Assembly (NCBI RefSeq): GCF_003319115.1
Contig: NZ_QOHF01000021.1
Span: 1-64,000 of the forward strand
From: Geodermatophilus sp. TF02-6
GTDB taxonomy: Bacteria; Actinomycetota; Actinomycetes; Mycobacteriales; Geodermatophilaceae
DNA length: 64,000 nucleotides
Reading direction: 5' to 3'
Made by a program: the position numbers and the translations under genes. Positions 1-64,000 of the stretch are shown here, in pieces. The notes under the pieces are model-generated. The model was given only the letters and a program-made list of their open reading frames with translations, ran no database searches and was not told where the DNA came from. Position 1 is the first letter of the stretch; the number at the start of each line of letters is the position of its first letter.

Positions 1-213
1 CGGCGGCGGGGGACGGCTCCTGGCCGCGGTGTCGGTCCCTGTGAGTGGGGGGCCGGAGGCTCCCCCGAGCAGGGACGGGGGCGTGGGGCTCCACGGCGGC
101 GGGGGACGGCTCCTGGCCGCGGTGTCGGTCCCTGTGAGTGGGGGGCCGGAGGCTCCCCCGAGCAGGGACGGGGGCGTGGGGCTCCACGGCGGCGGGGGAC
201 GGCTCCTGGCCGC
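1..213. repeat. 93-bp tandem repeat, about 2.3 copies, cut by the window edge
   Basis: The same 93-base unit recurs exactly: the 'ggacggctcctggccgcgg' segment begins near 11, 104 and 197. Each full unit contains an inverted repeat, GTCCCTG paired with CAGGGAC, around a G-rich/C-rich inner arm (GGGGGG against CCCCC), so it could fold into a hairpin. The third copy breaks off after 'gtgtcg' near 220, next to the 3' end of korB. More copies may lie upstream of the window. No gene is supported here; the open frame across it is a by-product of a repeat length divisible by three. Confidence 0.85.
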
Positions 214-216
214 GGT

Positions 217-234
217 GTCGTCCGGTAGGACGAC
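217..234 (-). terminator. short hairpin after korB
   Basis: A perfect 7-bp stem (GTCGTCC with GGACGAC) and a GGTA loop lie 5 bases beyond the korB stop codon on the minus strand. There is no T-run, as is usual for GC-rich actinobacterial terminators. Termination function is inferred. Confidence 0.4.
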
Positions 235-238
235 GATG

Positions 239-1323
239 TCACTGCACGGTCCAGGTGTCACCGCCGGCGAGCACCGCGCCCAGGTCGGCCGGGGAGGAGG
301 TGCGGGCCTGCTCGAGCTGGTCGGCCATCATCCGGTCGTAGGTCGGCTTCTGCACCGCCCGGAAGACGCCCATCGGCGTGTAGCGCAGGTCCTGGCCGGA
401 CAGCCGGGAGAGCGCGAACGCGTACGACGGGTCGGTCCGCGTGACGTCGTGGACGACGATGTCCTCCGCGGCGACCTGGTTGGTCTCGGCGATCCGCAGG
501 CCGCCGAACTCGTCGCGGACCACGCACGAGGCGCCGTCCGGACCGAACACCAGCGGCTCGCCGTGGACCAGCGGGATCGTCCACTGCCTGCCGGTGGCCG
601 GGTCCTTGAGCAGGTCGAAGGCGCCGTCGTTGAAGATGTTGCAGTTCTGGTAGATCTCCACCAGCGCGGTGCCCTGGTGCTCGGCGGCCTGGCGCAGCAC
701 GTCGGTGAGGCCCTTGCGGTCGGAGTCCATGGCCCGCCCGACGAAGGTGGCGTCGGCGCCCAGCGCCAGCGACACCGGGTTGAACGGGTGGTCCAGCGAG
801 CCCATCGGGGTGGACTTGGTGACCTTGCCGACCTCGCTGGTGGGCGAGTACTGGCCCTTGGTCAGCCCGTAGATCCGGTTGTTGAACAGCAGGATCTTCA
901 GGTTGACGTTGCGGCGCAGCGTGTGGATCAGGTGGTTGCCGCCGATGGACAGCGCGTCGCCGTCCCCGGTCACCACCCACACCGACAGGTCCGGTCGCGA
1001 GGCGGCCAGGCCGGTGGCGATCGCCGGCGCGCGGCCGTGGATCGAGTGCATCCCGTAGGTGTTCATGTAGTACGGGAAGCGCGAGGAGCAGCCGATGCCG
1101 GAGACGATGACCATGTCCTCGCGCGCGATCCCCAGGCTGGGCAGGAAGCTCTGGACCGCGTTGAGGATGACGTAGTCCCCGCAACCGGGGCACCAGCGGA
1201 CCTCCTGGTCGGTCTTGAGGTCCTTGGCCTTGAGGTCGGACCGCTTCTCGCCGTGGGCCTCGACCGAGGCGGCGATCGCGTCGGCGATGGGACCGTCGGC
1301 CGGCATGCCGAGGTCGATCGTGG

Positions 1324-1327
<4 letters not shown>
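239..1327 (-). CDS. korB: 2-oxoacid:ferredoxin oxidoreductase, beta subunit
   Basis: Beta subunit (362 aa) of a 2-oxoglutarate-type ferredoxin oxidoreductase, which decarboxylates a 2-oxoacid to its acyl-CoA with thiamine diphosphate and passes electrons to ferredoxin. Visible motifs are CPGCGDY (Cys46, Cys49), GIGCSSRFPYY (about 77-87) and the thiamine-diphosphate/Mg motif from GDGD (121-124) to NN (149-150). The GTG start overlaps the TGA of korA (GTGA), showing translational coupling. In actinobacteria KorAB commonly gives an alternative 2-oxoglutarate step in the TCA cycle; the exact substrate is not decided by sequence alone. Confidence 0.93.
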
Positions 1328-3249
<1,922 letters not shown>

Positions 3250-3451
3250 CACTGGTGCACCTCCACCGACCGAGGTTACGTGGCCGTCACATCCCGCGGG
3301 CCAGTGATGGGGACGACAATCAGGGACGGACGACTGCCCCCGCGTCCCCCCTTGCAACCCCGGGCGGTGTCGTTCCGCTCCGTGACCACGCTCGCAGACC
3401 ACCGGCCCGATTGCGGGGAACGGCGCTCCCGGTGCCGGCGTTGATCCGGGC

Positions 3452-4327
3452 GTGCAACGGTGGAACAACGGACTGAAGACCGCCGTGCTCCTCGGCCTGA
3501 TGGGCGGGATCATCCTGGCCGCCGGTTACCTCATCGGCCGAGGGCCCGGGCTGTTCATCGGGCTGCTGGTCGCGCTGGGCGTCAACGGCTACGCCTACTT
3601 CAACAGCGACAAGCTGGCCCTGCGCGCCATGCGCGCCTTCCCGGTGACCGAGACGCAGGCGCCGCAGTTCTACGCGATCGTGCGCGAGCTGGCCACCGAG
3701 GCCCGCCAGCCCATGCCGCGGCTGTACGTGAGCCCCACCGACCAGCCCAACGCCTTCGCCACCGGGCGCAACCCGCGCAACGCGGCCGTCTGCGTCACCC
3801 AGGGCATCCTCGAGCTGCTCGACCGGCGCGAGCTGCGCGGCGTCCTGGCCCACGAGCTGTCCCACGTCTACAACCGCGACATCCTGATCAGCTCGGTCGC
3901 CGGCGCGATGGCGACGGTGATCACCTACCTCGCGCACATGGCGATGTTCGCCTCGTTGTTCGGCGGCCGCTCCGACGACCGCGGCGGCGGCAACGCGTTG
4001 GGCAGCCTGCTGCTGGTGTTCCTCGGCCCGCTGGCCGCGGGCCTGGTGCAGATGGCGGTCAGCCGCAGCCGGGAGTACCAGGCCGACGCCTCGGGCGCGG
4101 TGCTCTCGCACGACCCGCTGGCGCTGGCCTCCGCGCTGCGCAAGATCGCTCGGGGGACGGCGGCCCACCCCCTGCCGCAGGATGATCGGCTGGTCACCCA
4201 GAGCCACCTGATGATCGCCAACCCGTTCCGCGGGCAGGGGCTGGCGTCGCTGTTCGCCACCCACCCGCCGATGCCCGACCGCATCGCCCGGCTGGAGCAG
4301 ATGGCCCGGGAGCTCGGCCAGGCCTGA
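3452..4327 (+). CDS. htpX: HtpX-family membrane zinc metalloprotease
   Basis: A 291-residue inner-membrane M48 protease that degrades misfolded membrane proteins. Two hydrophobic segments near the N-terminus (about 9-26 and 32-50) are followed by the zinc motif HELSH (134-138). Two more hydrophobic stretches come next (about 150-170 and 185-200), with the third-ligand region SREYQAD near 206. Start is GTG at 3452. The gene stands alone, divergent from korA and convergent with the YajQ-family gene, so it is probably monocistronic. Length matches the family. Confidence 0.95.
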
Positions 4328-4348
4328 GCTCCCGCGGGAGGGACAGCA

Positions 4349-4364
4349 CGCCCCGGCCGGGGCG
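4349..4364. terminator. GC palindrome between htpX and the YajQ-family gene
   Basis: A perfect 16-base palindrome (CGCCCCGGCCGGGGCG) lies 22 bases after the htpX stop, preceded by CTCCCGCGGGAG at 4330. It sits between convergent genes, a natural place for a bidirectional terminator. The rest of the roughly 250-base gap (to 4577) shows nothing recognisable. Confidence 0.4.
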
Positions 4365-4577
4365 GTGCAGCCCGTCACCCGGGTCGTGCTGTGTCCGCTG
4401 CGGTGATCCGCCGGCCACCGGGATCACCCAGCCGTCCGCGCCGCACGTCCTCGGTGTCGGCTGTCCGCCTGGCTCAGTGCTCTCGGTCGTGTGCGCCGGT
4501 GACGACAGCTGGTGCAGGGAGCGCCCCACCCTCACCGGCCGTGGCCGGTCGGGCGGCCCTGCGGCTGGTCCGGTTGC

Positions 4578-5069
4578 TCAGCGGTAGTTGTCGAACTGCA
4601 GCGCGACGTCGAGGTCCTTGCCGCGCAGCAGCTGCTGGACCGCCTGCAGGTCGTCCCGCTTCTTGCCGCTCACCCGCAACTGGTCACCCTGGACCTGCGC
4701 CTGGACGCCCTTCGGCCCCTCGTCCCGGATGATCTTGGCGATCTTCTTCGCGGTGTCGGACGCGATGCCCTGCTTGATGCGGGCGGAGATCTTGTAGCTC
4801 TTCCCCGACGACTGCGGCTCGCCGGCGTCCAGCGCCTTGAGCGAGATCTTCCGCTTGACCAGCTTGTCCTTGAAGACGTCCAGGGCCGCGGTGACGCGTT
4901 CCTCGGTGTCCGCTGACAGCGTCACGCCGTCCTCACCGGCCCAGGCGATGCTCGCGTTGGTGCCCCGGAAGTCGAAACGCTGCGCCAGCTCCTTGGCGGC
5001 CTGGTTGAGGGCGTTGTCGACCTCCTGGCGGTCGACCTTGCTCACCACGTCGAACGACGAGTCGGCCAT
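4578..5069 (-). CDS. YajQ-family cyclic-di-GMP/nucleotide-binding protein
   Basis: A 163-aa member of the YajQ (DUF520) family: it opens [20 protein letters not shown], has the [11 protein letters not shown] segment, and ends in ALQFDNYR, all hallmark family blocks. Proteins of this family bind nucleotides, and some members have been reported to bind cyclic di-GMP; the role here is unproven. The ATG at 5069 has a strong GGAGGAG 8-14 bases upstream. A GGDEF/EAL gene lies 1.3 kb away, but no operon link is visible. Confidence 0.93.
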
Positions 5070-5141
5070 GTCCGATCTGCTCCTCCCTGTCGGTCCGCGC
5101 GCCACCCGGGACACCGGCGCAGGCCGGTCCCCGCCGTCTTG

Positions 5142-5147
5142 TACGCT
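5142..5147 (+). promoter_or_regulatory. candidate -10 box for tRNA-Tyr
   Basis: TACGCT lies 18 bases before the tRNA, in a good position for a -10 box. No clear -35 box is visible at the usual distance, so this is tentative. Confidence 0.35.
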
Positions 5148-5164
5148 CGTGCGGTACCAACCAC

Positions 5165-5246
5165 GGCGGGTTGCCCGAGTGGCCAATGGGAGCGGACTGT
5201 AAATCCGTCGGCACAGCCTACGAAGGTTCGAATCCTTCACCCGCCA
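5165..5246 (+). tRNA. tRNA-Tyr (GUA)
   Basis: An 82-base class II tRNA. The acceptor stem is GGCGGGT with ACCCGCC, the discriminator is A, the anticodon loop is CTGTAAA (anticodon GTA), there is a long variable arm, and the T-loop is GTTCGAATC. CCA is not encoded. It lies between the divergent YajQ-family gene and the convergent TadE/TadG-like gene. Confidence 0.97.
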
Positions 5247-5258
5247 CGCCTGGTACCC

Positions 5259-5291
5259 GCGGCCCCCGACCTCGACGAGGTCGGGGGCCGC
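5259..5291. terminator. terminator hairpin after tRNA-Tyr
   Basis: A near-perfect stem (GCGGCCCCCGACCT with its complement AGGTCGGGGGCCGC) around a short CGACG loop lies 13 bases after the tRNA. It is also 9 bases beyond the stop of the minus-strand TadE/TadG-like gene, so it can serve both directions. Confidence 0.75.
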
Positions 5292-5299
5292 ACCGCTTC

Positions 5300-5731
5300 T
5301 CAGGGGGCGGTCGGTGCGCGGGCACTGGCGACGGCGGTGCGCTCCAGCGGCTCCCCGCCCAGGAACAGCCAGCCGAACGCGATCTGCACGTACCGCGTGC
5401 ACCGCACGGTGACCTCCACCCCGTCGGTCGCGGTCGACCAGGAGTCGAGCGCGGTGCCACCGTCGGCCAGCTGGTCGGCCACGGCGGCCTGGGTGCTCAC
5501 GCGGGTGAGCGGCAACGCCGTCCCGACCCCCGTCGCGTAGACCGCTGCCTCGTCGGTCGCGTTGGCCGCCGCCAGCGCCGCGCCGTCGCAGACCGACTGC
5601 ACCTGCTGCTGCTCGAGGAAGGCGTCGGACGCCGCCACGGCGCCGAAGGCCATCAGCGCGGCCACCAGCCAGCACACCAGGACCAGCGGCAGCGTCGAGC
5701 CCCGCTCGGCGGCGTCCCCGTCCCGTCGCAC
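5300..5731 (-). CDS. TadE/TadG-like pilus-assembly or secreted protein
   Basis: A predicted 143-aa protein. It begins with a short charged segment ending in ERGS, then a hydrophobic helix (about 13-33, [19 protein letters not shown]), then [19 protein letters not shown]. That pattern of one membrane anchor followed by a D/E-rich 'DGAALAAA' segment is typical of TadE/TadG-like pseudopilin-related proteins. Start is the GTG at 5731, chosen because coding character and the ERGS boundary begin there; no strong ribosome binding site is seen and the frame is open further upstream. No other tad genes are nearby, so its partner machinery is not shown. Confidence 0.6.
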
Positions 5732-5770
5732 GCGGCGCAGCGTAGGGGCGGCGCCGGCCTCTCCACGACC

Positions 5771-5844
5771 TGTGGACGGCGGTGTGGACGGTTGTGGACC
5801 CGATCGGGGGAACGCCGGTCGCAGCGGTGCCGGCCTGTGGACCC
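5771..5844. promoter_or_regulatory. cluster of four DnaA-box-like TGTGGAC motifs
   Basis: TGTGGACGG (5771-5779), TGTGGACGG (5783-5791), TGTGGACCC (5793-5801) and TGTGGACCC (5836-5844) lie within 74 bases in the same orientation. Their complements, for example CCGTCCACA, fit the loose actinobacterial DnaA box (Y-Y-R-TCCACA). None matches the strongest form, TTGTCCACA, exactly. A DnaA-binding or other regulatory role is inferred. Confidence 0.4.
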
Positions 5845-5999
5845 CGCTCGACACAGCCGGCTCGCGACACGGCAGGACGCTCGGGCGCCCCACCCGGCCC
5901 ACCCGTGTCGGGTGTCCCCTCACCGGGTGACGGGATGCCACGTGTGGCGACGGAGAGTGACGACATGACGGGCGTCGACCGCGTTGTGATCTTCGGCGC

Positions 6000-6029
6000 T
6001 TGTCCCGATCGGGTGACGGGCAGCAATCT
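6000..6029 (+). promoter_or_regulatory. possible promoter of the repeat-peptide gene
   Basis: TTGTCC (6000-6005) and CAATCT (6024-6029) are 18 bases apart. A CCCGATCGGG palindrome (6004-6013) overlaps the -35 region, where an operator could act. The match to the consensus is modest, so this is only a candidate. Confidence 0.25.
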
Positions 6030-6114
6030 CTCGGGCGCGGTCCGTACCCAACGCTCTGCCCCCGCGCCTGGACGACTGCGCCATCGAGCAGTCCTTCATG
6101 CCTGAGGAGGCGTC

Positions 6115-6204
6115 ATGAACACGCAGCGTGGGTCCAAGTGGGGTCGGGGCTCGAAGTGGGGTCGGGGCTCGAAGTGGGGTCGCGGCTCCAAGTGGGGCTG
6201 CTGA
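6115..6204 (+). CDS. 29-residue cationic peptide with four RGSKWG repeats
   Basis: The gene reads MNTQ, then RGSKWG four times, then C and a stop. A very strong ribosome binding site (GAGGAGG) ends 4 bases before the ATG. The four 18-base units differ at several third positions (CGT/CGG/CGG/CGC for Arg, GGG/GGC for Gly, TCC/TCG for Ser, GGT/GGC for Gly), yet every change is synonymous. This indicates selection on the peptide rather than fresh DNA slippage. The product has eight basic residues, four Trp, no acidic residue and a C-terminal Cys; it has no signal peptide or membrane segment. A terminator hairpin follows 18 bases later, so it is a separate short transcript upstream of a GGDEF/EAL gene. 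I do not recognise the family. A modified-peptide precursor, nucleic-acid-binding peptide, antimicrobial peptide or regulatory leader are all possible. Confidence 0.7.
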   Translation: MNTQRGSKWGRGSKWGRGSKWGRGSKWGC

Positions 6205-6222
6205 GCCGAATCCGGTCATCCA

Positions 6223-6254
6223 GGGCGGCCGGTCCCGAGACGGACCGGCCGCCC
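6223..6254 (+). terminator. terminator hairpin after the repeat peptide
   Basis: A perfect 12-bp stem, GGGCGGCCGGTC with GACCGGCCGCCC, closes an 8-base loop starting 18 bases after the peptide stop. It separates the peptide transcript from the GGDEF/EAL gene, or could be an attenuator if transcription reads through. Confidence 0.7.
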
Positions 6255-6368
6255 ACTCCGGGTCGGGACCGGTTGCCCCTTTCGGGTCGGTCGCGGCTCT
6301 GCAGGGTCGACCCGCTGTTAGCCTCGGCGCGCTCTCCTCCCGCCGCAGGACTCCCTCCCAGAATCCGG

Positions 6369-8912
6369 GTGACGTTGCCCAGTCCCGAGCCGCGTGCGCC
6401 ATCAGCATGGACCGCGCCACTGCATCCATGGCTCATCGCCGGAGGTGGGACCCTCATGGCGGCCCTCGCGGCTGCCCTGGTCCTCCCCGGTGCCGAGACG
6501 AGGTTCGATCCGGTCGCCTTCCTGATCGTCACGGCCGCGTTCTTCGTCACCGAGTCGGTCTCGTTGCACGTGGAGTTCAGGCGTCAGACGTGGCTGTGGT
6601 CGGTCAGTGAGTTCGCACTGACGATCGCCCTGGTCGAGGTCGGCGGTCTGTGGGCTGCCGTCGCCCGCGCCGTGGGACTCGGGCTCAGCCTGTTGGTGCA
6701 GCGGTATGCCCCGGCGAAGGCCCTCTTCAACATCGCGGTCGCCGTCCTCGAGGTCGCCGTGGCCGTCGCCGTCCTCGAGGTCCTGCCCTTCGACGACCTC
6801 GCCGAACCGGGCAGCTGGCTGTCCCTGATGATCGCCGTCCTCGTCGCCGACGTGGTCGGGACGCCTCCTGTCATGGCGGCGATCCGACTCAGTGGGGGCA
6901 ATCCGAACCGGCGCATGTGGCAGGAGCTCCTCCTCCCGGTGGCCGTCGTCGGCCCCTTCGCCGTGTCGGTGGCCATCGTCGCTCTGATGCTCACCTCCCA
7001 GACCCCGTGGGCCTCCGTGCTCATGCTGCCGGCGGCCGCGGCGGTCATCCTGCTGTTCCGACGGTTCGCCGGCGTCGCCCGCGAGTCGAAGACACTCGAG
7101 CGGGTCTACGAGTTCGCCCGTCGCGTGGAGCAGGTCGGCTCCGACGAGGACGGCACCGGCCGGATCGTCGAGGCGGTCAAGGAGCTGCTCAACGCCGAGC
7201 GCGTGGCCCTGTGGCTGCCGCCCTACCTGGACGAGGGGCCCCGGCTGGTGGTCGCGTCCGACGACGGCCGCGACTGGTACGACGGCCCCAGCGACCCCGA
7301 CGACCCCATCCGCCGGCGCGCCACCGACGGGACGGTCGACGGCCCGGTGCTGCTCTCCCTGGCGCGGGCGACCGAGGAGGAGGCGGCCGCGCTGACCCGC
7401 CGCGGAGCCGAGGACCTCCTCGCCGCCCCGGTGACCACCGCCGCGGGGGAGCCGGGCTACCTCGAGGTCTGCGACCGCCGCAGCGACCTCGTCTCCTTCG
7501 CCGACGGCGACCGCGCCGCCCTGGACTCGATGCTGACCCACGTCAACGCGGCGATCCGGCAGCAGCAGCTGCTCGCCCAGATCCGCCACGACGCCGACCA
7601 CGACCGGCTCACCGGGCTGCCCAACCGGCAGCGTCTCGCCGTGGAGATCGAGCAACTGCTGGCCGCGGACCCGGTCGCCGGACGGGCTGGGCTGATCCTC
7701 GCCGCGCTCGACAACTACACCGAGGTCACCGACACCCTCGGGCACGCGGCCAGCGACGAGCTGCTGCTCGTGACGGCCGGCCTGCTGCGCGAGCACGCCC
7801 CGCCCCAGGCCCTGGTCGCCCGCATGGAGGGCGACCAGTTCGCCGTCCTCCTGCCCGGGCTCTCCCTGCAGGCCACCGAGCGGGCCGCCCGCCGGCTGCG
7901 CGAGGCGACGTCGACCCGCGCCCGGGTGGCCGGTCTGGACCTCGAGGTCACGCTCACCATCGGCGTCGCGGCGGCCCCGGTGCACGGCGCCGACGTCGGC
8001 ACGCTCATGCAACGGGCCGACGTCGCCCTGCTGGCCGCCGGATCCAGCGGCGTGGCCAGCTACCACCCGGTGCTCGACCAGCAGAGCCTGCGCCGCCTGC
8101 AGCTGGGCACCGAGCTCGAGCAGGCGATGACCGACGGCCAGATCGGCGTCGTCTTCCAGCCGATCATCGACGCCCGGACCTCCGACATCGTCTCGGTCGA
8201 GACGCTGGTCCGCTGGGCGCACCCCCGCTACGGCTCGGTCGCGCCGGACGACTTCATCCACCTGGCCGAGCAGATCGGCCGGATCGGCCCGCTCACCGAC
8301 CACGTCCTCGACCTCGCGCTGGCCCGCTGCCGCCGCTGGTTGGACCAGGACATCGCGCTGTCGGTGGCGGTCAACCTCTCCGCGCGGTGCCTGACCGAGC
8401 CGGACCTGGTCGACCGCGTGCGGCGGGCGCTGCGACGCCACGGCGTCCCCGGCGAGCTGCTCACCCTGGAGCTGACCGAGGGCAGCGTCGTCGACGACTC
8501 GGTCCGCAGCAGCACCGTCCTGGCCGACCTGCACGCCCTGGGCCTGCGGCTGTCGATGGACGACTTCGGCACCGGCTACTCGTCGCTGTCCCAGCTGCGG
8601 CAGCTGCCGATCGACGAGGTGAAGATCGACAAGTCCTTCGTGCTGGGCATGTCCACCAGCCAGGGCGAGTCGTTCATCGCCCGCTCGATCATCGAGTTGG
8701 CGCACAACCTGGGGCTGCGGGTGGTCGCCGAGGGCGTCGAGGACGAGCTGACCCGCAACCTGCTGGCCGACATGGGCTGCGACAAGCTGCAGGGCTTCCT
8801 GGTCAGCCGGCCGCTGCCCGACGAGCGGCTGGAGGCCTGGCTGCTGGCCCGTACCGGCGTGCGGTCGGCGGTACCCGGCATCCCCCACCGCCGGCTGTTC
8901 ATGCGCACCTGA
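6369..8912 (+). CDS. membrane protein with degenerate GGDEF and EAL domains
   Basis: About 847 aa from the GTG at 6369; the start is uncertain because the frame is open from 6000 and no clear ribosome binding site is seen. An N-terminal block of several hydrophobic helices (about 15-225) is followed by a GAF-like sensor region (about 255-400), a GGDEF domain from about 407 (DHDRLTGLPNR) and an EAL domain from about 590 to the end. The GGDEF signature reads MEGDQF, so diguanylate cyclase activity is probably lost. The EAL side keeps the catalytic Glu (ETLVRW), DDFGTGYSS near 731, KIDKSF and AEGVED, so it may be an active cyclic-di-GMP phosphodiesterase. It probably lowers cyclic di-GMP at the membrane. 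Confidence 0.85.
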   Translation: MTLPSPEPRAPSAWTAPLHPWLIAGGGTLMAALAAALVLPGAETRFDPVAFLIVTAAFFVTESVSLHVEFRRQTWLWSVSEFALTIALVEVGGLWAAVARAVGLGLSLLVQRYAPAKALFNIAVAVLEVAVAVAVLEVLPFDDLAEPGSWLSLMIAVLVADVVGTPPVMAAIRLSGGNPNRRMWQELLLPVAVVGPFAVSVAIVALMLTSQTPWASVLMLPAAAAVILLFRRFAGVARESKTLERVYEFARRVEQVGSDEDGTGRIVEAVKELLNAERVALWLPPYLDEGPRLVVASDDGRDWYDGPSDPDDPIRRRATDGTVDGPVLLSLARATEEEAAALTRRGAEDLLAAPVTTAAGEPGYLEVCDRRSDLVSFADGDRAALDSMLTHVNAAIRQQQLLAQIRHDADHDRLTGLPNRQRLAVEIEQLLAADPVAGRAGLILAALDNYTEVTDTLGHAASDELLLVTAGLLREHAPPQALVARMEGDQFAVLLPGLSLQATERAARRLREATSTRARVAGLDLEVTLTIGVAAAPVHGADVGTLMQRADVALLAAGSSGVASYHPVLDQQSLRRLQLGTELEQAMTDGQIGVVFQPIIDARTSDIVSVETLVRWAHPRYGSVAPDDFIHLAEQIGRIGPLTDHVLDLALARCRRWLDQDIALSVAVNLSARCLTEPDLVDRVRRALRRHGVPGELLTLELTEGSVVDDSVRSSTVLADLHALGLRLSMDDFGTGYSSLSQLRQLPIDEVKIDKSFVLGMSTSQGESFIARSIIELAHNLGLRVVAEGVEDELTRNLLADMGCDKLQGFLVSRPLPDERLEAWLLARTGVRSAVPGIPHRRLFMRT

Positions 8913-8951
8913 CGCGCCAGGCCCCCCGCGGCAGGCCCGGGAGGCGTCGGG

Positions 8952-8957
8952 TAGAGT
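8952..8957 (+). promoter_or_regulatory. candidate -10 box for tRNA-Thr
   Basis: TAGAGT lies 19 bases before tRNA-Thr, well placed as a -10 element. No good -35 box is seen. tRNA-Thr and tRNA-Met may be co-transcribed from here. Confidence 0.4.
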
Positions 8958-8976
8958 TCCCGACGGCTCGAAGCCC

Positions 8977-9049
8977 GCCCCTTTAGCTCAGTCGGCAGAG
9001 CGTCTCCATGGTAAGGAGAAGGTCTACGGTTCGATTCCGTAAAGGGGCT
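8977..9049 (+). tRNA. tRNA-Thr (GGU)
   Basis: A 73-base tRNA with acceptor stem GCCCCTT/AAGGGGC and discriminator T. The anticodon stem TCTCC/GGAGA holds the loop ATGGTAA (anticodon GGT), and the T-loop is GTTCGATTC. CCA is not encoded. Confidence 0.97.
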
Positions 9050-9108
9050 CCGACACAGGTAGGCTGACCGACCGGTCCAGTCGTGAGACCGGGCCGCACG
9101 GTCGTCCC

Positions 9109-9182
9109 GGCGGTGTAGCTCAGCCTGGCAGAGCAAGCGGCTCATAATCGCTGTGTCACCGGTTCAAATCCGGTCACCGCTA
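9109..9182 (+). tRNA. tRNA-Met (CAU), elongator type
   Basis: A 74-base tRNA with anticodon loop CTCATAA (anticodon CAT) and T-loop GTTCAAATC. The acceptor stem GGCGGTG/CACCGCT starts with a G-T (G-U) pair, and the anticodon stem lacks the three G-C pairs of initiator tRNA, so I call it elongator Met. A lysidine-modified tRNA-Ile (CAU) cannot be excluded from the sequence alone, though the tRNA-Thr/tRNA-Met/rpmG order is common in actinobacteria. Confidence 0.92.
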
Positions 9183-9186
9183 CTCT

Positions 9187-9215
9187 CGACGGACCCCGCA
9201 CCCCGGGGTCCGTCG
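9187..9215 (+). terminator. hairpin after tRNA-Met
   Basis: An 11-bp stem, CGACGGACCCC with GGGGTCCGTCG, begins 4 bases after the tRNA. It probably ends or processes the tRNA transcript before rpmG. Confidence 0.6.
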
Positions 9216-9281
9216 GTGTGCCGGGCACCCGCCCGCACAACCGGGCCGGCCGGCCCGTCCCGACAAGGCGAGGAGAGCTCC

Positions 9282-9446
9282 ATGGCAGCCACCGACATCC
9301 GCCCCAAGATCACCCTGGCCTGCCAGGAGTGCAAGAGCCGCAACTACATCACCCGCAAGAACCGGCGCAACGACCCCGACCGGCTCGAGCTGAAGAAGTT
9401 CTGCCCCAAGGACCGCCGGCACACGATCCACCGCGAGACCCGCTGA
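9282..9446 (+). CDS. rpmG: 50S ribosomal protein L33
   Basis: A 54-aa L33 with the conserved [12 protein letters not shown] opening and the [15 protein letters not shown] core. Zinc-binding forms carry two CxxC pairs. Here Cys14 and Cys17 form the first pair, but the second reads CPKD, keeping Cys41 and replacing the last Cys by Asp. The ATG follows GAGGAGAG. It opens the rpmG-hadA-hadB block, a conserved actinobacterial neighbourhood. Confidence 0.96.
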
Positions 9447-9511
9447 CGCGGTCTCGAGCCACCGCAGGGCCGCGCCGGCGCAGCGGTCCGCGGGAGAGGG
9501 AGGGCGGGAGC

Positions 9512-9958
9512 ATGGCGCTCGATCCGGCACTGGTCGGGCGCAGCTACCCGCCCTCCGCCGTCTACGAGGTCGGCCGGGAGAAGATCGCCGAGTTCGCCGC
9601 CGCCATCGGCGCGACCGACCCGGTGCACACCGACGCCGAGGCCGCCCGCGCGGCCGGGCACGCCGAGGTCGTCGCGCCCCCCACCTTCGCCATCGTGCTG
9701 ACGCTGTCGGCAGCCGGCGTCGTGGTCGAGGACCCCGACGTCGCACTCGACTACAGCCGCGTCGTACACGGCGAGCAGCGGTTCACCCACCACCGGTCGA
9801 TCCGCGCCGGCGACCGGCTGGTGGCCACTCCCACCATCGACGCGGTGCGCAGCGTCGGCGGCAACGACCTGCTCACCACGCGGGTCGACGTCACCACCGA
9901 GGACGGCGAGCCGGTCTGCTCGGCCACCTCCGTACTCGTGGCCCGGGGTACGGCGTGA
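9512..9958 (+). CDS. hadA: HadA-like MaoC-family 3-hydroxyacyl dehydratase subunit
   Basis: A 148-aa hot-dog-fold protein of the MaoC N-terminal type. It starts MALDPALVGRSYPP and contains the family block AAAIGATDPVHTD followed by APPTFA. In mycobacteria HadA pairs with HadB to form the 3-hydroxyacyl-ACP dehydratase of the long-chain fatty acid cycle; HadA gives substrate binding and HadB the catalytic residues. The gene lies between rpmG and hadB as in mycobacteria, but no hadC follows. The ATG is preceded by AGGGAGGGCGGGAG. Confidence 0.88.
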   Translation: MALDPALVGRSYPPSAVYEVGREKIAEFAAAIGATDPVHTDAEAARAAGHAEVVAPPTFAIVLTLSAAGVVVEDPDVALDYSRVVHGEQRFTHHRSIRAGDRLVATPTIDAVRSVGGNDLLTTRVDVTTEDGEPVCSATSVLVARGTA

Positions 9959-10031
9959 GCGAGCTCGCGAGGTCACGCCGGGACGGCGCACCGTCGGGCG
10001 CGGAGCCGACGAGCGACCGCGAGGAGGCCGC

Positions 10032-10460
10032 GTGACCGCGACCGTGCGAGCCATCGACGTCGCCGTCGGCACCGAGCTCCCCGAGCAGACCCACCAGGTG
10101 ACCCGCGCCGACCTGGTCCGCTACGCCGGGGCCTCCGGCGACTTCAACCCGATCCACTGGTCCGAGCGGGTGGCCACCGAGGTCGGCCTGCCGGGGGTCA
10201 TCGCCCACGGCATGCTCACCATGGCATTGGCCGCGCGCGCCGTCACCGCCTGGGTCGGGGACCCGGCCGCGCTGGTCGAGTACCACGTGCGCTTCGGCCG
10301 CCCGGTCGCCGTCCCCGACGACGACACCGGTGCCCGGGTCACCGTCCGCGGGAGGGTCGGCGCGGTGGGCGAGGACGGGCGCGCCCGGGTCGACCTGACC
10401 GTCACCAGCGGCGGCGAGAAGGTCCTCTCCCTGGCCCGCGCCACCGTCCAGCTGGCGTGA
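10032..10460 (+). CDS. hadB: HadB-like MaoC-family 3-hydroxyacyl dehydratase, catalytic subunit
   Basis: A 142-aa hot-dog dehydratase. It carries the MaoC hydratase motif around YAGASGDFNPIHW (about 34-46), with the catalytic Asp and His, followed by PGVIAHGMLTMALAAR. It should dehydrate 3-hydroxyacyl thioesters together with HadA encoded just upstream. The GTG start follows GCGAGGAGG. A 73-base spacer of a recurrent TGAGCGAGC...GCGAGGAGG type separates the two genes. The acyl chain range cannot be read from sequence. Confidence 0.9.
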   Translation: MTATVRAIDVAVGTELPEQTHQVTRADLVRYAGASGDFNPIHWSERVATEVGLPGVIAHGMLTMALAARAVTAWVGDPAALVEYHVRFGRPVAVPDDDTGARVTVRGRVGAVGEDGRARVDLTVTSGGEKVLSLARATVQLA

Positions 10461-10501
10461 GGCGCGGCGCCGGACCCGGGCCCCGGCGCCCCCGACCGAG
10501 C

Positions 10502-11806
10502 TCAGCCGGCCGCCGACCCCAGCAGGCGCTGCATCCGGCGCACGCCCTCGACCAGGTCGTCGTCGCCGAGGGCGTAGGACATCCGCAGGTAGCCCGGGGT
10601 GCCGAAGGCCTCGCCCGGGACGACGGCGACCTCGGCCTCCTCCAGGACGATCTCGGCCAGCTCGACGCTGTCGCCGGCCGTCCGCCCGGCGATCGGGCGC
10701 CCCAGCAGCGCCTTGACCGACGGGTAGACGTAGAAGGCGCCCCGCGGCTCGGGGCAGTCCACGCCGGGGATCTCGCGCAGCATCGACACGATCGTCCGGC
10801 GCCGACGGTCGAAGGCCTCGCGCATCGTCGCCACCGCCGACAGGTCGCCGTCGAGCGCGGCGACGGCCGCGGCCTGCGACACGTTGGCCACGTTGGAGGT
10901 GGCGTGCGACTGCAGGTTGGTCGCGGCCTTGACGACGTCGGCCGGCCCGAGCACCCAGCCGACCCGCCAGCCGGTCATCGCGTAGGTCTTGGCGACCCCG
11001 TTGACGACGACGCAGCGGTCGGCCAGCTCGGGGACCACGACCGGCATCGAGGCGGCGGTCGCCCCGTCGTAGGTCAGGTGCTCGTAGATCTCGTCGGTGA
11101 GCACCCACAGCCCGTTGTCGAGCGCCCAGCGGCCGATCTCCTCGACGAGCTCGGGCGGGTACACCGCGCCGGTCGGGTTGGACGGCGAGCAGAACAGCAG
11201 CACCTTGGTGCGCGGCGTCCGGGCCGCCTCCAGCTGGGCCACCGACACCAGGTAACCGCTTCCCTCGTCGGCCACCACGGGCACCGGCACCCCGCCGGCC
11301 AGGGCGATCGCCTCGGGGTAGGTCGTCCAGTACGGCGCGGGCAGCAGCACCTCGTCGCCGGGGTCGAGCATCGTGGCGAAGGCCTCGTAGACCGCCTGCT
11401 TGCCCCCGTTGGTGACCAGCACGTTGGCCGGCGTCACCTGCAGGCCGGAGTCGCGGGCGGTCTTGGCCACGATCGCCTCCTTGAGCGCCGGCAGCCCGCC
11501 CGCGGGGGTGTAGCGGTGCATCGCCGGCTGCCGGCAGGCGGCGACGGCGGCCTCGACGATGTAGTCCGGCGTCGGGAAGTCCGGCTCGCCGGCGCCGAAA
11601 CCGATCACCGGCTTGCCTGCGGCCTTGAGCGCCTTGGCCTTGGCGTCCACCGCCAGGGTCGCCGACTCGGCGATGGCGGCGATCCGGCGGGAGACGCGGC
11701 GCTCGGCCGGCGGCAGCTCGGTGGACGGGGCCGTGTCGTCGGATGCGGTGGCAGCGGGCGCGGTGGGCTCCGGCGCGGAGACGGCGGGCACGGGGTGGGC
11801 AGGCAT
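10502..11806 (-). CDS. pyridoxal-phosphate aminotransferase, aspartate-aminotransferase type
   Basis: A 434-aa class I/II aminotransferase. It has the substrate/PLP blocks [14 protein letters not shown] (about 69-82), [21 protein letters not shown] and the Schiff-base Lys273 in [14 protein letters not shown], followed by the FYVYP segment. It most likely moves amino groups between aspartate and 2-oxoglutarate, but relatives also use prephenate or other partners, so no symbol is given. The first 35 residues form a Pro/Ala/Thr-rich extension ahead of the conserved [13 protein letters not shown]. It is on the strand opposite the rpmG-had block. Confidence 0.9.
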
Positions 11807-11918
11807 GGGTCAATCGTGTCAAAGGAGCGCACCCGGGGTCGCCCCCGTTCCCGGGGCCGGGGCGCCTGCGTCCCGCCGCAGCCGCACGTGGGCGACCGAC
11901 GGTGAGGCGACGAACTCC

Positions 11919-11977
11919 GGCCTCCCTCAGGGGCCCGTCGCGAGCATGCGAGCGGTGGGGGAGGGAGGTCCTCACTC
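11919..11977. repeat. palindromic element, copy 1 (truncates a reductase-like gene)
   Basis: Outer arms CCTCCCTCAGGGG and GAGGGAGGTCC enclose inner arms CCGTCGC and GCGGTGG (paired with G-U wobbles) around the loop GAGCATGCGAG. It begins exactly where the minus-strand reductase-like frame loses similarity to its family. Confidence 0.75.
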
Positions 11978-12172
11978 CCTGATCGTGGCGCCGACGTCGT
12001 CCACCCCGGCCGCCACGAACCGCTCGTCCACGGGATGGCGCCCACCGGGCGGGAACAGCCACTCGTGCAGGCGCTCCCCGCCGACGCCCAGCGGTGCGTC
12101 GACCGCCTGGGCGGGTCCGGCGCCGTAGCCGTCCAGGGAGATCGCGAAGTCGTGCACCCGCAGCTCGGTCAC
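11972..12172 (-). pseudogene. truncated dihydrofolate-reductase-like (RibD C-terminal domain) gene
   Basis: The 66-residue product matches only the first part of a DHFR/RibD-like reductase: VHDFAISLDGYGAG, then LGVGGERLHEWLF, then DDVGATI. In relatives GATI is followed by a glycine-rich nucleotide-binding segment and over 100 more residues. Here the frame ends two codons later (RE, stop), exactly at the start of a palindromic element. The ribosome binding site (GGAGGA, 6 bases before the GTG at 12172) is intact, so this looks like a recently broken gene. A short functional product is unlikely. Confidence 0.7.
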
Positions 12173-12270
12173 CGTCGTCCTCCGTCGTCCCGGGTCGGGT
12201 CGAGTCGCCGAGCAGACGCCGCCGCGGAGGCGGACTCATCGGTGCCGCCCGGCGCCCCGTCCCGAGCACG

Positions 12271-12301
12271 TTGGCTGCCGGGTGCGGCGGTCCCGTACAC
12301 T
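12271..12301 (+). promoter_or_regulatory. candidate promoter for tRNA-Trp-secE-nusG
   Basis: TTGGCT (12271-12276) and TACACT (12296-12301) are separated by 19 bases, a little long. The -10 is good and sits about 118 bases before tRNA-Trp. No other candidate is better in the 246-base gap. Confidence 0.4.
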
Positions 12302-12418
12302 GGCTGTCCTGGGGCAGTGACCCCGCCACCGGCGTGCCCCGGATCCCCTACGGGCACGGTGCCGACCGGGGCGGGCCACGCCGTCCCAGGCCCAGCCCGG
12401 GGCAGTCGCCCCGGGCGG

Positions 12419-12491
12419 AGGGGTGTAGCTCAACTGGCAGAGCAGCGGTCTCCAAAACCGCAGGCTGCAGGTTCAAGTCCTGTCACCCCTG
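12419..12491 (+). tRNA. tRNA-Trp (CCA)
   Basis: A 73-base tRNA with acceptor stem AGGGGTG/CACCCCT and discriminator G. The anticodon loop CTCCAAA (anticodon CCA) is closed by GCGGT/ACCGC, and the T-loop is GTTCAAGTC. The trnW-secE-nusG order is conserved in actinobacteria. Confidence 0.97.
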
Positions 12492-12602
12492 CCCGTGTCG
12501 CCGGCGTCCCGCCGGCGACGTGCAGGACCCGTACGGCAGCACGACCCACCGACCGTCGACCCGAGAGCGGCGGCCACCACCAGCGACAGCGAGCGAGGCG
12601 CA

Positions 12603-13154
12603 GTGAGCGACGAGAAGCCGGCACGTGAGGACGCCCGTCGCGCCGCCTCCGACGCCGAGCAGCTCGACCGCGAGGCGCCGGGCGTCGAGGACGCCGCCGA
12701 GCTCGAGGCCGCGGAGGCCGACCTCGCCGCCGAGGCCGAGACCGACGAGGACAAGGTCGTGGCCGGCCGGGCCGGTGGAGCCCGCCGCGGGCGCCGGATC
12801 ACCGCCGGGGACGACACCGCCGGGGACGACGAGGACGACGACGAGTCGGCCGCCGGTACCCGCCGGCCCGTCCGCGAGCGCACCGCCTCCCGTCCCGCCG
12901 GGCGCACCGACGGCGGCAGCACCCGGTCCCGCGCCGCCGCACAGCGGGCCCGTACGGCGGAGGCCCGGCAGCGCCGCAGCGTCCGGCGGTTCCTGCGTGA
13001 GGTGGTCGCCGAGCTGCGCAAGGTCATCTGGCCGGGCCGGCGGGAGCTGATCACCTACACGACCGTCGTCATCGTCTTCGTGGCCTTCATCGTCGCCCTG
13101 GTGGCCGGCCTCGACCTCCTCTTCGCCCAGGCCGTGCTCGCCGTCTTCGGCTGA
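12603..13154 (+). CDS. secE: preprotein translocase subunit SecE
   Basis: SecE (183 aa) clamps SecY in the membrane translocon. Only the last 60 residues are SecE proper: [22 protein letters not shown], with the hallmark VIWP, then one membrane helix (about 152-178). The first 120 residues are a low-complexity tail, acidic early and Arg/Ala-rich later, much longer than in minimal SecE. The start is the GTG at 12603 after GCGAGG; an upstream frame exists to 12495 but overlaps the tRNA-Trp 3' flank. nusG follows 43 bases on. Confidence 0.93.
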
Positions 13155-13197
13155 GCCCGCCCGCGCCGGCCCGCCCCCGACCAGGAAGAGATCCCCC

Positions 13198-14076
13198 GTG
13201 ACCGACCCCCGCGAGCCCTTCGACACCGACAGCGACGTCGGCCCGATCGACCTCGACGACGCCCGCTTCGACGTTCGCGGCAGCGTCGACGTCGAGACCG
13301 GTGCCGGCGAGCTCGGCGCCGCCGAGGGCTCCGTCGACACCGCCGACCTCGACACCGAGACCGAGGTGGCCGACGAGGTGCCCGAGGTGGAGAGCGGCGA
13401 CCCCGACACGCTGGCCAGCGACCCGCTGGCCGCCCCGGCGCCCTCCTCCGACCTCGACGAGGAGGAGGACGAGGACCCGGTCGAGGCGCTGCACAAGGCG
13501 CTGCGGACCGCCCCCGGCGACTGGTACGTCGTGCACTCCTACGCGGGCTACGAGAACAAGGTGAAGACCAACCTCGAGTCCCGCATCCAGTCGCTGGACA
13601 TGGAGGACTACATCTACCAGATCGAGGTGCCCACCGAGGAGGTCACCGAGATCAAGAACGGCAAGCGCACCCAGGTCAACCGGAAGGTCTTCCCCGGCTA
13701 CCTGCTGGTGCGGATGGAGCTCAACGACGAGTCGTGGGGCGCGGTCCGCAACACCCCGGGCGTGACCGGCTTCGTGGGTGCCACCTCGCGTCCCTCGCCG
13801 CTCACCCTCGACGAGGTCGTCAAGATCCTCGCCCCGGCCGCCACCCCGCAGGCGGCCAGGACGACCGAGGTGGCGGCGACGACCACGGCCGCGCCCACCG
13901 CGGTCGTCGACTTCGAGGTCGGCGAGTCGGTCACCGTCATGGACGGCCCGTTCGCCACCCTGCCGGCGACGATCAACGAGATCAACGCCGAGCAGCAGAA
14001 GCTGCAGGTGCTCGTCTCCATCTTCGGCCGGGAGACGCCGGTCGAGCTGTCGTTCAACCAGGTGCAGAAGCTGTAA
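13198..14076 (+). CDS. nusG: transcription termination/antitermination protein NusG
   Basis: NusG (292 aa) binds the RNA polymerase clamp and links it to Rho or the ribosome. An acidic extension of about 97 residues precedes the NGN domain, which begins near [19 protein letters not shown] and includes [13 protein letters not shown] and TPGVTGFVG. An Ala/Thr-rich linker leads to the C-terminal KOW domain ([18 protein letters not shown] to LSFNQVQKL). The GTG follows AGGAAGAG. Length and tail are typical of actinobacteria. Confidence 0.96.
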
Positions 14077-14106
14077 GGCGACCCCGTTGCGCCCCACTCG
14101 TAGAGT

Positions 14107-14190
14107 GGCCTCGTCCGGAGGCTCGGCCCGAGCTTGCCAGGGCTGAGAGGGACGAGGTCCTTCTACTACTGCACCGGGGCCGTTCCACCC
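14107..14190. repeat. palindromic element, copy 2 (nusG-rplK)
   Basis: CCTCGTCC and GGACGAGG arms surround GGCTCGGCCCGAGCTTGCC, followed by the recurrent tail GGGGCCGTTCCACC. It is nearly identical to the copy after rplL at 17046. It may terminate or attenuate transcription between nusG and rplK. Confidence 0.8.
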
Positions 14191-14209
14191 CGTCGTCAAG
14201 AAGGAAGTC

Positions 14210-14638
14210 ATGCCCCCCAGGAAGCGGTTGACCGCGGTCATCAAGCTCCAGATCAACGCCGGTGCGGCCACCCCCGCCCCGCCCGTGGGTCCGGCGCTCG
14301 GTCAGCACGGCGTCAACATCATGGAGTTCTGCAAGGCGTACAACGCCGCCACGGAGTCGCAGCGCGGCAACGTGATCCCGGTCGAGATCTCGGTCTACGA
14401 GGACCGCTCGTTCACCTTCGTCACCAAGACCCCGCCGGCGGCGAGGATGCTGCTCAAGGCCGCCGGTGTCGAGAAGGGCTCCGGCGAGCCGCACAAGACC
14501 AAGGTCGCCACCGTGACCCGCGACCAGGTCCGCGAGATCGCCCAGACCAAGATGGCCGACCTCAACGCCAACTCCCTCGAGCAGGCGGAGAAGATCATCG
14601 AGGGCACCGCCCGGTCGATGGGCATCACCGTCCAGTGA
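14210..14638 (+). CDS. rplK: 50S ribosomal protein L11
   Basis: L11 (142 aa) builds the GTPase-associated centre with 23S rRNA and contacts EF-G. The proline-rich [14 protein letters not shown] stretch of the N-terminal domain (about 22-35) and the C-terminal RNA-binding domain with [22 protein letters not shown] are intact. It starts [11 protein letters not shown], as in other actinobacteria. The ATG follows AAGAAGGAAG. rplA lies downstream after a 250-base gap containing a palindromic element. Confidence 0.98.
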
Positions 14639-14723
14639 GGCGGAAAGCGTCGTCGTCCTGACGGCGTTGCGCACCACGGGTCCGGCGTCCGCCGAGCCCT
14701 TCGGCCCTCTCCCGGGCACCGCC

Positions 14724-14781
14724 GGCCCCGTCCCGGGCCCCGTCCTGAGCCTGCGAAGGACGGGGAGGACGGGGTCCTTCT
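14724..14781. repeat. palindromic element, copy 3 (rplK-rplA)
   Basis: GGCCCCGTCC and GGACGGGGTCC arms flank the loop region TGAGCCTGCGA, a variant of the common GCTTGCGA/GAGCCTGCGA loop. It lies 86 bases after the rplK stop. Confidence 0.7.
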
Positions 14782-14890
14782 ACGAGGGGCGGGCAGGAAA
14801 GGGTCCTTCATCTGTTCATCTGTGGGAGGGCCTCCCGCCGGGCCCGCGCACCACGACTCCCGGCCGACGTGCCGGAGGGAGGACACCACC

Positions 14891-15610
14891 ATGGCGAAGC
14901 ACGGCAAGAAGTTCCTCGAGGCGGCCGCCAAGGTCGACCGCGACGCCCTGTACACCCCGCTGCAGGCGGCCACCCTGGCCAAGGAGACGTCGCCGACGTC
15001 CTACGACGCCACCGTCGAGGTGGCCATGCGCCTGGGCGTCGACCCGCGCAAGGCCGACCAGATGGTCCGCGGCACGGTGAACCTGCCGCACGGCACCGGC
15101 AAGACCGCCCGTGTCATCGTCTTCGCGACCGGACCCAAGGCCGCCGAGGCCGAGGCGGCCGGCGCCGACGTCGTCGGCTCCGACGACCTGATCGAGCGCA
15201 TCCAGGGCGGCTTCCTGGACTTCGACGCGGCGATCGCCACGCCGGACCAGATGGCCAAGGTCGGCCGGATCGCCCGCATCCTCGGTCCGCGCGGCCTGAT
15301 GCCGAACCCGAAGACCGGCACGGTGACCCCCGACGTCGCCAAGGCCGTCAGCGACATCAAGGGCGGGAAGATCAACTTCCGCGTCGACAAGCAGGCCAAT
15401 CTGCACCTGGTCATCGGCAAGACCTCGTTCGACGAGACCAAGCTGGTGGAGAACTACGCCGCGGCGCTGGACGAGGTCCTGCGGGCCAAGCCGGCGGCGG
15501 CCAAGGGCCGGTACCTGAAGAAGGTCACCGTCTCCACGACCATGGGGCCGGGCATCCCGGTCGACCCGAACCGCACCCGCAACCTGACGGCGGACGAGCC
15601 GACCGCCTGA
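14891..15610 (+). CDS. rplA: 50S ribosomal protein L1
   Basis: L1 (239 aa) forms the mobile stalk that helps release deacylated tRNA. The two-domain pattern is complete: an N-terminal half from [15 protein letters not shown], the central [16 protein letters not shown] signature (near 137-152), and the C-terminal block [17 protein letters not shown]. The start is ATG after GGAGGGAGGACACC. A palindromic element and then a 17-bp terminator stem follow, marking the end of the rplKA unit. Confidence 0.98.
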
Positions 15611-15692
15611 GGAAGGACCCCTGCTCCCCACCGTCCAAGGACCCCGTCCTCCCCACTCCTCGCAGGCTCGGAGCGGGACCCGGGACGGGGTC
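15611..15692. repeat. palindromic element, copy 4 (after rplA)
   Basis: It starts at the rplA stop codon. GGACCCCGTC and GACGGGGTC arms enclose CCCACTCC/GGAGCGGG and the loop TCGCAGGCTC. A second, partial copy (GGACCCCTGCTCCCC) precedes it, so this is a compound element. Confidence 0.8.
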
Positions 15693-15694
15693 GA

Positions 15695-15732
15695 CGAGGG
15701 CCCCGCAGCGCATCGGCGCTGCGGGGCCCTCG
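15695..15732 (+). terminator. rplA terminator
   Basis: A perfect 17-bp GC stem (CGAGGGCCCCGCAGCGC with its complement) closes an ATCG loop, one of the strongest hairpins in the window. It separates rplKA from rplJL. Confidence 0.85.
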
Positions 15733-15794
15733 CGCGTCACCGGGTCGGTCGGGGACCGGGCCCGGGGAGGACGGCGGCAGCGGCGTCCACCCGC

Positions 15795-16020
15795 TGTGGC
15801 GTATGCTGCTCGGCGTTCCCCCAAGACCGCTGGTCGTCGCACGTCCGCGTGTGATCGAAGGTCCCGGATTCACGGGCGGCCCGCGCAGGAGGACGGTCCG
15901 ATCGACGCGGCACCCGTGCTGCGTCCCTCGCCCCGTGCGCCCTGCGCCGGGGCGTTCCTCGTCTCCGGGGCCGGTCGAGCCCCAGGGCGCCGGCCGGTGG
16001 TCGCCCGACAGACGAGAGGA
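15795..16020 (+). ncRNA. probable L10 leader upstream of rplJ
   Basis: About 215 bases of structured GC-rich RNA lie between a good -10 box (TATGCT, 15802-15807) and rplJ. It includes AAGACCGCTGGTCG near 15825 and CGCGCAGGAGG near 15883, which resemble the conserved parts of bacterial L10 leaders. In that known class the L10(L12) complex binds the leader and represses its own operon. The match is by eye and position only; a covariance-model search would decide it. Confidence 0.55.
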
Positions 16021-16025
16021 GGCCC

Positions 16026-16610
16026 ATGCCCACGCAGGCGAAGGCCGCGGTGATCGACGAGATCACCGAGCGGTTCCAGTCGTCCAGCGCGGCGGTGCTC
16101 ACCGAGTACCGCGGGCTGACCGTGGCCCAGCTGACCCAGCTGCGCCGTTCCCTCGGTGAGGGCAGCAGCTACGCCGTCGTCAAGAACACCCTGACGAAGC
16201 GGGCCGCGGAGCAGGTCGGGTTCGCCGACCTGGCCCCGCTGCTCAGCGGGCCGACCGCGATCGCCTTCATCGAGGGCGACCCGGTGAACGCCGCCAAGGC
16301 CATCCGTGACTTCGCACGCGCCAACCCGCTGCTCGTCGTCAAGGGCGGCGTGGTCGAGGGCCGCACGGTCGATGCCGGTGAGGTCACCGCCCTCGCCGAC
16401 GTCGAGCCTCGTGAGGTGCTCCTGGCCAGGCTGGCCGGCGCGATGCAGGGCAACCTCAGCAAGGCCGCGGGTCTGTTCCAGGCCCCGCTGGCCCAGGTCG
16501 CCCGGCTGGCCGCGGCGCTCGAGGACAAGCGGTCCGAGGGCGCGCCCGCTGCTGCTGACACCACCCCCGACACCGCCGACGCCGCCCCCGCCGCGGCCGG
16601 CACCGACTGA
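16026..16610 (+). CDS. rplJ: 50S ribosomal protein L10
   Basis: L10 (194 aa) anchors L7/L12 dimers to the ribosomal stalk. It has the N-terminal rRNA-binding half ([13 protein letters not shown]-like [21 protein letters not shown], then [14 protein letters not shown]) and a C-terminal helix for L7/L12 that runs into an Ala/Pro/Asp-rich tail of about 30 residues. The ATG follows CGAGAGGAGGCCC. rplL starts 18 bases downstream in the same operon. Confidence 0.97.
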
Positions 16611-16628
16611 CCCACCCGAGGAGAGATC

Positions 16629-17027
16629 ATGGCCAAGCTGTCCACCCAGGAGCTGCTCGACGCGTTCAAGGAGATGACGCTGCTCGAGCTGTCCGACTTC
16701 GTGAAGCAGTTCGAGGAGACCTTCGAGGTCACCGCCGCTGCTCCGGTCGCCGTCGCGGCCGCCCCGGCCGCCGGTGGCGGCGGTGGCGACGCCGGTGCGG
16801 CCGCCGCCGAGGAGCAGGACGAGTTCGACGTCATCCTCGAGAGCGCCGGTGACAAGAAGATCCAGGTCATCAAGGAGGTGCGCGGCCTGACCTCGCTGGG
16901 CCTCAAGGAGGCCAAGGACCTGGTCGACGGCGCGCCGAAGCCGGTCCTGGAGAAGGTCGCCAAGGACGCCGCGGACAAGGCCCGGGCCGCTCTCGAGGGC
17001 GCCGGCGCCACCGTCACCGTCAAGTAG
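16629..17027 (+). CDS. rplL: 50S ribosomal protein L7/L12
   Basis: L7/L12 (132 aa) recruits translation GTPases. It has the N-terminal dimer helix ([21 protein letters not shown]), an Ala/Gly-rich hinge (about 40-62), and the globular C-terminal domain with [40 protein letters not shown]. The start follows GAGGAGAGATC. The element-rich 600-base gap that follows separates it from rpoB. Confidence 0.98.
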
Positions 17028-17045
17028 AGGACCCCGGCGCCCCCC

Positions 17046-17134
17046 GGCCTCGTCCGGAGGCTCGGCCCGAGCTTGCGAGGGCTGAGGGGGACGAGGTCCT
17101 GTTACTGCGCCGGGGCCGTTCCACCGCGTTCACC
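17046..17134. repeat. palindromic element, copy 5 (after rplL)
   Basis: CCTCGTCC/GGACGAGG arms, the loop region CCCGAGCTTGCGAGG, and the tail GCGCCGGGGCCGTTCCACCGCGT. Almost the same sequence occurs after nusG (14107), including the tail, so the unit is about 85 bases long. Confidence 0.8.
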
Positions 17135-17166
17135 AGGGGCCGTCCTCCACCCGGAGGGCGGCCCCT
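17135..17166 (+). terminator. terminator hairpin after rplL
   Basis: A 13-bp stem, AGGGGCCGTCCTC with GAGGGCGGCCCCT (one G-U pair), closes a 6-base loop. It lies directly after the palindromic element and before the rpoB promoter. Confidence 0.6.
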
Positions 17167-17180
17167 GCGGCGTCTCGGGC

Positions 17181-17267
17181 GGCCCCGCTGCAGGGCCCCG
17201 CCGCGAGCTCGCGAGTGGCGGGGGCAGGGGGTCCTCTCACGAGGCGCGGGGGGCAGCGGGGTCCTTC
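17181..17267. repeat. palindromic element, copy 6 (rpoB leader region)
   Basis: A nested pair: outer arms GGCCCCGCTGC and GCAGCGGGGTCC, inner arms CCCCGCC and GGCGGGG, with the loop GCGAGCTCGCGAG. It appears to be one unit placed inside another. Confidence 0.75.
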
Positions 17268-17397
17268 CGGGCGTGGCAGCCCCACAGGCGCCCTCGGGCT
17301 GGCATGATGGCCCTGCCGTCGCGGACGGCCCCGGCCCGCCCCGCCGGGCCGGCTGACCTTCCCGGGTGTGGTCCTGGTCGCCACCGGCCACCCGACG

Positions 17398-17426
17398 TGG
17401 ACAGCCCGCCCGTGCAGGGGTAGGAT
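17398..17426 (+). promoter_or_regulatory. probable rpoBC promoter
   Basis: TGGACA (17398-17403) and TAGGAT (17421-17426) with a 17-base spacer, close to the main sigma-factor consensus. It would give a leader of about 195 bases before the rpoB start. The other roughly 130 bases between the last element and this promoter show no feature. Confidence 0.65.
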
Positions 17427-17625
17427 TCTCTGTTGCGCTGCCCTCTGCCTGCTTGCCCGCTGTAGACGGGTCGCCTGGGGTGCCCGGGAACACCGCCCAG
17501 GACGCCCCCGACCGTCCGTGCAGGACCTCCTCGCAGGCCAGCGGGACGGCGCCGCCACCACCGACGACGACCCAGGACGACCAGAACCCCGCCCGCACGT
17601 CGTGAGGTCCTTGGAAGGACGCATC

Positions 17626-21135
<3,510 letters not shown>

Positions 21136-21138
21136 GTG

Positions 21139-21248
21139 AGGGCCCCCGTGCACCCCGCCGTGGAAGGACCCCGTCCTCCCCACCCTTCGCAAGCTCAGGG
21201 TGGGACCCGAGACGGGGCCGACGGCGGGACCCTGCACGGGGGCCCTCC
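21139..21248. repeat. palindromic element, copy 7 (rpoB-rpoC), triple nested
   Basis: Three palindromes fit inside each other: GGGCCCCCGTGCA with TGCACGGGGGCCC outside, CGCCGT with ACGGCG in the middle, and GGACCCCGTC with GACGGGGCC inside. The innermost arms are CCCACCCT and AGGGTGGG around TCGCAAGCTC. This is the clearest example of element-in-element structure. Confidence 0.85.
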
Positions 21249-21300
21249 AACCAAGACCTTGATCTAGAAGTCCAGTAACTAGCCCCGGAAAGGGGTCCCT

Positions 21301-25206
<3,906 letters not shown>

Positions 25207-25208
25207 AA

Positions 25209-25280
25209 AACACCCCCTGCTCCCCGCTACTCGCAGGCTCGTAGCGGGACCCTGCAGGGGGCGGCCGTTCCAGCACGTCA
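25209..25280. repeat. palindromic element, copy 8 (after rpoC)
   Basis: CCCCCTG/CAGGGGG outer arms and CCCGCTA/TAGCGGG inner arms around CTCGCAGGCTC, then the tail GGCCGTTCCAGCACGTCA. The arms differ from other copies in both halves at once, so pairing is kept. Confidence 0.85.
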
Positions 25281-25283
25281 CCT

Positions 25284-25323
25284 GGGAGGGCCCCGCAGAT
25301 CGCGAGGTCTGCGGGGCCCTCCC
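25284..25323 (+). terminator. rpoBC terminator
   Basis: A perfect 16-bp stem (GGGAGGGCCCCGCAGA with TCTGCGGGGCCCTCCC) closes an 8-base loop, 78 bases after rpoC. It is very similar to the rplA terminator stem. Confidence 0.85.
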
Positions 25324-25333
25324 GTGTGTGGGG

Positions 25334-25442
25334 TATCCGGATGATCAGGTCAGCTGGTCATCCGGCGTCCTGGCTCAGGGTCCACGGTGAGCCAGGACGC
25401 GCGACCGTGAGCTGGGACGCGCGACGGTGAGCCAGGACGACG
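25334..25442. repeat. second-family palindromic repeat, solo copy
   Basis: A GGATGATCA/TGGTCATCC hairpin is followed by CGTCCTGGCTCA and then GTGAGCCAGGACGCGCGAC-type units repeated about three times (near 25387, 25407 and 25428). Related copies flank the AbiEi/DUF559 gene at 61949-62959. The gap from here to 25516 shows nothing else. Confidence 0.8.
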
Positions 25443-25516
25443 ACGCGCGGAGGCACCGAGGACACATGTGCCGGGGGTCTACGGGGCCTCTCGCACCACG
25501 TGACGGGACCTGCGAT

Positions 25517-26566
25517 CTACCGATCCGCCAGCCGGCGCATCCTCTCGACCGTGCGCAGGCGGCCCTCGGGACTGCCGTCGAGCGGTTGGAGCACCAGCGT
25601 GGTCACCCCCGCCTCCCGGAAGGCGGCGATCCGCTCGGCCACGTGGGACTCCGGCCCGATCAGCGAGGCGGTGCGGATCAGGTCCTCGGGGACGGCGGCC
25701 GCGGCCTCGTCCTTCTGTCCGTCGAGGTAGAGGTCCTGGATGGTGCGGGCCTCGTCCTCGTAGCCGTAGCGCCGGGCGAGGTCGTTGTAGAAGTTCTTGC
25801 CCCGCGCGCCCATGCCACCGATGTAGAGGGCCAGCTGGGGACGGACCAGGTCCACCATCGGCTCGACGTCGTCCCCGATGGCCACCGGGACGCCGACGAC
25901 GACCTGCAGCTCACCCAGGGCGGGGTCGCGCCTGGCCCGGCCGGCGGCCAACGACCCGCCCCAGACCGATGCCGCCTTCTCCGGGACGAAGAAGATCGGT
26001 TCCCAGGCCTCGGCGACCTCCGCGACCAGTTCGACGTTCTTCGGGCCGATGGCGGCCAGCAGCACTGGGATCCGGTCCCGCACCGGGGTGTTGATCAGCT
26101 TGAGCGGCTTGCCGAGGCCGGTGCCCTGCTCGGGTGGGAGCGGGACCGTGTACTTGGGGCCCTCGTGGACCAGCCGGTCCCGGCGCCACACCTGCCGGCA
26201 GATGTCGACGATCTCGCGGGTGCGCTGCAGCGGGGCGTCGTAGGGGACGCCGTGCCACCCCTCGATGACCTGCGGGCCGGAGGCGCCCAGACCGAGGGTG
26301 AAGCGGCCGTCGGACACGAAGTCCAGGCCCGCGGCGGTCATCGCGAGCAGCGCCGGGGTGCGGCTGTAGACGGGGAAGATGCCGCTCATGAGCTCGACTC
26401 GGTCGGTCACCGCGGCCAGGTAGCCGAGCTGGCTCACCGCGTCGAAGGTGTACACCTCCGCGACCATCGCGAGGTCGAGCCCGGCGGACTCGAGGTCGCG
26501 GATCTCCGCGGCGGTCTGGCGGAACCCGCCGCTGTAGCTGGCCTGGATGCCGATGCGCACGTCCAC
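25517..26566 (-). CDS. LLM-class flavin/F420-dependent oxidoreductase
   Basis: A 349-aa TIM-barrel protein of the luciferase-like monooxygenase class. Signs are the N-terminal IGIQASYSGGFRQTAAEIRDLESAGLD, then SGIFPVYSRTPALLAMTAAGLDFVSDGRFTLGLGASGPQVIEGWHG, and LLAAIGPKNVELVAEVAEAW. Actinobacterial members mostly use coenzyme F420; the substrate cannot be told. Start is the GTG at 26566. It stands on the minus strand in a small accessory island between rpoC and rpsL. Confidence 0.88.
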   Translation of the reverse strand: MDVRIGIQASYSGGFRQTAAEIRDLESAGLDLAMVAEVYTFDAVSQLGYLAAVTDRVELMSGIFPVYSRTPALLAMTAAGLDFVSDGRFTLGLGASGPQVIEGWHGVPYDAPLQRTREIVDICRQVWRRDRLVHEGPKYTVPLPPEQGTGLGKPLKLINTPVRDRIPVLLAAIGPKNVELVAEVAEAWEPIFFVPEKAASVWGGSLAAGRARRDPALGELQVVVGVPVAIGDDVEPMVDLVRPQLALYIGGMGARGKNFYNDLARRYGYEDEARTIQDLYLDGQKDEAAAAVPEDLIRTASLIGPESHVAERIAAFREAGVTTLVLQPLDGSPEGRLRTVERMRRLADR

Positions 26567-26639
26567 TCCTCAAGGCTCGGCGGCGCCACCGTCGGCGCCG
26601 GGCCGACCGTATCGGCACCGGCCGGGGGCGCGACCGGGC

Positions 26640-26855
26640 TCAGAGCGGCCGGACGACCCCGACGACCTCGGTGACCACGCGGACGCCGTCCACGTCGCCG
26701 GGGACCCGGGCGGCCGCGTGCACGTCGGCCAGGTCGACCTTGACGACGTACCCGCTGTCCCGACGGGCCAGGCCCACGCCCACGACGCCCGGGTCGGCGG
26801 CCAGCCGCTGGCTGAGAGCGCTCTTGGCGGCCCGGGCGGAGGCGCGGTCGGTCAT
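26640..26855 (-). CDS. small protein next to a serine protease, unknown function
   Basis: A 71-aa protein with no recognised catalytic motif. Its core (LAADPGVVGVGLARRDSGYVVKVDL, then VDGVRVVTEVVG) reads as alternating beta-strands and resembles, by eye, the small domain before the catalytic part of some trypsin-fold proteases. Its gene is separated from the minus-strand protease gene upstream of it by only 76 bases, so the two may be co-transcribed and their products may interact. The ATG at 26855 has no strong ribosome binding site. Confidence 0.55.
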   Translation of the reverse strand: MTDRASARAAKSALSQRLAADPGVVGVGLARRDSGYVVKVDLADVHAAARVPGDVDGVRVVTEVVGVVRPL

Positions 26856-26931
26856 GGCCCCATGGTGCCCTCGATCAGCCCACCGCGACAGGCCTCCGAC
26901 GGGGTGGAGGGCCGGCAGGCGCGGGGAGGGG

Positions 26932-27903
26932 TCACGAGGCGACCCACTGCAGGTCGAGCACGGAGAGGACCGTGACCAGCGGGTTGGCGAAGGTGACCCC
27001 GCCGCCGTCGCGCCCCCCGGTGTCGCTGCCCGCGAAGAGCAGGCCGAGCGGTGCCCGGTCCGAGCTGCGCCAGATCACCGAGCCGCTGTCGCCGCCCGCG
27101 CTGAACGCCCCGTCGAGCCCGTCGACCTCCACCTGGCCGTCGAAGGTGTACACCGCCTCGTCGTACTGCACGGTGACGCCGTCGACCTCCACGGCGCTGA
27201 CCCGGCCCGCGGTGTGCCCGGTCGTGCGGCCGACCTTCTCCACGCGCTCGTCGGGGTCCACGTCGTCCACCCGGAGCGGCTCGTGGGCCAGCGGGCCGCC
27301 GGGCAGCCGTCCCGGCTCCACGGGGACCTCCGGGTCGACGACCGCCACCGCGGCGTCGACCAGGTTGCGTCGGCCGGCGGTGAACCGCTCGAAGGCGGCC
27401 AGCGTCGCCACCCGGTCGGTGGACAGGACCCCGCCGTCGGCCGGCCCCGGCTGCAGGACCGGGTCGCCGACCGAGGCGGCGCCGCCCGCGGCCAGGACGT
27501 GGTTGTTCGACAGCACCGCCAGGCGCCCGCCGCACCGCACGAAGCCCCCGAGGGTCCCGGCGGTGACCGCGGGGTGGGCGACCGACGACCCCGGGCGCAG
27601 CGGGCGGACGTGCTGCTGCAGCTCGTCCGGGGCGGGGGAGGAGAGCGCGCGGACGGCGCCGATCACCCGGACGTCGAGCTGGTCGAGCACCGCGTCGTCC
27701 AGACCGGACAGCAGGACGTCGGCGTCCTGCCTGGCCGCCAGGCGGACGGCGAGGTGGGCCTGGTCGGGGCCGACCGGGGTCAGGCCAAGAGCCGGTCGCA
27801 CCCAGCGCCGCCCGTCGAGGTCCCTGGCGGTGACCGGACCGGCGGACTCGGCCGCCCGCACCCTCAGCTGGGCCTTGAGCTCGCGGGCCAGGTCGACGTG
27901 CAC
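26932..27903 (-). CDS. chymotrypsin-fold serine protease (Nal1-like)
   Basis: A 323-aa protein with a complete serine protease triad: His135 in LSNNHVLA, Asp183 in VDAAVAVVD and Ser273 in GGDSGSVIW. An N-terminal region (1-110) contains GLTPVGPDQAHLAVRLAARQ. There is no signal peptide, so it is probably cytoplasmic, unlike secreted trypsins. I chose the GTG at 27903 because GGAGG lies 6 bases upstream; the frame is open further upstream into the rpsL promoter region on the other strand. Its substrate is unknown. Confidence 0.82.
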   Translation of the reverse strand: MHVDLARELKAQLRVRAAESAGPVTARDLDGRRWVRPALGLTPVGPDQAHLAVRLAARQDADVLLSGLDDAVLDQLDVRVIGAVRALSSPAPDELQQHVRPLRPGSSVAHPAVTAGTLGGFVRCGGRLAVLSNNHVLAAGGAASVGDPVLQPGPADGGVLSTDRVATLAAFERFTAGRRNLVDAAVAVVDPEVPVEPGRLPGGPLAHEPLRVDDVDPDERVEKVGRTTGHTAGRVSAVEVDGVTVQYDEAVYTFDGQVEVDGLDGAFSAGGDSGSVIWRSSDRAPLGLLFAGSDTGGRDGGGVTFANPLVTVLSVLDLQWVAS

Positions 27904-28164
27904 GAGATCCTCCGGTGGCGTTGGGTGGGCGTCCTGCCACCGACCGTAGGGCCCGGGTACGACAGGAACGTGCGCCGCGAGATCCCTGGGCGTCCGGTCC
28001 GGGGGTGTCGTGCGCGCCGCGCGCCTGCCGCGCCGCGGACGCCGGTAGAGTCGGCCCACCGCCAGGTCCGGCCGCCCGGGAACAACCCGGGACGAGCCGC
28101 CGTTGACCTCCACGTACCCCGGCGGACGGTGTCTGCTGACCGCCACGGTGTGGCCGATCCGGCT
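27904..28164. other. 260-base region between the protease gene and the str promoter
   Basis: A divergent intergenic region holding the promoters of the protease gene and, at its right edge, of the str operon. A TAGAGT hexamer at 28046-28051 could be an additional -10. No small gene or RNA is recognised. Confidence 0.3.
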
Positions 28165-28193
28165 TTGACCGGCTCCGGGCACGCGGGTATCGT
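28165..28193 (+). promoter_or_regulatory. str operon promoter
   Basis: TTGACC (28165-28170), a 17-base spacer and TATCGT (28188-28193) form the best consensus promoter in the window. It gives a leader of about 250 bases to rpsL. No recognised regulatory RNA was seen in that leader. Confidence 0.7.
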
Positions 28194-28450
28194 GGTCAGC
28201 CGTGCCCAGGGTGCCCTGGGCCTGCTCCCGTTCGCGGTGCGCCTGCCGGTAGGTGGTGGCGCCGAGTCGCGGGGGGCGACCGATCCGGTTCGACCAGCCG
28301 GCCGGTCCCGAGGAGGGCGACACGCCCGACCGCGGGGACCGGTGGCGGTCCGCGGCCGGGGACGGACTCGACCCCGGCAGGACCGGCACCCGGTACAGCA
28401 GAGCACCGTCCACAGCACGACCCAGCGCAGGTAGGAGATCCAGGCCACCC

Positions 28451-28825
28451 ATGCCCACGATCAACCAGCTGGTCCGCAAGGGCCGCGAGGACAAGGTCGA
28501 GAAGACCAAGACCCCGGCGCTGAAGGGCTCCCCTCAGCGTCGTGGGGTCTGCACCCGCGTGTACACGACGACGCCGAAGAAGCCGAACTCGGCGCTGCGC
28601 AAGGTCGCTCGCGTCCGCCTCACCAGTGGCATCGAGGTGACCGCCTACATCCCGGGCGTCGGCCACAACCTGCAGGAGCACTCCATGGTGCTCGTGCGCG
28701 GCGGCCGCGTGAAGGACCTCCCCGGCGTGCGCTACAAGATCATCCGCGGCTCGCTCGACACCCAGGGTGTCCGCAACCGCAAGCAGGCTCGCAGCCGGTA
28801 CGGCGCGAAGAAGGAGAAGAGCTGA
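28451..28825 (+). CDS. rpsL: 30S ribosomal protein S12
   Basis: S12 (124 aa) lines the decoding centre. The streptomycin-contact segments [12 protein letters not shown] and [12 protein letters not shown] carry the wild-type lysines, so streptomycin sensitivity is predicted. It starts [14 protein letters not shown], as in all actinobacteria. rpsG begins one base after its stop codon, first in the rpsL-rpsG-fusA-tuf string. Confidence 0.98.
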
Positions 28826-28826
28826 C

Positions 28827-29297
28827 ATGCCGCGCAAGGGCCCCGCGCCGCGTCGGCCGCTGGTCGCCGACCCGGTGTACCAGTCGCCGCTGGTCACCCA
28901 GCTGATCAACAAGGTGCTCGTCGACGGCAAGCGCTCGGTCGCCGAGTCGATCGTCTACGACGCCCTCGAGGGTTGCCGGGCCAAGACCGACACCGACCCG
29001 GTGGTCACGCTCAAGCGCGCGCTGGACAACGTCAAGCCGGCCCTCGAGGTCCGCAGCCGCCGCGTCGGTGGTGCGACCTACCAGGTGCCGGTGGAGGTCC
29101 GGGCCTCGCGGAGCACCACGCTCGGGCTGCGCTGGCTGATCCAGTACAGCCGGGCCCGTCGCGAGAAGACGATGACCGAGCGCCTGATGAACGAGCTGCT
29201 CGACGCGAGCAACGGTCTGGGAGCTGCGGTCAAGCGCCGCGAGGACACCCACAAGATGGCCGAGTCGAACAAGGCCTTCGCCCATTACCGCTGGTGA
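28827..29297 (+). CDS. rpsG: 30S ribosomal protein S7
   Basis: S7 (156 aa) nucleates the 30S head and contacts tRNA at the E site. It has the [25 protein letters not shown] block, [17 protein letters not shown] and the C-terminal [15 protein letters not shown]. The ATG follows AAGGAGAAGAG inside the end of rpsL, suggesting coupling. Length is normal. Confidence 0.98.
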
Positions 29298-29463
29298 CGT
29301 CACGACGGTCGCCGGTACACCGCTGGTGACGTCCCGGCATCCCCAGCCGCTGCACCGCCGCTGAGTGCACTCCGCTGGCCCCGCCAGCCCCCGCGGCCGG
29401 CGGGTGGTCCGGGCCACCCCTGGACGACCCGCACGTGCACTGCGAACCCACGAGGAGAGACTG

Positions 29464-31563
<2,100 letters not shown>

Positions 31564-31734
31564 GCACCGCAGGGAGCGTCAGCGACCGAGGAGCGCAGTT
31601 CGTCCGGAGCCGAGCCGTGCAGATCGCGGAGGCGACCGGCGAGTGACCTGCCGGGCGGGGGCAGCCCCGCCCGGGCCCCCAGCAAGCCCACCCCAGAGTT
31701 CGCGCACGACGCGAGACCACGAGGAGAGGAACCA

Positions 31735-32928
31735 GTGGCCAAGGCCAAGTTCGAGCGGACCAAGCCGCACGTCAACATCGGCACCATCGGGCACATCGAC
31801 CACGGCAAGACCACGCTGACCGCGGCGATCACCAAGGTGCTGCACGACAAGTACCCCGACCTCAACGCCGTGTCGGCCTTCGACCAGATCGACAAGGCGC
31901 CCGAGGAGAAGGCGCGCGGCATCACGATCTCGATCGCGCACGTCGAGTACCAGACCGAGAACCGGCACTACGCGCACGTCGACTGCCCCGGGCACGCCGA
32001 CTACATCAAGAACATGATCACCGGTGCGGCGCAGATGGACGGCGCCATCCTGGTGGTCGCCGCCACCGACGGCCCGATGCCGCAGACCAAGGAGCACGTC
32101 CTCCTGGCCCGCCAGGTCGGCGTCCCCTACATCGTCGTGGCGCTGAACAAGGCCGACATGGTCGACGACGAGGAGATCCTCGAGCTCGTCGAGCTGGAGG
32201 TCCGCGAGCTGCTGTCCGAGTACGAGTTCCCCGGTGACGACGTCCCCGTGGTGCGCGTCTCGGCGCTCAAGGCCCTCGAGGGCGACGCGGAGTGGGGCGA
32301 CCGGCTCATGGAGCTGATGAACGCCGTCGACACCGCCATCCCCGAGCCGCAGCGGGAGGTCGACAAGCCGTTCCTCATGCCGGTCGAGGACGTCTTCACC
32401 ATCACCGGTCGCGGCACCGTCGTCACCGGTCGCGTCGAGCGCGGCGTCGTCAAGGTGTCGGAGGAGGTCGAGATCGTCGGCATCCGTCCGTCCTCGACCA
32501 AGACCACCGTCACCGGCGTCGAGATGTTCCGCAAGCTGCTCGACCAGGGCCAGGCCGGTGACAACGTCGGTCTGCTGCTGCGCGGCATCAAGCGCGAGGA
32601 CGTCGAGCGCGGTCAGGTCGTCGTGAAGCCGGGTTCGATCACCCCGCACACCAACTTCGAGGGTTCGGTCTACATCCTCTCGAAGGACGAGGGTGGCCGT
32701 CACACGCCCTTCTTCAACAACTACCGTCCGCAGTTCTACTTCCGGACCACGGACGTCACGGGCGTCGTGACCCTGCCAGCCGGCACCGAGATGGTCATGC
32801 CGGGTGACAACACCGAGATGACGGTCGAGCTGATCCAGCCGATCGCCATGGAGGAGGGCCTGCGGTTCGCCATCCGCGAGGGTGGCCGCACCGTCGGCGC
32901 CGGTCGCGTCACGAAGATCATCAAGTAG
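31735..32928 (+). CDS. tuf: elongation factor Tu
   Basis: EF-Tu (397 aa) delivers aminoacyl-tRNA. [11 protein letters not shown] (P-loop), [12 protein letters not shown] (switch I), [12 protein letters not shown] and NKADMVDD are intact, and the beta-barrel domains carry [18 protein letters not shown] and [21 protein letters not shown]. Only one tuf copy is present in this window. Start is GTG after GAGGAGAGGAACCA. Confidence 0.98.
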
Positions 32929-32936
32929 CACCCCGC

Positions 32937-32969
32937 GACGGGCGGCGGTCGACCCGGCCGCCGCCCGTC
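32937..32969 (+). terminator. str operon terminator
   Basis: A 12-bp stem, GACGGGCGGCGG with CCGCCGCCCGTC, closes a 9-base loop starting 9 bases after the tuf stop. It divides the str operon from the S10 operon. Confidence 0.75.
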
Positions 32970-33096
32970 CCCGGGTGGCCGTGCTCTGTGCGCGCCGCCA
33001 CCCACCCCGCTGGGGCCAGACCGGATGACGGTTCGGACCTCCCGGCGTTCACCCCAGCCAGGAACAGACACCGATCGGCAGGAGCAGAGGACAGCG

Positions 33097-33402
33097 ATGG
33101 CGGGACAGAAGATCCGCATCCGGCTGAAGGCCTACGACCACGAGGCGATCGACGCCTCGGCGCGGCGCATCGTCGACACGGTGACCAAGACCGGTGCGCG
33201 CGTCGTCGGCCCGGTGCCGCTGCCGACGGAGAAGAACGTGTACTGCGTCATCCGGTCCCCGCACAAGTACAAGGACTCGCGGGAGCACTTCGAGATGCGG
33301 ACGCACAAGCGCCTCATCGACATCCTCGACCCGACGCCGAAGACGGTCGACGCGCTCATGCGCATCGACCTGCCGGCCTCGGTCGACGTGAACATCCAGT
33401 AA
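33097..33402 (+). CDS. rpsJ: 30S ribosomal protein S10 / NusE
   Basis: S10 (101 aa) belongs to the 30S head and also acts as NusE, binding NusG during coupling and antitermination. Its [22 protein letters not shown] opening and [22 protein letters not shown] core are typical. The ATG follows GGAGCAGAGGACAGCG. It is the first gene of the S10 operon; no clear promoter was found in the 127 bases after the tuf terminator. Confidence 0.98.
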
Positions 33403-33411
33403 GGGGGAGTC

Positions 33412-34077
33412 ATGGCGAGCACGTTCCGTGGTCTCCTCGGCGAGAAGCTGGGCATGACCCAGGTCTTCGACGAGAACAACCGCATCGTGCCGGTGACCGT
33501 CGTCAAGGCGGGTCCGTGCGTGGTGACCCAGGTGCGCACCCCCGAGGTCGACGGCTACTCCGCCGTCCAGCTCGGCTTCGGGGAGATCGACCCCCGCAAG
33601 GTGAACAAGCCCGAGGGCGGGCACTTCGCCAAGGCCGGGGTTGCGCCGCGGCGACACCTGGTGGAGCTGCGCACCGAGGACGCCTCGAACTACACGGTCG
33701 GCCAAGAGCTGACCGCGGAGGTCTTCGACGGCGTCGCCAAGGTCGACGTCATCGGCACCAGCAAGGGCAAGGGCACCGCCGGCGTCATGAAGCGCCACGG
33801 CTTCCGTGGTCTCGGCGCCGCGCACGGCACCCAGCGCAAGCACCGGTCGCCCGGCTCCATCGGTGGGGCCTCGACCCCCGCTCGGGTCTTCAAGGGCCTG
33901 CGCATGGCCGGCCGCATGGGCGCGGTCAAGACGACGACCCTCTCGCTCAACCTGCACAGGGTCGACACCGAGCGGGGCCTGCTGCTGATCAAGGGCGCGA
34001 TCCCCGGCCCGAAGGGCGGCCTCGTGCTCGTCCGCTCGGCCGTCAAGGCCGGCCCCGTGGGGAGTGACAACCAGTGA
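33412..34077 (+). CDS. rplC: 50S ribosomal protein L3
   Basis: L3 (221 aa) is an early assembly protein reaching the peptidyl-transferase centre. It shows [17 protein letters not shown] at the N-terminus and the extended loop [42 protein letters not shown]. The ATG follows AAGGGGGAGT. Its TGA overlaps the GTG of rplD. Confidence 0.98.
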
Positions 34078-34925
34078 CAGCGTCTACGCGTGCAGGGTCT
34101 ACGAGTGCAGGGTCTACGCGTGCAGGGTCTACGCGTGCAGGGTCGATCCCGGCCCGGGCCGACCGGCAGGTCGACGTCCGGACCCCGGCGGGAGAGGTCG
34201 CCGGCAGCGTGACGCTGCCCGGTGAGCTCTTCGACGCCTCGGCCAACGTCGCGCTCATGCACCAGGTCGTGGTGGCCCAGCTGGCCGCCGCGCGCCAGGG
34301 CACGCACGCGACGAAGACCCGCGGCCAGGTCAGCGGCGGTGGCGCCAAGCCGTACCGGCAGAAGGGCACCGGTCGGGCGCGCCAGGGTTCGACCCGCGCT
34401 CCGCAGTTCACCGGCGGTGGCACGGTCCACGGCCCGCAGCCGCGCGACTACACGAAGAAGACCCCGAAGAAGATGAAGGCCGCCGCGCTGCGCGGTGCAC
34501 TCTCCGACCGGGCCCGCGAGGACCGCGTGCACGTGGTGAGCACCTTCGTCGACGGGGACGCCCCGAAGACCAAGGCCGCGCTCGCCGCGCTGAACACCGT
34601 GACGCAGGCCAAGCGAGTGCTCGTCGTCCTCGACCGCGCAGACGTCCTCAACTGGGTCAGCCTGCGCAACCTGCCGCAGGTGCACCTCATCGAGGCCGGC
34701 CAGCTCAACACCTACGACGTGCTGGTCGCCGACGAGGTCGTCTTCACCGAAGCCGCCCTCGCCGAGTTCGTCGCCGGACCGACCAGGGGCAGGCACGTGG
34801 ACGCCGTGAAGCCGGACCTGACCACGCCGGACATCCCGGGTGCCGTCCCGTCGATCGCGCCGGCGGAGGGTGAGGGCACCGTCGACGTCGACACCACCAC
34901 CGACGACGCTGAGGAGAGGGCATGA
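34074..34925 (+). CDS. rplD: 50S ribosomal protein L4 with TRAGS-repeat N-terminus
   Basis: L4 (283 aa) binds domain I of 23S rRNA and lines the exit tunnel. The tunnel loop [29 protein letters not shown] is intact, and the body from [12 protein letters not shown] to EFVAG is normal. Two extensions are unusual: an N-terminal tail containing [20 protein letters not shown], made by four 15-base repeats (34086-34145), and an acidic C-terminal tail of about 35 residues. The GTG overlaps the rplC stop. A later start after the repeats lacks a good candidate codon with a ribosome binding site. Confidence 0.95.
34086..34145 (+). repeat. four 15-base repeats inside rplD
   Basis: ACGCGTGCAGGGTCT occurs at 34086, 34101 (one change), 34116 and 34131 (last base changed). 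It keeps the reading frame and encodes TRAGS-type pentapeptides. Near-identity at synonymous sites means recent expansion by slippage. Confidence 0.9.
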
Positions 34926-35224
34926 GCGTCCGCGACCCCCGGGACGTCCTGCTGTCCCCGGTCATCTCGGAGAAGAGCTACGGGCTGCTGGACGAGAACC
35001 AGTACACGTTCGTCGTCCTGCCCGAGGCCAACAAGACGCAGATCAAGATCGCTGTCGAGCAGATCTTCAACGTGAAGGTCCTCGGCGTGAACACGGTCAA
35101 CCGTCCGGGCAAGCGCAAGCGGAGCCGGGGCAACCGGATGGGCAAGCGCAAGGACACCAAGCGCGCGATCGTCTCACTCGCCCCGGGCGACCGCATCGAG
35201 ATCTTCGGCGGCCCGGGCGCCTGA
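34922..35224 (+). CDS. rplW: 50S ribosomal protein L23
   Basis: L23 (100 aa) sits at the tunnel exit and is the docking site of trigger factor and SRP. It has the block [23 protein letters not shown], then [26 protein letters not shown], the basic loop that enters the tunnel. The ATG overlaps the rplD stop (ATGA), so it is translationally coupled. Confidence 0.98.
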
Positions 35225-35273
35225 GCGCACCGATCGACGGACCAGAGACAGAAGACAAAGGGATCCAGTTCCA

Positions 35274-36107
35274 ATGGCTATCCGCAAGTACAAGCCGACG
35301 ACGCCGGGTCGTAGAGGCGCAAGCGTCGCCGACTTCGCAGAGGTCACGAGAGACCATCCCGAGAAGTCGCTGGTCCGGCCGCTGCACGGTCGCGGCGGGC
35401 GCAACGTCCACGGGAAGGTCACCGCGCGTCACCAGGGTGGTGGGCACAAGCGCGCCTACCGGGTGATCGACTTCCGGCGGGCCGACAAGGACGGCGTGCC
35501 GGCGAAGGTCGCGCACATCGAGTACGACCCGAACCGGACCTCGCGCATCGCGCTGCTGCACTACGCCGACGGGGAGAAGCGCTACATCATCGCGCCGGCC
35601 CGTCTCAAGCAGGGCGACACGGTGGAGTGCGGTCCCTCGGCCGACATCAAGCCGGGTAACAACCTGCCGCTGCGGAACATCCCGGTCGGCACGGTCGTTC
35701 ACGCCATCGAGCTGCGCCCCGGTGGCGGCGCGAAGATCGCCCGCTCGGCGGGGACCAGCGTCCAGCTGGTCGCCCGCGAGGGCCGGCTGGCGCAGCTGCG
35801 CATGCCGTCGGGGGAGATCCGCAACGTCGACGTGCGCTGCCGGGCGACCGTCGGCGAGGTGGGCAACGCCGAGCAGTCGAACATCAACTGGGGGAAGGCC
35901 GGCCGCATGCGGTGGAAGGGCAAGCGCCCGACCGTCCGCGGTGTCGCCATGAACCCGGTCGACCACCCGCACGGTGGTGGTGAGGGCAAGACCTCCGGTG
36001 GTCGCCACCCGGTGAACCCGAAGGGCAAGCCCGAGGGCCGTACGCGCAGGCGTAAGGCCAGTGACGCCCTGATCGTGCGCCGCCGGCGCACCAACAAGAA
36101 GCGCTGA
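35274..36107 (+). CDS. rplB: 50S ribosomal protein L2
   Basis: L2 (277 aa) is needed for subunit joining and peptidyl-transferase structure. [19 protein letters not shown], the KH/SH3-like middle and the conserved histidine loop [22 protein letters not shown] (about 224-245) are present. It ends in a basic RRRRTNKKR tail. No strong ribosome binding site is visible before the ATG (GGGATCCAGTTCCA). Confidence 0.98.
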
Positions 36108-36145
36108 GCTGGGTATCCCGGCGGCTGACAAGGAGTCCGACAGAC

Positions 36146-36427
36146 ATGCCACGCAGCCTGAAGAAGGGCCCGTTCGTGGACGACCACCTGCTCAAGAAGG
36201 TGGACGCGCAGAACGAGAGGGGCACCAAGACCGTCATCCGGACCTGGTCGCGCCGCTCCACGATCATCCCCGACATGCTCGGGCACACCATCGCCGTCCA
36301 CGACGGCCGCAAGCACGTCCCGGTCTTCGTGACCGAGGCGATGGTCGGGCACAAGCTCGGCGAGTTCGCGCCCACCCGCACCTTCCGTGGGCACGTCAAG
36401 GACGACCGCCGGTCCCGCCGGGGCTGA
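36146..36427 (+). CDS. rpsS: 30S ribosomal protein S19
   Basis: S19 (93 aa) pairs with S13 in the 30S head near the A site. It reads [20 protein letters not shown], with the C-terminal block [21 protein letters not shown]. The ATG follows AAGGAGTCCGACAG. Order rplB-rpsS-rplV is the standard one. Confidence 0.98.
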
Positions 36428-36459
36428 CAGAGCGCTGACCAGGTAGAGAGAGATCGTCG

Positions 36460-36939
36460 ATGACATCCCAGGTGGGACAGGAGGTGCCGGTCGCCCGGGC
36501 CACGGCCCGGTTCGTCCGTGTCACCCCCATGAAGGCACGCCGGGTGGTGGACCTGGTCCGCTACCTGCCGGCCGACGAGGCCCTGGCCCTGCTGCGCTTC
36601 GCGCCGCAGGCCGCCAGCGAGCCGGTCGCCAAGGTGGTGGCCAGCGCGGTCGCCAACGCCGAGCACAACTTGCGCCTCGACCCGGCCGCGCTGGTCGTCA
36701 GCGCGGCCTACGTGGACGAGGGCCCGACGCTCAAGCGGATCCGCCCGCGCGCCCAGGGCCGCGCGTACCGCATCAACAAGCGGACCTGCCACATCACCGT
36801 CGAGGTCACCGAGGTCTCGTCCGGCACGGAACTGGCCGGCAAGTCCCGGTCAGCCCGCCGCCGCACCGGCCGGTCCGGCAGCGCCAGCCGGTTGAACGCC
36901 GTCCAGCAGAAGAACAACACGAGGGGAGGGACCCGCTAG
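36460..36939 (+). CDS. rplV: 50S ribosomal protein L22
   Basis: L22 (159 aa) touches all six domains of 23S rRNA, and its beta-hairpin lines the exit tunnel. The core [21 protein letters not shown] and the hairpin [24 protein letters not shown] are intact. A Ser/Arg-rich C-terminal tail of about 35 residues goes beyond the minimal protein, as in other actinobacteria. Its TAG overlaps the GTG of rpsC. Confidence 0.97.
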
Positions 36940-37892
36940 TGGGTCAGAAGGTCAACCCGCACGGGTTCCGACTGGGCATCACCACCGACTACAAGTCCCG
37001 GTGGTACGCCGACAAGCTGTACAAGGACTACGTCAAGGAAGACGTGGCCATCCGCAAGCTGATGAGCAAGGGGATGGAACGGGCCGGGATCTCCAAGGTG
37101 GAGATCGAGCGTACCCGCGACCGCGTCCGCGTCGACATCCACACGGCCCGCCCGGGCATCGTCATCGGCCGCCGCGGCGCGGAGGCCGACCGCATCCGCG
37201 GCGAGCTGGAGAAGCTCACCGGCAAGCAGGTCCAGCTGAACATCCTCGAGGTCAAGAACCCCGAGGCCGACGCGCAGCTGGTGGCCCAGGGCGTCGCCGA
37301 GCAGCTGTCCAGCCGGGTCAGCTTCCGCCGCGCCATGCGCAAGGCGATGCAGTCGGCGCAGCGCAGCCCGCAGGTCAAGGGCATCCGGGTGCAGTGCTCC
37401 GGCCGGCTGGGCGGTACGGAGATGAGCCGGTCGGAGTTCTACCGCGAGGGTCGCGTGCCGCTGCACACCCTGCGCGCGAACATCGACTACGGCATCTACG
37501 AGGCCCGGACCACCTTCGGCCGCATCGGCGTCAAGGTCTGGATCTACAAGGGCGATGTCAGCGGCTCGCGCGCCGAGCGGGAGGCCCTCGAGGCCCTCGC
37601 CGCCCGCCAGCAGCGTCGCGAGCGGTCCCAGCGCCCCCGGCGGTCCGGCTCCTCCGGCACGACCGCCGGCGGGACCGAGGCCGGGCGCGCCGCCGCCGAG
37701 TCCTCGACCGGCCCGGCCCCGGACACCACCGACACGCTCGTGCAGACCTCCGGCGAGGTCGCGCCCGAGCAGACCGTCGCCGAGGCCGCCGGTCCCGAGG
37801 GGACCGCAGCCGCCGAGACGAGCGCCGAGGCCGGCTCCGCCGAGACCACGGCCACCGAGAACCAGTCCACGTCGACCGAGCAGGGGGTCTGA
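36939..37892 (+). CDS. rpsC: 30S ribosomal protein S3 with long C-terminal tail
   Basis: S3 (317 aa) sits at the mRNA entry tunnel. [24 protein letters not shown], the KH-domain motif [18 protein letters not shown] and the C-terminal block [31 protein letters not shown] are normal and end near residue 225. After that comes a low-complexity tail of about 85 residues, first Arg-rich, then rich in Ala, Thr, Glu and Pro. Typical S3 is about 210-280 residues. The start is GTG, overlapping the rplV stop. Confidence 0.97.
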
Positions 37893-37896
37893 CACC

Positions 37897-38313
37897 GTGC
37901 TGATCCCACGGCGCGTCAAGCACCGCAAGCAGCACCACCCGAGCCGCTCGGGTCGGGCCAAGGGTGGGACCGAGATCAACTTCGGTGAGTACGCCATCCA
38001 GGCCCTCGAGCCGGCGTACGTGACCAACCGGCAGATCGAGTCGGCTCGTATCGCCATGACCCGCCACATCCGCCGCGGCGGCAAGGTGTGGATCTCGATC
38101 TATCCGGACCGCCCGCTCACCAAGAAGCCGGCCGAGACCCGCATGGGCTCCGGCAAGGGATCGCCCGAGTGGTGGGTCGCCAACGTCAAGCCCGGCCGGA
38201 TCATGTTCGAGCTGTCCGGCGTCGCCGAGCCGGTGGCCCGCGAGGCCATGCGCCGCGCGATCCACAAGCTGCCGATGAAGTGCCGCTTCATCACGCGTGA
38301 AGGAGAGGTGTGA
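37897..38313 (+). CDS. rplP: 50S ribosomal protein L16
   Basis: L16 (138 aa) helps position the A-site tRNA. It begins [27 protein letters not shown] and carries [46 protein letters not shown], the usual signature. The GTG lies 4 bases after the rpsC stop, so coupling is likely. rpmC overlaps its stop codon. Confidence 0.98.
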
Positions 38314-38546
38314 TGGCCGCCGGTCTGACCGCTCCCGAGCTGCGTGAGCTCTCCGCCGAGGAGCTCGCCACGCGGCTGCGCGAGTCCAAGGAAGAACTGT
38401 TCAACCTGCGGTTCCAGGTGGCCACCGGCCAGCTGGACAACAACCGGCGGCTGCAGACCGTGCGCCGCGACATCGCGCGGATCTACACGATCATGCGCGA
38501 GCGCGAGCTGGGTCTCTCGGTCGCCCCGAACGAGGGTGTGGCATGA
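38313..38546 (+). CDS. rpmC: 50S ribosomal protein L29
   Basis: L29 (77 aa) is a small helical hairpin beside the exit tunnel. [39 protein letters not shown] and the following [20 protein letters not shown] are typical. The ATG at 38313 shares its first base with the rplP TGA and has AAGGAGAG 5-12 bases upstream; a GTG three bases earlier is possible. Confidence 0.97.
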
Positions 38547-38860
38547 GCGAGGGTGCGGTCGACGAGCGCCAGGGGTCCAACAGCCAGGTCGCCGGCCGGG
38601 CCCCCGGTGGGCGCGGCTACCGCAAGGTGCGGGAGGGCCTGGTGGTCAGCGACAAGATGGAGAAGACCATCGTCGTCGAGGTCGAGGACCGGGTGAAGCA
38701 CGGCCTCTACGGCAAGGTCATCCGGCGCACCAGCAAGCTGAAGGCCCACGACGAGCAGCAGGTCGCCGGCATCGGTGACCGGGTGCAGATCATGGAGACC
38801 CGGCCGTTGTCGGCCACCAAGCGGTGGCGGCTGGTCGAGGTCCTCGAGAGGGCCAAGTAA
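38543..38860 (+). CDS. rpsQ: 30S ribosomal protein S17
   Basis: S17 (105 aa) is a primary 16S rRNA-binding OB-fold protein. A variable N-terminal extension of about 25 residues precedes [43 protein letters not shown]. It ends [10 protein letters not shown], and its last 23 bases are duplicated just after the stop codon. The ATG overlaps the rpmC stop (ATGA). Confidence 0.97.
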
Positions 38861-38888
38861 CAGAGCTCGAGAGGGCCGAGTAGCAGAG
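38843..38888 (+). repeat. 23-base tandem duplication across the rpsQ stop codon
   Basis: CTCGAGAGGGCCAAGTAACAGAG (38843-38865) is followed at once by a copy with two A-to-G changes (38866-38888). The first contains the stop codon, the second repeats it as TAG. It does not change the protein. Confidence 0.9.
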
Positions 38889-39096
38889 AACGCCGAGTGA
38901 CACCAGTGCCCCTCCGGGGCGGGTCCAGGAGCGAGTACCCTGGACGACTGGCGCGCCCCGCGGGTGCGCGCCCCATCCCGGTACCCGTGCTTCGGACGCA
39001 TCGGCGGCACCTGCTGTCGGTGCGTCCGCGCGTGGGTGCCGGACAGCCGGTTCACCGATCCGGCCCGGCTGTCACACAGAGATCTGGGAGTAGGAC
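38889..39096 (+). promoter_or_regulatory. rpsQ-rplN spacer, possible internal promoter
   Basis: A TACCCT hexamer (38936-38941) could be a -10 box for rplN and the spc genes. A GGACGCA/TGCGTCC stem lies near 38995-39025 in the leader. No clear -35 box is present, so both are tentative. Confidence 0.3.
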
Positions 39097-39465
39097 GTGA
39101 TCCAGCAGGAGTCGCGACTGCGGGTCGCCGACAACACGGGTGCGAAGGAGATCCTCTGCATCCGGGTGCTCGGCGGTTCCGGGCGACGCTACGCGGGCAT
39201 CGGCGACGTCATCGTCGCCACCGTCAAGGACGCACTGCCCGGTGCCGGGGTCAAGCGGGGCGACGTGGTCAAGGCCGTCGTCGTCCGCACGGCGAAGGAG
39301 CGGCGTCGTCCCGACGGCTCCTACATCCGCTTCGACGAGAACGCCGCCGTCATCATCCGTGACAGCGGAGACCCGCGGGGTACGCGCATCTTCGGCCCGG
39401 TCGGCCGTGAACTGCGCGACAAGCGGTTCATGCGGATCATCTCGCTCGCTCCGGAGGTGCTCTAG
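39097..39465 (+). CDS. rplN: 50S ribosomal protein L14
   Basis: L14 (122 aa) forms an intersubunit bridge and binds the silencing factor RsfS. It has [46 protein letters not shown] and ends [13 protein letters not shown]. Start is GTG after CTGGGAGTAGGAC. It opens the spc gene set; rplX follows 3 bases after its stop. Confidence 0.98.
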
Positions 39466-39468
39466 ACC

Positions 39469-39828
39469 ATGGCGACGAAGACGAACAAGAAGGCTGCCGC
39501 CAGGACGCCGTCGATGAAGGTGAAGAAGGGCGACACCGTCGTCGTGCTGTCCGGCAAGGACAAGGGCGCCAAGGGCCGGGTGATCGCCGCCTACCCCAAG
39601 CTGCAGAAGGTCCTCGTGGAGGGCATCGGCCGGGTGAAGAAGCACACCCGGATCAGCACCAACCAGCGGGGTGCCCAGTCGGGCGGGATCGTCACCCAGG
39701 AGGCTCCCATCCACGTGAGCAACGTGATGGTGATCGACTCCGAGGGCAGGCCGACCCGGGTCGGCTACCGCAAGGACGAGGACGGCCGCAGCATCCGGGT
39801 CTCGCGGCGCACCGGGAAGGACCTCTGA
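39469..39828 (+). CDS. rplX: 50S ribosomal protein L24
   Basis: L24 (119 aa) starts 50S assembly. A basic N-terminal extension of about 14 residues precedes the KOW motif [28 protein letters not shown]. The middle [13 protein letters not shown] and the C-terminal [22 protein letters not shown] are standard for the family. The start follows CCGGAGGTGCTCTAGACC, with the binding site inside rplN. Confidence 0.98.
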
Positions 39829-39831
39829 GAC

Positions 39832-40431
39832 ATGTCGTCGATGACCGAGAGCGCACCCACCCGTGAGCTGCCCCGCTTGCTGGCCCGCTACCGCGAGGAC
39901 ATCGTGCCGGCCCTGCAGGAGGAGTTCGGCTACGCCAACGTCATGCAGATCCCGCGGCTGACCAAGATCGTCGTCAACATGGGCGTCGGCGAGGCGACCC
40001 GCGACGCGAAGCTGATGGACGGCGCGGTCCGCGACCTCACCGCGATCACCGGGCAGAAGCCGGCGGTGGTCCGGGCCCGCAGGTCCATCGCGCAGTTCAA
40101 GCTCCGCGAGGGCATGCCGATCGGTGCCAAGGTCACCCTGCGCGGTGACCGCATGTGGGAGTTCCTGGACCGGCTGCTGTCGCTGGCCCTGCCCCGCATC
40201 CGTGACTTCCGCGGCCTGAACGCCAGGCAGTTCGACGGGCACGGCAACTACACGTTCGGCCTGACCGAGCAGTCGATGTTCCGCGAGATCGACGTCGACA
40301 AGATCGACCGGCCGCGCGGCATGGACATCACGCTGGTCACCACCGCCACGACCGACGAGGAGGGTCGCGAGCTCCTCCGCCTGCTGGGCTTTCCGTTCGC
40401 CGGCCAGCCCGTCGTGACCACCACCCGCTGA
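39832..40431 (+). CDS. rplE: 50S ribosomal protein L5
   Basis: L5 (199 aa) binds 5S rRNA and the P-site tRNA. It shows [42 protein letters not shown]-like sequence, [14 protein letters not shown] and the C-terminal [28 protein letters not shown] 15-residue variable N-terminus precedes the core. The ATG lies 3 bases after the rplX stop, with GGGAAGGA upstream. Confidence 0.98.
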
Positions 40432-40451
40432 GCCGGGGGAGGAGACACTCC

Positions 40452-40637
40452 ATGGCCAAGAAGGCGCTGATCAACAAGGCGGCCCGCAAGCCCAAGTTCG
40501 CGGTTCGCGGCTACACCCGCTGCCAGCGGTGCGGCCGCCCGCACTCGGTCTTCCGCAAGTTCGGCCTGTGCCGCATCTGCCTGCGGGAGATGGCCCACGC
40601 CGGCGAGCTGCCGGGCGTCAGCAAGTCCAGCTGGTGA
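40452..40637 (+). CDS. rpsN: 30S ribosomal protein S14, zinc-binding type (type Z)
   Basis: S14 (61 aa) of the short zinc form, with Cys24, Cys27, Cys40 and Cys43 in [13 protein letters not shown] and GLCRICLRE. In actinobacteria a zinc-free S14 paralogue is often made elsewhere under zinc limitation; none is present in this window. The ATG follows GGGGGAGGAGACACTCC. A palindromic element begins at its stop codon. Confidence 0.98.
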
Positions 40638-40730
40638 GAGGACCCCGTCCTCTCCACCCTTCGCGAGCTCAGGGCGGGACCCGGGACGGGGCCACACGGT
40701 GGCCCTGAGCCGGGCCGTTCCATTCCGTTA
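40637..40730. repeat. palindromic element, copy 9 (rpsN-rpsH)
   Basis: GGACCCCGTCC/GGGACGGGGCC outer arms, CCACCCT/AGGGCGGG inner arms (one G-U pair) around TCGCGAGCTC, then CCGGGCCGTTCCATTCCG tail. It sits inside an otherwise tightly packed ribosomal operon, so it cannot be a full terminator unless rpsH has its own promoter. Confidence 0.85.
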
Positions 40731-40793
40731 CTGATCGCCGAGAGGCCCGCGCGGCACCGCGCGAGGAACCGCGGCGAGAGAGGCACGACACCC

Positions 40794-41204
40794 ATGACGA
40801 TGACCGACCCGATCGCGGACATGCTGACGCGGATCCGGAACGCCAACCAGGCGTACCACGACTCCACGACCATGCCGTCGTCGAAGCTGAAGACGCACAT
40901 CGCCGAGATCCTCCAGCAGGAGGGCTACATCGCCGGCTGGAAGGTCAACGAGGTCGAGAAGGACGGCGCCACCCGCAGGGAGCTGGTGGTCGACCTCAAG
41001 TACGGCCCCAACCGCGAGCGGAGCATCGCCGGCGTCCGGCGCGTGTCCAAGCCCGGTCTGCGGGTGTACGCCAAGTCCACCGCGCTGCCCAAGGTGCTCG
41101 GCGGCCTCGGGGTGGCCATCATCTCCACCTCGACCGGGCTGCTGACCGACCGGCAGGCGAACAAGAAGGGCGTGGGTGGGGAAGTCCTCGCCTACGTCTG
41201 GTGA
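40794..41204 (+). CDS. rpsH: 30S ribosomal protein S8
   Basis: S8 (136 aa) binds the central domain of 16S rRNA and represses the spc operon in E. coli. It starts [20 protein letters not shown] and ends in [20 protein letters not shown], both standard. The ATG is preceded by GAGAGAGGCACGACACCC. The gap of about 150 bases before it, holding an element, is the largest inside the spc genes after rplN. Confidence 0.98.
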
Positions 41205-41216
41205 GGAGCGAGTGAG

Positions 41217-41756
41217 ATGTCACGGATCGGACGACTCCCGATCCCCGTGCCCGGTGGCGTGGACGTCGCCATCGACGGTCAGATGGTGCGGGTGACCGGC
41301 CCCCGGGGCTCCCTGGCGCACACCGTCGCGTCCCCGATCACCGTCGAGCGCGGTGAGGACGGCACGCTCTCGGTGCAGCGGCCCAACGACGAGCGGTCCA
41401 GCCGCGCACTGCACGGGCTGTCGCGCACGCTCATCGCGAACATGATCACCGGCGTCACCGACGGGTACACCAAGACCCTCGAGATCGTCGGCGTGGGCTA
41501 CCGCGTGCAGGCCCGCGGCTCGGACCTCGAGTTCGCCCTGGGCTACAGCCACCCGGTGCCGGTGCGGGCCCCCGAGGGCATCACCTTCACCGTCGAGACC
41601 CCGACCCGCCTCACGGTCACCGGGATCGACAAGCAGCAGGTCGGACAGGTCGCGGCCAACATCCGCAGACTGCGCCGTCCGGACCCCTACAAGGGCAAGG
41701 GCGTGCGCTACCAGGGTGAGGCCATCAGGCGCAAGGTCGGGAAGACGGGTAAGTGA
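41217..41756 (+). CDS. rplF: 50S ribosomal protein L6
   Basis: L6 (179 aa) has the two similar domains of the family: the first opens [30 protein letters not shown], and the second has [22 protein letters not shown] and ends [25 protein letters not shown]. It lies next to the GTPase centre. The ATG follows GAGGAGCGAGTG. Its stop overlaps the start of rplR. Confidence 0.98.
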
Positions 41757-42178
41757 TGGCACAGACAACGACTTCGCGGGGCGGGGCGCCTACTCGGGTG
41801 CACAAGCCCGTCGGCACCGACATCAGCACCGCGCGACGCGCCGCCCGCCTGCGCCGGCACAACCGGCTGCGCAAGCGGGTCGGGGGCACGCCGGAGCGGC
41901 CGCGCCTGGTGGTCAACCGCAGCTCGCGGCACATCCACGTGCAGGTGGTCGACGACACCGTCGGCCGGACCCTGGTCAGCGCGTCGACGCTGGACGCCAG
42001 CCTGCGGGGTGCCGAGGGCGACAAGTCCACCCTGGCCCGTCAGGTCGGCGCCCTGGTCGCCGAGCGTGCGAAGGCCGCCGGCATCACCGCGGTCGTGTTC
42101 GACCGTGGCGGCAACCGCTACCAGGGCCGCATCGCGGCGCTGGCCGACGGCGCCCGCGAGGGTGGTCTGGACTTCTGA
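41756..42178 (+). CDS. rplR: 50S ribosomal protein L18
   Basis: L18 (140 aa) escorts 5S rRNA. The Arg-rich N-terminus (about 1-45) leads into [47 protein letters not shown], and the C-terminal [28 protein letters not shown] is characteristic. The ATG at 41756 overlaps the rplF stop; a GTG three bases earlier is an equal alternative. It ends in TGATG shared with a tiny frame before rpsE. Confidence 0.97.
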
Positions 42179-42255
42179 TGGACGCGAGCAACCGCAAGCC
42201 GAACTCGGTGCCGACACGGGTTCACGAGACGATGAAGATCGAGAGGGACGTCTGA
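42178..42255 (+). CDS. 25-residue coupled frame between rplR and rpsE, unknown
   Basis: The ATG at 42178 overlaps the rplR stop (TGATG), and its own TGA overlaps the ATG of rpsE (TGATG). It encodes [25 protein letters not shown]. The exact fit at both ends means ribosomes could read through rplR, this frame and rpsE by re-initiation. The end also carries GAGAGGGA, the ribosome binding site of rpsE, so the frame may simply be a spacer. No family is recognised. Confidence 0.35.
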
Positions 42256-42869
42256 TGCCAGGACCACAGCGACGCGGCGGCGGCGCCGGTGGCGGTAACG
42301 ACCGCCGCGACCGTCGTGACGGCGGGCGGGGGCCCGGCAGCGCGCCTGCCGAGAAGAGCAACTTCATCGAGCGCGTGGTGGCCATCAACCGCGTGTCCAA
42401 GGTCGTCAAGGGTGGCCGGCGCTTCAGCTTCACCGCCCTGGTGGTCGTGGGCGACGGCGACGGCACCGTGGGGGTGGGCTACGGCAAGGCCAAGGAGGTG
42501 CCCGCGGCGATCGCCAAGGGTGTCGAGGAGGCCAAGAAGCACTTCTACCGGGTGCCGCGCATCGGCAGCACCATCCCGCACCCGGTGCAGGGTGAGGCGG
42601 CCGCCGGCGTCGTGCTGCTCAAGCCGGCCAGCCCCGGTACCGGTGTCATCGCCGGTGGCCCGGTGCGCGCCGTCCTGGAGTGCGCCGGCATCCACGACGT
42701 GCTGTCCAAGAGCCTCGGGTCCTCGAACCCGATCAACATCGTGCACGCCACCATGCAGGCGCTGAAGGAGCTCGTGCGCCCCGAGGAGATCGCGGCCCGC
42801 CGCGGTCTACCCCTCGAGGACGTCGCTCCGGCGGCCATGCTTCGGGCGCGTGCGGGTCAGGGGGCCTGA
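42255..42869 (+). CDS. rpsE: 30S ribosomal protein S5
   Basis: S5 (204 aa) supports decoding accuracy. A Gly/Arg-rich N-terminal tail of about 30 residues precedes [46 protein letters not shown], the S5 double-stranded-RNA-binding domain. The C-terminal half carries [28 protein letters not shown]. The ATG is preceded by GAGAGGGACGTCTG. rpmD starts 1 base after its stop. Confidence 0.98.
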
Positions 42870-42870
42870 C

Positions 42871-43068
42871 GTGGCGCAGCTCAAGGTCACCCAGATCCGG
42901 TCGGCCATCGGGACCAAGCCCAACCAGCGCCAGACGCTGCGCTCGCTGGGCCTCAAGCGGATCAACGACTCGGTCGTGCAGGAGGACCGCCCCGAGATCC
43001 GCGGGATGATCGCGACGGTGCCGCACCTGGTGACCGTCGAAGAGATCAGCCGGACTGCGGCTGAGTAG
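42871..43068 (+). CDS. rpmD: 50S ribosomal protein L30
   Basis: L30 (65 aa) is a small 5S-proximal protein. [39 protein letters not shown] fits the family well. I chose the GTG at 42871, one base after the rpsE stop; a frame from 42850 would add seven residues overlapping rpsE. The order rpsE-rpmD-rplO is standard. Confidence 0.97.
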
Positions 43069-43078
43069 GGACGCTTCC

Positions 43079-43522
43079 ATGACTCTCAAGGTCCACCACC
43101 TGCGTCCGGCCCCGGGCGCCCGCACCGCCAAGACCCGCGTGGGCCGCGGCGAGGGCTCCAAGGGCAAGACCGCCGGTCGCGGCACCAAGGGCACCGGTGC
43201 GCGCAGCTCCACCTCTGCGCGCTTCGAGGGTGGTCAGACGCCGCTGCACATGCGGCTGCCGAAGCTCTCGGGCTTCAAGAACCCGAACAAGGTCGTCTTC
43301 CAGGTCGTCAACCTCGACCGGATCGTGGCCCTGTTCCCCCAGGGCGGTTCGGTGAACCCCGACTCCCTGGCCGAGGCCGGCGCGGTGCGCCGCGGCCAGC
43401 CGGTGAAGGTGCTCGGCACCGGCGACCTGGGCGGCGTCCAGGTGCACGTGCACGCGCACGCCTTCTCGGCCTCCGCCGTGGACAAGATCGGCGCTGCGGG
43501 GGGCAGCACCACCCGCATCTGA
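43079..43522 (+). CDS. rplO: 50S ribosomal protein L15
   Basis: L15 (147 aa) is a late-assembly protein. [40 protein letters not shown] and the [18 protein letters not shown] block are present. It ends the ribosomal part of the spc set, and a palindromic element starts at its stop codon. secY has a separate start region 217 bases on. The start follows GTAGGGACGCTTCC. Confidence 0.98.
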
Positions 43523-43611
43523 CGAAGGACCCCTCTGTAGAAGGACCTCCTCCTCCCCACCCCTCGCAGGCTCGGGGCGGGACCCGGGAGGAGGCCGCAG
43601 GGGGGCCTTCT
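43523..43611. repeat. palindromic element, copy 10 (rplO-secY), nested
   Basis: Outer arms GAAGGACCCCTCTG and GCAGGGGGGCCTTC, inner arms GGACCTCCTCC and GGAGGAGGCC, innermost CCCACCCC and GGGGCGGG around TCGCAGGCTC. Here CCTCC replaces the usual CCGTC, and the opposite arm has changed to match. Confidence 0.85.
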
Positions 43612-43708
43612 GCTGTCCGGACCGACGTCCGGCGCCGGCCGCCAGAGGACGGCGCGAGCGCGACGCCCGTCCGGACGGGGACCCGGCCGCGGCCGACCCC
43701 ACCGTTGC

Positions 43709-43714
43709 TAACCT
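43709..43714 (+). promoter_or_regulatory. candidate -10 box for secY
   Basis: TAACCT lies 25 bases before the secY GTG. No clear -35 box is found. It fits with the element between rplO and secY splitting the transcript. Confidence 0.3.
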
Positions 43715-43739
43715 CATCCGATCGAGCAGGGGAGGGCAC

Positions 43740-45050
43740 GTGCTGCAGGCGTTCGCCGCGGCGTTCCGGACGCCAGACCTCCGGCGCAAGCTGTTGTTCT
43801 CCCTGGGGATCATCGCCGTCTACCGGTTGGGCGCCGCGGTCCCCGGCCCGGGCGTCTCGGTCGAGGCGATCAACAGCTGCCTCGAGCAGGCCCAGGCCTC
43901 CGACCAGCGGGACCTCTACTCGCTGGTGAACCTCTTCTCCGGCGGCGCGCTGCTGCGACTGTCGGTCTTCGCGCTCGGGATCATGCCCTACATCACGGCG
44001 AGCATCATCGTGCAGCTGCTGGTCGTGGTGATCCCCCGCTTCGAGCAGCTGAAGAAGGAAGGGCAGTCGGGGCAGCAGAAGCTGACCCAGTACACGCGCT
44101 ACCTGACGATCGCGCTGGCCATCCTGCAGAGCACCGGGATCATCGCCCTGGCCCGCAGCGGCCAGCTGTTCCCGGGCTGCTCCCAGGACATCATCCCGTC
44201 GAGCTCCATCTGGACGACGGTGGTCCTGGTCGTCGCCCTCACCGCCGGCACCACCGTGATCATGTGGCTGGGCGAGCTGCTCACCGAGAAGGGGATCGGC
44301 AACGGCATGTCCGTGCTGATCTTCACCTCGATCGCCGCGCGGATCCCCGCCGAGGGCGGCTCGATCCTGCAGACCCGTGGCGGCTTCGTCTTCGCCGTCG
44401 TCTGCGTCATCGCCGTCGTCATCATCGGCACCGTGGTCTGGGTCGAACAGGCCCAACGGCGCATCCCGGTGCAGTACGCCAAACGCATGGTCGGCCGCCG
44501 CATGTACGGCGGGACGTCGACCTACCTGCCGCTGAAGGTCAACCAGGCCGGCGTCATCCCGGTCATCTTCGCCTCGTCGCTGCTGTACCTGCCGCAGCTG
44601 ATCACCCAGCTGCAGGGGGACGAGACCGGGCCGGTCCGCCGCTTCTTCGAGAACTACGTCATCAACCAGAGCAGCCCCGCGCACATCGCCATCTACTTCG
44701 GCCTGATCGTCTTCTTCACGTACTTCTACGTGTCGATCACCTTCAACCCCGAGGAGCGGGCCGAGGACATGAAGCGCTACGGCGGCTTCATCCCGGGCAT
44801 CCGTCCCGGCCGGCCGACCGCGGAGTACCTGCAGTACGTGTTGTCCCGGATCACCCTGCCGGGGTCGATCTACCTGGGCCTGGTGGCAGTGCTGCCCAAC
44901 CTGTTCCTCTCCATCACGCAGCAGGGACAGAACCAGAACTTCCCGTTCGGCGGGACCGCGGTACTGATCATGGTGGGAGTGGGGTTGGAGACGGTGAAGC
45001 AGATCGAGACGCAACTCAACCAGCGCAACTACGAAGGGTTCCTGAAGTAG
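43740..45050 (+). CDS. secY: preprotein translocase subunit SecY
   Basis: SecY (436 aa) is the channel of the Sec translocon, working with SecE encoded at 12603. Ten hydrophobic helices can be picked out, with [18 protein letters not shown] (helix 2) and the plug region, GNGMSVLIF, and the C-terminal cytoplasmic loop [28 protein letters not shown] start after GGGGAGGGCAC. The stop overlaps the adk start, as in many actinobacteria. Confidence 0.97.
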
Positions 45051-45673
45051 TGCGCGTCGTGCTGCTCGGCCCCCCCGGGGCGGGCAAGGGCACCCAGGCG
45101 CAGATCATCGCCGGCCGGCGCGGCGTGCCGGCGATCTCGACCGGCGACATCTTCCGCGCCAATGTCAGCGGACAGACCGAGCTGGGCCTGCTGGCCAAGG
45201 GTTTCATGGACGCCGGTGAACTGGTGCCCGACGAGATCACCGTGTCCATGGTCAGGGACCGGCTGGCCGAGCCCGACGCCAAGGTGGGTTTCCTGCTCGA
45301 CGGCTTCCCCCGGACGATCCCCCAGGCCGAACGGCTGCGCTCCTCGCTGCAGGAGCTCGGCCACGGCCTCGACCGCGTCCTGGAGCTGGTCGTCGACGAG
45401 GACGAGCTGGTCCGCCGGCTGTCGAGCCGGAGGATGCTGGTCGACGGGCAGTGGGTCCAGCGCGACGACGACGATCCCGAGACCGTGCGGCGCCGGCTGC
45501 ACGTGTACCAGGAACAGACCGCGCCCCTGTCGGGTTTCTACGAGACAGCGGGGTTGCTGGCCCGCATCGCCGCCGTCGGCTCGGTGGAGGAGGTCACCGC
45601 GCGGGCGTTGGCGGCCCTCGGTCAGCCCGGGCCCGAGAGGTCCGACCCGACCGGGCAGCCGAGCGCGGGCTGA
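45050..45673 (+). CDS. adk: adenylate kinase
   Basis: Adk (207 aa) interconverts AMP, ADP and ATP. The P-loop GPPGAGKGT is at 7-15, the AMP-binding block [16 protein letters not shown] follows, and [17 protein letters not shown] is the Walker B-like region. The LID is short ([23 protein letters not shown]), the short form found in actinobacteria, without zinc cysteines. GTG overlaps the secY stop. The C-terminal 20 residues are Pro/Ser-rich. Confidence 0.97.
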
Positions 45674-45745
45674 GGACGGGCGGCGCAGATGACGGCCGCC
45701 GGCATCCTCGGCCGCCTCCCGCTGCTGGCGAAGTGGAGTGGACGC

Positions 45746-46549
45746 ATGATCCAGATCAAGACGCCGCACGAGCTCGAGCTCATGCGTGCCGCCGGGCTCG
45801 TCGTGGCCGGTGCCATCGCGGCGGTCCGCGCCGCCGTCCGGCCCGGGGTGACCACCGGGGAGCTCGACGCCATCGCCGAGGACCACATCCGCAGCGCCGG
45901 CGCCGTCCCGTCGTTCCTCGGGTACCACGGTTTCACCGGCAGCATCTGCGCGTCGATCAACGACGAGATCGTGCACGGCATCCCCACCAGCAGGCGAGTG
46001 CTGGCCGCGGGGGACAACATCTCCATCGACTGCGGCGCGATCCTGCACGGCTGGCACGGTGACTCCGCCGTCACGGTGACGGTCGGTCCGCCGTCGGCCG
46101 CGGACGCCGCACTGAACGACGTGACCGAGCGGTCCATGTGGGCCGGTCTGGCCAAGGCCGTGGCCGGAGGCCGGCTGACCGACATCAGCTCCGCGGTCGA
46201 GCGGACCGTCACCGCCGAGGGTCACCCCTACGGGATCGTCGACCACTACGGCGGGCACGGCATCGGCACCGAGATGCACCAGGACCCGCACGTGCTCAAC
46301 TACGGCCGCCCCGGCCGCGGGCCGCGGCTGGTGCCCGGCCTGGCCCTGGCCATCGAGCCGATGGTCACCGTGGGGGACCCGGCGACCGTCGAGCTCGAGG
46401 ACGGCTGGACCGTGGTGACCAAGGACGGGTCGCGCGCGGCCCACTTCGAGCACACCGTCGCCGTCACGCCCGAGGGCCCGTGGGTGCTCACCGCCGAGGA
46501 CGGCGGCGTCGCGGGGTTGGCTCCCTACGGGATCACCCCGCGCACCTGA
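45746..46549 (+). CDS. map: methionine aminopeptidase, type I
   Basis: MetAP (267 aa) removes initiator methionine. The pita-bread fold motifs are SICASINDEIVHGIP, the metal ligands in ISIDCGAILHGWHGDSAVT, GHGIGTEMHQDPHVLNYG, and AIEPMVTVGD; the final metal-binding glutamate region is SRAAHFEHTVAVT. The ATG at 45746 gives MIQIKTPHELELMRAAG, the usual opening; an ATG at 45689 would add 19 residues. secY-adk-map is a classic order. Confidence 0.96.
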   Translation: MIQIKTPHELELMRAAGLVVAGAIAAVRAAVRPGVTTGELDAIAEDHIRSAGAVPSFLGYHGFTGSICASINDEIVHGIPTSRRVLAAGDNISIDCGAILHGWHGDSAVTVTVGPPSAADAALNDVTERSMWAGLAKAVAGGRLTDISSAVERTVTAEGHPYGIVDHYGGHGIGTEMHQDPHVLNYGRPGRGPRLVPGLALAIEPMVTVGDPATVELEDGWTVVTKDGSRAAHFEHTVAVTPEGPWVLTAEDGGVAGLAPYGITPRT

Positions 46550-46602
46550 GGAGCCGATCCCGGACGACCCGGTCCTGAGCCTGCGGCGACCAGGGCGGAC
46601 GG

Positions 46603-46746
46603 CGGGTCCCGTGCAGGGCCCCGCTCCGAGCCCTGATGGTCCCCTCGCAGGGTCCCGCCGCGAGCCTGCGAGTGGCGGGGGCGAGGGGGTCCTTCAAGGG
46701 GAGGAGGGGGTCCTTTCAGGCGTGGCGGGGAGCACGGGGGTCCTTC
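46603..46746. repeat. palindromic element, copy 11 (map-infA), compound
   Basis: Several pieces overlap: GGTCCCGTGC with GCACGGGGGTCC outside, GGTCCCCTCGC with GCGAGGGGGTCC, and CCCGCC/GGCGGG around GCGAGCCTGCGAG inside. An imperfect further unit (CCGGTCCTGAGCCTGCGGCGACC) lies at 46569-46592. This is the densest cluster of the family in the window. Confidence 0.75.
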
Positions 46747-46760
46747 CCCACCGCGGGCGG

Positions 46761-46790
46761 TTGGAGAGGGGCGCGGGAGCGGGGTACAGT
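46761..46790 (+). promoter_or_regulatory. infA operon promoter
   Basis: TTGGAG (46761-46766) and TACAGT (46785-46790) with an 18-base spacer. It gives a leader of about 165 bases to infA. It is the only good promoter in the 413-base gap and would drive infA-rpmJ-rpsM-rpsK-rpsD-rpoA-rplQ. Confidence 0.55.
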
Positions 46791-46962
46791 AGCCGCTGGC
46801 GTTCGCGCCGTCCTGTTGCCGTGCTGTGGCCGTACGACGCAGGGCGCCCTCTCGCGGATGTCCGCACCACCAGTTCTGCACACAACCGAGCGCGCCCGCC
46901 GAGTCCCCGTGTGGCCGCGTGAGGACGACCAGCACCATCGAGTCAGGGAGGCCGTGTCGGGC

Positions 46963-47184
46963 ATGGCGAAGAAGGACGGGGCCATCGAGGTCGAGGGTCG
47001 CGTCGTCGAGCCGCTGCCCAACGCGATGTTCCGGGTGGAGCTGCAGAACGGGCACCGGGTGCTCGCCCACATCAGCGGCAAGATGCGCCAGCACTACATC
47101 CGCATCCTGCCCGAGGACCGCGTGGTCGTGGAGCTCTCGCCCTACGACCTGACCCGCGGTCGCATCGTCTACCGGTACAAGTAA
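46963..47184 (+). CDS. infA: translation initiation factor IF-1
   Basis: IF-1 (73 aa) blocks the A site during initiation. It is a single OB fold: [71 protein letters not shown] matches the family along its whole length. The ATG is preceded by GGGAGGCCGTGTCGGGC. rpmJ follows 72 bases later. Confidence 0.98.
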
Positions 47185-47256
47185 CCGCCGCTGCGCGGCG
47201 CCCGGACGGCGCCGGCGCGCGCGGCACACGAGCGACAGGAATGAGGGGCGGCACCG

Positions 47257-47370
47257 GTGAAGGTCCAGCCGTCGGTGAAGAAGATCTGCGACAAGTGCAA
47301 GGTGATCCGCCGGCACGGCCGGGTCATGGTCATCTGCGACAACGCCCGCCACAAGCAGCGGCAGGGCTGA
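47257..47370 (+). CDS. rpmJ: 50S ribosomal protein L36
   Basis: L36 (37 aa) reads [21 protein letters not shown] and then [16 protein letters not shown]. It is the zinc form, with Cys11, Cys14, Cys27 and His32. The GTG start follows AGGAATGAGGGGCGGCACC. It lies between infA and rpsM, its standard place. Very short genes of this kind are easily missed. Confidence 0.97.
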
Positions 47371-47384
47371 GGGAGTACCGAGAC

Positions 47385-47765
47385 ATGGCACGACTGGCCG
47401 GCGTGGACCTGCCCCGCGAGAAGCGGATGGAGATCGCGCTCACCTACATCTACGGCATCGGCAAGGCCCACGCCAAGGAGACCCTGGCCGCGACGGGGGT
47501 CAGCCCCGACCTGCGCGCCCGGGACCTCACCGACGAGGACCTGCTGAAGCTGCGCGACTACATCGACGAGCACTTCCGCGTCGAGGGCGATCTGCGCCGC
47601 GAGGTGGCCGCCGACATCCGCCGCAAGGTCGAGATCGGCTGCTACCAGGGCCTGCGCCACCGCCGCGGGCTACCGGTGCACGGTCAGCGCACCCGCACCA
47701 ACGCGCGCTCGAGCAAGGGCCCGCGCAAGACCATCGCCGGCAAGAAGAAGGCCGGCAAGAAGTAG
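47385..47765 (+). CDS. rpsM: 30S ribosomal protein S13
   Basis: S13 (126 aa) pairs with S19 and bridges to the 50[34 protein letters not shown] and the C-terminal basic tail [36 protein letters not shown] are standard. The ATG follows GGGAGTACCGAGAC. A palindromic element starts at its stop codon. Confidence 0.98.
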
Positions 47766-47840
47766 AAGGACCACCCTTCCCCCCACGCCCCGCACGCTCA
47801 GGCGGAGGGCCCCTGAAGGGTGGCCGTTCCACCAGGCCAC
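47765..47840. repeat. palindromic element, copy 12 (rpsM-rpsK)
   Basis: GGACCACCCTTC and GAAGGGTGGCC outer arms and the loop CCCGCACGCTCAGG. The outer arms differ from all other copies (CACCCTT), and both sides changed together. It ends in GGCCGTTCCACC. Confidence 0.8.
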
Positions 47841-47865
47841 GAAAGATAAGGAACGACACAGACTC

Positions 47866-48273
47866 ATGCCTCCCAGGGCTCGTACCGCGGCGGGTGCCAA
47901 GAAGGTCCGCCGTAAGGAGAAGAAGAACGTCGCCCACGGCGCCGCGCACATCAAGAGCACCTTCAACAACACGATCGTGTCGATCACCGACCCCAACGGG
48001 AACGTGATCAGCTGGGCCTCCGCCGGCCACGTCGGCTTCAAGGGCTCGCGCAAGTCCACGCCGTTCGCCGCGCAGATGGCCGCCGAGAACGCCGCCCGCA
48101 AGGCGCAGGAGCACGGCATGCGCAAGGTCGACGTCTTCGTCAAGGGCCCCGGCTCCGGCCGCGAGACCGCCATCCGGTCGCTGCAGGCCACCGGCCTGGA
48201 GGTGGGCCAGATCCAGGACGTGACCCCGCAGCCGCACAACGGCTGCCGCCCCAAGAAGCGCCGCCGGGTCTGA
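47866..48273 (+). CDS. rpsK: 30S ribosomal protein S11
   Basis: S11 (135 aa) forms the platform near the mRNA exit. [47 protein letters not shown] is the core signature and [15 protein letters not shown] the C-terminal tail. The ATG follows AGATAAGGAACGACACAGACTC. rpsM-rpsK-rpsD-rpoA-rplQ is the alpha operon order. Confidence 0.98.
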
Positions 48274-48307
48274 CCGGCCACTGACGAGACGAACGAGGTA
48301 GAGAACC

Positions 48308-48934
48308 GTGGCCCGTTACGCCGGAGCCGACTGCCGGATGTGCCGGCGCGAGAAGATGAAGCTGTTCCTCAAGGGCAGCAAGTGCGAGTCCCCGAAGTGC
48401 CCCATCGAGATCCGGCCGTACCCGCCGGGCGAGCACGGCCGGGGACGCAGCAAGGACAGCGAGTACCTGCTGCAGCTGCGGGAGAAGCAGAAGGCCCGCC
48501 GTATCTACGGCGTGCTGGAGAAGCAGTTCCGCGGCTACTATGAGGAGGCCAACCGCAAGACCGGCAAGACCGGTGAGGTCCTCCTGCAGATCCTCGAGTC
48601 GCGGCTGGACAACGTGGTCTACCGGGCCGGCTTCGCCGAGTCCCGCGACATGGCCCGCCAGCTGGTGCGCCACGGCCACATCCGGGTCAACGGCCGCAAG
48701 GTCGACATCCCGAGCTACCGGGTGAGCCGGAACGACATCATCGAGGTCGCCGAGAAGTCCAAGGCGCTGGTGCCGTTCCAGATCGCCCAGGCCCGCGCCG
48801 GCGAGCGCCCCGTGCCGCCGTGGCTGGAGGTCATCAGCAACCAGCTGCGCGTGCTCGTCCACGACATCCCGGCCCGCCAGGTGATCGACACCCCGGTCCA
48901 GGAGCAGCTGATCGTCGAGCTCTACTCCAAGTAG
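48308..48934 (+). CDS. rpsD: 30S ribosomal protein S4, zinc-binding type
   Basis: S4 (208 aa) starts 30S assembly. The N-terminal zinc site is complete: Cys9, Cys12, Cys26 and Cys31 in [23 protein letters not shown]. The S4 RNA-binding domain [44 protein letters not shown] is intact, ending [12 protein letters not shown] start after GAGGTAGAGAACC. A nested element follows. Confidence 0.98.
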
Positions 48935-48935
48935 C

Positions 48936-49035
48936 AGAAGGACCCCCTGCCCCCCGCTCGGTGAAACACCCCGTCCTCCCCACCCTTCGCAAGCTCAGGA
49001 TGGGACCCTGGACGGGGCGGACCCTGCAGGGGCCG
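48936..49035. repeat. palindromic element, copy 13 (rpsD-rpoA), element inside element
   Basis: An outer unit GGACCCCCTGCCCCC...GGACCCTGCAGGGGCC is interrupted by a complete inner unit with ACCCCGTCCTCC, CCACCCTTCGCAAGCTCAGG and GACGGGGC. This looks like insertion of one copy into the loop of another. Confidence 0.85.
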
Positions 49036-49132
49036 ACGGCTCCGGCGGGCGGACCGATGTCCGCCGGGGCCTGCACCACCCCCTCACGGCGTCATATGGC
49101 GGGCGCCGGAGGACCCCAAGGAGAACACCACG

Positions 49133-50197
49133 ATGCTCATCGCCCAGCGTCCGACGTTGACCGAGGAGACCATCTCCGAGCAGCGCTCGCGGTTCGTCAT
49201 CGAGCCGTTGGAGCCCGGTTTCGGCTACACCCTCGGCAACTCGCTGCGCCGCACCCTCCTCTCCTCCATCCCCGGTGCTGCCGTGACCAGCATCCGGATC
49301 GAGGGCACCCTGCACGAGTTCACCACCGTGCCCGGGGTCAAGGAGGACGTCACCGAGATCATCCTCAACCTCAAGGGCTTGGTCGTCAGCTCCGACTCCG
49401 ACGAGCCGGTGACCATGTACCTGCGCAAGCAGGGCCCCGGTGAGGTCACCGCCGCCGACATCGCGCCGCCGGCCGGTGTCGAGGTGCACAACCCCGACCT
49501 GCACATCGCCACGCTGAACGGCAAGGGCCGGTTGGAGATCGAGCTGGTCGTCGAGCGGGGCCGCGGCTACGTCCCGGCGCCGCAGAACAAGCAGCCGGGT
49601 CAGGAGATCGGCCGGATCCCGGTCGACTCCATCTACTCCCCGGTCCTCAAGGTCACCTACGGCGTCGAGGCCACCCGCGTCGAGCAGCGCACCGACTTCG
49701 ACCGGCTGGTGGTCGACGTCGAGACCAAGCCATCGATCGCCCCGCGCGACGCGATCGCCAGCGCCGGCTCCACGTTGGTCGAGCTGTTCGGCCTGCTGCG
49801 CGAGCTCAACGTCGACGCCGAGGGCATCGAGGTCGGCCCGAGCCCGGCCGAGGCCGCCGACATCGCCAACTTCTCGATGCCGATCGAGGACATGGACCTC
49901 ACCGTCCGGTCCTACAACTGCCTCAAGCGCGAGGGTGTGCACACCGTCGGTGAGCTCGTCACCAGGTCCGAGGCCGACCTGCTGGACATCCGCAACTTCG
50001 GGGCCAAGTCGATCGACGAGGTCAAGATGAAGCTGGCGGCGATGGGCCTCGCGCTCAAGGACAGCCCGCCCGGGTTCATCCCCACCTCGGTCGAGAGCTA
50101 CGACGAGGGCTACGAGACCGACGCCTACCACGGGACCCCGGAGTACAGCGACATCGAGTACAGCGACGGGTCCTACCAGGAGACCGAGCAGCTCTGA
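49133..50197 (+). CDS. rpoA: DNA-directed RNA polymerase alpha subunit
   Basis: RpoA (354 aa) dimerises to start polymerase assembly. The N-terminal domain has [35 protein letters not shown], and the C-terminal promoter-contact domain carries [46 protein letters not shown] (about 262-310). An acidic tail rich in Tyr, Asp and Ser (about 320-354) ends it. The ATG follows CCAAGGAGAACACCACG. Confidence 0.98.
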
Positions 50198-50198
50198 G

Positions 50199-50259
50199 AA
50201 GGGACCCCGCCGCCCCCCATGACTCGCACGCTCGCCGTGGGATCCTGCAGCGGGGCCGC
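50199..50259. repeat. palindromic element, copy 14 (rpoA-rplQ)
   Basis: GGACCCCGC/GCGGGGCC arms around CCCCATGACTCGCACGCTCGCCGTGGGATCC. The arms (CCGC/GCGG) again changed on both sides compared with other copies. Confidence 0.8.
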
Positions 50260-50337
50260 TCAGGCCTCACCGCCACACTGGACGCAGAAGGAACCGCAGC
50301 CGTGCACCGATCGCCGGCCGCCTGAGGAAGGACCGAC

Positions 50338-51174
50338 ATGCCCACCCCGACCAAGGGCCCCCGTCTCGGCGGGTCCCCCGCGCACGAGCGGCTGATGCTG
50401 GCCAACCTGGCCACGGCGCTGTTCGAGCACGGGCGGATCACCACCACCGAGACCAAGGCGAAGCGGCTGCGCCCGTTCGCCGAGAAGCTGGTGACCTTCG
50501 CCAAGCGGGGTGACCTGCACGCCCGTCGCCAGGTGATGAGCGTCATCCGGGACAAGGACGTCGTCCACCACCTGTTCGCCGAGATCGGCCCCCGGTACGA
50601 GAACCGGCCCGGCGGCTACACGCGGATCACCAAGGTGGGCTCGCGCAAGGGGGACAACGCGCCCATGGCGGTCATCGAGCTGGTGGAGGGGCTGACCGTG
50701 GCTCAGCAGGCGGTCGGTGAGGCCGAGCGCGCCCGCGGCACGCGTTTCGTGCCCGGCGCCGGTGCCGCGGCCGCCTCCGGCGAGGTCACCGCCGACGCGC
50801 TCGAGTCGGCCGACACCGCCGACGAGGACGCCACCCCGGTCACCGACACCGAGTCCGACCCCGCCCAGCCCGACGACGAGAGCACCGGCCCCGGCGGGGA
50901 CACCTCCCCGGCCGTGGTGGCGGGCGACGTGGACCCCGAGGCCCAGCAGATCGTCACCGACGTCTTCACCCCCGACGGTGAGCGGCAGGACGACGGCGAC
51001 GTCACGCCCGAGCCGACCGCGGAGAACCTCGCGGTCGTCGACGACCCGGCCCTCTCCCCGGAGCTGGCCGCCGCGGCCGCGGCCGAGGTGGAGGCCGCGG
51101 AGCTGAGCGACGCTGCCACGGCCGGCTCGCACGCCCCGGGCGGTGACGCGGCACCCGACCCCAAGCTGGGCTGA
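50338..51174 (+). CDS. rplQ: 50S ribosomal protein L17 with long acidic tail
   Basis: L17 (278 aa). The conserved part is about 1-122: [56 protein letters not shown] through [22 protein letters not shown]. The remaining 155 residues are a Glu/Asp/Ala/Pro-rich low-complexity tail, making it more than twice the E. coli length (127). Long L17 tails occur in actinobacteria, but this is long even so. truA follows immediately. Confidence 0.96.
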
Positions 51175-51236
51175 GCACCACGCACGGCACCGACGAGCCC
51201 GTCACCGTCCCCGGTGGCGGGCTCGTCCGTCTCCGG

Positions 51237-52052
51237 TTGAGCATCGCCTACGACGGCACGGCCCTGCACGGGTGGGCCCGCCAGCCGGGGCAGCGGACCG
51301 TCCAGGGCGACCTCGAGGCGGCGCTGGCCACCGTGCTGCGCTGCCCGGTCGACCTCACCGTCGCCGGGCGCACCGACACCGGCGTGCACGCCACCGGGCA
51401 GGTCGCCCACGCCGACGTCCCCCGGCCGGCGTGGGAGCAGCAGCGGGGACTGGTCCGCCGGCTGCGCGGCGTCCTCGCGCCCGACATCGTGGTCTCCGCG
51501 GTCGACGAGGCGCCGGCCGACTTCGACGCCCGCTTCGGCGTCCTGCGCCGCCACTACGTCTACCGGTGCAGCGACGCCGCCTCCGGACCTCCGCCCCTGC
51601 GCCGTGTCGACACCGTCGGCTGGCCGCGGCGCCTGGACGTCGAGGCGATGGGGTTCGCCGCCGGGCCGCTGCTCGGTGAGCACGACTTCGCCGCCTACTG
51701 CCGCCGGCGGGAGGGGGCGACCACGGTGCGCACCCTGCTCGCGCTCTCCGCGGCGCGGGAGGGCGACCTGGTCACGATCCGCGCATCGGCCGACGCCTTC
51801 TGCCACTCGATGGTGCGCAGCCTCGTCGGCGCCCTGCTGGCCGTGGGGGAGGGGCGCCGTCCGCCGGAGTGGCCGGCCACGCTGCTGACGCGCACCGACC
51901 GCGCCGGCGAGGTGGTCGTCGCCCCGGCCGCGGGACTCACCCTCGTCGCGGTCGACTACCCGCCCGACGCCGAGCTGGCGGCTCGGGCCCGGGTCACCCG
52001 CGCCCGCCGCACGGCCCCGTCCGGAGGCTTGCCGCGAGCTTGCGAGCGGTGA
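51237..52052 (+). CDS. truA: tRNA pseudouridine synthase A
   Basis: TruA makes pseudouridine at positions 38-40 of the anticodon arm. The catalytic Asp is in [16 protein letters not shown], and the RNA-binding C-terminal half has [22 protein letters not shown]. The start is odd. The conserved strand [12 protein letters not shown] begins before the TTG at 51237, yet no ATG, GTG or TTG lies upstream in frame before a TGA at 51144. The only other candidate is a CTG at 51171 that overlaps the rplQ stop (CTGA). The last 13 codons ([13 protein letters not shown]) come from a palindromic element. About 271 aa from the TTG, 293 from the CTG. Confidence 0.9.
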
Positions 52053-52070
52053 GAGGGACGGGGTCCTTTC
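52013..52070. repeat. palindromic element, copy 15 (end of truA)
   Basis: GGCCCCGTCC and GGACGGGGTCC arms around TTGCCGCGAGCTTGCGAGCGGTGAG. Its left half is translated as the C-terminus of TruA, and the element supplies the TGA. Confidence 0.85.
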
Positions 52071-52733
52071 TCAGGGCAGTGCGGCGACCGCCTCGTCGAT
52101 CGGGGTGTCGCCGCTGACGAGCTCCACGACCTCGTCGGTCTTGCCGCGGTCGAGGAGGGCGAGCAGGACGGCGGCGACGTCGTCCCGAGGGACCTCGCCG
52201 TACTCGACCCCGTGGGCGAGGGTGACCCGTCCGGTGCCCGGGTCGTCGGTGAGCCGCCCGGGCCGCAGGACGACGGTGCCCAGCCCGGGCCGGGGCAGGA
52301 TCGCGTCCTCGGCGGCCAGCTTGGCCTGCAGGTAGACGGCGAAGACCGGGTCCATGCCGGGGGGCGTGCCCTGACGGGCCTGCTCCACGCCCATCGAGGA
52401 GACCAGCAGGTAGGGCCGGACCCCGGCCCGCTCGGCCGCGTCGGCCAGGAGCAGGGCGGCGCCCTTGTCGACGGTGTGCTTGCGGGCGGCGCCGCTGCCC
52501 GGCCCGGCGCCCGCGGCGAAGACGACCGCGTCGGCGCCGCGGACCACCTCGGCGACCTGGTCGACCGTGGCCTGCTCGAGGTCGAGGACGACCGGCTCCA
52601 CGCCGTCGGCCCGCAGGTCGGCCGCGTGGGCGGGGTTGCGGACGATGCCGACCACGGTGTCCCCGCGGGCGGCCAGCAGGCAGCCGAGCCTGCGGGCGAC
52701 CTGTCCGTGGGCTCCGGCGATGGCGACGCGCAC
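52071..52733 (-). CDS. NAD(P)-binding SDR-type protein
   Basis: A 220-aa Rossmann-fold protein of the atypical short-chain dehydrogenase (NmrA/NAD(P)H-binding) type. The nucleotide-binding motif is VAIAGAHGQVARRLGCLLAARGDTVVGIVRNP, and DAVVFAAGAGPGSGAARKHTVDKGAALLLADAAERAGV follows. It lacks the Tyr-x-x-x-Lys active site of classical SDRs except for YLQAKLAAE near 138, which may serve. Substrate unknown. It lies between truA and the mobA-like gene, which it follows by only 9 bases, so the two may be co-transcribed. Confidence 0.8.
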   Translation of the reverse strand: MRVAIAGAHGQVARRLGCLLAARGDTVVGIVRNPAHAADLRADGVEPVVLDLEQATVDQVAEVVRGADAVVFAAGAGPGSGAARKHTVDKGAALLLADAAERAGVRPYLLVSSMGVEQARQGTPPGMDPVFAVYLQAKLAAEDAILPRPGLGTVVLRPGRLTDDPGTGRVTLAHGVEYGEVPRDDVAAVLLALLDRGKTDEVVELVSGDTPIDEAVAALP

Positions 52734-52742
52734 GGCGCGGGG

Positions 52743-53360
52743 TTACCCCCGGGGGTGGCGCGGTACCCGGCGCGTCCCGAGCCGAGCCGCGGCGGCCCGG
52801 GCGCGGTCGAGGTCGGCCGGGGTGTCGCAGTCGGTCCAGGGCGGCGGGCGGCCGGGCTCGACCGCGGGGTGCAGCCGGCGCACCGCCAGCGGGGCGAACG
52901 CCTTCCGGACCGAGGTGGGGCCGGTGACGTCGGCGACGGCGGCGTGCAGGGCCGCGGTGCGCCAGATCCCGAGCAACAGCTGGTCGCGGTCGGTGTCGTC
53001 GACGACGAGCACGCCGTCGCCGGTCAGCCGCTCGCGCAGCGCCTGGACCACTCCGGTGGTGAGGAACGGCAGGTCGCCGGCGAGCAGGGCGACCACCTCG
53101 GTGGGGACCTGCGCCAACCCGGCCCGCATCGCCGCCACCGGGCCGCCGCGGGGCGGGTCCTCCCGCACCACGACGACGTCGGGCGGCACCGGCTGGGGCG
53201 GGCCGACGACGATCCGCGGCGCGGCGTCGGGGACGGCGGCGAGCACCGCGGCCAGGATCGTCCGGCCGCCGACGTCGAGCTGCGGCTTGGCCTGCCCGCC
53301 CATCCGCGCCGCCCGTCCCCCGGCCAGCACGACGGCGGCGTAGGGCGGCAGCGCGGGCAC
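52743..53360 (-). CDS. mobA: molybdenum cofactor guanylyltransferase (MobA-like)
   Basis: A 205-aa nucleotidyltransferase. It has the MobA signature AAVVLAGGRAARMGGQAKPQLDVGG (about 7-31), LLAGDLPFL with the metal-binding Asp, and TDCDTPADLDRARA near the end. MobA attaches GMP to the molybdopterin cofactor; it sits beside fdhD and moeA-moaC-mogA. The GTG at 53360 is the only reasonable start, although GGAGG lies unusually close to it. Some relatives use other sugar or nucleotide substrates, so the function is inferred from context. Confidence 0.85.
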   Translation of the reverse strand: MPALPPYAAVVLAGGRAARMGGQAKPQLDVGGRTILAAVLAAVPDAAPRIVVGPPQPVPPDVVVVREDPPRGGPVAAMRAGLAQVPTEVVALLAGDLPFLTTGVVQALRERLTGDGVLVVDDTDRDQLLLGIWRTAALHAAVADVTGPTSVRKAFAPLAVRRLHPAVEPGRPPPWTDCDTPADLDRARAAAARLGTRRVPRHPRG

Positions 53361-53387
53361 CCTCCGACCGTAGGTGCCGGACGTGGG

Positions 53388-53393
53388 TAACGT
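53388..53393 (+). promoter_or_regulatory. -10 box of fdhD (leaderless)
   Basis: TAACGT ends 6 bases before the fdhD GTG, leaving no room for a ribosome binding site, so the mRNA is probably leaderless, common in actinobacteria. Confidence 0.5.
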
Positions 53394-53399
53394 CGCCCC

Positions 53400-54230
53400 G
53401 TGGGACGAGTGACCAGCCGGACGCCGGTGCTGCGGATCCGTGGCGCGGCGCACAGCAACCGCCCGGACACGGTCGCGGCCGAGGAGCCACTGGAGATCCG
53501 GCTGTCCGGCAGCCCGCTGGCGGTGACCATGCGGACGCCGGGGCACGACTTCGACCTGGTGCACGGCTTCCTCGCCACCGAGGGCGTGATCTCCGGCCGC
53601 GACGACGTCCTGGGGCTGCGCTACTGCGACTCGGTCGACGCCGACGGGCGCAACACCTACAACGTCGTCGACGTCGACCTCGCCCCCGGCGTGCAACCCC
53701 CGGACACCGCGCTGGACCGGCACTTCTACACGTCGAGCTCGTGCGGCGTCTGCGGCAAGGCGAGCATCGACGCCCTCCGCACGAAGACCCGGCACGACGT
53801 CTCCGGCGACGGCACCCGGCTGCCTCTGGCGACGCTGCTCGCGCTGCCCGACCGGCTCCGCGCCGCCCAGCAGGTGTTCGACCGGACCGGCGGGCTGCAC
53901 GCGGCCGGCCTGTTCACCGCGGGCGGCGAGCTGGTCGCGCTCCGGGAGGACGTGGGCCGGCACAACGCCGTGGACAAGGTGGTGGGCGACGCGGTGCGTG
54001 CGGGTCGGCTGCCCCTGGCCGGGCACGTGCTCATGGTCAGCGGCCGGGCCAGCTTCGAGCTGACCCAGAAGGCGGCGATGGCCGGCATCCCGGTGCTGGC
54101 CGCGGTGTCGGCGCCGTCGTCCCTGGCCGTGGAGCTCGCCGCCGACGTCGGGATCACCCTGGTCGGCTTCCTCCGCGGCGACGGCTGCAACGTCTACACC
54201 TGCCCGGAGCGGATCGTCCTGCCGGGGTGA
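53400..54230 (+). CDS. fdhD: formate dehydrogenase accessory sulfurtransferase FdhD
   Basis: FdhD (276 aa) transfers sulfur to the Mo cofactor of formate dehydrogenase. The Cys pair in [11 protein letters not shown] (Cys115, Cys118) and the [15 protein letters not shown] and [35 protein letters not shown] blocks are intact, and [10 protein letters not shown] closes it. Its divergent neighbour is mobA. No formate dehydrogenase is in the window, so the target lies elsewhere. Confidence 0.95.
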
Positions 54231-54364
54231 GTGGCCGCGGCGGGACCCTGCAGGGGGCGCCTCGACGTCGTCGACGCGGATGTCGAGGTGCTCCTGCGGA
54301 AGGCGAGTGCGCGCTCCCCCCCCCCGCGAGGCGGTGTCGTCCGGTGGGCCGACGACGCCCGCGC

Positions 54365-54855
54365 TCAGTGGTCGCCGCCGCGCAGCTGGCTGACCACGTG
54401 CGGCAGCAGCGGGCCGAGCACGGCGAGCCCGTCGCGGACCCCGCCGGTGGAGCCGGGCAGGTTCACGACCAGCGTGCGGCCGACGGTGCCGGCCAGCCCG
54501 CGGGAGAGCACCGACGTCGCCACCTTGCCCTCGCCGTACCGGCGCACGGCCTCGGCGATCCCCGGGGCCTCGCGCTCGAGCACCCGGCGGGTGGCCTCGG
54601 GGGTGACGTCGGTGGGGGACAGCCCGGTGCCGCCGGTGGTCAGCACGACGTCCGCGCCGGAGGCGGTCGCCTGCTGGAGCACCACCTCGAGCTCGGCGAC
54701 GTCGTCCGGGCACACGTGCGGCCCCTCGACGGTGAACCCGAGCGCGCGCAGCCCCTCGGCCAGCGCCTGCCCACTGCGGTCGGCGTAGACCCCGGCCGCG
54801 GCGCGGTTGGATGCGGTGACGACGACGGCGCGCGCGCCGGCGGGCAGCTCGGAGC

Positions 54856-54859
<4 letters not shown>
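54365..54859 (-). CDS. mogA: molybdopterin adenylyltransferase (MogA/MoaB type)
   Basis: A 164-aa protein that adenylates molybdopterin before Mo insertion. RAVVVTASNRAAAGVYADRSG, the TTGGTGLSPTDVTPEATR motif and NLPGSTGGVRDGLAVLGPLLPH are diagnostic. I chose the GTG at 54859 because it overlaps the moaC stop (GTGA); an upstream GTG at 54868 is possible. The family name (MoaB or MogA) cannot be settled from sequence alone. Last gene of moeA-moaC-mogA. Confidence 0.9.
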
Positions 54860-55325
<466 letters not shown>

Positions 55326-55329
<4 letters not shown>

Positions 55330-56534
55330 TGCAGGGCTCCTTCGACGAGCACGACGTCGACCTGCGCGCCGGCGGGCAGTTCGGTCACGTCCTCGGGGAC
55401 GACGACCAGGCAGTTGGCGCGGGCCAGGTGCGCGACCAGGTGCGACCCCGGCCCACCGACCTGCGAGACCTCCCCGGCGTCGTAGCGGCCGCGCAGGAAC
55501 TGACGCCTGCCGGCGGGGGAACGCAGCGGCGCGGTGAGCGTCGCCGGGGCGCGCAGCCGCACGGGCGCGGCGTGGCCGAGCGCGCGGCGCAGCGCCGGGC
55601 GGACGAAGACCTCGAAGGAGACGAACGCGCTCACCGGGTTGCCGGGCAGGGTGACCACCGGGACGCCGTCCACCGTGCCCGCGCCCTGCGGACCGCCGGG
55701 CTGCATGGCGACCTTGACGAACTCGACCGTGCCGAGCGCTCGGAAGGCGTCCTTGACCACCTCGTAGGCGCCGGCGCTGACCCCGCCGCTGGTGATCAGC
55801 AGGTCAGCCGGGCCGTCTGCCCGCCCAGCCAGCTCGGCGCGCACGGTGGCGAGGAACTGGTCGACGTCGTCGGGGACGAAGTGCAGCCGCCGTGCCGTGC
55901 CGCCGGCGTCCTCGACGGCGGCCACCAGCAGCGCGGAGTTCGACTCGTAGACCTGCCCCGGCAGCAGCGGCGCCCCGGGCTCGACCAGCTCGCTGCCGGT
56001 GGAGAGCACCAGGACGCGGGGGCGGCGGCGGACGGGCAGGGTCCGCACGCCGACGGCCGCGGCCAGGCCCAGCTGGGCCGCGCCCAGCGGCGTGCCCGCG
56101 GTGAGCGCGACCGTCCCGGCGCCGATGTCCTCCCCGGCGCGCCGCAGGTGGGTGCCGGCGGCGGGGGCGTCGCGGACCTCCACGACCTCGGTGCCGCCGT
56201 CGGTGAGCTCGACCGGCACGACGACGTCCGCACCGGCCGGCAGCGGCGCGCCGGTCATGATCCGCTGCACGGTGCCCCGGGCCAGCGGGACGACGTCGGT
56301 GCGCCCGGCCGGGACGTCGTCGGCGACCGGCAGCCGCACCGGCGGAGCGGACACCTCGGCCCACCGGGCGGCGTAGCCGTCCATCGCGGAGTTGTCGAAG
56401 CCGGGCAGCGACACCGGCGCGGTCACGTCGCGGGCCAGGACGCGGTTGTGCGCGTCCGCGAGCGCCACCTCCTCCTCCGCCATCGCGGGCAGCAGACCGG
56501 CGACGACCGCCTGGTGTTCCTCGACCGTGCGCAC
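55326..56534 (-). CDS. moeA: molybdopterin molybdenumtransferase MoeA
   Basis: MoeA (402 aa) inserts molybdate into adenylated molybdopterin. SLPGFDNSAMDGYAARW (about 58-74) and the PVRRRPRVLVLSTGSELVEPG block, then LLITSGGVSAGAYEVVKDAF and LPGNPVSAFVSFEVFVRPALR, fit the family. The GTG at 56534 has no ribosome binding site but a CAGGAT hexamer just upstream, so it may be leaderless. First gene of moeA-moaC-mogA. Confidence 0.95.
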
Positions 56535-56712
56535 GGTCCCATCCTGACCGATCGCCCGCTGCCCGCACCCGCGAGGGAGGAACACGGCCGACGTCGCGGG
56601 CCGGCACGGGGACGTCCAGGCGGTGTCGCTGCGTCCTGTCCACCGCCGCGCACGCCGGCGGCCGCCCGGAGCGGTCCCGGTGGCGGGGAGGCGGTCCGCC
56701 GCGGCAGCTGAC

Positions 56713-56718
56713 TAGGGT
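56713..56718 (+). promoter_or_regulatory. candidate -10 box for carbonic anhydrase gene
   Basis: TAGGGT lies 36 bases before the GTG at 56755. No clear -35 box is present. Confidence 0.35.
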
Positions 56719-56754
56719 CCCAGGAGGACCGCAGGACGAGCGACGGAGGTGGAC

Positions 56755-57240
56755 GTGTCCGAGGTCGACCGGATGCTGGCGGCCAACACGGACTGGGCAC
56801 GCCGCTTCCCCGGCTCCAAGGACGTGCGCCCGGCCCGGCGCGTCGCCGTGGTGGCCTGCATGGACTCCCGGATGCCGCTGTTCCAGATGCTCGGCCTGGA
56901 GGTCGGCGACGCGCACGTCATCCGCAACGCCGGCGGCGTCGTCACCGAGGACGTCGTCCGCTCGCTCACCGTCTCCCAGCACGTGCTCGGCACCCGGGAG
57001 ATCCTGCTGGTCCACCACACCCAGTGCGGGCTCCAGGCGACCGACGACACGGCGTTCGCCGACCTGGTGGAGGGGGCGACCGGCCGCCGTCCGCCGTGGG
57101 CCGTCCGCGCGTTCCGGGACGCCGAGGACGACGTCCGCGAGTCGATGCAGCTGATCCGGGAGAGCCCCTACCTGCTCTCCCGGGAGGTCCGCGGCACGGT
57201 CTACGACGTCACGACCGGGGAGCTGCGCGAGGTGCGCTGA
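56755..57240 (+). CDS. beta-class carbonic anhydrase
   Basis: A 161-aa beta-carbonic anhydrase that hydrates CO2. Zinc ligands and the Asp-Arg dyad are visible: Cys35-Met-Asp37-Ser-Arg39 (CMDSR) and His88-Thr-Gln-Cys91. The [11 protein letters not shown] block between them is typical. The protein resembles the compact Rv1284-type actinobacterial form. Start is the GTG at 56755, where GGAGG is well spaced; a GTG at 56749 is possible. Its 3' end meets a palindromic element. Confidence 0.93.
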
Positions 57241-57242
57241 CA

Positions 57243-57337
57243 GAGGGACCCCCTGCCCGCCACTCGCAAGCTCGTGGTGGGACCCTGCAGGGGGCCGACG
57301 GCCCCTCTGCAGGGGGTCCTTCCACCTGCAGGGGGCC
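57243..57337. repeat. palindromic element, copy 16 (after carbonic anhydrase)
   Basis: GGACCCCCTGC, CCGCCAC, CTCGCAAGCTC, GTGGTGGG and GACCCTGCAGGGGGCC in order: outer arm, inner arm, loop, inner arm, outer arm. A second partial unit (GCCCCTCTGCAGGGGGTCC) follows directly. Confidence 0.85.
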
Positions 57338-57370
57338 CATCCGGCACAGCGGCGCGGATCCGCCGGCTGG

Positions 57371-57376
57371 TATCGT
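57371..57376 (+). promoter_or_regulatory. candidate -10 box for rplM
   Basis: TATCGT is identical to the -10 of the str promoter and would give a leader of about 110 bases to rplM. No good -35 box is found at 16-18 bases. Confidence 0.4.
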
Positions 57377-57485
57377 GGCCTGCTGGCGCGCGCAGGCCGG
57401 CTGGTGCCCGCGCGCTGCACCGTCTCCCGTGCTCGGTGAGGCGATCCCACCAGCCGCTCCGACGACGACGAGAGGTGACGAGCCC

Positions 57486-57929
57486 GTGCGCACGTACACC
57501 CCCAAGCCCGGCGAGGTCAGCCGGGCCTGGCACGTCATCGACGCCACCGACGTGGTGCTCGGTCGACTCGCCAGCCAGACCGCGATCCTGCTCCGCGGCA
57601 AGCACAAGCCCCAGTACGCCCCGCACGTGGACGTCGGCGACTTCGTCGTCGTCGTCAACGCCGGCAAGGTGGCCCTGACCGGTTCCAAGCGCGACGAGAA
57701 GATGGCCTACCGCCACTCCGGGTACCCCGGTGGCCTCAAGCAGATCCGCGTCGGCGACCAGCTGCGCACCCACCCCGACCGCGTCGTCGAGCGCGCGGTG
57801 AAGGGCATGCTGCCGCACAACAGCCTGGGCCGGCAGATGCTCAGGAAGCTGAAGGTGTACGCCGGGCCCGAGCACCCGCACGCCGCTCAGCAGCCCCAGC
57901 CCTACGAGATCAAGCAGGTGGCGCAGTGA
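57486..57929 (+). CDS. rplM: 50S ribosomal protein L13
   Basis: L13 (147 aa) is an early 50S assembly protein. It has [64 protein letters not shown] and [30 protein letters not shown]. The GTG follows GAGAGGTGACGAGCCC. It is separated from rpsI by a 73-base TGAGCGAGC-type spacer. Confidence 0.98.
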
Positions 57930-58002
57930 GCGAGCCTGCGAGCTCACCAGTGGACACAGCGGCGTCGGTCACGACGTCGACGAGCGCCAGCGAGGAGACG
58001 AA

Positions 58003-58422
58003 GTGACCTCCGCACTGACCGTGACCGACGCCTCGGGGCGTCCGGTGCAGACCGTCGGCCGGCGCAAGGAGGCCGTGGTCCGCGTGCGGCTGCTGCCCGG
58101 CACCGGCCAGTTCCGGCTCAACGGCCGCACCCTCGAGCAGTACTTCCCGAACAAGGTGCACCAGCAGCTCATCCGCGAGCCGCTGGTGACCGTCGAGCGG
58201 GCCGAGCAGTACGACGTCGTCGGCATCCTCAAGGGCGGCGGCGTGAGCGGCCAGGCCGGCGCGCTGCGCCTGGCGATCGCCCGAGCGCTGGTCGAGGTCG
58301 ACACCGAGGACCGCCCGCCCCTGAAGAAGGCCGGCTTCCTCACCCGCGACGCCCGCGTCACCGAACGCAAGAAGTACGGGTTGAAGAAGGCCCGCAAGGC
58401 GCCGCAGTACTCGAAGCGCTGA
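58003..58422 (+). CDS. rpsI: 30S ribosomal protein S9
   Basis: S9 (139 aa) reaches the P-site tRNA with its basic C-terminus. [34 protein letters not shown] and the tail [27 protein letters not shown] are standard. Start is GTG after GCGAGGAGACGAA. glmM starts 11 bases after the stop and is probably in the same transcript. Confidence 0.98.
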
Positions 58423-58433
58423 CCGACACGCCC

Positions 58434-59777
58434 GTGGGTCGCCTCTTCGGGACCGACGGCGTCCGGGGTCGGGCCAACGCCGACCTCACGCCGGAGTTGG
58501 CCCTCTCGGTGGCACGTGCCGCCGCTGGCGTGCTCGCCGACCGCGGCGGGACCTCCCGTCCCGTCGCGGTCGTCGGCCGTGACCCCCGCGCCAGCGGGGA
58601 GATGCTCGAGGCCGCCGTGGTGGCCGGCCTGGCCAGCGCCGGTGCGCAGGTGCTGCGGGCCGGGGTGCTGCCCACCCCGGCGATCGCGCACCTGACCGCG
58701 CACACCGGCGCGGACCTGGGCGTGATGATCTCCGCCAGCCACAACCCGATGCCCGACAACGGCATCAAGCTGTTCAGCCGCGGCGGCCACAAGCTGCCCG
58801 ACGCCGTCGAGGCCGCCATCGAGCAGGCCGTGGCCGCCGGCGACTCCGCCGGACCGCGACCGACCGGCGCCGACATCGGCCGGGTCCGCGACCTGCCCGA
58901 CGCCATCGGCACCTACGTCGAGCACCTGCTCTCGACCGTCACCCGGCCGCTGACCGGGCTCACCCTCGTCGTCGACTGCGCCCACGGCGCCGCCGCGGTC
59001 TGTGCGCCTGAGGTGTACCGGCGGGCCGGCGCCACCGTCCACGTCATCGGCGGCGAGCCCGACGGCTGGAACACCAACGACGGCGTCGGCTCGACCCACC
59101 TGCGCCCGCTCGTCGAGGCGGTGCGCGGCTGCGGCGCCGACCTGGGCATCGCGCACGACGGCGACGCCGACCGCTGCCTGGCCGTCACCGCCGCCGGCGA
59201 GCCGGTCGACGGCGACGCGATCCTCGCCGTCTGCGCGCTGGCGCTGCACGAGCGCGGCGGGCTGGCCGGCGACACCGTCGTCGCGACGGTGATGAGCAAC
59301 CTCGGCTTCCACCACACGATGCGCGAGGCCGGCATCGGCGTGCACACCACCGCCGTCGGTGACCGCTACGTGCTGGAGGCGCTGCGCGCCCGGGGCCTGA
59401 GCCTGGGCGGCGAGCAGAGCGGCCACCTCGTCTTCCTCGACCACGCCACCACCGGCGACGGCTTGCTCACCGGCCTGGCGCTGCTGTCCCGGATGGCGGA
59501 GACCGGCAGGTCCCTGGCCGAGCTGGCCTCCGTGGTGCGCCGGCTGCCGCAGATCCTGGTCAACGTGCCGGTGCACGACCGGCTGGCGGTCGTGGAGAGC
59601 GACGAGGTGGCCGCGGCGGTCAACGCCTGCCAGGCCGAGCTGGGCGAGGACGGCCGGGTGCTGCTTCGTCCCTCGGGCACCGAGCAGCTGGTGCGGGTCA
59701 TGGTCGAGGCGCCCACCCAGCAGCAGGCCGACACCATCGCCACCCGGCTGGCCGACGTCGTCGCCTCCTGCGGCTGA
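58434..59777 (+). CDS. glmM: phosphoglucosamine mutase
   Basis: GlmM (447 aa) converts glucosamine-6-phosphate to glucosamine-1-phosphate for peptidoglycan. The phosphoserine is Ser102 in [17 protein letters not shown], the metal-binding loop is [12 protein letters not shown] (about 238-249), the sugar-binding loop [10 protein letters not shown], and the phosphate loop [14 protein letters not shown] near the C-terminus. It opens [12 protein letters not shown]. rpsI-glmM-glmS is a conserved actinobacterial order. Confidence 0.97.
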
Positions 59778-59844
59778 GGTCCGAACCGGGGCGGGTGGCG
59801 AGCCTCTCCTCCCGATGGGCGAGGGAGCGGACCGTCCCCGCAGG

Positions 59845-59850
59845 TACCCT
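59845..59850 (+). promoter_or_regulatory. -10 box of glmS (probably leaderless)
   Basis: TACCCT ends 7 bases before the glmS ATG, so transcription would start at or next to the start codon. No glmS-type ribozyme fits in the 80-base gap after glmM. Confidence 0.5.
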
Positions 59851-59857
59851 CGAGCGA

Positions 59858-61720
59858 ATGTGCGGCATCGTGGGATACGTCGGTCCGCAGGACGCCCTGG
59901 ACGTCGTCCTGGAGGGTCTGCGCCGGCTGGAGTACCGGGGGTACGACTCGGCGGGGGTCGCCGTCCTCGCTGACGGGATCCTGGCCACGGCGAAGAAGGC
60001 GGGGAAGCTGGCGAACCTGGAGAAGGTCCTCGCCGAGCACTCCCTGCCCGAGGGGACGACCGGCATCGGGCACACCCGCTGGGCCACCCACGGGGGCCCC
60101 ACCGACCGCAACGCCCACCCCCACCTGTCGGCCGACGGCCGGGTGGCGGTGGTCCACAACGGGATCATCGAGAACTTCGCCGTGCTGCGCGCCGAGTGCG
60201 AGGCGGCCGGCGTCGAGTTCACCTCCGAGACCGACACCGAGGTGGCGGCGCACCTGCTCGCGGCGGCGTACGCCGAGACGCCGCAGGGCCCCGGCCGGCT
60301 GGCCGAGGCGATGCGCCGGGTCAGCCGCCGGCTGGAGGGCGCCTTCACCCTGGTCGCCTCGCACGCCGACGAGCCGGACACCCTCGTCGCCTCCCGCCGC
60401 AACAGCCCGCTGGTGGTCGGCGTCGGCGACGGTGAGTACTTCCTCGGCTCGGACGTCGCCGCGTTCATCGCGCACACCCGCGACGCGCTGGAGCTCGGGC
60501 AGGACCAGGTCGTGGAGATCGACTGCGAGCGCGGGGTCACCGTCACCGACCTCGCCGGCAACCGGGTCGAGCCCACCGCCTACACCGTCGACTGGGACGC
60601 CGCGGCCGCCGAGAAGGGCGGCCACGACTGGTTCATGCTCAAGGAGATCGCCGAGCAGCCGCAGGCGGTCGCCGACACCCTGCTGGGCCGGCTCGGCGAG
60701 GACGGCGGGCTGGTGCTGGACGAGGTGCGGCTGTCCGACCAAGACCTGCGCGACATCGACAAGGTCTTCGTCGTCTCCTGCGGCACCTCCTACCACGCGG
60801 GGCTGATCGCCAAGTACGCCATCGAGCACTGGACCCGCATCCCGGTCGAGGTCGAGGTGGCCAGCGAGTTCCGCTACCGCGACCCGGTGCTCGACCGCTC
60901 CACGCTGGTGGTGGTGATCAGCCAGTCCGGCGAGACGATGGACACGTTGATGGCGCTGCGCCACGCCAAGGACCAGAAGGCCCGCGTGCTGGCGATCTGC
61001 AACGTCAACGGCTCGACCATCCCGCGCGAGTCCGACGCGGTCCTCTACACCCACGCCGGGCCCGAGGTCGCCGTCGCCTCGACCAAGAGCTTCCTGGCCC
61101 AGATCGTGGCCTGCTACCTGGTCGGGCTCTTCCTCGCCCAGGTGCGCGGCATCAAGTACGCCGACGAGGTCGCCGCGATCGTCGCGGACCTGCGCCGGCT
61201 GCCGGACGCCGTCCGCGAGGTGCTGGACCGGATGGAGCCGGTCCGGGAGCTGGGCCGCTCGCTGGCCGACGCGGACACGATCCTGTTCCTCGGCCGGCAC
61301 GTGGCCTTCCCGGTCGCGCTCGAGGGCGCGCTCAAGCTCAAGGAGCTGGCCTACATCCACGCCGAGGGCTTCGCCGCGGGCGAGCTCAAGCACGGCCCGA
61401 TCGCGCTGATCGACCAGGGCACGCCGGTGGTCGTCGTCGTCCCCTCGCCGCGCGCGCGGGAGTCGGTGCACGGCAAGGTGGTCTCCAACATCCAGGAGGT
61501 CCGGGCCCGCGGCGCGCGCACGATCGTCATCGCCGAGGAGGGCGACGAGGACGTCGTCCCGTTCGCCGACCACGTCGTCCGCGTGCCGCGCACGCCGACG
61601 CTGATGGCGCCGATCGTGACGGCCGTGCCGCTGCAGGTGCTCGCCTGCGCGATCGCCGACACCCGCGGCTACGACGTCGACCAGCCCCGCAACCTGGCCA
61701 AGTCGGTCACCGTCGAGTAG
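59858..61720 (+). CDS. glmS: glutamine-fructose-6-phosphate aminotransferase
   Basis: GlmS (620 aa) makes glucosamine-6-phosphate from fructose-6-phosphate and glutamine, supplying GlmM encoded next door. The N-terminal nucleophile Cys2 (MCGIVGYVG) heads the glutaminase domain with GIGHTRWATHG and NGIIEN. Two SIS sugar-isomerase domains follow (SCGTSYHAGLIAKY near 307, LGRHVAFPVALEGALKLKE near 475). It ends NLAKSVTVE. The ATG at 59858 is required by Cys2. Confidence 0.97.
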   Translation: MCGIVGYVGPQDALDVVLEGLRRLEYRGYDSAGVAVLADGILATAKKAGKLANLEKVLAEHSLPEGTTGIGHTRWATHGGPTDRNAHPHLSADGRVAVVHNGIIENFAVLRAECEAAGVEFTSETDTEVAAHLLAAAYAETPQGPGRLAEAMRRVSRRLEGAFTLVASHADEPDTLVASRRNSPLVVGVGDGEYFLGSDVAAFIAHTRDALELGQDQVVEIDCERGVTVTDLAGNRVEPTAYTVDWDAAAAEKGGHDWFMLKEIAEQPQAVADTLLGRLGEDGGLVLDEVRLSDQDLRDIDKVFVVSCGTSYHAGLIAKYAIEHWTRIPVEVEVASEFRYRDPVLDRSTLVVVISQSGETMDTLMALRHAKDQKARVLAICNVNGSTIPRESDAVLYTHAGPEVAVASTKSFLAQIVACYLVGLFLAQVRGIKYADEVAAIVADLRRLPDAVREVLDRMEPVRELGRSLADADTILFLGRHVAFPVALEGALKLKELAYIHAEGFAAGELKHGPIALIDQGTPVVVVVPSPRARESVHGKVVSNIQEVRARGARTIVIAEEGDEDVVPFADHVVRVPRTPTLMAPIVTAVPLQVLACAIADTRGYDVDQPRNLAKSVTVE

Positions 61721-61840
61721 AAGGGCTCTTCTGCCCCCCCGCAGAAGGACCCCGTCCTCCTCACCCCTCGCACGCTCGGGGTGAGCCTCGGAACGGGGCC
61801 TGCGGCGGGGCCCTGCAGAGGGGCCGTTCCAGCACGTCAC
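61720..61840. repeat. palindromic element, copy 17 (after glmS), nested
   Basis: Outer CTTCTGC and GCAGAGG, middle CCCGCAG and CTGCGGC, inner GACCCCGT and ACGGGGCC, innermost TCACCCC and GGGGTGA around TCGCACGCTC. It ends GGGGCCGTTCCAGCACGTCAC and runs straight into the second-family repeat. Confidence 0.85.
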
Positions 61841-61925
61841 GATGATCAGCTGAGCTGGTCATCGTGACGTCCTGGCTCACGGTCGGCGGTGAGCCAGGAA
61901 GCACGAACGTGAGCCAGGACGGCGG
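61838..61925. repeat. second-family palindromic repeat, left flank of the nuclease gene
   Basis: CACGATGA/TCATCGTG hairpin, then GTCCTGGCTCAC and GTGAGCCAGGAA as inverted arms, then a further GTGAGCCAGGAC. A related copy in reverse orientation lies on the other side of the gene (63040-63142). Confidence 0.85.
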
Positions 61926-61948
61926 TCGCCGCCTGATCGCACCGGTGG

Positions 61949-62959
61949 TCAGGCGGCGTCGTCGACGGCGGACCCGGGCTCCGGCGTGCGGACGACGGTG
62001 AACCGCCGGGGGCCGAGCAGCCCGGTGGCGAGCATGGACCTCGTCCGGGCGGCGAGCTCGCCCAGGCGAGGGAGCGACAGGTCCTCCTGAGCCACCCGGA
62101 TGAAGCGGACCCCGAGCTCCCGGACGGCGTCCTCGCGTCGCTTCTCCTCCCAGAGGACCCGTCCGGGATCACGACCACCGTGCGGGTCGAGGTACTTCAC
62201 CTGCCCGTCGAACTCCACCGCGACAGCGGCGTCGTCGAACCAGGCGTCGACCCGCGCCAGGAAGCCCCGGGAACCGTGCAGCTCCACCTGCAGTTCCGGC
62301 CGCGGGAGCCCGGCCGCCAGCAGGGCGAGGCGGCCCCGCGTCTCCAGCGGGGACTCCGCGCGACCGTCCGCGAGGTGCACGGCACGACCCGCCGCACCGA
62401 TGCCGACCCAGTGAGAAGCCGCCAGCACGGCCGAGTGGAGAGCCGCCCGGCTGACGCGCAGGTTCTGCAGTGCGGCGTCCACGGCGACGACGGAGTCGAC
62501 GAGCTCCCACTCGCGTGCACAGTCGATCAGCGTTCGCGCCGGCGTCGTCACCCCGAAGCCGAGGACCGCCCGCAGATCCGCGGGCGGGAGCGCAGCGCGA
62601 GCGACCCGGTATCCGCGGCCGCACCGCCACTGCACCTCGTCGGTGAGGCGCACGTCGCCGTCCACACCGCGTGGCACCTCGAAGCGGTGCACACGCGCCG
62701 CTGAGGAGTGACTGATCGCCGGACCCGGCCCGAGGGAGACCAGGACCGCCACGCAGTCGACGAGGTGGCGCAGACGGGCGTCGCCCCGTGTGTCGGCGAA
62801 CTCGTGTGCGCGCATGTAGACGCCTCGTCGGAGGCGGTGCCAGCGGGCCGCCTTCAGCGCGGCGCGGATCTCGTCGGGACGGTAACCGGCAGCGACAGCC
62901 TCGCGACCGGTGAAGATGCCCAGTCGCCTCCCGGCGATCCGCTCGAGGTCAGGGTGCAC
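61949..62959 (-). CDS. AbiEi-type winged-helix / DUF559 (Vsr-like) nuclease-fold protein
   Basis: About 336 aa from the GTG at 62959; a TTG at 63019 would add 20 residues. The N-terminal 60 residues (IFTGREAVAAGYRPDEIRAALKAARWHRLRRGVYM) are the winged-helix domain shared with AbiEi antitoxins. The C-terminal part has the layout of a Vsr/DUF559 endonuclease fold: ESPLETRGRLALL, then RVDAWFDDAAVAVEFDGQVKY and EEKRREDAVRELGVRFIRVAQEDL, with Asp, Glu and Lys in the usual places. This fusion is frequent in actinobacteria and its function is not established. Here it is flanked by inverted copies of a palindromic repeat. No partner toxin gene is adjacent. Confidence 0.85.
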   Translation of the reverse strand: MHPDLERIAGRRLGIFTGREAVAAGYRPDEIRAALKAARWHRLRRGVYMRAHEFADTRGDARLRHLVDCVAVLVSLGPGPAISHSSAARVHRFEVPRGVDGDVRLTDEVQWRCGRGYRVARAALPPADLRAVLGFGVTTPARTLIDCAREWELVDSVVAVDAALQNLRVSRAALHSAVLAASHWVGIGAAGRAVHLADGRAESPLETRGRLALLAAGLPRPELQVELHGSRGFLARVDAWFDDAAVAVEFDGQVKYLDPHGGRDPGRVLWEEKRREDAVRELGVRFIRVAQEDLSLPRLGELAARTRSMLATGLLGPRRFTVVRTPEPGSAVDDAA

Positions 62960-63010
62960 CTGTGCAGTCTTCGGCCGTCGATCGGCCGCTGCGCCCTGCG
63001 TCGCCGCATC

Positions 63011-63019
63011 TGTGGACAA
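63011..63019. promoter_or_regulatory. single DnaA-box-like site
   Basis: TGTGGACAA is the exact complement of TTGTCCACA, the strongest actinobacterial DnaA-box form. It is alone here and overlaps the possible TTG start of the nuclease gene, so chance is possible. Confidence 0.3.
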
Positions 63020-63039
63020 CGGCGCTCGTCCCCAGGGCC

Positions 63040-63142
63040 GTCCTGACCCGTCGTGCTTCCTGGCTCACCGTCGTGCCTCCTGGGTCACTGTCCACCGTGA
63101 GCCCGGAGGTCCGATGACCAGCCCAGCTGGTCATCCGACCTG
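63040..63142. repeat. second-family palindromic repeat, right flank of the nuclease gene
   Basis: Read in reverse, it shows a GGATGACCA/TGGTCATCG hairpin, CTCCGGGCTCACGGTGGAC, GTGAGCCAGGAAGCACGAC and GTCAGGACGG. It parallels the left copy (61838-61925) in the same order but opposite direction. Confidence 0.85.
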
Positions 63143-63196
63143 CCAGGTCGCCGTCGACGGGGAGCCGGGACGCTGCGGGCAGGGCAGACTGGCGGG

Positions 63197-63586
63197 GTGA
63201 TCATCGGGGTCGGGATCGACGTGGTGCCCGTGGACCGCTTCGCCGAGTCGCTGACCCGCTCCCCCGGCCTGCGCGACCGGCTGTTCACCCCCGCCGAGCA
63301 GCGCACGCCGTCGGGGACGCCGCGCACCGGCGAGTCCCTGGCCGCCCGCTTCGCCGCCAAGGAGGCCGTCGCCAAGGCCCTCGGGTCCCCGGGCGACCTG
63401 CAGTGGCACGACGCCGAGGTGGCCGTCGGGGAGCACGGCCGGCCGCACCTGGAGATCCGGGGCACGGTCGCCGGGCGGGCCGCGCGGCTGGGGGTCACCT
63501 CGTGGCACGTCTCGCTGAGCCACGACGGCGGGATCGCCTCGGCCGTCGTCGTCGCCGAGGGGTTCGTGCGGGGGGGCGAGTCGTGA
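63197..63586 (+). CDS. acpS: holo-[acyl-carrier-protein] synthase
   Basis: AcpS (129 aa) attaches phosphopantetheine from CoA to acyl carrier protein. [18 protein letters not shown] holds the Mg-binding Asp8, and [16 protein letters not shown] holds the second metal ligand Glu. [19 protein letters not shown] ends the domain. GTG start. Its stop overlaps the next gene's GTG (GTGA), so the two are coupled. Confidence 0.96.
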
Positions 63587-64000
63587 TCGGGCTGTACACG
63601 GCCGACGAGGTGCGCGCCGCGGAGGCGCCGCTGCTGGCCGCCACCCGCGAGGGCACGCTCATGCAGCGGGCCGCCACCGGCCTGGCCACCGTCTGCCTGC
63701 GGCTGCTCGGCCGCGCGTACGGCGTGCGGGTCACCGCGCTGGTCGGCGCGGGCAACAACGGCGGCGACGCGCTGTTCGCCGGCGCGTTCCTCGCCCGCCG
63801 AGGGGCGCGCGTGACCGCCGTCCTGCTCGACCCCGAGCGGGTGCACGCCGCCGGCCTGGCCGCGCTGCGGGCGGCCGGCGGGCGCGGAGCCCCCCCGGGT
63901 GGGGCGGACGGGCTCGACCGCGCCGACCTCGTCCTCGACGGGATCGTCGGCATCGGCGGCGCCGGGGGCCTGCGCCCGCCGGCCGCTGCGCTGGTCGAGC
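63583..64000 (+). CDS. nnrD: NAD(P)H-hydrate epimerase, N-terminal part (cut by window end)
   Basis: The first 139 residues of a YjeF-type enzyme that repairs hydrated NAD(P)[36 protein letters not shown] and the nucleotide-binding [35 protein letters not shown] are characteristic, as is [23 protein letters not shown]. In actinobacteria the epimerase is usually fused to the ADP-dependent dehydratase (bifunctional Nnr), whose part would lie beyond the window. acpS-nnr is a common order. Confidence 0.88.

Follow-up and report, generated by a model that had tools for sequence, protein, structure and literature searches.

A tandem GxxW repeat peptide gene beside a membrane GGDEF/EAL gene in Geodermatophilaceae, a candidate ligand-receptor pair

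The agr and comQXP loci are polymorphic peptide pheromone-receptor cassettes. Fungal pheromones are produced from multi-copy precursors in which the peptide units change together, and ECF S-components bind small ligands. What many membrane GGDEF/EAL proteins sense is not known. Streptomyces RmdB is described as a 6TM-GGDEF-EAL protein, and CdgC and CdgF have 10TM; the signals perceived by the N-terminal domains of such Streptomyces membrane GGDEF/EAL proteins remain unknown according to the same excerpted source (PMC6205966).

The window analyzed here is a stretch of 64,000 nt from Geodermatophilus sp. TF02-6. It encodes a stand-alone GxxW array of 29 aa, MNTQ(RGSKWG)4C, followed by a gene for a membrane GAF-GGDEF-EAL protein, referred to below as the receptor. 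Feature coordinates are given in Table 1.

Table 1. Features of the peptide-receptor locus, in window positions
Feature	Position	Strand	Basis
tRNA-Tyr gene	5165-5247		
Tad-domain (TadE/G-like) gene, divergent, upstream of the peptide gene	5300-5941	-	Pfam
Promoter-like pair, TTGTCC (6000-6005), 18-nt spacer, CAATCT (6024-6029)	6000-6029	+	Similar in relatives
Conserved 5' leader	6034-6114	+	Alignment, helix counts
Leader helix P1, GGCGCGG with CCGCGCC	6034-6040 with 6062-6068	+	
Leader alternative pairing, CUCUGCCCC stretch with the Shine-Dalgarno region	6054-6062	+	
Leader helix P2, GACTGC with GCAGTC	6074-6079 with 6088-6093	+	
Leader helix P3, around the Shine-Dalgarno sequence	6100-6102 with 6109-6111	+	
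Ribosome binding site GAGGAGG	6104-6110	+	Sequence, alignments of relatives
Peptide gene, stand-alone GxxW array (ATG 6115, stop 6202-6204)	6115-6204	+	ORF translation, orthologues
Perfect 13-bp hairpin 3' of the peptide stop, no T tract (arms 6223-6235 and 6242-6254, 6-nt loop)	6223-6254	+	Inverted repeat
Extended -10-like element TGTTAGCCT, 5' of the receptor gene	6316-6324	+	Conservation only
Receptor gene, TTG start	6372-8912	+	Start inferred from conservation in relatives
Receptor membrane domain	about 6402-7067	+	Predicted
Receptor GAF domain	7161-7556	+	Pfam match, just below cut-off
Receptor GGDEF domain	7593-8051	+	Pfam
Receptor EAL domain	8112-8813	+	Pfam
tRNA-Thr/tRNA-Met genes	8977-9051, 9109-9183		

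A preliminary description of this DNA had reported the ribosome binding site and the repeat peptide, and both were verified at their coordinates, with four bases between GAGGAGG and the ATG. Its reading of the codons was also correct: units 2 and 3 have the same DNA, and units 1 and 4 deviate at synonymous positions only. The back-translated RGSKWG motif had five matches in the window at up to one mismatch (four exact, all inside the peptide gene) versus a mean of 0.30 in shuffles; together with orthologues in relatives, this ruled out a chance repeat. The peptide matched no family in Pfam, NCBIfam, or PADLOC, in agreement with the earlier view that it is undescribed. A 12-bp terminator stem had been proposed downstream; a stem is present, at 13 bp. 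The hairpin lacks a T tract, and a terminator scan returned nothing.

Orthologues, which the preliminary description had suggested looking for in relatives, were found in all 26 genus genomes (24 by search and reading, G023 and G024 via leader and receptor) and in 102 of 112 Geodermatophilaceae genomes. The family tally combines a main set of 76, 24 held-out genomes, G123, and G099, and the genera covered are Geodermatophilus, Blastococcus, Modestobacter, Klenkia, Trujillonella, and Goekera. One genome (G034) has an irregular GVSWG array, and no peptide was seen upstream of the receptors of G101-G103. Six of the 112 genomes, five of them at most 81% complete, had neither peptide nor receptor at the thresholds used. 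Weak peptide-profile matches were obtained in G102 and G032. Profile matches outside the family (G190, G163, G039, G201, and G207; E 8e-4 to 2e-6) were judged by eye to be probably frames within other sequence; two of the outside-family loci, L155 and L156, do hold Trp repeats.

Each repeat unit is six residues long, R-x-x-[KR]-W-x, with Trp at position 5 as its defining residue. There are 51 different hexapeptides in 76 genes and 66 in 100 genomes. At least two units are present in 74 of the 76 genes, and in 69 of these 74 all units are the same in amino acids; 66 of the 69 uniform genes have differing DNA among their units. Independent draws from the pooled units would yield 0.15 uniform genes on average. 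Within a gene, divergence per site is 0.424 at synonymous and 0.0148 at nonsynonymous sites, part of the latter coming from the misregistered L149, and between genes the values are 0.493 and 0.321. Position 1 is R in all 76 last units, position 4 is K in 44, R in 29, S in 2, and M in 1, and variation is greatest at positions 3 and 6. Units are uniform within a gene yet synonymously diverged, and therefore the copies change together across species and are kept alike by selection. The purifying selection claimed in the preliminary description is thus borne out, and the nonsynonymous decay that it had proposed looking for in relatives was not seen. The first look at a single genome had hidden both this species-wise change of the unit and the GxxW arrays that form protease tails (see below).

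Recent tandem duplication was rejected as the sole cause of the uniform units, since within-gene synonymous divergence nears that between species and position-specific codons (CGT first, CGC last) are common to the window gene and L011. Of 36 Ser positions, 4 show both Ser codon families, TCN and AGY, in units with the same amino acids; no single synonymous step joins the two families. Homogenization followed by fast codon divergence of the units might still account for the pattern. By these comparisons of sequence, the peptide ORF is real and strongly selected at the protein level.

The terminal Cys, previously highlighted as a feature, is not kept among relatives. Lys is not conserved in the last units either, being replaced in 32 of 76, so the earlier suggestion of a Lys-Trp crosslink is unsupported. 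An antimicrobial or toxin peptide, possibly a crosslinked RiPP of the streptide/tryglysin sort, would fit a cationic sequence with regularly spaced Trp. This explanation is nevertheless very improbable, given a peptide that is near-universal in the family at a fixed place, acidic counterparts in family f9 (DGGSWT and DGNTWT), and the variable Lys.

Alignment of 71 upstream regions revealed the promoter-like pair; a consensus promoter scan found no match there, so the pair is assigned on conservation only. The leader that follows is conserved, at 80-90 nt across relatives. A leader model, R1, matched 100 of the 103 peptide loci tested, comprising all 76 main-set loci, among them the 35 used to build the model, and 24 of 25 further peptide loci. 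It did not match L334 (G070) or two G099 loci. Helices P1-P3 have 90.7% of cells paired and 15 two-sided changes versus 5.5 in shuffles, counts that lean towards the window structure because the structure was drawn from the window sequence. The alternative pairing between the C-rich stretch and the ribosome binding site is compatible with 96.2% of cells, most of them without variation. The RNAalifold consensus was weak (nine pairs, covariation term -0.18), and folding of single sequences gave no clear advantage over shuffles (z -1.48 to 0.95). The pairings suggest control of translation.

No known RNA element could be assigned to the leader. Over the window, Rfam gave three tRNAs plus five further matches (E 0.5-4.4), with nothing at the leader up to E 5; in 13 relatives, at gathering score, it returned tRNAs only. 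Across 249 genomes of the order, under strict filters, the leader model gave no credible match outside the family; two genomes with matches at E about 0.06 (G040 and G045) were dismissed on visual inspection. One locus (L025) carries a second leader copy on the minus strand (2201-2288), about 520 nt upstream of the first, and this copy precedes a different ORF (MSKRARSKKRRRTGRDVPPSRWPAVVVV...).

The leader raises the question of a regulatory or dual-function RNA in which the leader is active and the peptide secondary. High conservation, the P1-P3 counts, and a conserved C-rich stretch able to pair with the ribosome binding site speak for such an RNA. We regard it as quite unlikely in view of the strong protein-level selection on the peptide, the two G099 array loci and one G070 locus without a leader match, and the arrays and peptides of families that gave no credible leader-model match. 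An RNA role and a peptide role may both be true, with the leader controlling peptide synthesis.

Besides the receptor gene, the neighbors identified at the peptide locus are tRNA genes and a Tad-domain gene. The peptide-receptor pair lies between tRNA-Tyr and tRNA-Thr/tRNA-Met genes in the window. A tRNA gene was present in 12 of the 13 relatives' loci scanned, and a tRNA-Tyr gene in L173 of another family. The Tad-domain gene was found in 42 of 76 relatives' stretches.

A membrane GAF-GGDEF-EAL gene lies downstream of the peptide on the same strand at 76 of 76 main-set loci. The signaling link to the GGDEF/EAL neighbor that the preliminary description had considered possible is now strongly supported. 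Between the two genes is a conserved extended -10-like element, recognized from sequence only. Pfam detected nothing in the first 276 residues of the receptor even at E 10. An AlphaFold2 model of the membrane part, built from 27 sequences, had a pLDDT of 84.7. Its 18 best structure matches were ECF S-components or CbiM/NikM-type subunits, aligned over 151-193 residues at Z 10.6-14.5, and the next match had Z 6.6; these scores come from realigning Foldseek's own list, and helical bundles can reach Z values of up to about 13. On its own, Foldseek returned weak E-values, with a best of 0.055. The receptor membrane domain is predicted from the model to have the six-helix fold of ECF-transporter S-components.

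The fixed order of the genes could also be read as a cis-acting leader peptide, in which ribosome movement over the Arg and Trp codons of the array controls receptor gene expression. The ORF is short, R and W occur in nearly every unit, a hairpin follows, and the receptor gene is next at all 76 loci. However, the receptor gene seems to own a conserved promoter element, residues other than R and W are also kept identical among the units of a gene, and like arrays are found as protease tails. Unit identity moreover follows the receptor's sensor residues, not its catalytic residues. A cis-acting role of this kind is unlikely.

Mean distance among receptors is 0.568 for the sensor (membrane) domains and 0.253 for the GAF/GGDEF part. 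With the catalytic part controlled for, unit and sensor distances are correlated (partial r 0.322, p 0.001, 76 genomes), and the reverse test of unit against catalytic distance given the sensor gave 0.032. The partial correlation was 0.282 (p 0.002) with third-codon-position controls, 0.296 (p 0.002) with a leader control, and 0.423 (p 0.002) with Tad gene and leader controls in 42 genomes. Given the sensor, unit distance gave 0.011 against the Tad gene and 0.062 against the leader. The correlation was replicated in 24 held-out genomes (partial r 0.270, p 0.003). This set omits L342, which comes from the genome that also holds L098, as well as the short L345, the G099 loci, and L349-L352, where there is no regular peptide.

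The same trend is seen among pairs whose catalytic parts differ by less than 0.1. Here the sensor distance is 0.142 for the same unit (18 pairs), 0.330 for one unit difference (24 pairs), and 0.442 for at least two differences (19 pairs). L021 and L023 have catalytic, Tad gene, and sensor distances of 0.089, 0.077, and 0.593, with units RSTRWG and RGQKWN; L016 and L024 have a catalytic distance of 0.026 and a sensor distance of 0.242, with units RGNRWG and RGNRWS. G099 encodes two copies of the receptor, one accompanied by an array of RAGRWG units and the other by an array of RNGRWG units. The arrays at these two loci (L348 and L353) have hardly any N-terminal part, and the leader model matched neither locus.

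Some relatedness remains in these data. With the catalytic part controlled, unit distance gives 0.114 (p 0.014) against the leader and 0.108 (p 0.058) against the Tad gene, and given amino-acid distances it gives 0.129 (p 0.008) against third-position distance. Recombination of a block carrying peptide and sensor could produce the same pattern of co-variation. A signal on one sensor face, positive in the 76 genomes with faces chosen after column scores, failed in the 24 held-out genomes and was discarded. As judged from aligned sequences, the sensor diverges and co-varies with the unit while the c-di-GMP part stays conserved, and residual relatedness remains.

At the order level, 35 upstream regions were examined, 32 from other families and 3 from within-family paralogues, taken by rank, with three skipped, from 58 matches outside the family's own loci. 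A small ORF preceded by a Shine-Dalgarno sequence and ending near Trp occurs in 15 of the 35 (2 on the reverse strand), and small [GD]xxW peptides occur in 14 (0 of 35 on the reverse strand). One of these 14 (L201) is probably chance, and the peptide of L206 escaped the count. No small Trp peptide was found upstream of the three paralogues (L188, L198, and L202). Repeat-type peptides include (DGGSWTFA)n, (DGNTWTFV)n, and GALWGYTSGALWG. Others look secreted, for example MSGRxLGRLLGSLL...DVVWG. Peptides of family f16 (L184, L191, L195, L199, and L205-L207) have in common an N-terminal segment resembling MSGRxLGRLLGSLL, and they carry a Trp motif close to the C-terminus; L195 has two DVVWG units.

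At the class level, the receptor domain was found in 47 of 197 genomes, and 69 upstream regions were examined of 93 matches outside the family's own loci. Arrays of at least four Trp at 5-9 residue spacing were present in 30 of the 69 regions (reverse strand, 0 of 69) and absent in 39, some of which are cut by contig ends. Of the 30 arrays, that of L224 is seemingly a chance match and that of L287 belongs to a tiny peptide; most others look, by eye, like C-terminal tails of subtilases. The L287 peptide (MSDTKTPGTGWHLIT...), with four PGTGWH repeats, is a further unit type upstream of a class-level receptor. Four array proteins were run against Pfam and all were Peptidase_S8; in the proteins run, library profiles recognized the protease part and not the GxxW tail. 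Subtilase-like array proteins with up to 23 Trp in a row lie directly upstream of a membrane GGDEF/EAL gene (L215, L216, L217, L219, L221, L223, L229, L231, L234-L237, and others). In one further family, a secreted-looking peptide ends in GTRWGSADRGTRWG. The common element is a short GxxW motif at periods of 5, 6, 8, and 9, and single-motif forms also occur.

Arrays that are C-terminal tails of S8 proteases in other families raise the alternative of a structural, wall-binding, or sorting tail, whose adjacency to the receptor reflects joint regulation by c-di-GMP and not ligand binding. Tryptophan-rich repeats can bind carbohydrate, which would suit such a role. Against a tail function stand the varying unit period (5, 6, 8, or 9 residues), the occurrence of forms with a single motif, and the co-variation of the unit with the membrane domain of the receptor; the alternative is fairly unlikely.

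A ligand-receptor pair that feeds into c-di-GMP is suggested by the combination of adjacency, co-variation, and a predicted ligand-binding fold. With moderate confidence, we propose that the peptide serves as the ligand, or as its precursor, for the adjacent c-di-GMP receptor, with diversifying specificity. The recognized unit would be the short G-x-x-W-[GSTN] motif, present here four times as RGSKWG. This motif would bind the S-fold membrane domain of the receptor, and binding would change GGDEF/EAL output and hence the c-di-GMP level. Unit and receptor would diversify together as a specificity pair, and the conserved leader would set the amount of peptide made.

One finding against the ligand reading is that no signal sequence was evident by eye in Geodermatophilaceae peptides; signal sequences were seen by eye in several peptides of other families and in the proteases. 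One mechanism must cover peptides with and without a signal sequence. Given the cytoplasmic GAF-GGDEF-EAL part and eight helices in the model, the ligand side of the S-fold would face the cytoplasm.

More tentatively, and with less than even confidence, the system may be class-wide in actinobacteria. GxxW arrays, as tiny peptides or subtilase tails, would then be multi-copy precursors of species-specific signals, read by membrane c-di-GMP receptors of S-component fold, with unit and sensor co-diversifying. If the proposed pairing is true, it supplies a group of actinobacterial c-di-GMP receptors with a candidate ligand that is genetically encoded and synthesizable, and the arrays would provide a bacterial counterpart to fungal-type multi-copy precursors with units changing in concert.

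The peptide and receptor pair is new, a judgment based on the finding that neither the peptide nor the receptor membrane domain belongs to a named family of the libraries searched. A search of the open PubMed Central literature found no paper on such a peptide-receptor pair. Its logic resembles that of known peptide-receptor cassettes. As in agr and comQXP, a small peptide gene lies beside a membrane receptor gene (76 of 76 loci), and a fast sensor domain co-varies with the peptide while the output domain is conserved. Unlike those systems, the output here is GGDEF/EAL and the peptide is a tandem GxxW array; the parts are unrelated, no processing enzyme was recognized among the neighbors identified in Geodermatophilaceae, and in other families the upstream protease itself carries the array. 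Streptide and tryglysin differ in that the Lys beside Trp is not conserved here. S8 subtilisin-like proteases (PF00082) are related to the locus through the GxxW tails found elsewhere in the class upstream of the same receptor type, whereas the window gene is the array alone. The predicted fold of the receptor membrane domain is like that of the ECF S-components ThiT, RibU, and FolT and of CbiM/NikM, but the receptor is fused to GAF-GGDEF-EAL and has extra helices, with 9-17% identity in the aligned parts. RmdB, CdgC, and CdgF likewise combine a membrane part with c-di-GMP domains; compared by description, they differ in domain make-up and helix counts, and the excerpted source mentions no peptide partner for them (PMC6205966).
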